A stretch of 35,828 nt of DNA from Bacteroidales bacterium (GTDB taxonomy: Bacteria > Bacteroidota > Bacteroidia > Bacteroidales > UBA932): the NCBI GenBank assembly GCA_017617655.1, contig JAFZVU010000033.1, forward strand, positions 1 through 35,828, given 5' to 3'. The position numbers and the translations under genes are program-made. Of the stretch, positions 1 through 35,828 are shown piece after piece (position 1 is the first letter of the stretch; each line of letters opens with the position of its first letter). The notes beneath the pieces were generated by a model. That model was not told where the DNA came from. It saw only the letters and a list, made by a program, of their open reading frames with translations, and made no database searches.

Positions 1-31
1 CGGCTCAATTCGAACCGGTCTTTTTTCTATT

Positions 32-59
32 TGTCATCCTGAGCAGAGCGAAGGATCTA
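32..59. repeat. Interspersed palindromic repeat of the GTCATCCTGAGC...GAAGGATCT type
   Basis: The sequence begins TGTCATCCTGAGC and ends GCGAAGGATCTAG. Its ends are self-complementary (ATCCT at 37-41 region pairs with AGGAT near 52-56), so it can fold as a short hairpin. I recognise this core as a short interspersed repeat seen between genes in many bacterial genomes. Only one copy is visible here. It overlaps the end of the SDR gene, and the SDR stop codon (57-59, minus strand) lies inside it. Confidence 0.6.
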
Positions 60-869
60 GTATAACTTACCGACTATCCAGAGCATCAGCCTGGTGGGCA
101 GGATCCTCACCAGAAGGCCGACAGCCTTGTAATCAATGCGTGGAGTAGATGTGGGAGCCATCTTGCGTCGCTGCAGCTGCTTGAGCACTGCTGCGGCGAT
201 CTTGTCGGGATTCATGCCGTTCTGCTCGTCATGCTCCATGCGGCCTACAGACTCCTTGGTCTTCTTATAGTATACTGACGAAGAGTCAGACGATGCCTTC
301 ACGAACTTGCGGGCGGCGGTGAAGCCGGTCTTGGTGTCGCCCGGCAGGATGCTGCAGCACTGGATGCCGAACGGCTTGAGTTCGAGGCGCAGGGCCTTGG
401 TATAGATGAGAACTGATGACTTGACAGCGCTGTAGAAAGCCTGGAACGGGATGGGAACTACCGCAGCCACCGAAGAGATGGTGATGATGCGGCCGCCACC
501 CTGCTTGCGCATAGGCTCCAGAACGGCTCTGATGGTGCGGTGCGCACCCCAGAAGCAGGTCTCGAACTGGTACTTCCCCTCCTCCACCGTCGTCTCCTCT
601 ATTGCACCGGCAATGCCGTTGCCTGCATTGCAGACCACTGCGTCGATGCGGCCTTCTGCGGCCAGGACCTTGTCGACAGCCGCCTTTACGCTGGCCTCGT
701 CATTTACGTCCATGACCAGAGGGGTCACGTTCTCAAGAGCGCCGTCTTCCAGAGTACCGCGGCGCGAACCGGCCCAGACATGCATGCCGGCTTTGCTGAG
801 CATCCTGACGATAGACGCTCCGATGCCGGAGCTTCCGCCGGTTACCAGCACGACTTTAGTCGTTGACAT
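57..869 (-). CDS. Short-chain dehydrogenase/reductase, candidate 3-ketosphinganine reductase
   Basis: A 270-residue classical SDR with a Rossmann fold. The cofactor motif TGGSSGIG is at residues 10-17, NAG at 81-83, and the catalytic residues are Ser132/133, Tyr146 and Lys150 (YSAVK). A C-terminal hydrophobic stretch (about 250-268) could associate with the membrane. It starts 13 bases after the serine palmitoyltransferase stop on the same strand, so the two are probably cotranscribed. Reduction of 3-ketosphinganine to sphinganine is the next step after that enzyme, and SDR enzymes do this reaction elsewhere. The specific substrate is therefore inferred from the neighbour, not from a diagnostic motif. 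A generic lipid or sterol-type SDR is the alternative. The stop codon lies in an interspersed repeat. Confidence 0.85.
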   Translation of the reverse strand: MSTTKVVLVTGGSSGIGASIVRMLSKAGMHVWAGSRRGTLEDGALENVTPLVMDVNDEASVKAAVDKVLAAEGRIDAVVCNAGNGIAGAIEETTVEEGKYQFETCFWGAHRTIRAVLEPMRKQGGGRIITISSVAAVVPIPFQAFYSAVKSSVLIYTKALRLELKPFGIQCCSILPGDTKTGFTAARKFVKASSDSSSVYYKKTKESVGRMEHDEQNGMNPDKIAAAVLKQLQRRKMAPTSTPRIDYKAVGLLVRILPTRLMLWIVGKLY

Positions 870-882
870 AGTATAAACTGAT

Positions 883-2076
883 TTAAATTACTCCGTATTT
901 CTTGAAAACCTTCTCGATTTTCTCCAGGGCGTAATCTACATGCTCGAAAGTATGTGTCGCCATCAGAGAGAAACGGATGAGGGTGTCCTGAGGAGGAACT
1001 GCGGGAGCAACCACAGGATTCACGAAAAGGCCTACAGGTTCTTCATTCAGCAAGTCCTTGGTAATCATGAAGGTCTTTTCATTGTCGCGGATGAACAACG
1101 GGATGATAGGGCTCGCCGTGTTGCCCACCTCGCAACCCATCTCCTTGAATCCTTTGAGTGCATAATGCGTCAGGTCCCACAGATGCTGGATGCGTTCAGG
1201 CTCGGACAGCATAATGTCGAGGGCAGCATTTGCGGCTCCGACTGCGGCAGGAGTGGCGCTTGCGCTGAACATATATGAGCGGGCACTGTGACGGATATAA
1301 TAGGCTGTCGTATGGTCGCATGCGATGAAACCGCCGAGGGATGCAAATGATTTGCTGAAAGTAGCCATGATGAGGTCGATGTCGTCGGTAACGCCTTCCG
1401 CGTAGCAGAGTCCCTGTCCCTGAGGTCCGAAAACGCCTACGCCGTGGGCCTCGTCAACCATTATGGATGCCTTGTATTTCTTGGCCAGCTCGACCATAGG
1501 TTTGAGCGGAGCCAGGTCTCCTTCCATGCTGAACACTCCGTCCACTACTATGAGTTTCACTTTGTTCGGTCGGCAGCGGCGGAGCATCTTCTCCAGATGG
1601 TCCATGTCGTTGTGCTTGAACTTGTAGACAGTCGACATGCTCAGACGGCGGCCTTCGATTATTGAAGCATGGTCACGCTCGTCGATGAGAAGGTAGTCCT
1701 CCCTGCCTGTAAGGCATGAAACGACGCCCAGATTCACCTGGAAGCCTGTAGAGAACACAATAGCCTCATCTTTGCCGACGAATTTGGCAAGACGAGCTTC
1801 GAGCTCTTCGTGTATGTCAAGGGATCCGTTGAGGAAACGTGATCCTGCGCATCCTGTTCCGTATTTTCTGATAGCCTCGATAGCGGCTTCCTTCACCTTG
1901 GGATGGTTTGTAAGCCCCAGATAGCTGTTAGAACCGTACATGAGGACTTTGCGGCCATTTATGATCACCTCACAATCCTGTTCGCTAGATATTGGCCTGA
2001 AATAGGGATATATTCCTCTGTCGATTAATTCCTGGGGATATGTAAACTGAGCCAGCTTGTCTGTTAAAAGACTCAT
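883..2076 (-). CDS. spt: Serine palmitoyltransferase (PLP-dependent alpha-oxoamine synthase)
   Basis: A 397-residue member of the alpha-oxoamine synthase family (with BioF and KBL), soluble and homodimeric in bacteria. It condenses serine with a long-chain acyl-CoA to give 3-ketosphinganine, the first step of sphingolipid synthesis. Visible residues: the PLP-stacking His136 (DERDHAS), Asp208 and His211 (VDEAHG), and Schiff-base Lys242 in TFSKSFASLGG. The N-terminus (IYPYFRPI...GSNSYLGL) and the motif KYGTGCAGSRFLNG match my memory of the Bacteroides serine palmitoyltransferase better than BioF or KBL, and there are no biotin or threonine-catabolism genes nearby. It is the first gene of a two-gene operon with the SDR and is divergent from a GNAT protein across 86-107 bases. 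Confidence 0.88.
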   Translation of the reverse strand: MSLLTDKLAQFTYPQELIDRGIYPYFRPISSEQDCEVIINGRKVLMYGSNSYLGLTNHPKVKEAAIEAIRKYGTGCAGSRFLNGSLDIHEELEARLAKFVGKDEAIVFSTGFQVNLGVVSCLTGREDYLLIDERDHASIIEGRRLSMSTVYKFKHNDMDHLEKMLRRCRPNKVKLIVVDGVFSMEGDLAPLKPMVELAKKYKASIMVDEAHGVGVFGPQGQGLCYAEGVTDDIDLIMATFSKSFASLGGFIACDHTTAYYIRHSARSYMFSASATPAAVGAANAALDIMLSEPERIQHLWDLTHYALKGFKEMGCEVGNTASPIIPLFIRDNEKTFMITKDLLNEEPVGLFVNPVVAPAVPPQDTLIRFSLMATHTFEHVDYALEKIEKVFKKYGVI

Positions 2077-2126
2077 TATTAATAGTTTAGCTTAGGTTCT
2101 TGGTTATTATATCAGTTTCTAACCAG

Positions 2127-2134
2127 CAAATTTA
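2127..2134 (-). promoter_or_regulatory. Predicted -7 promoter element for spt
   Basis: On the minus strand this reads TAAATTTG, matching TAnnTTTG. The expected start of transcription near 2123 gives a leader of about 47 bases before the spt ATG. No clear TTTG lies at -33. The element overlaps the -33 position of the divergent plus-strand promoter. Confidence 0.55.
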
Positions 2135-2161
2135 GTTTTTTTTCTCTATTTATTAACTTTG
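2131..2161 (+). promoter_or_regulatory. Predicted promoter of the GNAT/ybaK transcript
   Basis: TTTA at 2131-2134, a 19-base spacer, then TAACTTTG at 2154-2161 (perfect TAnnTTTG). Transcription is expected to start at about 2165-2168, downstream of the first in-frame ATG (2163). This argues that translation begins at the ATG at 2184. Confidence 0.65.
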
Positions 2162-2183
2162 CATGACTAAAACCTTATACACT

Positions 2184-3317
2184 ATGACTTCTACTTCAGC
2201 CGTGCAGATAGTCCCTGTCGAGACGAAGAAGCAACTGAGAAAATTCATCAATTTTTCAATTGATCTATATAAAGACAATCCCTATTACGTCCCCGAGCTG
2301 GCGATGGACACAAAATCCAGCCTCACCACCAACCCGGCCCTGCGGTTCTGCCAGTGCCAGCCTTTCCTGGCGTATAAGGACGGCAAGGTTGCCGGACGAG
2401 TAGTCGCCCTCATCAATCCCAGGGCCAACGAGGCCTGGAAGACAAAGGACGTCCGTTTCAGCTGGATCGATTTCATAGAGGACTACGATGTCTGCAAAGC
2501 GCTTCTGGACACTGTCGTTGCATGGGGCAAGGAGCGTGGGATGGAACACCTCGAAGGGCCTATCGGCTTCATCGACTATGACCGCGAAGGCTGCCTTGTA
2601 GAAGGTTATGACAAGATGAGCACCATGTCGCTGGCGTACAGCTACCCCTACTACGCCCAGTTCTTCGACCGCTACGGCCTTGTGAAGAATGCCGACTGGG
2701 TGGAATACCGCATCACCATACCTGAAGAGACCGACCGTTTCACACGTATGGCAGAAGTGGTCACCAAGAGATACGGCCTGCGCCTGAATATATTCAAGAA
2801 CAACAGGGAGCTTCGCGACAAAGGAGCCAAAGACATATTCAAGCTGTTCAACACGTGCTATGCAAAGCTTTACGGCTGGTCGCAGCTCGACGACGCCCAG
2901 GTTCAGAAACTGATCGACGACTATATCCCCTTCGTGGATGTAAACATGCTTCCCACCATATACGATAAGGATAACAATCTTGTGGGCTGTGCGATAATGA
3001 TTCCGTCTCTCGCCAAGGCTATCCAGAAAGCCAGAGGTCGTCTCTTCCCGTTCGGCTGGTGGCACCTTGTCAAGGCGCTGAAGCTCAAATATGACGATAC
3101 AATCGAGTTCCTGCTTGTCGGCGTAAGTCCGGACTACAGGGGCAAAGGTCTCAACGCCCTTATGGTCAGCAGCGTATTCCCTTATGTAAAGAAGAAAGGT
3201 TTCAAATATTGCGAGACCAACGCAAACCTTGAGTCCAACAACAGCATCCAGGCTCTGTGGAAGTCTTTCGACCACGAGCTGGTGAAGAGGCGCAGAGCTT
3301 ATATCAAGGACATTTAA
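2184..3317 (+). CDS. GNAT-fold N-acyltransferase, candidate bacterial ceramide synthase
   Basis: A 377-residue protein from the ATG at 2184. An in-frame ATG at 2163 would add seven residues but lies upstream of the predicted transcription start. The C-terminal third has a GNAT acyl-CoA site: FLLVGVSPDYRGKGLN, with the R-G-K-G-L pyrophosphate loop, then a helix and the typical ETN...ESN end of the fold. No signal peptide or membrane segment is visible. Bacterial ceramide synthases, known from Caulobacter and proposed for Bacteroidota, are GNAT-superfamily proteins of about this length encoded near serine palmitoyltransferase. The divergent spt therefore suggests N-acylation of sphinganine to dihydroceramide. 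This is inference; a different N-acyltransferase is possible. Confidence 0.75.
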   Translation: MTSTSAVQIVPVETKKQLRKFINFSIDLYKDNPYYVPELAMDTKSSLTTNPALRFCQCQPFLAYKDGKVAGRVVALINPRANEAWKTKDVRFSWIDFIEDYDVCKALLDTVVAWGKERGMEHLEGPIGFIDYDREGCLVEGYDKMSTMSLAYSYPYYAQFFDRYGLVKNADWVEYRITIPEETDRFTRMAEVVTKRYGLRLNIFKNNRELRDKGAKDIFKLFNTCYAKLYGWSQLDDAQVQKLIDDYIPFVDVNMLPTIYDKDNNLVGCAIMIPSLAKAIQKARGRLFPFGWWHLVKALKLKYDDTIEFLLVGVSPDYRGKGLNALMVSSVFPYVKKKGFKYCETNANLESNNSIQALWKSFDHELVKRRRAYIKDI

Positions 3318-3324
3318 CCCCACG

Positions 3325-3813
3325 ATGGCCCAGACTACCAATGTAATGCGCCTGCTCACAGCCGCAGGCCTGCCTTTCAGCACGCACAGTTACGACCCTT
3401 CGACGACTGACGGCATGCTGGTGGCCGCCGCATTGGGAGAAAACCCTGAGCAGGTATTCAAGACTCTCGTGACAGAAGCCGACGGAGGCGTCGGAAGCGG
3501 TGGCCACGGCAGCACTCATTTCGTCTTCGTAGTGCCCGTCAACTGCAGCCTCGACCTGAAGAAGGCGGCCAGGGCGGCCGGGGTGAAGAGCATCCAGATG
3601 ATAAAACAGAAAGAGCTTCTCCCTCTTACCGGGTACATCCACGGAGGATGTTCACCCGTCGGAATGAAGAAGCCCTTCAAGACTTTCATAGAGGAGTCGG
3701 CGACCCTCTACGAAACCATTTTCGTCAGCGCCGGCCAGGTGGGGCATCAGATAGGCATCAACCCCCTGGACCTTAAAGAATACGTCGGCGCCGACTTCGC
3801 CGACCTCGTATAA
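3325..3813 (+). CDS. ybaK: Cys-tRNA(Pro)/Cys-tRNA(Cys) deacylase, YbaK family
   Basis: A 162-residue YbaK/EbsC-family protein of the usual length. It hydrolyses misacylated tRNA, mainly Cys-tRNA(Pro), in the cytoplasm. Visible marks are Lys46 in QVFKTLV (the family's essential lysine), the loop GGCSPVGMKK and the C-terminal VSAGQVGHQIGI segment. It begins 7 bases after the GNAT gene stop, so it is probably on the same transcript, although no functional link is evident. Its stop codon directly abuts the stop of the convergent phosphoglucomutase gene, with no base between them and no terminator hairpin visible. Confidence 0.93.
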   Translation: MAQTTNVMRLLTAAGLPFSTHSYDPSTTDGMLVAAALGENPEQVFKTLVTEADGGVGSGGHGSTHFVFVVPVNCSLDLKKAARAAGVKSIQMIKQKELLPLTGYIHGGCSPVGMKKPFKTFIEESATLYETIFVSAGQVGHQIGINPLDLKEYVGADFADLV

Positions 3814-5475
3814 CTATACAGAGAACTGTTTTACCAGCGCATCCATCTTGGCGTCGGGGTTGTCACCCTTCACGCCGAAATAGAATTTGATCTTGGGTTC
3901 GGTGCCGGAAGGCCTTACCGAAACCTTGCTGCCGTCGGCGCTGAAGAACTGGAGCACGTTGGACTTGGCAAGACCGGTCTTTTCCGTGTCGAGATAGTCG
4001 ATTACCTTGACTACAGGCGAACCTGCAAGATCCTTTACAGGATGCTCGCGGAAATCCACCATCATCTGCCTGATCTGCTCAAGACCTTCCTTGCCCTTGC
4101 GGACTACAGAGATCAGCTTCTCAGTATAGAGGCCATACTCGGCATAGATCTCCTGCAGGAAGCCATACAGGGTCTGGCCCCTGTCGGCAAGCCATGCTGC
4201 ACATTCGCAAACTAGGCCGCAGCTAACGGCTGAATCCTTGTCGCGGACGAACTCGCCGGCGTTGTATCCGTTGCTCTCTTCGCCGCCGCCGATGAAGGTA
4301 CGGCTACCCTCGTTGTTGCGGACGATCTCGGCGATGTTCTTGAAGCCCGTGAGAACCCTGTACAGTTCTACGCCGTAATCCTCGCAGATGGCGGTGAGCA
4401 TCTCGGTGGTAACGATAGTGGTGACCATATACTCCTTGCCGGTGAGCTTGCCGAGGGCTTTCCACCTTTCAAGCAGATATTTGGTGAGGATTTCGACTAT
4501 CTGGTTGCCGGTAAGAAGCTTGAGAGCGCCTTTGTCGTCACGTACGGCCATGCCGATACGGTCCGCGTCGGGGTCGGTGCCGAGGACTATGTCTGCCCCC
4601 AGTTTCTCGGCCAGATCCATAGCCATCTTCATTGCCGTAGGCTCCTCGGGGTTCGGAGAAACCACTGTCGGGAAGTTGCCGTCGCCGACAGCCTGCTCTT
4701 CTACTATGAACAGATTCTCGAAGCCCATCCTCTTGATAACGACAGGGACGGTCTTGATGCCGGTGCCGTGCAGAGGGGTGTAGACTATCTTGATGTCTTT
4801 GTGGCGGGCCACGGCGTCAGGAGTCACCATAAGGGAGAGGATAGCCTTGAAGAATGCCTCGTCGACCTCCTTGCCGATCATCACCGGCTTGGGAGCGTCC
4901 TCGGCGGCGAACTTCACCTGTGAAGGATCCTCGATCTTGTTGACCTCGTCGATTATATTCTTGTCGTGAGGGGCGGTCACCTGTGAGCCGTCCTCCCAGA
5001 AAACTTTGTATCCGTTGTATTCCTTGGGATTGTGGGAAGCGGTGATCATCACGCCGGCCTTACATCCCAGATGGCGGATGGTGAAGCTGAGCTCAGGGGT
5101 CGGACGGATATCGTCGAAGAGATATACCTTCAGGCCGTTGCTCATCAGCACGCCCGCAGTGATGTCTGCGAAGTAGCGGGAATTGTTGCGGGAATCATAA
5201 GAGATGGCGAGCGAAACGCCCTTGCCGAAGTTCTTGACCACATAATTGGCAAGACCCTGGGTGGCCATACCCACCGTATATTTGTTCATGCGGTTGGTGC
5301 CTGCGCCCATGACGCCGCGAAGGCCTCCCGTTCCGAATTCAAGGTTGCGGTAGAACCTGTCTTCGAGTTCTTTCTGGTCGGTATTGAAAACCTGTTCAAC
5401 TTCTTTGCGGGTAGCCTCGTCGAAAGCGCCGCTCATCCATTTTCTGGCATTTACAAGATACAAAGCCTCTTCCAT
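3814..5475 (-). CDS. pgm: Phosphoglucomutase/phosphomannomutase (alpha-D-phosphohexomutase)
   Basis: A 553-residue cytoplasmic phosphohexomutase, slightly shorter than the 570-580 usual for the PGM2-like group. It interconverts hexose 1- and 6-phosphates for nucleotide-sugar and glycogen metabolism. Domain order is visible from motifs: the phosphoserine loop ITASHNP (Ser147), metal-binding GTDPDADR (Asp301/303/305), the sugar-binding GGEESNGY loop, and the phosphate-binding RPSGTEPKIKFY near the C-terminus. All key residues are present. It lies 19 bases after the LytTR regulator gene but has its own promoter inside that gene's end, so it need not depend on the efflux operon. Preference for glucose or mannose cannot be decided from motifs. 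Confidence 0.93.
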   Translation of the reverse strand: MEEALYLVNARKWMSGAFDEATRKEVEQVFNTDQKELEDRFYRNLEFGTGGLRGVMGAGTNRMNKYTVGMATQGLANYVVKNFGKGVSLAISYDSRNNSRYFADITAGVLMSNGLKVYLFDDIRPTPELSFTIRHLGCKAGVMITASHNPKEYNGYKVFWEDGSQVTAPHDKNIIDEVNKIEDPSQVKFAAEDAPKPVMIGKEVDEAFFKAILSLMVTPDAVARHKDIKIVYTPLHGTGIKTVPVVIKRMGFENLFIVEEQAVGDGNFPTVVSPNPEEPTAMKMAMDLAEKLGADIVLGTDPDADRIGMAVRDDKGALKLLTGNQIVEILTKYLLERWKALGKLTGKEYMVTTIVTTEMLTAICEDYGVELYRVLTGFKNIAEIVRNNEGSRTFIGGGEESNGYNAGEFVRDKDSAVSCGLVCECAAWLADRGQTLYGFLQEIYAEYGLYTEKLISVVRKGKEGLEQIRQMMVDFREHPVKDLAGSPVVKVIDYLDTEKTGLAKSNVLQFFSADGSKVSVRPSGTEPKIKFYFGVKGDNPDAKMDALVKQFSV

Positions 5476-5494
5476 ATCATATTATACTTGGTTA

Positions 5495-6220
5495 TTACAC
5501 AAATATAATATTTTTTTCAGAGAGAGCCTTGTAAAAATCATCTTTGACTGCTTCGGAAACGGCGATCCTCTCATCGCCGAAAATGATCCTTCCCTTCTCC
5601 ATCGAGGTAACCTTGTCGAGGGCCACCAGATATGAGCGCTGGACGCGGAAGAAGCGGCCTGCAGGCAGGGTTTCCTCCATCTTTTTCAGGCTGACCAGAG
5701 ACATCAGGGAGCGGCCGTCGCTGCAGTGTACCTTAACATAGTCCTTGACGCTTTCAATGTAAACTATGTCGTCGATGGCAACCTTCAGCATCTGCCCGTC
5801 GACCTTGAGGAAGAGGGACTCTTTGTCTGTCTCCTTCTGGGGAGCGTCGCTCATGGTCTCGAAGTACTCCCGGGCACGGTTGGCTGCGTCGAGGAAGTCT
5901 TTGTAGCTGATCGGCTTCAGAAGATAGTCCAGAGCCGAGACCTTGTACCCTTCTATCGCATATTGGGCGTAAGCGGTGGTGAATATGAATTTCACCTGCG
6001 GCGAGGAGGCCATCTTCGAGAGTTCCATGCCGGTAAGGTCAGGCATCTGGATGTCGCAGAACACCAGGTCGGCCTTTCCTTCCGATATCAGCTGCAGAGC
6101 ATTGATCCCGTCAAGGCAAAGGCCCGCAAGCTCCAGGAAAGGAGTCTTTTCCACATAAGATGCGATCAGCTTGCCGGCCAGCGGCTCGTCGTCGACCACC
6201 AGTGTCCTTATAGTCTTCAT
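5495..6220 (-). CDS. LytTR-family response regulator
   Basis: A 241-residue two-domain regulator. The receiver domain (about 1-125) has the acidic pair Asp10/Asp11, phospho-acceptor Asp56 (FCDIQMP) and the LLKPIS lysine. The C-terminal LytTR DNA-binding domain (about 140-241) has VDDIVYIESVKDYVKVH and FFRVQRSYLV. The start ATG overlaps the kinase stop by four bases (ATGA), which implies translational coupling. It is the last gene of an efflux operon and most likely responds to the adjacent LytS-like kinase. Its target is not shown by the sequence; control of its own operon is a reasonable guess. Confidence 0.93.
   Translation of the reverse strand: MKTIRTLVVDDEPLAGKLIASYVEKTPFLELAGLCLDGINALQLISEGKADLVFCDIQMPDLTGMELSKMASSPQVKFIFTTAYAQYAIEGYKVSALDYLLKPISYKDFLDAANRAREYFETMSDAPQKETDKESLFLKVDGQMLKVAIDDIVYIESVKDYVKVHCSDGRSLMSLVSLKKMEETLPAGRFFRVQRSYLVALDKVTSMEKGRIIFGDERIAVSEAVKDDFYKALSEKNIIFV
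5500..5507 (-). promoter_or_regulatory. Predicted -7 promoter element for pgm
   Basis: On the minus strand it reads TATATTTG, a perfect TAnnTTTG. The predicted start near 5496 leaves a leader of about 21 bases. The -33 region is not recognisable. The element sits over the last codons of the response regulator gene. Confidence 0.55.
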
Positions 6221-7263
6221 CTCTTCAGGGGTATTTCGAGTTTAGTGGTATATGAGCCTTCTTCCTTCTCGACCTTCATAGTCGCCTCGTCGCCATATAT
6301 GAGTTCCAGCCGTTTGCTCAGGTTGTCCAGGCCTATGCCGCCTTCGCGACGGTCGTCCTCGTTCTTAGGAAAGAGAGAGTTGGAAATAGTCGCATATATC
6401 CTTTCGTCTGATATATGGATCAGAATCAGGATGAACGACGGGGAGGTGTTGCTGATGCCGTGCTTGAAGGCGTTCTCGATCAGCGTCATGAACAACATGG
6501 GAGCAATCTTGTAACCTTCCGTACCTTCGGACGGCATCTCGACCTTCAGGCTAAGCATGTCGCTCGAGAAGCGCATCGACATAAGGTCGATATAATCCTG
6601 CGTGAACTTCAGCTCGTCGTACAGAGGCACCATCTCCTCGTTCTTCTCGTGGAGCACATAGCGCAGCAGATTGGACAGCGCATGCGTAGCTTCCTGGGCC
6701 TTGTCCTGGTCTATCGCTATAAGCGCGTAGACAGCATTAAGGCTGTTGAAAAGGAAGTGAGGGTTGATCTGGCTCTTGAGCCCTTCCAGTTCGGCCTTGA
6801 TGTGCTGGGTCTCCAGATCCTTGAGCCTGGTCTGAGACTGGGTCCAGAACCAGGAAGTCTTTATCAGCGAGCTTATCAGTATGAAGAACATGCCTGAAGG
6901 CAGATAGGAAACTGCCAATACGGCCGTCAGCATCTTTATATCGACTTCCTCAGGAATAAATACAAAAGCGCCAAACTTGTTGTAACAGAATATGTAGCAC
7001 TCATACTGAATGAATATGCACAGCAGCAGCGCAGCCAGATTCAGCAGCACGAATGCAACATATTTCTTCCTTGTCCAGTATCGCCCGATCAGTAATCCGT
7101 AATTCAAGTAGAACAGGGCGCAGGAACATATCACGGCCGGGATCTCGGCATATACCAGAGCCCTGTGCTCGGTCGACACGAGGAAGGCCAGAAGCACGTC
7201 GAAACCATAGATCAGCAGCCATGCTGCCACATGAATAGTCCAGCGGGGAAGTTTCTTACTCAT
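6217..7263 (-). CDS. LytS/YehU-type sensor histidine kinase
   Basis: A 348-residue membrane kinase. Four hydrophobic segments occupy about residues 8-30, 40-60, 67-90 and 110-132, followed by a short coiled coil and the His_kinase domain. The phospho-acceptor His169 is in QINPHFLFNSLN, the N-box Asn264 in LIENAFKHGI, and a glycine-rich ATP lid reads GGIGLDNLSKRL. It has no large periplasmic sensor domain, so the signal is probably sensed within or close to the membrane. It overlaps the upstream permease gene by 8 bases and the downstream regulator gene by 4, so efflux pump and two-component system are made from one message. Confidence 0.93.
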   Translation of the reverse strand: MSKKLPRWTIHVAAWLLIYGFDVLLAFLVSTEHRALVYAEIPAVICSCALFYLNYGLLIGRYWTRKKYVAFVLLNLAALLLCIFIQYECYIFCYNKFGAFVFIPEEVDIKMLTAVLAVSYLPSGMFFILISSLIKTSWFWTQSQTRLKDLETQHIKAELEGLKSQINPHFLFNSLNAVYALIAIDQDKAQEATHALSNLLRYVLHEKNEEMVPLYDELKFTQDYIDLMSMRFSSDMLSLKVEMPSEGTEGYKIAPMLFMTLIENAFKHGISNTSPSFILILIHISDERIYATISNSLFPKNEDDRREGGIGLDNLSKRLELIYGDEATMKVEKEEGSYTTKLEIPLKR

Positions 7264-8494
7264 ACCTCAGTGCATCAATAGGATCCAGACGGGCCGCCTT
7301 GCGGGCAGGATACCATCCGAAGAATATACCTGTAAAGGTACAAACCAGAAACGCAACTACAATGGATTTGCCGGAAATGAGCATGCTCATAGAAGAACCG
7401 GTCATAGTCATTATAAGGCTGATCAGTCCGTTCAGTACGAGTCCCGACAAGATGCCGATGATGCCGCCCGTGACGCTTATCACCACGGCCTCGATGAGGA
7501 ACTGCATCATTATCTGGTTGGACTTGGCGCCTATGGACATTCGCAGGCCGATCTCCCTCGTGCGCTCTGTAACCGACACGTACATTATGTTCATGATGCC
7601 GACGCCGCCCACGATCAGGGAAATGAATGCTATAGCGGCAAGCAGCAGAGTCAGGGTGTTCATCACCTGGTCGATCGTATCAAGGATTTCGTCCATAGAC
7701 ATAACTCTGAAATTGTTCTTGGCGTCGCCCTTGATGCCGTGCTGCTGGCGCAGGATGGCGGTTATCTCGTCTATAGCCTGTCCGGAATATTCCTCGCTGA
7801 GGCCTGATGCCACGATGGAAGGGATGTAGTCAATGGCCATCACCCTCTTCTGCACCATGGTGTAAGGAGCCACTATTATGTCGTCCTGGTCGGAGCCCAT
7901 GGCGCTGGAGCCTTTCGACTTCAACACGCCGATTACTCTGAGAGGCAAGTTGTTGAACCTGATGACACTGCCCAGAGCCGCCTGGCTGTCGCCGTCGAAG
8001 AGCTCGTCGACCACAGTCTGGCCGAGGAGGCAGACCTTGGCGATCTCGCGTATATTCTCTTCGGTGAACATCTCGCCGGCCAGAAGATCGAAGCCCTGGA
8101 TCTCGAGGTATTCGGTATTGACTCCGTAGATGGTCGTAGGGGTATTGTTGTTGCCGTTGATGGCCTGGCCGCTGCGAGAGAACGACGGAGAGATGTAGCG
8201 CAGATATCTGGCCTCGCGCCTGAGAGCTTCGTAGTCGCTCATCTTGAGCGACTGCATGTCAGCTGCGCTCCTGCGCGCTCCGCTCTCGTCGGCGCTTGTG
8301 GGCCAAATATTTATCAGGTTTGAACCTATGGAAGAAATTTCACCTTTGATGGTCGACTTGGCGCCCTGGCCAAGTGAAATCATGAGGATGACAGCCGTGA
8401 TGCCGATTATGATGCCGAGCATAGTCAGCAGCGAACGGATCTTGTTGTTGCGGATGGCCTTGATGGCTATCTTGAAAAGATTTGCATAATTCAT
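7256..8494 (-). CDS. MacB-type ABC transporter permease (FtsX fold)
   Basis: A 412-residue permease of the MacB/FtsX class with one N-terminal membrane helix (about 22-42), a large periplasmic MacB_PCD-like domain (about 50-280) and three C-terminal helices (about 285-310, 335-365, 375-400). The segment TERTREIGLRMSIGA is the cytoplasmic coupling region, and the end motif P(A)RKAARLDPIDALRYE is typical. It lacks a fused ATPase, which is encoded separately 12 bases upstream. It works with that ATPase, the HlyD-like adaptor and the TolC-like channel as a tripartite mechanotransmission pump. Substrate unknown; macrolides, peptides or lipids are all known cargoes of the family. Confidence 0.92.
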   Translation of the reverse strand: MNYANLFKIAIKAIRNNKIRSLLTMLGIIIGITAVILMISLGQGAKSTIKGEISSIGSNLINIWPTSADESGARRSAADMQSLKMSDYEALRREARYLRYISPSFSRSGQAINGNNNTPTTIYGVNTEYLEIQGFDLLAGEMFTEENIREIAKVCLLGQTVVDELFDGDSQAALGSVIRFNNLPLRVIGVLKSKGSSAMGSDQDDIIVAPYTMVQKRVMAIDYIPSIVASGLSEEYSGQAIDEITAILRQQHGIKGDAKNNFRVMSMDEILDTIDQVMNTLTLLLAAIAFISLIVGGVGIMNIMYVSVTERTREIGLRMSIGAKSNQIMMQFLIEAVVISVTGGIIGILSGLVLNGLISLIMTMTGSSMSMLISGKSIVVAFLVCTFTGIFFGWYPARKAARLDPIDALRYE

Positions 8495-8506
8495 AGCCTG
8501 TCCTCC

Positions 8507-9253
8507 CTAGTCTTCCTCCGGCGGCATGGCTGCCAGAGCCTCGGCTGCCGACTGGATGTTGTCGTTATACTTGTCGTCTATGATGCGGCCGTCCTTGAGC
8601 ACGATATTCCTGCTGCTGAACGACGCTATCTCGGGGTTGTGGGTGACGAACACTATGGTGCGGCCCTCGCTGTGAAGCTTCTGGAACAGCGCCAGGATTT
8701 CGTAGGATGTACGTGTGTCGAGGTTACCGGTGGCCTCGTCGGCGAGGATGAGCACAGGGTCGTTCACAAGCGCCCTTGCGATTGCCACCCTCTGCTGCTG
8801 TCCTCCGGACATCTGGTTGGAGCGGTGGTTTATACGGTCGGAAAGGCCTACCGCTTCCAGCGCTTTCAGAGCCCTCTGCTTCCTTTGTGAAGCCGAAACT
8901 CCGGGGTTATAGAAAAGAGGCAGTTCCACGTTCTCGAGAGCGGTAGTCTTCGGAAGCAGGTTGTACGACTGGAACACGAAGCCTATCTTGCGGTTGCGCA
9001 GCGTGGCGCGGCGGTTGCCGTCCATCGTCCTTACAGAGATCTCGTCGAGGAAATATTCTCCCGACGTAGGGGTGTCGAGGCAGCCCAGCAGGTTCAGCAG
9101 GGTGGATTTTCCCGAGCCGCTGCTGCCCATGATGGTAACGAACTCGCCTTCCTTGATGGTGAAGGAGACGCCTCGCAGCGCGCGCACAGTCTCCTCTCCG
9201 ACAACGAAATTGCGGTGTACGTCCTCGACTCTGATTATATTATTGGTTCCCAT
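8507..9253 (-). CDS. ABC transporter ATPase, MacB/LolD type
   Basis: A 248-residue ATP-binding subunit. Walker A is GSSGSGKST, the Q-loop is in [10 protein letters not shown], the signature is [14 protein letters not shown], Walker B is LILADEAT and the switch His is in VFVTHNPE. These fit the LolD/MacB group of FtsX-partner ATPases. The gene lies between the adaptor (6 bases upstream) and permease (12 bases downstream) genes in one operon. The last 30 residues form a charged tail beyond the usual end of the domain. Confidence 0.95.
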
Positions 9254-9259
9254 GGCGGT

Positions 9260-10390
9260 CTATCTGCCGATAACTATCGATCCGTCAGTGCCCTCTCTCT
9301 TGCGGGCGATAAGGGCGTCCAGGGACACATATTCTGTGATCACTACGTCGCCGGCCTTGATGCCGTCGCCCTCGACTACGCAGTTGATGCCGTCATTGAT
9401 GCCTACGGTGACTGTCACAGGGGTCGGAGCATCATCTTTCATAAGCCACAGGGTGTTGCCGTCGTTGGGGTCCGGACTCTCGTTGGGAGCGAAGCGCAGG
9501 GCTTTCATGGGCACAGTGAAGACATCATTCTGCTCTGCAGTATAGATTGTGATGTTTGCGGTAAGGCCGGGCTTGAGCTTGAGGTCCTCGTTGGGAGCGT
9601 TCACGATTATCTGATATGTGGTAACGTTTGAAGTGGTCTGGGGATTGAGCCTTACCTGTGACACGCTGCCGTCGAAAACATCATCCGGGAAAGCATCGAC
9701 TGTGAAGGTAACCCTCTGCCCTTCCGAAACCACTCCGATGTCAGCTTCGTCGACAGAGGCTACCACCTGCATCTGGGTGAGGTCTGCGGCCAGCTTGAAG
9801 AGAGTCGGGGTGTTCAGGCCGGCGGCGACTGTCTGTCCTTCGTCAACCTCGCGGCTGAGCACGACTCCGTCGATGGGAGAAGTGATGGTGGCGTATTCCA
9901 GATTGCGGCGCGCCTTGCTGATCTCGGAGCGCTGACGCTCGAGCTGAAGCTTGGATGTAGAATACTGGTATTCGGCGCTCTCGTAGTCAGTGTCGCTGAT
10001 GAGGCCTTTCTCGTGGAGACGCTTGCTGCGTTCGTAATTCTTGAGCTGGTAGTTGTACTCCACCTCGGCCTGGTTGAGCATAGCAGTGACCGAATTGAGG
10101 TCGGCGATGAGGTTGGTGCGGTCCATCTCGGCCAGAAGCTGGCCTTTCTTGACTTCCGAGTTGTAGTCAGCATAGAGCTTGTCGACTATTCCGGACACCT
10201 GGGTGCCGACTTCCACCTGGTTGATGGGTTCGATGGTGCCTGTTGCGGTGACACTGCGGGTGATGCTGCCTTTCTGGATGGTGACAGTGTCGAAGGCTGT
10301 CTTCTTAGAGGCGCCGACGCATGAGGAAACCACAATGACTGCAGCACAGAGGGAAACTGCCGCTACCGCATGTTTTATTGATCTTTTCAT
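9260..10390 (-). CDS. Periplasmic adaptor subunit, HlyD/MacA type (lipoprotein)
   Basis: A 376-residue membrane-fusion protein. The N-terminus has a hydrophobic signal with a Cys at residue 24 (VVSSC), consistent with an inner-membrane lipoprotein. A barrel-sandwich half (GTIEPINQVEVGTQVSGIV) is followed by a long alpha-helical hairpin (about 95-165, rich in Glu, Arg and Leu), the returning lipoyl half (ITSPIDGVVLSREVDEGQTV) and a beta-barrel/membrane-proximal domain. It bridges the MacB-type permease and the TolC-like channel. It starts 10 bases after the channel gene. Confidence 0.93.
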   Translation of the reverse strand: MKRSIKHAVAAVSLCAAVIVVSSCVGASKKTAFDTVTIQKGSITRSVTATGTIEPINQVEVGTQVSGIVDKLYADYNSEVKKGQLLAEMDRTNLIADLNSVTAMLNQAEVEYNYQLKNYERSKRLHEKGLISDTDYESAEYQYSTSKLQLERQRSEISKARRNLEYATITSPIDGVVLSREVDEGQTVAAGLNTPTLFKLAADLTQMQVVASVDEADIGVVSEGQRVTFTVDAFPDDVFDGSVSQVRLNPQTTSNVTTYQIIVNAPNEDLKLKPGLTANITIYTAEQNDVFTVPMKALRFAPNESPDPNDGNTLWLMKDDAPTPVTVTVGINDGINCVVEGDGIKAGDVVITEYVSLDALIARKREGTDGSIVIGR

Positions 10391-10400
10391 TTCAGTGATA

Positions 10401-11690
10401 TTATATTTCGATAGGAATGCCTTGATAGAAATTGAGGAGCTGGCGGCAGAGGATTGCCTGATACTTGGCCTGGAGAAGCTCCTGCTGGGCTGCCAGATAT
10501 GTATTCTTCTCGGTGAGCAGCTCCACCGGGTTCACCATGCCTTCGTTGTACTTCTCGCTGGCGAGATTGTAGCTCAGCTCGGCGCTCTGAAGCTTCTTCT
10601 GCGCGGCCTGGTAACGGCTCTGGGCCGAAACCACGTCCTGATAGAGGCCCTCGAGGGTCGACAGCAGGTTCTTCTGGGAGCTGGCGTAGTTAAGCGCAGC
10701 CTGCTGCGTCTGGATCCTGGCCCTGGCCTTCGAGGTCTTCACGGAGCGGCCGTTGATTATGGGGATTGACAAGGTGAGTCCTACTCCGCCTCCGAAGTTG
10801 TCAGACAGCTGGTCGGCAAACGAGCGGCCTGTGCCGTAGACGTTGCGGGACGACATGGAAGCCGACGCAGAAATAGACGGGATGCCGGACGCCGAAGCTA
10901 TGTCTTCGTTGAGCTTTGCTGCCTCGATGCCGAGACGGCCGCTCTTCATGTCGGGGAGTATCTCCTCGGCCACATAATAAACCTCAGCTACGGAAGGCAG
11001 GGCGGCCACCACGTTCTCGTCGCCTATCTCAGGATAGAAGACTGCGAACTCCTCGTTCAGCCCGAGCTCGAGCAGCTGCTTCAGGTTCAGGGTATTCTGG
11101 GCGAGCGAAGATTCGTTCACTGCAAGCTGGTAGACGTCGCTGCTGTACTGGCTTTCCATCTGGGCATATTCGCTCAAGCTGATGGAGCCTTCCTCATACA
11201 TGGCCTTAGCCCTCTCCCACTGCGCCTTGGCGGCCTCCACATTGTTCTGCGAAGTGGTGACATTCTCCTTTGCGTATAGGATGTTCAGGTATGCCTGGGT
11301 CACGGCCACCTCTATGTTGTTGCGGGCTGCGTCTATGTCATATTCGCCTGCGAGCGCGTTTATCTCTGCCTGACGTATGCTGTTGGCTATCCTGCCTCCA
11401 TTATAGAGAGTGACACCGCTCTGGATGGCATAGCTGCCGCTGTAATACGGCTCCGTCCCGTTCAGCAGAGACATGTTCTGCGATGATGAAGCGTTAAGGG
11501 TTGGAAATCTCGAAGCCTGGGCCTGGAGCAAAGACTCCTCGGCAGCGGCCTGGCTCAGCTGGGCGTTCTGCACCTGGATGTTGTTGGTGCGCGCATAATC
11601 TATGCATTCCCGCAGGGTCCACTGCCTGGCCTCGGCCGGACGTACCCCGGCATAAAGGAAGCATAGCGCCAGAATGAATAACCGTCTCAT
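10401..11690 (-). CDS. TolC-like outer membrane efflux protein
   Basis: A 429-residue outer membrane channel with a signal peptide (cleavage after about residue 21) and two OEP repeats, each with long amphipathic helices (about 40-220 and 245-425). The opening WTLRECIDYARTNNIQVQ is the usual family start. It is the first gene of a six-gene unit: channel, adaptor, ATPase, permease, kinase, regulator. Gaps within the unit are at most 12 bases. A promoter element lies about 30 bases upstream. Confidence 0.93.
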   Translation of the reverse strand: MRRLFILALCFLYAGVRPAEARQWTLRECIDYARTNNIQVQNAQLSQAAAEESLLQAQASRFPTLNASSSQNMSLLNGTEPYYSGSYAIQSGVTLYNGGRIANSIRQAEINALAGEYDIDAARNNIEVAVTQAYLNILYAKENVTTSQNNVEAAKAQWERAKAMYEEGSISLSEYAQMESQYSSDVYQLAVNESSLAQNTLNLKQLLELGLNEEFAVFYPEIGDENVVAALPSVAEVYYVAEEILPDMKSGRLGIEAAKLNEDIASASGIPSISASASMSSRNVYGTGRSFADQLSDNFGGGVGLTLSIPIINGRSVKTSKARARIQTQQAALNYASSQKNLLSTLEGLYQDVVSAQSRYQAAQKKLQSAELSYNLASEKYNEGMVNPVELLTEKNTYLAAQQELLQAKYQAILCRQLLNFYQGIPIEI

Positions 11691-11719
11691 TGCAAACTTG
11701 TGTTAATTTGTTTTGACCG

Positions 11720-11727
11720 CAAAATTA
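11720..11727 (-). promoter_or_regulatory. Predicted -7 promoter element of the efflux operon
   Basis: On the minus strand it reads TAATTTTG, matching TAnnTTTG. Only a weak TTTT-like -33 sits 19 bases upstream. The expected start near 11716 leaves a leader of about 26 bases. The rest of the 97-base gap up to the pssA stop is AT-rich, with no clear terminator. Confidence 0.5.
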
Positions 11728-11787
11728 ACCAAGCTGCAACGCCTGTAAAATAAAATAGACGAAACCGGTGTTTTTATCGACGAAAAG

Positions 11788-12543
11788 TCATTTTCCCTGG
11801 TCGGGAAGAAGGAGGCATAGTATCTGGGCGATCAGGTACCAGGCAAAAAAGAAGAAGAGCATCAAAAAGAACAGCGCGAAGAATGGAACTCCTTCTGGCC
11901 TGAAGATGATGCAGAGGATGATTATCAAGACCGCTGATACCAGTATCACCTTCCTTATGACGGCAGCTTTCTTTGAATCGGCGCCGCCCTTGAGAGAAAA
12001 CATGGGGATCTCGCTGATTAGCATCAAGGCCAGGAAGACAGAGGCCACCGGAATGAACCAGCTGCTGCAGAGCAGCCTCAGCAGGACGCCGTCCACCCCA
12101 TTCTGCATGCAGACATGGCCGTAGGCAGTAAGCGAGCCCACTATCATGGCCAGCGACGGGGTTGGAAGCCCGATGAAGCCGGTCTTCTGACGGTCGTCAA
12201 GATTGAATTTCGCCAGCCGGACGGCCGACAGCGGGGCGATTATAAGAGCGATGAAAGCCACCCATGAAGGGTAATCGGTATTAACCTTGTAATACCACGA
12301 GAAGAACATCAGTGCAGGAGCCAGCCCGAAAGTGACCATGTCACTAAGCGAGTCCAGCTCCTTGCCGATGTCCGAATATGCGTGCAATAAACGCGCAGCG
12401 GCACCGTCGCAGAAATCAAACACCGCCCCTGCCAGCATGAAGCAGAAAGCCGGCCACCAGTAGCCCCACAGCGTCAGGATGACAGCCGCGGCGCCGCATA
12501 CGAGATTGAGACAGGTGATGATGTTCGGGATGTGCCGTTTCAT
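11788..12543 (-). CDS. pssA: CDP-diacylglycerol-serine O-phosphatidyltransferase
   Basis: A 251-residue integral membrane enzyme that makes phosphatidylserine, the precursor of phosphatidylethanolamine. The complete CDP-alcohol phosphatidyltransferase motif is present: Asp43, Asp46-Gly47, Ala50-Arg51, Gly60, Asp64 and Asp68. About seven hydrophobic segments follow. This is the membrane-bound (Bacillus-like) PssA, not the E. coli phospholipase-D type. It begins 2 bases after the peptidase gene. No psd decarboxylase gene is in the window. Confidence 0.92.
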   Translation of the reverse strand: MKRHIPNIITCLNLVCGAAAVILTLWGYWWPAFCFMLAGAVFDFCDGAAARLLHAYSDIGKELDSLSDMVTFGLAPALMFFSWYYKVNTDYPSWVAFIALIIAPLSAVRLAKFNLDDRQKTGFIGLPTPSLAMIVGSLTAYGHVCMQNGVDGVLLRLLCSSWFIPVASVFLALMLISEIPMFSLKGGADSKKAAVIRKVILVSAVLIIILCIIFRPEGVPFFALFFLMLFFFFAWYLIAQILCLLLPDQGK

Positions 12544-12545
12544 GA

Positions 12546-13757
12546 TTATTTGATGCCGAGTTTATTCTTGATTGACTTGGGAATGGCGTCCTTGTGGACA
12601 AGGATGTTGAGGGTCTTGTAGCGTACGAAAGAATCTGAGCAGTACCAGATGCCGTCATACTTGCCGGTAACGCCCCAGGAGTTCTTCACCATGAAGTATC
12701 TGGTGCCCCTCTGGTCCACAGCGGTGCCGAAGATATGCATTCCGTGGTCGTCGGTAGTCTCCTTGTTGTCGAATGCTTTCTGGCGCATCTCCTGGGTGAT
12801 GGTCATCTCGGGAGCGTTCTCGCGCATCGCAGCCATCTCCTTTGCCTTGTCCTCAGCAGAAACGCCTACCCAGCGGGCCTGGTCGCTGCCTGCTTCCTCT
12901 ACTGCCTGGACGTCCGGCATGACGCCGATACCCTGGCGGTCGAAACCGTTCTCGCTTACGTCAGAGCCCCATGCTACAGTGTAACCTTTGTCGATGGCGT
13001 TGTACATGACTTCCATCAGCTCGTCGATAGGGAGGTTGTAAGAAGGAGTCCAGCGCCAGTTGTCAGGAACTTCGATGGCGAACTGGGTGTAGAAAGGATG
13101 ATGGGTGAACGAGGTCAGAGAGATGTATTCGTCGAGTTTGTCGGCGCCGAGGCCGATCTCGTCCCTGTACTGCTCGGGAGTGTAGGTCTTGCCGTTGTAG
13201 ACGAAAGTCTCGGGGCATGCGCCGAGGTATGCGTCAACGATACCGCGGAAACCGTCTTTCCATGCGGTTGACAGACGGCGGTTGGGAACCTTCACGATAG
13301 CCTGGAGATAGCCTGAAAGGGCGCTGGCCAGCTCGCTGTGCATGTGGCGGGTCTCGCCGTAGTTGAGGCCGTCCATTACTGAATTGGGTACGATGCCGTA
13401 AGTCCTGATGGTCTCTATCACGTCGCCGAAGTCACTGCCCTGGCCGAAATTGAGGGCGCCGTCCAGACGGATATATTTCTCAGCCTTGTCCTGGTATGCC
13501 TTGCTTACCACGAACATCTCGCTCAGGTCGAGGTCGTCGCCCTTATAACCTTTGCGGATAAGTTCGCTCTCGAGGAATGAGATGGTCGAGAAGCACCAGC
13601 AGGTGCCGGAGCTTGCCTGGTTCTTCACAGAAGTGATGGGCAGCTGTTTTACTACAGTGAATTCATAAGTCTTGGGAGCTGCGGGAACAGGGGCCACCTG
13701 GGCTGATACTCCAAGAGACATTGCGGCTAGCGCAACGATTAACAATAACTTTTTCAT
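12546..13757 (-). CDS. Secreted bleomycin hydrolase-like cysteine aminopeptidase (C1B family)
   Basis: A 403-residue papain-fold peptidase. Residues 1-19 form a signal peptide (ends LGVSA), so it is exported, unlike cytoplasmic PepC. The catalytic set is visible: oxyanion Gln47, nucleophile Cys53 in SSGTCWCF, His338 in DHGMHIFG and Asn359 in VKNSWG. Family members act as self-compartmentalised aminopeptidases in hexamers. The C-terminus ends in KLGIK; in PepC the C-terminus reaches into the active site. It lies 2 bases after the ATPase gene and 2 bases before pssA, so the three are probably on one transcript. Confidence 0.9.
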   Translation of the reverse strand: MKKLLLIVALAAMSLGVSAQVAPVPAAPKTYEFTVVKQLPITSVKNQASSGTCWCFSTISFLESELIRKGYKGDDLDLSEMFVVSKAYQDKAEKYIRLDGALNFGQGSDFGDVIETIRTYGIVPNSVMDGLNYGETRHMHSELASALSGYLQAIVKVPNRRLSTAWKDGFRGIVDAYLGACPETFVYNGKTYTPEQYRDEIGLGADKLDEYISLTSFTHHPFYTQFAIEVPDNWRWTPSYNLPIDELMEVMYNAIDKGYTVAWGSDVSENGFDRQGIGVMPDVQAVEEAGSDQARWVGVSAEDKAKEMAAMRENAPEMTITQEMRQKAFDNKETTDDHGMHIFGTAVDQRGTRYFMVKNSWGVTGKYDGIWYCSDSFVRYKTLNILVHKDAIPKSIKNKLGIK

Positions 13758-13759
13758 AT

Positions 13760-14818
13760 CTATTCAATAAAATAATAATATTTCAGCCAGTATTCGAAGA
13801 GCGGATCGATCAGCGACACGTTGCCGTCGTCGTCCATCGTGATTATCTCCTTCTTCAGCAGGGAATCGCGGACGCGCGCCACATGGGCGGAGCTGATGAG
13901 GTTGTACTGCTCCAGTATGTCTGCAGAGCAGAAGCGGGTCACCTTCTCGTTGACGGCCATCAGGAAATTGACCTGGTTGTTGGTCAGATCGCGCATTATC
14001 TCCCTGAAGGTGGAGTCATGCACATAGATCAGGGACTCCCTGGCATGGGTTATCACATGCTGGTTTATATAGCCGATCGTGCTGTCGTAGCATATAGAAG
14101 CGAAATGCTGGGTGTACCAGGGATGACCTTTGCAGAAGTCGTATATCTCTTCCGCCATGTCCTGCTCGATTACCCTGCCGGTGCGCTGGAAGGTGGATAT
14201 TATATAATTGGTGAAAGGTCGGCGGTCTATGGCGCCAAGGGAAATCTTCTCTATATCTCCGCCGAAATAGCCGGCTTCGTTGAAGATGTACTTCATGCGG
14301 TTGATGCACGAGCCGCTGAAGATGTACGACACGGCGCTGTGCCTGCGCAGCACGGCGGCATAGTCTTCCATGAACTTGTCGCCCTGCTCGAAGCTGAGGA
14401 TGTTCTGGAACTCCTTGAAGTAGAGGACTATGTTCAGACCGAAATGCTGGGCCATCATGTCGGGAAGGTCCATCAGCATGTTGTCCGAAATGTGCTCGGT
14501 GTCGATGTCCAGAGGCAGCGGTGAAAGGATGTTGTAGCGGTCAAACACCGGCAGCAGCTCGCGGGACAGGATCTCGAGGAACTGGGCTTTCGAACGTATG
14601 TTGAAAAGGTCCAGGCTTATGACCAGGTCGCGATAGCCGCTCTTCTTGAGCGCCTGCAGAGCATTGCGCACGAGCGAGGTCTTGCCGGTCTTGGGCGAGC
14701 CGTAGATGACGGCCTTCTTTTTATTTTTAACGCATTTGACCAACCTGGCTGTTTCATCTGTACGGGCTATGAACTGCGCGCCTTCAGCCGGTTTTTCATA
14801 CGCGAAGAGTATTTCCAT
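13760..14818 (-). CDS. AAA/STAND-type ATPase with C-terminal winged helix (archaeal-ATPase family)
   Basis: A 352-residue cytoplasmic P-loop protein of the ATPase_2 (archaeal-type) group. Walker A is YGSPKTGKTS (about 39-48). The Walker B-like strand reads IVLYFKEFQNI, where the usual Asp before Glu is Lys. A sensor-like IFSGS follows. The last 80 residues look like a winged-helix domain (LLKKEIITMDDDGNVSLIDPLFEYWLKYYY). Members are poorly understood, often acting as membrane- or DNA-linked switches. It is transcribed divergently from rplU from an overlapping promoter and leads the peptidase-pssA unit. Confidence 0.8.
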   Translation of the reverse strand: MEILFAYEKPAEGAQFIARTDETARLVKCVKNKKKAVIYGSPKTGKTSLVRNALQALKKSGYRDLVISLDLFNIRSKAQFLEILSRELLPVFDRYNILSPLPLDIDTEHISDNMLMDLPDMMAQHFGLNIVLYFKEFQNILSFEQGDKFMEDYAAVLRRHSAVSYIFSGSCINRMKYIFNEAGYFGGDIEKISLGAIDRRPFTNYIISTFQRTGRVIEQDMAEEIYDFCKGHPWYTQHFASICYDSTIGYINQHVITHARESLIYVHDSTFREIMRDLTNNQVNFLMAVNEKVTRFCSADILEQYNLISSAHVARVRDSLLKKEIITMDDDGNVSLIDPLFEYWLKYYYFIE

Positions 14819-14874
14819 TTAGGTTCAGGTTTTCGTCGGTTTTAGTGTGGAACGAAAAAATAACACTTGCGTTA

Positions 14875-14905
14875 CAAAAGTAACAAAAAAATTTGCTGGT
14901 ACAAA
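14875..14905 (-). promoter_or_regulatory. Consensus promoter of the ATPase-peptidase-pssA transcript
   Basis: On the minus strand: TTTG at 14905-14902, a 19-base spacer, then TACTTTTG at 14882-14875. Both elements match the Bacteroidota consensus exactly. The -7 element lies within the inverted repeat GTTAC-AAAA-GTAAC (14871-14884). The predicted start near 14871 leaves about 52 bases of leader. Confidence 0.72.
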
Positions 14906-14922
14906 TAAAAACAGTATATTTG
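14892..14922 (+). promoter_or_regulatory. Consensus promoter of rplU-rpmA
   Basis: TTTG at 14892-14895, a 19-base spacer and TATATTTG at 14915-14922, exact matches to the Bacteroidota consensus. The predicted start is near 14926, giving a leader of about 98 bases. Its -33 box lies within the spacer of the divergent promoter, so the two polymerase sites overlap. Confidence 0.78.
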
Positions 14923-14942
14923 CACTCCCAAAGAAGGACGAC

Positions 14943-15020
14943 AGCTGTTAAGCTTTTGAAAAAGAGATATTTAGTAATTTGAGGATATCCGCTTGCAGCT
15001 ATAAATTTTTAAAAATTTAT
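14943..15020 (+). promoter_or_regulatory. Structured 5' leader of rplU (candidate r-protein autoregulatory RNA)
   Basis: AGCTG (14943-14947) and AAGC (14950-14953) can pair with CAGCT (14996-15000) and GCTT (14991-14994), giving nine pairs with a small internal loop. Inside, GATAT (14966-14970) pairs with ATATC (14985-14989). Directly after comes a perfect 20-base palindrome (15001-15020), ATAAATTTTT followed by its complement, ending four bases before the start codon. Folding of the palindrome would hide the ribosome landing site. The function as a bL21-responsive leader is inferred from position; the pairing is directly visible. Confidence 0.5.
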
Positions 15021-15024
15021 TTTT

Positions 15025-15333
15025 ATGTACGCAATCGTAGACATTGCTGGACAACAGTTCAAGGTTGAGAAAGGTGCTCAGATTTTCGTAAACCGTCTGG
15101 CAGCTGAGGAAGGTTCCTCAATCGACTTTGACAAGGTTCTCCTTACCGACAACGACGGCAGCGTCAAGGTCGGAGCTCCCTATGTAGAGGGCGCAAGTGT
15201 GAAGGCTACCGTAATGGAGCACTGCAAGGCTGACAAGGTTATCGTTTTCCACAAGATCCGCCGCAAAGGTATGACCAAGAAGAACGGACATCGCCAGTAC
15301 CTTACCAAAATTCAAATTGAAGAAATCGCATAA
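15025..15333 (+). CDS. rplU: 50S ribosomal protein bL21
   Basis: A 102-residue protein of normal length that binds 23S rRNA. It starts MYAIVDIAGQQFKVEKG and carries the family signature near the C-terminus (KIRRKGMTKKNGHRQYLT). First gene of rplU-rpmA with a 16-base gap, the usual pairing in bacteria. The start follows an AU-rich palindrome instead of a Shine-Dalgarno sequence. Confidence 0.98.
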   Translation: MYAIVDIAGQQFKVEKGAQIFVNRLAAEEGSSIDFDKVLLTDNDGSVKVGAPYVEGASVKATVMEHCKADKVIVFHKIRRKGMTKKNGHRQYLTKIQIEEIA

Positions 15334-15349
15334 TTAAAACGTTTAGATT

Positions 15350-15613
15350 ATGGCTCACAAAAAAGGTGTCGGTAGTTCAAAGAACGGCCGCGAATCGGAA
15401 AGCAAACGCTTAGGCGTTAAATTGTTCGGCGGACAGGTTGCCAAGGCTGGCAATATCCTCGTGCGTCAGAGAGGTACGGTCCACAATCCTGGCCAGAACG
15501 TCGGAATGGGCAAAGATCATACTCTTTACGCTTTAACTGACGGTGTGGTTACTTTCAGGAAGACCAGGGAAAACAAATCATTCGTTTCTGTCCTTCCCGT
15601 TCAGGAAGCCTGA
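15350..15613 (+). CDS. rpmA: 50S ribosomal protein bL27
   Basis: An 87-residue protein of normal length. The N-terminus [16 protein letters not shown] reaches toward the peptidyl transferase centre in known ribosomes, and no N-terminal cleavage extension of the Firmicutes type is present. The signature [10 protein letters not shown] is intact. It is followed 21 bases later by a strong terminator. Confidence 0.98.
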
Positions 15614-15634
15614 CAGTACTGAGAAGACTTAAAG

Positions 15635-15666
15635 AAGAGCGCTTGATTCAAGTGCTCTTTTTTTTT
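15635..15666 (+). terminator. Intrinsic terminator after rpmA
   Basis: An 11-bp stem (15635-15645 with 15649-15659; one G-U pair), a 3-base loop ATT, and a T-run to 15666. The distal T-run merges into the -7 element of the next promoter. Confidence 0.9.
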
Positions 15667-15673
15667 ATATTTG
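15642..15673 (+). promoter_or_regulatory. Predicted promoter of the zinc peptidase-DUF1080 transcript
   Basis: TATATTTG at 15666-15673 is a perfect -7 element. CTTG at 15642-15645 is a near-match -33 at 20 bases spacing and lies inside the terminator stem. The predicted start at 15677-15680 is at or within 3 bases of the ATG. Confidence 0.6.
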
Positions 15674-15679
15674 TGTATT

Positions 15680-16348
15680 ATGATGATCTGGATAATATTC
15701 ATTGCCTTGACATTGGCAAGCCTGCTCGTGCAGGGCACGCTCAGGCGCAGGTTCGCCCGGTATTCCCAGGAGCCGCTGAGCTCCGGGCTGACAGGAGCGC
15801 AGGTCGCTCAGAAGATGCTTTACGACAACGGCATCCATGATGTCAGCATAATCCCCACCAACGGCACTCTCACCGACCACTACGACCCCACAAAGAAGAC
15901 CATCGCCCTCAGCGAGGACGTTTACAACAGCTGCAGCATAGCTGCCGCCGCCGTAGCAGCCCATGAGACCGGCCACGCTCTGCAGGACGCCACCTCCTAC
16001 GCCCCCCTGCGCATGCGCTCGGCCCTCGTTCCCGTGGTGAAGTTCGCCTCCATGACGGTCCAGTGGGTTATCCTCGCCGGCCTGATCCTCATAAACATAT
16101 TCCCCAACCTGCTCTGGGTCGGAATCGCCATGTTCGCGATGACCACCCTCTTCAGCCTCATCACCCTTCCGGTTGAAGTCAACGCCAGCAGGCGCGCCAT
16201 AGCATGGCTCACCGACTCCGGCGTCGTCGACTATGACAACAGGCCTATGGCCATAGACGCCCTGAAATGGGCCGCATTCACATACTTCATCGCCGCCGTC
16301 AGCTCGCTGGCCACCCTCTTCTACTACATAGGAATCGCAAGGAGATAA
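15680..16348 (+). CDS. Membrane zinc metallopeptidase, YugP family
   Basis: A 222-residue protein of the zinc-dependent peptidase family PF04298 (Bacillus YugP-like). It has an N-terminal membrane helix (about 2-18), zinc motif HETGH at residues 95-99 with Glu96 as catalytic base, two close helices around 120-160 and a last helix near 200-217. The downstream EVNASRRA segment may supply the third metal ligand. I chose the ATG at 15680 because an upstream in-frame TTG (15671) lies inside the -7 promoter element. Substrate unknown. It is followed after 4 bases by the DUF1080 gene. Confidence 0.88.
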   Translation: MMIWIIFIALTLASLLVQGTLRRRFARYSQEPLSSGLTGAQVAQKMLYDNGIHDVSIIPTNGTLTDHYDPTKKTIALSEDVYNSCSIAAAAVAAHETGHALQDATSYAPLRMRSALVPVVKFASMTVQWVILAGLILINIFPNLLWVGIAMFAMTTLFSLITLPVEVNASRRAIAWLTDSGVVDYDNRPMAIDALKWAAFTYFIAAVSSLATLFYYIGIARR

Positions 16349-16352
16349 TACC

Positions 16353-17015
16353 ATGAAACGCCTCCTGACATTATTCGTCGCCGCCGTCGCGATACTGTCA
16401 TTCACTTCATGCTCAAAAACCGTCCTTTTCAACGGCCGCAACCTCAAAGGCTGGGAGTTCTACCTCGACCCTGATGAATTCGGAGACCAGGTGCCCTTCG
16501 AGACTGTCTTCCGCACCACGAAAGACAAGGAAGTAGTCGTCATGGGCAAGCCCTTCGGCTACATGAGGACAGATAAGCCCTATTCCAACTACCATCTTCA
16601 TGTAGAGTATTATTTTCCGGAAGAGCCGGGCAACAGCGGACTGTTCGTCAACGCCCAGGTTCCGCCCGACAAGAAATGGCCGCCCTGTCTCGAGAACCAG
16701 CTCTCGGCCAACAACGCCGGAGACATGCTGATGATAGGCGGCACCGACTGCGACCAGATCACTGACGAAATCCGCGCCCAGGCGAAAGAGCGCGGCCGCA
16801 GCCCCTACCTCAAGAAGAAAGAAGCCCCTTCTGACTACATCATAGCAGAATGGAACGAAGTGGACGTCTTTTGCGAAGGCAATCACATCACCACGTATGT
16901 AAACGGGGTGCTGCAGAACGAATGCACCGGCTTCACATACGACAGCGGATATATATGCCTCCAGAGCGAAGGCTATCCGATAGTATTCAGGAATATCTGG
17001 CTTAAAGAGTTGTAA
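16353..17015 (+). CDS. DUF1080 (3-keto-disaccharide hydrolase-like) lipoprotein
   Basis: A 220-residue protein with a lipoprotein signal (lipobox SFTSC, Cys20). The rest is a concanavalin-type beta-sandwich of the DUF1080/3-keto-disaccharide hydrolase family: it opens LFNGRNLKGWEFY, has NSGLFVNAQVPP in the middle, the WNEVDVFCEGNHITTYVNG strand pair, and ends GYICLQSEGYPIVFRNIWLKEL. Family members act on 3-keto glycosides or bind carbohydrates at the cell surface. No 3-keto-glycoside dehydrogenase gene is nearby, so its substrate is unclear. Confidence 0.88.
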   Translation: MKRLLTLFVAAVAILSFTSCSKTVLFNGRNLKGWEFYLDPDEFGDQVPFETVFRTTKDKEVVVMGKPFGYMRTDKPYSNYHLHVEYYFPEEPGNSGLFVNAQVPPDKKWPPCLENQLSANNAGDMLMIGGTDCDQITDEIRAQAKERGRSPYLKKKEAPSDYIIAEWNEVDVFCEGNHITTYVNGVLQNECTGFTYDSGYICLQSEGYPIVFRNIWLKEL

Positions 17016-17040
17016 TAGCTCTTTACAGACAGAATTGACG

Positions 17041-17071
17041 CAGGGCCCGCCTCTATCTGAGAGCGGCCCTG
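17041..17071 (+). terminator. Hairpin terminator after the DUF1080 gene
   Basis: CAGGGCC (17041-17047) pairs with GGCCCTG (17065-17071), with an inner CTCT/AGAG stem (17051-17054 with 17060-17063). The tail TGTTTGTTTTC is moderately T-rich on the plus strand. The 3' half lies within the last codons of the convergent pheT gene. Confidence 0.6.
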
Positions 17072-19512
17072 TGTTTGTTTTCGAACGCGCCCAGTATCTT
17101 GGCCATGATCCTTTCGACGTCGTTGTCGGTGAGGGTCTGGTCCGGATTCTGGATCACGAAGTTAAGCGCATACTGCTTCTTGCCTGCAGGAATCTTGTCG
17201 CCACGATAGACGTCGAAGAGCGACACGTTCTTGAGCATCTGTTTTTCGGTCTGGAAAGCGGTTTTGCGAAGCTCGCTGAAAGGAACGTTCTCGTCCAGGA
17301 GCAGGGCCAGGTCGCGGCGTACTTCCGGATAGCGGGGCATCTCTTTGTATTTGACCCTGTTGCGGCGTACTATTTCGAAGAGTACGGGCCATGATATCTC
17401 AGCGGAATAAACCTGCTGCTTGATGTCGAAGGCCTTCAGGAGTTTCTTAGAAACAGTGCCCAGGGTTGCGAAGGTCTTGCCCTGCAGCTTGTACTGCATT
17501 CCTTCGGCATAGAGGTCTTCCGGAGCGGGAACAGCTTCCAGTGAATAGAGGTCCATGCCCAGACGTTTGAGCAGAAGCTCGAGATAACCCTTCAGCAGGA
17601 AGAAGTTGCCTGCCGGCATCTCGTTGCGCCATGCCTTCTCGGCCGGAGAACTCATAAGCAGCACCATGCTGGTGTGCTCGCTGTAGTTGGCCAGGTTGTT
17701 GCCGCTGAGCGGATCATCTTCTTTGGCGCGGTAGCTGTAGACGTTACCTATTTCATAGAGCCTGAGGCTGTTGCACTGGCGTTTGATGTTGTAAGACACA
17801 ACCTCGAGGCCGCCGAACAGCAGGGTCTGGCGCATGCTGTCAAGGTCTGCGCTCAGAGGGTTAAGCAACTTCACGAGCTTTGACGAAGGATAGGTCTCCA
17901 TGTTGTCATAGTAAGAGCTCTTCGTCAGGGAGTTGTTCATTATCTCGATGAATCCGTTGTGGGTGAAGAAGTCAGAAACTTCCTTGCGGATCACCTCGTT
18001 GTCGGGATGGCTGGTGGGGCTCACTGAAACCCTCATGCCCTCGGGGAATTCGATGTTGTTATAGCCGTAGATACGGAGCACTTCCTCCACCACGTCGCAC
18101 TCGCGGGTGACATCCACCCTGTATGCGGGAACTGCCACGCGGCAGCCTTCGGCATTCTTTGAAAGGATTTCGAAGCCCATGTATGAGAGAATCTCGAGGA
18201 TCTTGTCTGCTCCGATCTTCTTGCCGATAAGAGACTCCATGCGGGCGAAGTTCAGATCCACCTCGGCCTTCTTGTGAACCTCGGGATAGAACTCCTGGAT
18301 GTCACCGACAATATGGCCGCCACCGAGCTCGGCGATAAGCATCGCAGCCCTCTTGGCAGCGTACATGCCGTTCTCTATATCGATGCCGCGCTCGTAGCGG
18401 AACGAAGCGTCGGTCTGTAGGGCATGTCTCTTGGAAGTCTTGCGGATATATACAGGGTTGAAATATGCGCACTCGAGGAATACGTCGCGAGTTGCCTCGG
18501 TAACGCCTGACTCGGCGCCGCCGAATACGCCTGCTATACACATAGGACCGTCGGCATTGGCGATAACCATATCCTCGGCGCTAAGAGTCCTCTCTACACC
18601 GTCCAGAGTGACTATCTTCTCCCCTTCCGCCGCCTTGCGCACGATCACCTTGCCACCTTTTATCTTAGAGATGTCGAACACGTGCAGAGGTTGGCACATC
18701 TCGTTCAGGATGAAGTTGGTAATGTCCACTACGTTGTTGATGGGATGCTGGCCGATGGCGTTCAGACGGTCGCGCAGCCAGTCGGGAGAAGGACCTACCT
18801 TCACGTCCTTTATGGTGATGCCGATATATCTCGGAGCTCCGTCGGGGTTGACAACCTCAACGGGGATAGCCTCACCAGGCTCGGTCTGGAAGCCTTCCAC
18901 TGAAGGGAGGGTCCATTCTGCAGGAATGCCGTTCAGCTTGCAGTATGCGTAGAGGTCTCTTGCGGCGCCGATGTGTGACGCGCCGTCGATACGGTTGGGA
19001 GTAAGACCTATCTCATATACAGTGTCGCTCTTGAGGTTGAGGGCCACCTTTGCAGGAGTACCCGGGACGGCAGAATCGTCGAGCACCATGATGCCCGAGT
19101 GGTCTTCGCCTATACCAAGCTCATCCTCGGCGCAGATCATGCCGAAGCTCTCCACTCCGCGGATCTTGGACTTCTTGAGCTTGAGTTCCTCGCCATGGAT
19201 GCTGACCAGTTTCGTACCTACGGTAGCCAGAAGCACCTTCTGTCCTGCAGCAACGTTCGGAGCGCCGCAAACCACTTGAAGCGGTTCGCCCTGACCGATG
19301 TCAAGCTTGGTAACATGCAGGTGGTCGGAATCCGGGTGCTCAACGCACTCCAGCACATGGGCCACAAACACACCCTCAAGCCCTCCGGGGATCTGTTCTA
19401 CGGTTTCAACATGCTCGACCTCGAGGCCGGTGGAAGTCAGTATTTCAGCAACTTTCTCGGGTTGAAGGTCGAACTTCAAATAATCTTTCAGCCAATTGTA
19501 CGAAACAGTCAT
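17053..19512 (-). CDS. pheT: Phenylalanyl-tRNA synthetase beta subunit
   Basis: An 819-residue subunit of the alpha2-beta2 enzyme, normal length for the long bacterial form. Domains in order: a tRNA-binding OB fold (about 40-150, with GLEGVFVAHVLE and CGAPNVAAGQKV), B3/B4 editing region (about 210-390; NPDGAPRYIGI, GGAESGVTE), B5 (about 410-475), the catalytic-like core and the C-terminal ferredoxin-fold anticodon-binding domain (YKEMPRYPEVRRDLALL). It starts 1 base after ftsY. pheS is not in the window. Confidence 0.97.
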   Translation of the reverse strand: MTVSYNWLKDYLKFDLQPEKVAEILTSTGLEVEHVETVEQIPGGLEGVFVAHVLECVEHPDSDHLHVTKLDIGQGEPLQVVCGAPNVAAGQKVLLATVGTKLVSIHGEELKLKKSKIRGVESFGMICAEDELGIGEDHSGIMVLDDSAVPGTPAKVALNLKSDTVYEIGLTPNRIDGASHIGAARDLYAYCKLNGIPAEWTLPSVEGFQTEPGEAIPVEVVNPDGAPRYIGITIKDVKVGPSPDWLRDRLNAIGQHPINNVVDITNFILNEMCQPLHVFDISKIKGGKVIVRKAAEGEKIVTLDGVERTLSAEDMVIANADGPMCIAGVFGGAESGVTEATRDVFLECAYFNPVYIRKTSKRHALQTDASFRYERGIDIENGMYAAKRAAMLIAELGGGHIVGDIQEFYPEVHKKAEVDLNFARMESLIGKKIGADKILEILSYMGFEILSKNAEGCRVAVPAYRVDVTRECDVVEEVLRIYGYNNIEFPEGMRVSVSPTSHPDNEVIRKEVSDFFTHNGFIEIMNNSLTKSSYYDNMETYPSSKLVKLLNPLSADLDSMRQTLLFGGLEVVSYNIKRQCNSLRLYEIGNVYSYRAKEDDPLSGNNLANYSEHTSMVLLMSSPAEKAWRNEMPAGNFFLLKGYLELLLKRLGMDLYSLEAVPAPEDLYAEGMQYKLQGKTFATLGTVSKKLLKAFDIKQQVYSAEISWPVLFEIVRRNRVKYKEMPRYPEVRRDLALLLDENVPFSELRKTAFQTEKQMLKNVSLFDVYRGDKIPAGKKQYALNFVIQNPDQTLTDNDVERIMAKILGAFENKHRAALR

Positions 19513-19513
19513 A

Positions 19514-20476
19514 TTATCCTTTGAATAATGATTCTACGAATTCTTTCTTGTCGAAGGGGCGCAGGTCTTCTATCTTCTCTCCTACGCCGATAAGTTTGAT
19601 GGGGATCTGGAACTGGTCGCTGATGCCGATCACCACGCCGCCCTTGGCGGTGCCGTCGAGCTTGGTGACAGCAAGCGAAGTGACATCAGTGGCGCGGGTG
19701 AACTCCTTGGCCTGGTTGAAGCCGTTCTGGCCGGTGGAGCCGTCGATAACCAGCATCACCTCATGAGGAGCATCGGGAACCACCTTGCGCATGACATTGC
19801 GGATCTTGGTGAGCTCATTCATCAGGTTGATCTTGTTGTGGAGACGGCCGGCGGTGTCGATAATAACCACGTCGGCATCCTTGGCAACTGCGCTCTTGAC
19901 GGTGTCGAAAGCGACGCTGGCAGGGTCGCTGCCCATCTGCTGCTTCACTATCTCGACTCCGGCACGTTCGGCCCAGATGGTAAGCTGGTCAACAGCGGCG
20001 GCACGGAAAGTGTCGGCTGCACCGAGGATTACCTTCTTGCCTTCGCCCTTGAGCTGGGCTGCAAGCTTGCCGATGGTGGTGGTCTTGCCCACTCCGTTGA
20101 CGCCTACGACCATTATCACATAAGGCTTGGCAGAAGAAAAATCGAAGATGTCCTCGCTGGCAGTCTCGCCGGCGCAGAGCATGTCTTCGATCTCCTCGCA
20201 GAGGATCTTGTTGAGCTCGTCGCTGCCCAGGAACTTGTCGCGGGCGACTCTTGCTTCGAGACGCTCGATTATCTTCATGGTGGTGTCAGCTCCGACATCG
20301 GAAGCTATCAGAGCCTCCTCGATAGAGTCGAGCACGTCGGCGTCTACCACCGACTTGCCCATCAGAGCGTGCGACACCTTGTCGAAGAAAGAGCGGCGGG
20401 TCTTGCCGAGACCTTCGTCGAGCGATTTTTGCTGCTCAGTTTCTTCCTGTTTGTTTCTTCTGAAAAAAAGCCCCAT
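19514..20476 (-). CDS. ftsY: Signal recognition particle receptor FtsY
   Basis: A 320-residue SRP GTPase receptor. I chose the ATG at 20476 (MGLFFRRNKQ), because a longer in-frame start at 20506 would lie upstream of the predicted transcription start. The short basic/acidic N-terminus replaces the long acidic A domain of E. coli. The N domain (about 25-105) precedes the G domain with G1 GVNGVGKTTTIGKLA, DTFRAAA (I-box), DTAGR (G3) and TKLDGTAKGG (G4). It targets nascent membrane proteins to the translocon. Cotranscribed with pheT. Confidence 0.96.
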   Translation of the reverse strand: MGLFFRRNKQEETEQQKSLDEGLGKTRRSFFDKVSHALMGKSVVDADVLDSIEEALIASDVGADTTMKIIERLEARVARDKFLGSDELNKILCEEIEDMLCAGETASEDIFDFSSAKPYVIMVVGVNGVGKTTTIGKLAAQLKGEGKKVILGAADTFRAAAVDQLTIWAERAGVEIVKQQMGSDPASVAFDTVKSAVAKDADVVIIDTAGRLHNKINLMNELTKIRNVMRKVVPDAPHEVMLVIDGSTGQNGFNQAKEFTRATDVTSLAVTKLDGTAKGGVVIGISDQFQIPIKLIGVGEKIEDLRPFDKKEFVESLFKG

Positions 20477-20495
20477 CGTGTTATCTCTAATCGCG

Positions 20496-20503
20496 CAAAG
20501 ATA
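20496..20503 (-). promoter_or_regulatory. Predicted -7 promoter element for ftsY-pheT
   Basis: On the minus strand it reads TATCTTTG, a perfect TAnnTTTG, in the 33-base gap after hisIE. The predicted start near 20492 leaves a 16-base leader to the chosen ATG. No -33 match. It would uncouple ftsY from the histidine operon. Confidence 0.6.
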
Positions 20504-20509
20504 CAAAAG

Positions 20510-21115
20510 TTAATCTTTTTTGTGCCTTTTTGCGAGCTCTTCTTCGAGGTCTTCTATACCCATTCCCATCTGCTCGCAGAGCACGAGGAGGTGATACACC
20601 AGGTCGCCGGCTTCGTAGAGGAAACGCTCCTTGTTGCCATCCACAGCCTCGATCACTGTCTCGACGGCCTCCTCTCCCACTTTCTGGGCGATCTTGTTGA
20701 CGCCTTTGGTGAAGAGATGAGTGGTGTATGAGCCTTCCGGCATGTCCTTGTGTCGCTGGCGGATGCAGGCCTGGAGGGTGCCCATGAAGCGTTCGTTCTC
20801 ACGGGTGTCGAAGCATGCGGTGGTGCCGCGGTGGCAGGTCGGTCCGTCGGGAATGGCCCTAACAAGCAGGGTGTCCATGTCGCAGTCGGGATACATCGCA
20901 ACCACGTTCAGGAAATTGCCGCTGGTCTCGCCCTTGGTCCACAGGCACTGGCGGCTGCGGCTGAAGAAGGTCACTTTGCCTTCGGCAACGGTCTTGTCGA
21001 AAGCCTCGCGGTTCATGTAGCCGAGCATGAGCACCTTGAGGGTGTTGTCGTCCTGGACTATGACTGGCAGCAGGCCGTCTGCGCATTTATCGAGTTTAAA
21101 ATCGTCAAAGGTCAT
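20510..21115 (-). CDS. hisIE: Bifunctional phosphoribosyl-AMP cyclohydrolase / phosphoribosyl-ATP pyrophosphatase
   Basis: A 201-residue fusion catalysing steps 2 and 3 of histidine synthesis. The HisI domain (about 1-115) has [29 protein letters not shown] and the metal-binding DCDMDTLL and CH.. residues. The HisE domain (about 118-201) has the pyrophosphatase helices with [11 protein letters not shown] and [10 protein letters not shown]. The fusion is usual in Bacteroidota. Last gene of the his operon; its start overlaps the hisF stop by 4 bases. Confidence 0.96.
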
Positions 21116-21867
21116 ATTCTTACTGGTATATTTAGTTTTTTCAATTCACGTTTGAGGTCCGGGATGCGGATTTCTCCCAGATGGAAGATGCTGGCCGCAA
21201 GAGCGGCGTCTGCACAGCCTTCGCCAAGCACGTCGGCGATGTGCTGTATGCAGCCGGCGCCTCCTGAGGCTATTACGGGGATGCTCAGAAGACGGTTCAG
21301 CTCGCGGTAGGTCTCCAGCGGATAGCCAGCCTTCGTACCGTCGTGGTCCATCGAGGTGAACAGCAGTTCGCCCGCCCCGCGCTCCTGCGCCTCGTGGGCC
21401 CAGCTGAAGAGCTCCTTGTCGGTGGGGTATTTGCCGCCGTGGGTGGTGGCCATCCAGCGGCCGTCCACGTGCCGGGCATCTATCGCAATCACGACGAACT
21501 GGCTTCCGTACTTCGAAGCAATATCGCTTATAAGCTGAGGGTTCTTTATGGCCGCGGTGTTGACGCTGATTTTGTCGGCGCCTGCGTCCAGCAGCCTCGC
21601 AGCGTCATCCACACTGCTTATGCCTCCGCCCACCGTAAAGGGGATGTTGATGGCCAAGGCTATCTTCTCCACCAGGGAGGAGAAGGTCCGGCGGCCTTCG
21701 AAGGTGGCGCTTATGTCGAGGTAGACCAGCTCGTCGGCTCCTTCGTCGCTGTAGCGGCGGCCGAGCTCAACGGCGTCGCCCACGTCCCTCAGCGAGACGA
21801 AGTTGACGCCCTTGACGGTGCGGCCGTCCTTGACGTCGAGACAGGGGATTATGCGTTTAGCGACCAT
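21112..21867 (-). CDS. hisF: Imidazole glycerol phosphate synthase cyclase subunit
   Basis: A 251-residue TIM barrel. It pairs with HisH, using ammonia from glutamine to make imidazole glycerol phosphate and AICAR. The catalytic Asp is in [15 protein letters not shown], and the second in IAIDARHV. The phosphate loops GGG and ASGGAG are present. It overlaps hisA by 19 bases and hisIE by 4. Confidence 0.97.
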
Positions 21868-22574
21868 CGTTCCAAGTCTTTTAATGTTATGCGGCCTTCG
21901 TAGATCGCCTTGCCGACAATCACCTTGCGCAGGCCGGATTCATCCAGCTTCTCTATATCCTCCATGCCGCTGATGCCGCCGCTGACCGTGATATCGATGG
22001 CGTCATAGCACTGCTGGAGGTCTTTGTAGAGTTCGAAGGCAGGGCCCTGCAGCATGCCGTCCTTGCTGATGTCGGTGCAGATCACATTGTCCAGCCCGTC
22101 GCCGGCGAACATGTCGATGAGTTCTTCTATGCCCAGTTCTGTCTCCGCCAGCCAGCCGTTCACCGCCACCTTGCCGTCCCTTATGTCAGCTCCCAGGATC
22201 ACCTTCGGTCCGTAGCCCAGCAGCCATTCGCGGAACAGCTCCGGTTTCAGCGCAGCCACACTGCCGCAGATACCGTAGGTAGCGCCGCTGTCGAACACGC
22301 TCCGCAGCGCATCGAGGCTCTTGATGCCTCCTCCCCACTCTATCTCCATCTCAGTCCTGGAAGCCAGCAGCTCCAGTACCTTCAGGTTCGCTGGCTTGCT
22401 CTGTTTGGCCCCGTCGAGGTCCACCAGATGCAGGCGGGTAATACCGGCATCCTGGAAGGCCAGAGCCATGTCCAGAGGCTTGGCGTCATACACCTTGCTG
22501 CGGCCGTAGTCGCCCTGGCTCAGGCGTACGCAGCGCCCTTCAATTATATCTATTGCCGGAATTATCTGTATCAT
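21849..22574 (-). CDS. hisA: Phosphoribosylformimino-AICAR ribotide isomerase
   Basis: A 241-residue TIM-barrel isomerase homologous to HisF. The catalytic Asp is in [19 protein letters not shown], and the second acid in CTDISKDGM. The phosphate-binding loops WGGGIKS and SGGISG are visible. Its start overlaps the hisH stop by 4 bases. Confidence 0.97.
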
Positions 22575-23158
22575 AGCTCCAGGAAGTTCTTGATTATTGC
22601 AGCCCCAACCTCACCGCTCTTCTCGGGGTGGAACTGGGTGCCGTAGAAATTGCCGCGGGCCAGCGCGCCGCTGAAAGCCACTCCGTGAGTCGTGGTGGCA
22701 ATAGTGTCGCCGCATAGCTGCGGATAGAATGAATGCACGTAATACACAAAGCTGTCTTCCTTGAGGCCCTTGAACAGATCAGTCTTCAGGCCGCTGATGG
22801 AGTTCCAGCCCATGTGGGGAATCTTGAGGCCTTCGGCGGGTTTGAAACGCACCACATCGGTGTCGAATATGCCCATGCAGGCTACGTCGCCCTCCTCGGA
22901 GCGGCGGCACATCAGCTGCAGCCCCACGCAGATTCCCAGCACCGGCTGAGCCAGGGTCGGGATGAACTCCGCCAGGCCGCAATCCTTCAGGGCCGCCATT
23001 GCGCAGGAAGCGTCACCCACCCCGGGCAGCACCACCTTGTCGGCCTTGCGCAGCAGCTCACAGTCGGCAGTAAGCACCGGCTCAACCACCCCTGCCCTGG
23101 TCAGGGCATTGACGACAGAACGGATGTTGCCCACACCGTAATCTACTATCGCTATCAT
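22571..23158 (-). CDS. hisH: Imidazole glycerol phosphate synthase glutamine amidotransferase subunit
   Basis: A 195-residue class I glutamine amidotransferase. The nucleophile Cys is in GICVGLQLM, and the catalytic His-Glu pair in GTQFHPEKSG. It opens IAIVDYGVGNIRSV, typical of HisH. It supplies ammonia to HisF. Overlaps hisB by 4 bases. Confidence 0.97.
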   Translation of the reverse strand: MIAIVDYGVGNIRSVVNALTRAGVVEPVLTADCELLRKADKVVLPGVGDASCAMAALKDCGLAEFIPTLAQPVLGICVGLQLMCRRSEEGDVACMGIFDTDVVRFKPAEGLKIPHMGWNSISGLKTDLFKGLKEDSFVYYVHSFYPQLCGDTIATTTHGVAFSGALARGNFYGTQFHPEKSGEVGAAIIKNFLEL

Positions 23159-24267
23159 AACAGCCCCTTGCTGCTCGGCAGCTCGTAATTGAACGGAATA
23201 TGCGCCACGGCGCTTCTCAGGCAGCGTGCGAAAGCCTTGAAGACCGCTTCTGCCAGATGGTGATTGTTCTCGCCTGTGGCTTTAATGTGCAGGTTGCACT
23301 GCATGGCAGCAGTAAGAGATGAGAAGAAATGCTTGAACATCTCCGTGGGAGTGTCGCCTACATATTCTCTGGTGAACTTGACGTCCCAGGCGAAGTCTAT
23401 GCGACCGCCGAGGTCCATCAGCACTATAGCGTCGCACTCGTCCATGGGGAGAGCGAAGCCGTAGCGGCCAATGCCCGCCTTGTCGCCGAGGGCCTTGCTT
23501 ATGGCAGTGCCGAGAGCTATGGCCACATCTTCCATGGTGTGGTGCTCATCCACCTCCAGGTCTCCTTTCGCAGCGATCTGCAGGCTGACTCCGCCGTGAT
23601 GCGCTATCTGATCCAGCATGTGGTCGAAGAACTTGAGACCAGTGTCGACGCTGCTCTCAAGCCTTCCGTCAAGGTCCACGGTGACGCTTATCTGTGTCTC
23701 TTTGGTGTTGCGCACAACTGTCGCCACGCGGCTGCCGCGCCTCAGGTATTCGGCCACATCGGCCCAGCTGCGGGCGGTGAAGTCAGCTTCAAGGCCGGCG
23801 CCCTTGCCTTCCACATCGAGCAGTATCGACTTGCAGCCCAGGTTCCTGGCCAACTGCAAGTCGGTGGCGCGGTCGCCTATCACATAGCTTTGAGCCAGGT
23901 CATAGTCGCCTGCCAGGTATTTGCCGAACATTCCGATGCCCGGCTTGCGGGTCGGAGCGTTCTCGACCGGAGTGGTAGGATCTATAAGCTCGTCGTCGAA
24001 GCGGATGCCTTCGCTGGCAAGCACCCTCTCCATCAGGCGGTGCGGCCCGATGAAATCGTCGTATGGGAAACTTGCAGTCCCGAGGCCGTCCTGGTTGCTG
24101 ACGAGCACCAGCTCGTAGTCCAGACCAGAGATGCTCTTAAGGGCGCTGATGGCGCCTTCGACGAACTCGAACTTGTCGAAGCTGTCGACCTGCTCGCTCG
24201 GCATCGGTTCTACCAGGATGGTGCCGTCGCGGTCGATGAAAAGGGCTTTCTTCTTATTGTCTGTCAT
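23155..24267 (-). CDS. hisB: Bifunctional histidinol-phosphatase / imidazoleglycerol-phosphate dehydratase
   Basis: A 370-residue fusion. The N-terminal HAD phosphatase (about 1-165) has the nucleophile motif FIDRDGT and VIGDRATD. The C-terminal dehydratase (about 180-370) has FDHMLDQIAHHG, the metal-binding DEHHTMED and a closing HH. The loop that binds zinc through Cys in E. coli HisB has no Cys here (DPTTPVENAPTRKPG); I recall the same in Bacteroides. The fusion means no separate phosphatase is needed. Overlaps hisC by 14 bases. Confidence 0.96.
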   Translation of the reverse strand: MTDNKKKALFIDRDGTILVEPMPSEQVDSFDKFEFVEGAISALKSISGLDYELVLVSNQDGLGTASFPYDDFIGPHRLMERVLASEGIRFDDELIDPTTPVENAPTRKPGIGMFGKYLAGDYDLAQSYVIGDRATDLQLARNLGCKSILLDVEGKGAGLEADFTARSWADVAEYLRRGSRVATVVRNTKETQISVTVDLDGRLESSVDTGLKFFDHMLDQIAHHGGVSLQIAAKGDLEVDEHHTMEDVAIALGTAISKALGDKAGIGRYGFALPMDECDAIVLMDLGGRIDFAWDVKFTREYVGDTPTEMFKHFFSSLTAAMQCNLHIKATGENNHHLAEAVFKAFARCLRSAVAHIPFNYELPSSKGLL

Positions 24268-25294
24268 AATCGCTTATGATTTCTATCAATTTCTTATTCT
24301 CGGCGGGGGTTCCGACGGTGATGCGCAGGCAGCCTTCGCAGCCCTTTGTAGTCGAGCGGTCCCTCACGATAAGCTCGTCAGCGATCAGGCGGTCATAGAG
24401 CTCGCGGGCCCGCGTAACCTTCACCAGCAGGAAGTTGGCGTCGCTGGGATACACCTTCTCCACGCAGCGGAACTTCGGCAGCTCGCGCTCCAGCATGTCG
24501 CGCTGCGCCTTGAGCTCCTCGATCTGGCCGGTAATGTCCTTCTCCAGATTCTTCTCGGCGAAGCCCAGAGTGTCGGTGCCGATATTGTAGGGGTATTTCA
24601 CCTGCTTGAAGATAGACACCACCTTCTCGTCTGCAATGGCGAGGCCCACACGGAGACCGGCCATTCCGTAGGCTTTCGACAAGGTCTGCAGCACAATCAG
24701 GTTGGGATATTTGTCGATATATGTCTTGAGACTGCCTTTGTCAGAGAAATCTACATAAGCCTCGTCAACCACTACCATTCCGTTGAAACGCTCCACCAGC
24801 TGCAGCAGCTGCTCCGGCTCGAATGCGTTCGCAGTGGGGTTGTTGGGCGAGCAGAGAAACATCAGCTTAGAGTGGCTGTCGGCAGCCGCCAGCAGCTCCT
24901 CCACCGGCAGTGAGAAATCCGGCCTTAGAGGCACGCTGCGGAACTCCACGTCATTTATCGCTGCGCAGACGCTGTACATGCCGTAACTGGGTGCAATTGA
25001 GATGGCGTTGTCGATGCGCGGCTCGCAGAACACGCGGTAGCACAGGTCGATGGCCTCGTCGCTGCCGTTGCCCATGAACAGACGCTCGGGCCTGATGCCC
25101 TTCAGCTCAGCTATGCGCGCGCGCACCTTCTCTTTTTGAGACGGCGAGGGGTAACGGTTCAGGCCGTTCTGATACGGGTTCTCGTTGGCATCCAGAAAGA
25201 TGCCCAGAGCGCCCTTGTACTCGTCCCTTGCGGTCGAATACGGTGTCAAACGGGCGATGTTGGCCCTCAGCAGACTCGTTATATCAGTCTTCAT
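24254..25294 (-). CDS. hisC: Histidinol-phosphate aminotransferase
   Basis: A 346-residue PLP aminotransferase of class I/II fold. Motifs: LDANENPY at the substrate entrance, NGSDEAIDL, the NPTA segment (CSPNNPTAN), VVVDEAYVDF, and the Schiff-base lysine in LQTLSKAYGMAGLRVG. A final R is in RITVGT. Its start overlaps the hisD stop by 11 bases. Confidence 0.96.
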   Translation of the reverse strand: MKTDITSLLRANIARLTPYSTARDEYKGALGIFLDANENPYQNGLNRYPSPSQKEKVRARIAELKGIRPERLFMGNGSDEAIDLCYRVFCEPRIDNAISIAPSYGMYSVCAAINDVEFRSVPLRPDFSLPVEELLAAADSHSKLMFLCSPNNPTANAFEPEQLLQLVERFNGMVVVDEAYVDFSDKGSLKTYIDKYPNLIVLQTLSKAYGMAGLRVGLAIADEKVVSIFKQVKYPYNIGTDTLGFAEKNLEKDITGQIEELKAQRDMLERELPKFRCVEKVYPSDANFLLVKVTRARELYDRLIADELIVRDRSTTKGCEGCLRITVGTPAENKKLIEIISDYDRQ

Positions 25295-26591
25295 TCCTTC
25301 TTTCTATTTTGTTGTTGTACAGCCTCACCTTCACGGCATTTCCGTGCGCTGTCAGTCCCTCTGCGTCAGCCATGCTGATTATAACGTTGCTAAGCGACAG
25401 AAGGCCTTTCTTCGAGAGCTCCTGATAGGTGATATAGTGCAGGAAACTGTCGAGACCCACTCCGCTGAACGAAGCTGCCCAGCCCATCGTGGGAAGGGTG
25501 TGGTTCGTGCCTGAAGCATAGTCTCCCGCGCTTTCGGGAGAATACGGGCCGATGAAGATGCTGCCAGCCGCAGTGATGCGGTCGGCCACGCTCCACGGGT
25601 CTTCCATATTGATGATTAGGTGCTCGGATGCATAGCCATTTGCAAACTCTACCATAGTGTCGACATCGTCGAAGACCACTATGCGGCTGTTCTCCAGCGC
25701 CCGCTCGACTATCTCCCTGCGAGGGAGCTCCTCAGTCTGGGCCTCCACCTCCATATAGACCTCGTTGGCCAGAATCTCGTCGTTGCAGACCAGGATAGCC
25801 TGGCTGTCGGGGCCGTGCTCAGCCTGTGAAAGCAGGTCGCAGGCCACGAACGAAGCCCTCGCGTTCTCGTCGGCCATAACCATCACCTCAGACGGACCGG
25901 CCGGCATGTCGATGGCCACTCCGCTTGCGCTTACAGCCTGCTTCGCCTTGGTGACGAAACGGTTGCCCGGGCCGAATATCTTCATGACCTTCGGAACGGT
26001 CTCAGTGCCGTACGCCATAGCGGCGACGGCCTGCGCTCCGCCTATCTTGTATATCTTGCTGACTCCGCACACCTGGGCTGCATAGAGCACCGCCGGGTTA
26101 ACCTGTCCGTCCTTGCCGCAGGGAGTGCAGAGTACTATCTCCTTACAGCCCGCCAGCTTCGCAGGGATGGCCAGCATCAGCAGGGTTGAGAACAGAGGCG
26201 CGCTGCCACCGGGGATGTACAGTCCCACCTTCTCGATAGGGATGGCTCTGCGGCGGCACACCACTCCGGCCATGGTCTCGACCTCGACCGGCACCGGGGT
26301 CTGCGCCTGATGGAACTCGCGGATGTTGCGCGCGGCGGCGTTTATAGCCCTCTGCAACTTGGCGCTGACAAACTCTTCAGAAGCTGCTATCTCTTCTTCA
26401 GTCACCTGCAGCACATCGGGGCAGAACCCCTCCACTTCCGTGGCGATCTGCCTTATCGCAGCGTCTCCGCCCTCTTTTACTTTCCTCAAAATGTCGTTCA
26501 CTATGGCGGCTATGTCGTCGTCATTGCTAGAAACGCGGGCCATCAGTTCGGGCCACTGCTCTTTCGGAGGATTTACGAATATTTCCATCAC
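25284..26591 (-). CDS. hisD: Histidinol dehydrogenase
   Basis: A 435-residue zinc enzyme performing the two NAD-dependent oxidations that end the pathway. The family signature is visible as PAGPSEVMVMADE followed by DLLSQAEHGPDSQAILV (with zinc and catalytic Gln/His). Late residues YASEHLIIN and GDYASGTNHTLPT carry the Glu-His base pair and metal His. It could start at the first or second Met. Overlaps hisG by 4 bases. Confidence 0.97.
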   Translation of the reverse strand: MMEIFVNPPKEQWPELMARVSSNDDDIAAIVNDILRKVKEGGDAAIRQIATEVEGFCPDVLQVTEEEIAASEEFVSAKLQRAINAAARNIREFHQAQTPVPVEVETMAGVVCRRRAIPIEKVGLYIPGGSAPLFSTLLMLAIPAKLAGCKEIVLCTPCGKDGQVNPAVLYAAQVCGVSKIYKIGGAQAVAAMAYGTETVPKVMKIFGPGNRFVTKAKQAVSASGVAIDMPAGPSEVMVMADENARASFVACDLLSQAEHGPDSQAILVCNDEILANEVYMEVEAQTEELPRREIVERALENSRIVVFDDVDTMVEFANGYASEHLIINMEDPWSVADRITAAGSIFIGPYSPESAGDYASGTNHTLPTMGWAASFSGVGLDSFLHYITYQELSKKGLLSLSNVIISMADAEGLTAHGNAVKVRLYNNKIERRNED

Positions 26592-27448
26592 GCAATAACT
26601 TTATCAAGGTGCAATACAAGGATGCCTTCTGCTCCGAGGGCCTTCAGCTTTTCTATCTTGTCCCACATTCCGACCTCTTCTACCACTGAGTGCAGGGAGC
26701 ACCAGCCTTCGGCTGCAAGCGGCATGACGGTGGGGCTGCGCATCGCGGGCAGGATCTTAACCGCCTCTGACACCTTGTCGGTGGGGATGTTCATCAGGAT
26801 ATATTTCTTGCCGCGGCTGTCAATCACAGCGTCGAAGCGGAACAGCATAGACTCCAGCAGCTTGCGCTTTGCAGGGCTCATCTTCTTATTGGCTATGAGC
26901 ACGGCCTGGCTGTCCACCACAGTGTGCACTTCCTTCAGTCCGTTGGAAATCAGAGTGCCGCCTGAAGACACTATATCGAAGATTGCGTCGGCGATGCCTG
27001 CCGCGGGAGAAATCTCCACAGAACCCAGGATCACACGGATCTCGGCGTCGATATCGTTCTCGTCAAGCCATTTGCGCAGCACTTTCGGGTATGAGGTTGC
27101 GATCTTCTTGCCGTTGAAGAACGCCGGGCCGGTATACTCCTGCTCCTTGGGTATCGCGAGTGAGATGCGGCAGTCGCCGAAATCCATCTTGCGGACCACC
27201 TCCACGTCGGCCTCCGACTCCAGAACCTCATTCAGACCCACTATGCCGATGTCGGCCGAGCCGTCGGCAACTACGCCGGGGATGTCGTCGTCGCGGAGGT
27301 AGAGCACCTCCATGGGGAAGTTCGCGGCCTTCGCCAGGAACTTGCGTTTAAGCTCGTCGATCCTTATTCCCGAATCTTTCAAAAATGCCAGGCTGTCTTC
27401 ACTGAGGCGTCCCTTGGCCTGGATTGCTATTCGCATCAAATTGCTCAT
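26588..27448 (-). CDS. hisG: ATP phosphoribosyltransferase, long form
   Basis: A 286-residue long-form HisG. The catalytic periplasmic-binding-like domain runs from IAIQAKGRLSEDS to about 210 and carries the phosphoribosyl loop in DIVSSGGTLISNGL. The C-terminal ACT-like regulatory domain (about 215-286) is present, so feedback inhibition by histidine without HisZ is expected. It is the first structural gene after the attenuator, which ends about 25 bases before the ATG. Confidence 0.97.
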   Translation of the reverse strand: MSNLMRIAIQAKGRLSEDSLAFLKDSGIRIDELKRKFLAKAANFPMEVLYLRDDDIPGVVADGSADIGIVGLNEVLESEADVEVVRKMDFGDCRISLAIPKEQEYTGPAFFNGKKIATSYPKVLRKWLDENDIDAEIRVILGSVEISPAAGIADAIFDIVSSGGTLISNGLKEVHTVVDSQAVLIANKKMSPAKRKLLESMLFRFDAVIDSRGKKYILMNIPTDKVSEAVKILPAMRSPTVMPLAAEGWCSLHSVVEEVGMWDKIEKLKALGAEGILVLHLDKVIA

Positions 27449-27469
27449 ATCTGTTATCGTATTATTCTA

Positions 27470-27507
27470 AACAAAAAAGCTTACTCCGTGTAAGAGTAAG
27501 CTTTTGC
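27470..27507 (-). terminator. Attenuator terminator of the his operon
   Basis: Read on the minus strand: AAAAGCTTACTC (27505-27494), loop TTACACG, GAGTAAGCTTTT (27486-27475), then further Ts (TTTTTTGTTT). This is a perfect 12-bp stem with a U-tract, 22 bases before hisG. The 5' arm also forms the 3' half of the antiterminator. Confidence 0.92.
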
Positions 27508-27540
27508 GTATTTGTAGCAGAACTATATGCAAACACCTAC
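27496..27540 (-). promoter_or_regulatory. Antiterminator of the his attenuator
   Basis: On the minus strand GTAGGTGTTTGC (27540-27529) can pair with GCAAAAGCTTAC (27507-27496): twelve positions with two G-U pairs and one G-A mismatch. This pairing uses the terminator's 5' arm, so the two structures exclude each other. The same upstream segment can also pair with the His-codon region (27575-27566, CATATGCACC, with GGTG...GCATAT), which would free the terminator when translation does not stall. Confidence 0.78.
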
Positions 27541-27545
27541 CCTTA

Positions 27546-27590
27546 TCAGTCGATATGGTGATGGTGGTGCATATGGAATCTGTTGGTCAT
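27546..27590 (-). CDS. hisL: his operon leader peptide
   Basis: A 14-codon open frame, MTNRFHMHHHHHID then TGA. Six of 14 codons are His, five in a row, using both CAC and CAT. It lies about 15 bases after the predicted transcription start and 38 bases before the terminator stem. Like E. coli hisL, it is expected to stall a ribosome when charged His-tRNA is scarce. The peptide itself probably has no function. Confidence 0.92.
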   Translation of the reverse strand: MTNRFHMHHHHHID

Positions 27591-27610
27591 TCTTTTACCG
27601 TTTGCATCTG

Positions 27611-27641
27611 CAAAGGACGATAATATTTTTGAATTTACAAA
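27611..27641 (-). promoter_or_regulatory. Predicted promoter of the his operon
   Basis: On the minus strand: TTTG at 27641-27638, a 19-base spacer, then GTCCTTTG at 27618-27611. The TTTG parts and spacing match the Bacteroidota consensus; the TA of TAnnTTTG is missing. The expected start is near 27607, just before hisL. It lies directly after the hydrolase stop codon. Confidence 0.55.
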
Positions 27642-27643
27642 AC

Positions 27644-28651
27644 CTATTCGTCGAAGAATGCCATTACATCGGCCCAGATCTGCTCTTTGTTGATCTCCAG
27701 GAGCAGCTCGTGCTTCAGGCCGGGGTAAAGAATGCGGTCTACATTCTTGTAGCCCTGCGACTGCACGAACTCGATCAGCTTGGCCCAGCGCTCGGGATTT
27801 CCGATAGCCGGATCATTCTCGCCGGCGATGAAGAGGATGGGCAGGTCAGGATTCTCGATGCCCCAGTTGTCCTTGGCGATCTCCCTTGACATCATGCTCA
27901 GATTGTACTGACCGTTGTTGGTGAAAGGATAGCCGCAGAGCGGGTCGGCGTTATATGCCCGCACATTGTCCTCGTTGACAGACAGCCAGTTGTTCTTCAG
28001 ACCGCCGTTGTCGAAAGCCTCGAAGGTCTTGGTGCTGTGGACCTTGTGGGGAGCCCAGAAGTTCCTCCACTTGATGGCGAAGCTCACCTTTGCTACGGCA
28101 TTTCCGCCCGGAGCGCCGCAGAGCACAGCCTTGTCGATAGAGTTGTCGTAGTCCTGCAGATACATGCGGCCTACCATAGTGCCCATGCTGTGGCCGAACA
28201 GATAGACCGGAAGACCCGGATACTGGTCCTTCATGTAAAGCACCATCTGCTGCAGGTCGTCGCTGATAGCGCGCACCTTGTTGGTGCCGAAATCGCCCAG
28301 GCCGGCCTTCTTGGTAATGCTGCCGCCGTGGCCGCGATGGTCGTGCATCTCGCAAACATAGCCGTTCTTGGCCAGATACTGCATGAACGGATAGTAACGC
28401 TCCTTGTGCTCCGCCATACCGTGCGAGAACACCACGACAGCCTTCGGAGTCCCCACCGGCCTGATGATAGCCTGCGCCAGCGGATGCCCGTCAACATTCG
28501 ACTTCAGCGTCTGAGTCTCGATCGGCAGATCCGGAATCGCCGCCGCCTGCGCAAACTCCAGCTCCGCCTGCTCCACACTCACCCGATTTGCCGCATTCAC
28601 ACCGAAGAGGCAGAGTGAGGTGAGGAATAAAATAGAAAGTATCTTTTTCAT
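27644..28651 (-). CDS. Secreted alpha/beta hydrolase, monoacylglycerol lipase/lysophospholipase type
   Basis: A 335-residue exported serine hydrolase. The signal peptide ends at about residue 21 (GVNAA). The Hydrolase_4 (serine aminopeptidase, S33-like) fold shows oxyanion SHGMAEH at 76-82, HDHRGHG at 103-109, nucleophile elbow GHSMG with Ser155, the acid in IAGENDPAIG and a catalytic His in GLKHEL near the end. The family splits monoacylglycerols or lysophospholipids; the cargo here is not shown. It lies upstream of the his promoter on the same strand with no terminator between them. Confidence 0.9.
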   Translation of the reverse strand: MKKILSILFLTSLCLFGVNAANRVSVEQAELEFAQAAAIPDLPIETQTLKSNVDGHPLAQAIIRPVGTPKAVVVFSHGMAEHKERYYPFMQYLAKNGYVCEMHDHRGHGGSITKKAGLGDFGTNKVRAISDDLQQMVLYMKDQYPGLPVYLFGHSMGTMVGRMYLQDYDNSIDKAVLCGAPGGNAVAKVSFAIKWRNFWAPHKVHSTKTFEAFDNGGLKNNWLSVNEDNVRAYNADPLCGYPFTNNGQYNLSMMSREIAKDNWGIENPDLPILFIAGENDPAIGNPERWAKLIEFVQSQGYKNVDRILYPGLKHELLLEINKEQIWADVMAFFDE

Positions 28652-28691
28652 ATAGTTCTGATATTAGAGGTTCCGGTTCTAAATGTAGGAA

Positions 28692-28699
28692 TATTTTTG
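28692..28699 (+). promoter_or_regulatory. Predicted -7 promoter element for the LRR lipoprotein gene
   Basis: TATTTTTG, matching TAnnTTTG. The expected start at 28703-28706 gives a leader of about 15 bases before the ATG at 28720. No -33 match. The 68-base divergent gap toward the hydrolase gene has only a near-match element (TACATTTA on the minus strand, 28687-28680). Confidence 0.5.
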
Positions 28700-28719
28700 C
28701 AATTTTACATCCGCGAACT

Positions 28720-30813
28720 ATGAAACGGACCCTCTTCCTCCTGCTGGCCATCGTGATCCTATGCGTTTCCTGCGCCGAGCCGACGGGAAGCGAAGCGTTC
28801 CTTGCACCCGAGATCGTATCCATTGCCGCCGATGCCCAGGAAACCACCGCAACCCTCCGATGCACACTCTCCAGCCCCAGAGCTACGGCCTGCGGCTTCG
28901 TCTGGTGGGCCGACGACGGAGTCCGGCAGACAGTGGACGGAGTATTGTCAGAAACTACTTTTACGGCGACCATAACCGGCCTCTTTCCCGGCAAGACATA
29001 CGAATGGTATGCTTTCGCCAAAGCTGGCGAAAGCGAGATCCAGTCCACCACCGAATTATTCGCCACAAGGGAAATCCCGCCCAGGCCCAATACAGTACCG
29101 ATAAGCGACGAAGTTTTCAAGAAGTATCTCGTCACCAGTTTCGATAAAGACGGTGACGGAGAGATATCTGAAGAAGAAGCCCTGCTCGTCCGGAAGATTG
29201 CAGTCAAGACCGACAATATCCTCTCTCTGGATGGAATCGAATATTTCACCAACCTTGACTCATTAATCTGCCGTGGAGTCGATCTTGATATGGATGAGCA
29301 CGCGGAGATAGCCACGCCGGGGCGGCTGACATCTCTTGACCTCAGCAAGAACATTTTTCTGAGCCACCTGGAATGCGACGCCAACCATCTCAAGACGCTG
29401 ATTCTCCCCGACAATCCCTGGATGGTTTTCTTGCTCTGCTCACACAATTATCTGACAGAACTCGACCTGTCGAAACTGTCGGGTCTGGAAGTCCTCAAGG
29501 CTTTCAACAACCAATTGACCGCCATTGATGTCAGCCACAATCCTTTCCTAAGGACGATTGAACTTCATAACAATTTCATTGAGAGCATAGATGTTACATG
29601 CTGCCCCATTGTAGACTGCCTTAATATAGGCAATAACAAAGTCAAGGAAGTTGACATCTCAAAATGTCCCAAACTATATTGGCTGGGGGTATTCAGCACC
29701 GGCGTTACTTCTGTCGACTTGAGCGTCTGCACCAATCTGCACTATCTGTGCTGCTACGAATCGGCCATTTCATCTCTGGACCTCACCCCCTGTCTGTCTC
29801 TCTACGAGTTAAGATGCTACGACTGTATGATAAAGGAGCTGGACATCAGCATGCTCCCGAATCTAGAGATAGTCGACTGCGCTCCCATGAATTCATTGAC
29901 CACATTGTATGTTTCAGACATACAATCAATCGAAGGGATTACTCGCAACCGCTCTGAAGAGAATATCCCGGCAAGGACGGAGATTGAAGTCCGTTATACA
30001 GGTGCGCCCGAAGGCAGAGTCGATGTCAAAGACCCTGTTTTCAAATCCTACCTGATCAAGAATTTCGACAAGAACGGCGACGGAGAACTCTCCAACGCAG
30101 AGGCATTATCGGTGAAGGAGATTGAGATTGAGACCGGAAACATTCACACTCTAAAAGGCATCGAACGCTGCTTCAATCTGGAGAAGTTATATTGCAAGGG
30201 CGAATTCCTAGGAACCAGGACTGATGATTATGGCGATTCTCATGAGATATGCGAGGGCCTGCTCACGGAACTCGACCTGTCCGGAAACCCCAGGCTGACT
30301 GTAGTCAATTGCGCCGCTAACCGGATTGAAACTATCAACCTGTCGGCCAACACGGAGCTGGAAGAGCTTATAATCGACCGCAACAGATTACAGAGCATAG
30401 ATTTGACTCACAATCCTAAAATCATGAGTCTTGCCCTCCAGGGGAACCCGCTGACGTCAGTCTCTGACATCAGCGGCCTTCCGTTACAGTCTCTGCACAT
30501 ATCGGGTCTGGATATGGCCAAACACATGGTTCCTGATTTCCTAACCAACTTTCCGGAACTCAAAGGTGTCAATATCAGCGAGTATGAAGGAGAGATTCTG
30601 GACTTGAGCAAGAACACGGAACTGGATGCAATCTGGTGCTTTAACATGCCCAATCTCAAAGTACTGGACCTTTCCAACTCTCCTAAACTGGAATCATTGT
30701 ACTGCGGCAGTGGCACAGGCATGCCGGAGAAGGTGATAGTCCATAAGGACATTGATATAAGCAAACTGTTGATCCGCAAATCTGAAGATACGGTTGTTGT
30801 AAATGCGGAATAG
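28720..30813 (+). CDS. LRR lipoprotein with two EF-hand/leucine-rich modules
   Basis: A 697-residue surface lipoprotein. Signal with lipobox LCVSC (Cys18). Residues about 29-115 look like an FNIII-type beta sandwich (TATLRCTLSS...GKTYEWYAFA). Then comes a module made of a Ca-binding EF-hand-like loop, DKDGDGEISEEE (142-153), and about ten leucine-rich repeats (about 165-400). A second module repeats this order: DKNGDGELSNAEA (450-462) and repeats to about 680. The repeats follow L..L.C..N.L..LDLS.N..L with frequent Cys. Likely exposed for binding or adhesion; ligand unknown. Its end overlaps the next gene by 11 bases. Confidence 0.85.
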   Translation: MKRTLFLLLAIVILCVSCAEPTGSEAFLAPEIVSIAADAQETTATLRCTLSSPRATACGFVWWADDGVRQTVDGVLSETTFTATITGLFPGKTYEWYAFAKAGESEIQSTTELFATREIPPRPNTVPISDEVFKKYLVTSFDKDGDGEISEEEALLVRKIAVKTDNILSLDGIEYFTNLDSLICRGVDLDMDEHAEIATPGRLTSLDLSKNIFLSHLECDANHLKTLILPDNPWMVFLLCSHNYLTELDLSKLSGLEVLKAFNNQLTAIDVSHNPFLRTIELHNNFIESIDVTCCPIVDCLNIGNNKVKEVDISKCPKLYWLGVFSTGVTSVDLSVCTNLHYLCCYESAISSLDLTPCLSLYELRCYDCMIKELDISMLPNLEIVDCAPMNSLTTLYVSDIQSIEGITRNRSEENIPARTEIEVRYTGAPEGRVDVKDPVFKSYLIKNFDKNGDGELSNAEALSVKEIEIETGNIHTLKGIERCFNLEKLYCKGEFLGTRTDDYGDSHEICEGLLTELDLSGNPRLTVVNCAANRIETINLSANTELEELIIDRNRLQSIDLTHNPKIMSLALQGNPLTSVSDISGLPLQSLHISGLDMAKHMVPDFLTNFPELKGVNISEYEGEILDLSKNTELDAIWCFNMPNLKVLDLSNSPKLESLYCGSGTGMPEKVIVHKDIDISKLLIRKSEDTVVVNAE

Positions 30814-31729
30814 GATATTCATAAGATTTTTTGTCATGCTGGCACTGATGATGTGCTCGCTGGCGGCGCACTCCCAGAGTTCATGGGATGCCGCCCTGGA
30901 CCGCTACGAACAGTTCACGGAGCAGTGTATCGACCTTCGCCAGCGCTCGCTCGCCGGAGAGCAGATAGAAGTGGCTGAAATCAACGCACTGCTCTCCCAG
31001 CTCTCTTCCCTTCGTACGACTCTTCAGGATTCTGCCGGACAGATGACAGCCACACAGCGTTCTCGCTTCGACCGGATCAAACAGCGCTATGCAGAAGCAT
31101 TTGGTCTCGATAGCAAGACGGACAAGGCGACAGACCAGCCTATGGAAATAGTCGAGCCGGCCGAGCCGGTCCGGGAAGAGCCACAAGATTCCTCTCCGGA
31201 ATTATATGAAGTTATTGAAGAGGTTGCACCTGTTCAAGAGGAAACGGTTGTAGCAGTTCCTTCCCGGCCAGCTTTCCACGCCGGTGTGATCGCCTACTGC
31301 GCAGCTCCGACCGTAAGGCCCGGCCTTATGGTCCGTTTCGACATAGGACGTTCCGGATTCTATCTTAAAGGCTCTCTGTGGCCGGCACCTCAGGCAGCAT
31401 ATTTCTGCAAGTCCGACGGAACTGCCGACAATGGCTTTATCTGGACCACCGGCCAAGAGAAGGCCGGTGCTTGGAGCCTCTCCGGCGGAGCGACGCTGCG
31501 CATTGCCAAGCCTCTGCGGTTTTATGCCGGCTGCGGCTATGGCGCTGATACTGTCCTTTGGGAAGACTCCTCCGGCAAGTGGGCTAAAGTGTCAGACATA
31601 TCTCATTCCAGTTTTTGCGCTGATGCCGGCCTACTGGTGGATATAGGTCATTTCACCATAATGGCAGGGGCCACCACCCTCTCCTTCCGCACCGTCGGTT
31701 TCGAAGTCGGTGCCGGTATTATTTTCTGA
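30803..31729 (+). CDS. Outer-membrane-like protein with coiled coil and beta-rich C-terminus
   Basis: A 308-residue exported protein of unknown function. The signal peptide ends near residue 24 (AAHS). Residues about 28-110 are helical and charged, likely a coiled coil. A Pro/Glu/Val-rich linker follows (about 112-150; EPAEPVREEPQ). The C-terminal 155 residues alternate short beta strands with Gly and aromatics and end in VGAGIIF, an aromatic-terminated strand as in outer membrane barrels. It overlaps the LRR gene by 11 bases, implying coupled translation, and is convergent with the kinase gene with a 12-base gap. I do not recognise a named family. Confidence 0.7.
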   Translation: MRNRIFIRFFVMLALMMCSLAAHSQSSWDAALDRYEQFTEQCIDLRQRSLAGEQIEVAEINALLSQLSSLRTTLQDSAGQMTATQRSRFDRIKQRYAEAFGLDSKTDKATDQPMEIVEPAEPVREEPQDSSPELYEVIEEVAPVQEETVVAVPSRPAFHAGVIAYCAAPTVRPGLMVRFDIGRSGFYLKGSLWPAPQAAYFCKSDGTADNGFIWTTGQEKAGAWSLSGGATLRIAKPLRFYAGCGYGADTVLWEDSSGKWAKVSDISHSSFCADAGLLVDIGHFTIMAGATTLSFRTVGFEVGAGIIF

Positions 31730-31741
31730 CGAACTGTTGGA

Positions 31742-32833
31742 TTAATCTTCGAACAGATCGGTGGCCTGACGGAACAGGTCGTCAATCAGAGTAGTGTCTA
31801 CCTTTATCTCCTTATCGGAAGCAGCATTTTCGGTTTTGGACTTCTGTGCCGGAGGAGTATTGGCTGACGGTGTAATCTGTGCCTTCGTGGCATCTTGAAC
31901 CTTCGGAACCTCAACAGGATCTGCACTGGCTGGTTGTTCAATAGCGGCATGAATCTGAGTCTCCATAGCATCTGCTGGCTGCTGACTTGGTTGACTCTCC
32001 ACTGTCCGTGACAAAAATGGCCAGAGCGCCGCTATGGCAATTCCGACAGCAACAACTGCAGCCGCAAGCAGCCAGGGCCAAATTCTTTTACGCCTGTGCA
32101 GCGCCTCTTTTACTTCAGCGACAGACGCATAGCGGGCCTGCGGGTTGCTTTCGCAACACTTGCGGACCACAGCTTTGTGACGGTCCGACAGCGAGCCGAT
32201 CACCAGTCCCAGCGAATAGATGTCGCTGCGCGCATCCGCAGTGCCGCCAGCCAGCACTTCTGGGGCAGCAAAGCTCACCGTGCCCGCTGACGCTTTAAGT
32301 ATCGAATGCCCGGCCGAATCCGAGAAACCGAAATCGATGAGCCGTACGTGGTGGCCGTCATGGGTGAGCATTATGTTGGAAGGCTTGAGGTCGCGATACA
32401 CCACGCCGCGCATGTGCAGATAAGACAAGGCATCGCAGATCTCGTCAAGAATGCCGTCCTCGAGTTTCCTGTCCAAAGGTTTGTCCTTCCTAAGAGCATC
32501 TAGCGTGCTGCCGTCCACCCACTCCATCTCTATGCAGTGACCGAGCCCAGGCTCTTCAACAAAACCATAGAACTCCACGATGCCGGGATGGCGGAGAGAA
32601 TAGCCTATCTCGAATTCTTTGCGCAGCAGGTCTTCATAGAGCCGGTTGCCGCGATACTCCTCCTTCAGGCACTTCAGGGCGCGGAAACGGCCCATGCGGT
32701 CTGCCCGCCAGATCTCAGAGCAGCCCTTCTCCGACCTGTGTATCAGGCAGAGAGAAGAATTGAGCGAAGCATCTTCAGGTGAATTGAAAAAAGCCGATGT
32801 ATCTTCTTGCATACCGATGGATTCCATCCACAA
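31742..32833 (-). CDS. Hanks-type Ser/Thr protein kinase with membrane anchor and extracytoplasmic tail
   Basis: A 363-residue kinase. The cytoplasmic domain (about 25-245) has Lys54 (FRALKCL), helix-C Glu73, catalytic loop YRDLKPSN (146-153; Tyr replaces the usual His), DFG at 167-169 and APE at 190-192. The glycine-rich loop is reduced (SEKGCSEIW). A single membrane helix spans about 251-274, followed by an 89-residue Pro/Ala/Ser-rich tail outside the membrane. The catalytic Asp148 and metal residues are intact, so it is probably active. An alternative start is Met8. It begins 12 bases after the HTH-like gene, with which it forms an operon. Confidence 0.88.
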   Translation of the reverse strand: MWMESIGMQEDTSAFFNSPEDASLNSSLCLIHRSEKGCSEIWRADRMGRFRALKCLKEEYRGNRLYEDLLRKEFEIGYSLRHPGIVEFYGFVEEPGLGHCIEMEWVDGSTLDALRKDKPLDRKLEDGILDEICDALSYLHMRGVVYRDLKPSNIMLTHDGHHVRLIDFGFSDSAGHSILKASAGTVSFAAPEVLAGGTADARSDIYSLGLVIGSLSDRHKAVVRKCCESNPQARYASVAEVKEALHRRKRIWPWLLAAAVVAVGIAIAALWPFLSRTVESQPSQQPADAMETQIHAAIEQPASADPVEVPKVQDATKAQITPSANTPPAQKSKTENAASDKEIKVDTTLIDDLFRQATDLFED

Positions 32834-32845
32834 AGATAGCAGAAA

Positions 32846-33415
32846 TTACAAGCGCTCCACACGGTTAAGTCCGCCGTTCTTGCCGGCGACGTAGGAAGGC
32901 GTAGGGCCGTCGGCACGGTCGACATGGTCGATATAGAGAGGATATCCCAGCAGGAACTGTGTGACACAGAAGCGGTCAGCTTCCCTCAGCTTGGCATTCT
33001 GGCTCTCCAATACCGTAAAACCGCTGCCGCCATCATAGCGCAGCGTCACCAGACGATTCGGCTCCCAGCCGATGAGGACTCGGTCCCCCACCGCCAAATC
33101 CGCCGCCGCCACGCAGGTCGCACTGAAAAAGTCAGACTCAGAGTCAGGCCTCTGTCGCAGACTCTCGCGGTAATCCGCGAAATTGCCGTAGCCACAGAAA
33201 CGGCTCAGCACATCGAGAGTCGCAACCCTCGGCGCCGGCTTAAGGCTCACATAGCCCCAGAGCCGCTTCAGAGTAGAAGCCGATATATACTCATTGATCT
33301 CCCTCTCGATCACCACCGAGAGCGACTCGAAGTCGGTGGAAGTATTCACCTTCCTCCCGTACTTCACCTCAACCTCCTTCAGGAGCGTAGCAATTTCTGG
33401 AATCGTATTAGACAT
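32846..33415 (-). CDS. HTH-like regulator candidate paired with the kinase
   Basis: A 189-residue protein from the ATG at 33415 (MSNTIPEIATLL). A longer in-frame start at 33475 would cross the promoter elements. The N-terminal half has a segment I have seen in many Bacteroidota proteins: EINEYISASTLKRLWGYVSLKPAPRV... then LSRFCGYGNFADYRESL. It resembles an XRE-type helix-turn-helix, with the recognition helix at ISASTLKRLWGY. The C-terminal half (about 105-189) is beta-rich and unrecognised. It may be a regulator or substrate of the kinase encoded 12 bases downstream. DNA binding is inferred. Confidence 0.6.
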   Translation of the reverse strand: MSNTIPEIATLLKEVEVKYGRKVNTSTDFESLSVVIEREINEYISASTLKRLWGYVSLKPAPRVATLDVLSRFCGYGNFADYRESLRQRPDSESDFFSATCVAAADLAVGDRVLIGWEPNRLVTLRYDGGSGFTVLESQNAKLREADRFCVTQFLLGYPLYIDHVDRADGPTPSYVAGKNGGLNRVERL

Positions 33416-33449
33416 GCAGCGTAAAGGTACTAACAAATGAATGTACACA

Positions 33450-33481
33450 CAAAGATATCCCCCCTTCCGCCGCACATCAAG
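33450..33481 (-). promoter_or_regulatory. Predicted promoter of the HTH-kinase operon
   Basis: On the minus strand: CTTG at 33481-33478, a 20-base spacer, then TATCTTTG at 33457-33450 (perfect TAnnTTTG). The expected start near 33446 gives a 30-base leader. A second, weaker set (TTTG 33453-33450 with TACCTTTA 33429-33422) overlaps it. Confidence 0.55.
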
Positions 33482-33487
33482 TTCATG

Positions 33488-33886
33488 TTAGTTCAAATGG
33501 TCTTGCTCTGAACCATACACAGACTTAGGCTCCGCAACTTTCGAGATGGAATGATTAGAGATTCTGTAACCCGACACGGAACTTAATGCACTAGCCAGGA
33601 TATCAATATCCAAAGCCATTTCCAGGCGAGCAATTGTTTCCAGCGTCATGTTGGAGCTGCCCTTCAACAGGTTTGACACATACTGTTGAGAACACCCCAT
33701 CCGCTCTGCCAACTGAACCTGCGTCACAGACTGTTCATCCATCGCCCTATGCACTTCAAGCGTAATACGCCGGGCATATTTGAGCCAGAACTCATTATCC
33801 CTCCGCCACTCAGCATCCTGCCGCCAATGCGAAGGAGTCGCCGCCTTGTGCGCCTCCAAAAAGTCGATTGCTTTACTCATTATCAA
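33488..33886 (-). CDS. XRE-family HTH protein, probable antitoxin
   Basis: A 132-residue protein with a central HTH (about 48-100; VTQVQLAERMGCSQQYVSNLL, then NMTLETIARLEMAL). The N-terminal 45 residues are helical and charged; the last 30 are polar. It overlaps the preceding 182-residue gene by 14 bases (8 if Met3 is used). A toxin-like gene followed by an HTH gene is the order of HigBA-type modules. The HTH protein would bind the repeats upstream of the pair. Confidence 0.75.
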   Translation of the reverse strand: MIMSKAIDFLEAHKAATPSHWRQDAEWRRDNEFWLKYARRITLEVHRAMDEQSVTQVQLAERMGCSQQYVSNLLKGSSNMTLETIARLEMALDIDILASALSSVSGYRISNHSISKVAEPKSVYGSEQDHLN

Positions 33887-34421
33887 TATAATCTGTTAAT
33901 CCATCAAGGTCATAGACACTATTGTCGATAAGATAGTTTCGTACTGATTCTAGCTTGGCCAACTCTGCAAATGTATGACTACGTTCCTCCATATTGGCAG
34001 TCAACTTAATAGCTCCACCTGTAACCAGATAAATCCCTGGTTCAATCTTTATTGCATAAATACGCAGCCAGGAATGATGGCCATTTATACCTTTCCCTTT
34101 TGCCTTTTCTCGGCCTAAAGTCATCTCAGAAATACGATAGTTCTCAAGATGTATGAACATTGAATCAAGATTTGCATCCGGGGCAATATCAAGCATCAAG
34201 CACTCCAGCCTCGTCGCATCCTCCATTGTCTCAGCGATAGCCTGATAAACATCAGTAACGCGAAAATAAGACGTCAAGTCCGAAAGGTTTTCATTGAAAA
34301 AACCTTTCAGCCACTTCATATCATACCACTTCGAGAACAGGGCATCAAAGCAATTGTCCCGTTCCCCTACATACTTGACCGCCCAAAGCCGTCCGTCTTC
34401 CAATATCTTGACAAACTCCAT
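33873..34421 (-). CDS. Probable toxin of an HTH-linked toxin-antitoxin module
   Basis: A 182-residue soluble protein of a family I know only as uncharacterised Bacteroidota proteins beside HTH genes. The N-terminus MEFVKILEDGRLWAVKY is a beta hairpin; the middle is helical. The segment SWLRIYAIKIEPGIYLVTGGAIKLT (about 126-150) resembles the final strands of RelE/HigB toxins, where an Arg-containing strand is followed by hGxxKKT. It is longer than most RelE-like toxins. Toxin activity is inferred from gene order and this segment. Confidence 0.6.
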   Translation of the reverse strand: MEFVKILEDGRLWAVKYVGERDNCFDALFSKWYDMKWLKGFFNENLSDLTSYFRVTDVYQAIAETMEDATRLECLMLDIAPDANLDSMFIHLENYRISEMTLGREKAKGKGINGHHSWLRIYAIKIEPGIYLVTGGAIKLTANMEERSHTFAELAKLESVRNYLIDNSVYDLDGLTDYIDNE

Positions 34422-34428
34422 ATCCTTT

Positions 34429-34454
34429 CTTTCTGCGAACTTTCTGCGAAGATA
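34429..34454 (-). promoter_or_regulatory. Two tandem 11-bp repeats over the promoter of the toxin-antitoxin pair
   Basis: On the minus strand the 11-mer TTCGCAGAAAG occurs twice without a gap (34450-34440 and 34439-34429), 8 bases before the toxin ATG. The first copy overlaps TATCTTCG (34454-34447), one base from TAnnTTTG. The one-helical-turn spacing suits an operator bound by the HTH protein. Confidence 0.55.
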
Positions 34455-34537
34455 AAAACAATATTTAAATTGTACAACTTTTATATTGTTTTATTTCCAT
34501 CACATATGCTTTGTGACACCAAATGAACCATTGTGAA

Positions 34538-34569
34538 CTTGACTGGAGATGCTGATTTCTTAAACTTTG
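34538..34569 (+). promoter_or_regulatory. Possible promoter of the small protein-fimbrillin pair
   Basis: CTTG at 34538-34541 and AAACTTTG at 34562-34569 (one base from TAnnTTTG) with 20 bases between them. The 178-base divergent gap (34422-34600) is AT-rich and holds nothing else I recognise. An alternative pair further right (TTTG 34566, TAATTTAA 34587) is weaker. Confidence 0.35.
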
Positions 34570-34600
34570 TAAGAAAGACACTATTATAATTTAATAAGCT

Positions 34601-34789
34601 ATGGAAAAGAGACTGTATGTAGCTCCGGAGACGGAGGATATTAAAATCGAGATGTGCTCTATTATTTGTGATAGCGGTGGGGCCGGAGGTGGCGGTGAAC
34701 ATGGCGGTGGAGATCCTATCACATCATACTTCCCCTTTATCTACGATCCTTATGCAGATCCATATCAAGCTCCACACGAATCATATTAA
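34601..34789 (+). CDS. Small Gly-rich protein with YxAPExE N-terminus
   Basis: A 62-residue protein with no hydrophobic signal. It starts MEKRLYVAPETEDIKIEMCS, then IICDSGG, a Gly-rich stretch (28-36) and a Tyr/Pro/Asp-rich tail (YFPFIYDPYADPYQ). Short Bacteroidota proteins with a Y.(A/S)PE.E..... start and a central Cys/Ser-Gly are common next to surface lipoprotein genes; I know of no settled function. It ends 11 bases before a fimbrillin-like gene. A secreted or modified peptide precursor is one possibility, but no modification enzyme is in view. Confidence 0.7.
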   Translation: MEKRLYVAPETEDIKIEMCSIICDSGGAGGGGEHGGGDPITSYFPFIYDPYADPYQAPHESY

Positions 34790-34800
34790 ACTCAACGGAT

Positions 34801-35828
34801 ATGAGGTCCTCAATCATTCCTCTTCTATCTCTACTTCTGATTCTTACAGCTTGCAATCAGGAGTTGCCGATGACTCAGGACGACCAGCAGGAAGCTCGAA
34901 ACATCGTGTTTTCCCTGAGCCAGCCTGTCGGTGATATTCTCACAAAAACAAGCTACGATATCGGCGAAAATGTATTCTTGTGGGCTGATGGTGATGCAGT
35001 CGGCATTGTATCTCCACAGGGAGGTCAGCTGAAATTCACTATCAAGCCTGAAGATTATGGTAAAGAGAGAGCCAATTTTGACGGCCGCGGGTTCGCTTTG
35101 AAAGCTGGAAATAAGTACGCCAGCTACTACCCTTTCTTACCTGACTTCGACCTTGATCCCACAGTTCTCCCCATCTGTCTTCTAAATCAAATCCAAGACG
35201 GAGAAAACAGCTGGGCTCACCTTGGCGCCAGCAACTTCTCTGTGGCACAGGGGATATCCCCTACTGCAGGTCAACTTGATTTCACTTTTCTAAACGTCGG
35301 TTCACCGCACAGGTATCGCCTGCCCGTACTCGCCGGCACTTATACACAGTTGACCATCCAGATTCCCAGTCAAAGTTTTACTGTCCGTGGCACTGTGAAT
35401 CTTATGGCAGATAATGATACCGATTTGCGAGCCATCGCCCCCACTGAGACCACAGACAGGCTAACTCTCGAGCTGAGGAACACTACAATGGCTTCGACAG
35501 GTAACCTTCGCTGCTGGATGATAGTAGCCCCGGTAAATCTTCAAGGCTCAGCCATCACAATGATTGCGCAAGATTCAAATGAACAAGAATATGTAGCATC
35601 AGTCGCCGGAAGAGACTGTCCCGCTAATACCCGTAGGGTTTTCGATGCTCTTTCATCAGTATTCCCGCGCGTGAGCGTAATTACCGCCGAGGGAGGCAGT
35701 GTCCAGATCAAGGTGGTCAAATCTGCTGCAGATGTCGAAGTTACGCCATCGATTGGTGCAGGATGGATTACATCAGCCGGTTCCTCTACCGACGGCCTTG
35801 TCACCACTTACACCTACACTGTTGCAGA
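34801..35828 (+). CDS. Fimbrillin-like lipoprotein with BACON-like segment, partial
   Basis: Open from the ATG at 34801 to the window end (342 codons), cut off at its 3' side. Lipoprotein signal with lipobox LTAC (Cys18). The opening NIVFSLSQPVG...DGDAVGIVSP follows the N-terminal pattern of fimbrillin/Mfa-like proteins (WxxGDxxGI), and further beta-rich sequence fits their two-domain fold. From about residue 295 (VSVITAEGGSVQIKVVKS) it looks like a BACON domain, found in Bacteroidota surface proteins. Likely a surface pilin-like or glycan-linked protein. Confidence 0.7.
   Translation, partial: MRSSIIPLLSLLLILTACNQELPMTQDDQQEARNIVFSLSQPVGDILTKTSYDIGENVFLWADGDAVGIVSPQGGQLKFTIKPEDYGKERANFDGRGFALKAGNKYASYYPFLPDFDLDPTVLPICLLNQIQDGENSWAHLGASNFSVAQGISPTAGQLDFTFLNVGSPHRYRLPVLAGTYTQLTIQIPSQSFTVRGTVNLMADNDTDLRAIAPTETTDRLTLELRNTTMASTGNLRCWMIVAPVNLQGSAITMIAQDSNEQEYVASVAGRDCPANTRRVFDALSSVFPRVSVITAEGGSVQIKVVKSAADVEVTPSIGAGWITSAGSSTDGLVTTYTYTVA

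Follow-up and report, generated by a model that had tools for sequence, protein, structure and literature searches.

A short open reading frame rich in histidine codons, followed by a hairpin and a run of T residues, lies ahead of hisG on the minus strand of a 35,828-nt stretch of DNA from a Bacteroidales bacterium (UBA932; contig JAFZVU010000033.1; the whole stretch is hereafter called the window), which raises the question of whether this region senses histidine supply for the his operon and, if so, by what route. Sequence, conservation, covariation and in silico folding, in combination, make it highly probable that the region controls the his operon through ribosome-mediated attenuation of transcription. 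The mechanism as such is textbook; what is new is its breadth among the sampled loci and its absence from Rfam.

An initial annotation, made from the sequence, had already proposed the main parts of such a device, and these can be located in the window (Table 1). The leader ORF with its six His codons is present where it had been placed and encodes M T N R F H M H H H H H I D, with five consecutive His codons and one more; its stop codon TGA (27548-27546) is directly followed by a second in-frame stop, TAA (27545-27543), which is overlapped by the 5' arm of the antiterminator. The perfect terminator stem with its U-tract is likewise found, comprising 12 pairs, a 7-nt loop (27493-27487) and T6 at 27478-27473, at a distance of ~25 nt from the hisG ATG (27448); folded alone, it reaches -17.4 kcal/mol vs. 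-4.6 +/- 2.0 for shuffled sequences (z -6.26, with 0 of 200 shuffles as good). As for the antiterminator, the helix and its use of the terminator 5' arm were correctly recognized, whereas its length had been given as 12 positions and is better described as 16 paired positions out of 17; RNAduplex recovers this helix with a shorter inner end. The pairing of a His-codon segment with the 5' half of the antiterminator (the pre-emptor) was also rightly predicted: the minimum-energy fold of the leader RNA contains it, together with inner pairs. Another pairing seen by eye, between 27607-27600 and 27534-27527, is not shared by L002 and L003, the two closest relatives, and was set aside as probably fortuitous.

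Table 1. Features of the his leader region and operon in the window (positions of the window; all on the minus strand).
Feature	Position	Strand	Basis and remarks
Promoter element of the -33 type, TTTG	27638..27641	-	sequence and consensus (PMC7366714); 19 nt upstream of the -7-like box; use inferred
-7-like box GTCCTTTG	27611..27618	-	sequence; two mismatches to TAnnTTTG
Leader ORF MTNRFHMHHHHHID	27546..27590	-	sequence; ATG at 27590, 14 codons
Regulatory His codons His6, His8-His12	27555..27575	-	sequence, folding
Pre-emptor (when untranslated)	27574-27568 with 27531-27525	-	folding
Antiterminator 5' arm	27529..27545	-	16/17 pair with 27507-27491 (G-U allowed); covariation in 70 leaders
Antiterminator 3' arm	27491..27507	-	includes terminator 5' arm 27505-27494
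Intrinsic terminator	27473..27505	-	12-bp stem 27505-27494 / 27486-27475; covariation in 70 leaders
hisG (long form, ATP phosphoribosyltransferase), first controlled gene	26588..27448	-	TIGR00070 186.1 bits, TIGR03455 98.4 bits
Remaining his operon	20510..26591	-	ORFs; successive ORFs overlap
hisD	26591-25284	-	NCBIfam model over cut-off
hisC	25294-24254	-	NCBIfam model over cut-off
hisNB	24267-23155	-	NCBIfam model over cut-off
hisH	23158-22571	-	NCBIfam model over cut-off
hisA	22574-21849	-	NCBIfam model over cut-off
hisF	21867-21112	-	NCBIfam model over cut-off
hisIE	21115-20510	-	NCBIfam model over cut-off

The genes behind the attenuator form a complete his operon of eight members, hisG-D-C-NB-H-A-F-IE, each with a matching NCBIfam model above cut-off (both TIGR models in the case of hisG, which also matches PF01634) and arranged in the same order as in E. 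coli. On the upstream side, the window's own -7 box is imperfect; among the 141 leaders with at least four His codons, 105 have a perfect TAnnTTTG, the Bacteroidota -7 box in the available text of the consensus source (PMC7366714), at most 60 nt upstream of their start, vs. 3.3% of shuffles. Placing the last G of the box at -5, following the promoter numbering in the available text of PMC9723704, transcription in the window would therefore start near 27606. No Shine-Dalgarno sequence precedes the window leader, exactly as the initial annotation had remarked, and this is the rule elsewhere, an SD-like 4-mer being present just 5' of the leader start in 2 of those 141 leaders.

The same annotation had described this class of attenuator as predicted in "a few Bacteroidota", which turned out to be too narrow: the element precedes hisG in most of the sampled loci, the sample consisting of the loci with HisG nearest to that of the window and hence favouring resembling HisG, with distant HisG (family f18 and others) left out. 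The loci were drawn from the window's own family (a match in 37 of 99 genomes, two short fragments among them; 30 loci including the window), from a named collection (best 80 of 589 hisG loci) and from a phylum sample (252 of 296 genomes with a match, used among the matches listed), the phylum-sample loci being 29 besides the window, plus 60 regions, plus 40 more added later. Five loci were removed: L064 and L065 because they lie on the contigs of L015 and L017, L034 and L105 for want of upstream sequence and, once the first scan was done, L080, whose leader is identical to that of L076. Thresholds of the leader and terminator scans were set by us; a His-rich ORF was defined as one of 5-45 aa, with His counted per 8 codons.

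With these definitions, a His-rich ORF with at least three, four or five His precedes hisG in 166, 142 and 100 of the first 195 loci, compared with 4.6%, 0.44% and 0.026% of 3900 dinucleotide shuffles. For all 234 loci the corresponding counts are 202, 177 and 126, compared with 70, 4 and 0 among 1854 real 415-nt control windows taken elsewhere in the longer loci. The conservation in related genomes on which the initial annotation had staked its proposal is thus evident, and in the window's own family the leader (at least three His per 8 codons) is found in 26 of 30 hisG loci, window included. Leader sequences differ between groups (MKNIVAHHHHHHPDE... in a Bacteroides, L101; MISIQLHHHHLHYCSQAMC in family f6, L173), and it is therefore the His codons, not the DNA, that are conserved.

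These counts bear on a simpler reading, in which the hairpin is a constitutive terminator of the upstream gene and the His-rich ORF a chance occurrence, with no histidine sensing. The element indeed sits between two same-strand genes, where a strong terminator could suffice by itself to shield the his operon, and the near relative L003 retains the end of the same upstream gene (by eye). However, chance would have to account for a leader with at least four His in 177 of 234 hisG upstream windows vs. 4 of 1854 controls, the sequence 5' of the leader differs in other relatives (e.g., L002 and L011, by eye), and a plain terminator would not be expected to show the antiterminator covariation described below. 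Leader conservation and this covariation led us to reject a plain terminator, which we regard as extremely improbable. The upstream gene itself (27644-28651, minus strand, 335 aa) resembles a secreted alpha/beta hydrolase by eye, is without an NCBIfam match at 1e-10 and has its stop codon 53 nt ahead of the leader ATG.

The leader is absent (fewer than three His) in 32 of the 234 hisG loci, comprising 17 of 75 named loci (from the best 80 of 589), 4 of 30 in the window's own family (L009, L023, L024 and L028), 3/3 in f15, 3/3 in f19, 1/4 in f22, 1/2 in f30 and single loci of f26, f36 and f48. Within the own family, L024 and L028-L030 keep the terminator and have a degenerate leader (L029 and L030 with three His, L024 and L028 with fewer), and look as if the sensor were decaying. 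Five contigs labelled Akkermansia (L054, L058, L062, L079 and L108), with HisG 55-59% identical to the query, have no His leader (0/5) and may represent either mislabelled bins or gene transfer.

A terminator is present 3' of the His codons in 137 of the 165 leaders with at least three His, the rate in shuffled sequence being 0-5% per family; by family, it follows the leader in 29/29 cases in f6, 13/13 in f17, 8/8 in f4 and 5/5 each in f5, f7 and f35. This distribution also bears on mainly translational control, in which the upstream ORF or the hairpin would govern ribosome access to hisG with little premature termination, a reading to which the short distance of ~25 nt between the hairpin end and the hisG start codon lends some support in the window. 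Against it stand the 12-bp stem with its T6 tract and z of -6.26, the 137 of 165 leaders with T-tract hairpins 3' of the His codons, and the distance of some of these hairpins from hisG: in L030, L045 and L104 they end 120, 177 and 123 nt ahead of the hisG match, respectively. Purely translational control was rejected on account of these T-tract hairpins, some of them distant from hisG, and we consider it very unlikely as the main mode of regulation.

Transcription attenuation additionally calls for an alternative helix, and the relatives provide evidence for it at two levels. In the 137 leaders with a terminator (this and the arm-geometry and folding statistics below refer to the first 195 loci, without the 40 later ones), the best duplex between the stretch behind the His codons and the terminator 5' arm has a median z of -2.68, with 78% below -2. 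Arms taken from foreign families, a harder control because the arms share a GGYAGG/CTTRCC core, equal or outdo the native arm in an average of 12% of trials, and only 35% of the 137 loci beat 95% of them.

The second level is alignment A2, which comprises 70 Bacteroidales leaders; seven of the 77 leader-plus-terminator loci (L025, L026, L027, L029, L030, L069 and L096) were excluded as having no CTTRC-type core in the terminator arm, an exclusion that favours a uniform terminator and makes no selection on the antiterminator arm. By covariation measures that are open to inflation by relatedness of the sequences, antiterminator columns have 89.0% of cells paired (80.3% in shuffled alignments; 27-48% with partners slid by 1-3 columns), a covariation score of 0.395 (shuffled, 0.249) and 63 cells changed on both sides (shuffled, 28.5), these three of five measures lying above all 500 shuffles. 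The other two are without excess (both-side-changed pairs, 3 vs. 3.5; further pair types, 20 vs. 19.9). Terminator columns behave similarly by the same measures, with 93.2% of cells paired vs. 83.8%, a covariation score of 0.453 vs. 0.264 and 111 vs. 33.4 cells changed on both sides. The alignment across Bacteroidales that the initial annotation had suggested thus reveals compensatory changes in both helices. They are linked by column 155, where a triplet spanning the antiterminator arm, the shared arm and the terminator arm reads U-A-U in some species (L001) and C-G-C in others (L014). Overall, good conservation in A2 is confined to the His codons and to the arms of the two mutually exclusive helices; RNAalifold yields the terminator alone, as expected of the stabler exclusive helix.

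A side observation concerns the f6 leaders (e.g., L173), which have a recurrent peptide end, CSQAMC, whose codons carry the antiterminator arm CUCAAGCG pairing with the terminator arm CGUUUGAG; the recurrence of this peptide end may be explained by the RNA pairing.

The response of these helices to the ribosome was simulated by folding the nascent window RNA from 27604 to 27491, i.e., ending at the shared arm, with a 29-nt ribosome footprint blocked. Folding with and without masked His codons, likewise suggested in the initial annotation, gives an antiterminator probability of 1.00 whichever of the six His codons occupies the ribosomal A site, of 0.04 without a ribosome, in which case the pre-emptor prevails (0.93), and of 0.00 with the ribosome at the stop codon. 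When the RNA is extended to 27473, the terminator reaches 1.00 at equilibrium in all ribosome states. Because it wins at equilibrium in every state, the antitermination decision must, on this model, be kinetic, with the antiterminator made first, which is beyond proof by folding.

A similar model of the 137 leaders (28-nt footprint, spacer-shuffled control) shows the shared terminator arm sequestered at 0.85 with a His stall, 0.39 with the ribosome at the stop codon and 0.50 without a ribosome, the respective control values being 0.54, 0.48 and 0.51. The His-minus-stop difference exceeds 0.3 in 105 of the 137 leaders (control, 12%), and no leader shows the reverse (control, 1%). This is in line with the geometry of the leaders, where the antiterminator arm begins, in the median, 12 nt after the final His codon and 9 nt ahead of the stop codon's end. 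In the relatives, the pre-emptor helix is weak (mean z -0.99 +/- 0.11 s.e.; own-family median -0.43). The stall-sensing logic claimed at the outset is upheld in silico by the conservation of His codons, terminator and alternative helix, by compensatory changes and by simulated occlusion.

In the attenuation mechanism that we propose, RNA polymerase would start ~15 nt before the leader ATG, followed by a ribosome. Under scarcity of charged His-tRNA, the ribosome would stall on one of the six His codons and cover them, leaving 27545-27529 free to pair with 27507-27491 once the latter is transcribed; the antiterminator would thereby take the 5' arm of the terminator, and the polymerase would continue into hisG and the seven genes behind it. 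With plentiful His-tRNA, the ribosome would reach the stop codon and cover the antiterminator 5' arm, whereupon the terminator (27505-27475) would form and transcription would end at the T-tract. If the leader is not translated, the His-codon segment would pair with the antiterminator 5' half, and the terminator would form as well. The site of transcription initiation, a ribosome coupled to the polymerase and a response to histidine are all inferred.

The attenuator would act in the manner of E. coli hisL, yet it is not a member of the corresponding Rfam family, RF00514. The E. coli element likewise combines a His-codon leader peptide (MTRVQFKHHHHHHHPD, from L247) with hisG downstream, and its antiterminator and terminator are mutually exclusive; unlike hisL, the window element is without a Shine-Dalgarno sequence, has a putative Bacteroidota-type promoter and carries a GCTTRC terminator core in place of a GC-rich stem. 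A search with Rfam 15 revealed no family at gathering score in the window or in 37 other distinct hisG leader loci of the phylum. This includes RF00514 His_leader, whose threshold of 49 bits none of these loci reached while the E. coli hisL control scored 131.6 bits, and RF01692 Bacteroid-trp, a Trp leader with a terminator that is a cis-regulatory RNA of Bacteroidetes and likewise had no gathering-level match in any of the loci searched. RF00506 Thr_leader scored 35.6 bits at 27582-27470, below its threshold of 55 bits, and this resemblance was rejected as sub-threshold and in view of the his operon behind it, the score being probably due to CACC-type repeats plus the terminator. Since Rfam 15 is blind to the element, Rfam-based RNA annotation will miss such leaders.

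The Rfam results are equally relevant to a tRNA- or metabolite-binding riboswitch (a T-box or a His aptamer) acting through the same terminator. Such control has a precedent in Firmicutes, whose his genes are under T-boxes according to the available text of PMC9413887. Here, however, no Rfam family is detected at gathering score in the window or the 37 other loci, and the conserved A2 columns are the His codons and two exclusive helices, as fits an attenuator, and on these grounds the riboswitch was rejected; we give it next to no credence. Ribosome-mediated attenuation is the reading that we retain.

Attenuators in Bacteroidetes/Chlorobi were reportedly predicted by Vitreschak et al. in 2004 (FEMS Microbiol Lett 234:357), and Lopatovskaya et al. 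are said to have made comparative attenuator predictions in 2010 (Mol Biol 44:128), so that a His attenuator in Bacteroidota may already be in print. Among the matches listed in the open-licence literature, we found no description of a His attenuator across Bacteroidota. Related observations appear in the available text of PMC9723704, where leader-peptide attenuation upstream of amino-acid operons is said to be strongly indicated in Flavobacterium psychrophilum and a structured 5' element without an Rfam match is described as conserved ahead of hisG in Flavobacteriaceae. Our f6 leaders may be the same element, for which the available text of that paper (PMC9723704) describes neither a His leader nor an antiterminator or covariation. 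PMC7366714 mentions short ORFs of an attenuation-like kind in Bacteroides, with histidine absent from its main text; Bacteroid-trp RNA is listed as a Bacteroidetes cis-regulatory RNA in the available text of Weinberg 2010 (PMC2864571); and PMC8305728 covers the his genes of the superphylum, the sole mention of attenuation in its available text referring to enterobacteria. In another phylum, Firmicutes, the available texts describe His-codon leaders before his genes (PMC2965389, PMC9413887), in PMC9413887 together with a terminator and an alternative antiterminator and, for that phylum, without a match to RF00514, the same combination as in the window.

Families differ in what follows the leader. 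A terminator after the leader is found in 0/23 loci of f24, 0/7 of f3 and 3/7 of f10. In f24, which belongs to another class of the phylum (L193-L195 and L201-L220), a His-rich leader is nevertheless present in 23/23 loci. The f24 spacers before hisG are rich in C and poor in G (0.259 and 0.060), compared with 0.176 and 0.141 over the 100 nt preceding the leader and 0.167 and 0.138 in 74 control regions upstream of long ORFs (from ten stretches of f24 genomes, with region starts set mechanically); their mean C minus G of 0.194 is reached by 0/74 controls, and 2.7% of controls are as G-poor. A strict -7 box is found in 14 of the 23 loci, with the first in-frame start codon, mostly GTG, 4 nt (ten loci) or 5 nt (four loci) behind it; by the promoter numbering used above, the leader of these loci would begin at +1 or +2. 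RNAalifold detected no common structure in the 23 f24 leaders. Masking of the hisG start, considered as another output, was rejected, being flat in f24 (0.65, 0.64 and 0.63 without a ribosome, with a His stall and at the stop codon) and unchanged by ribosome state in f3 (0.65 each) and f10 (0.55, 0.54 and 0.55).

Rho-dependent output would be the simplest reading of the f24 spacer sequences, and their poverty in G may have other reasons. We tentatively entertain the possibility that the His leader is an old, widespread sensor with an exchanged output, appearing in f24 as a leaderless His uORF with Rho-dependent termination, a combination that we did not find among the literature matches listed. 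The loci without a terminator 3' of their His-rich leaders also include L170 and L181-L186 (f3) and L114 and L118-L120 (part of f10); L114, L118 and L120 have in common the peptide end HHFHHSS and a CCGGTGAYG stretch past the stop, and L119 has the peptide end only. Since families appear to differ in output module, it becomes possible to test how a sensor evolves separately from its effector.

Ribosome-mediated attenuation requires a ribosome close behind RNA polymerase, and Bacteroidota initiate translation without Shine-Dalgarno sequences; to our knowledge, little is known about how tightly transcription and translation are coupled in this phylum. The presence of the conserved attenuator before hisG in most sampled loci, together with this need for a close ribosome, therefore implies sufficiently tight coupling in such leaders over much of the phylum, and the attenuator offers a ready reporter for measuring it.

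Other amino-acid genes of the same genome were inspected as well. No trpE was found in the assembly (84% complete), and thrA (L245) lies closely behind another gene with no candidate leader directly upstream (by eye). Ahead of ilvD (L244, PF00920), at L244:605-682 (corresponding to contig G000:C40, 24304-24381), lies the leader MQTAIINSIRLVLTLDLLVLVVSAL, in which Ile, Leu and Val abound; it is followed by a 7-bp hairpin and T7 (by eye). This is a candidate branched-chain amino-acid attenuator, and attenuation therefore seems to be used more than once in this genome.
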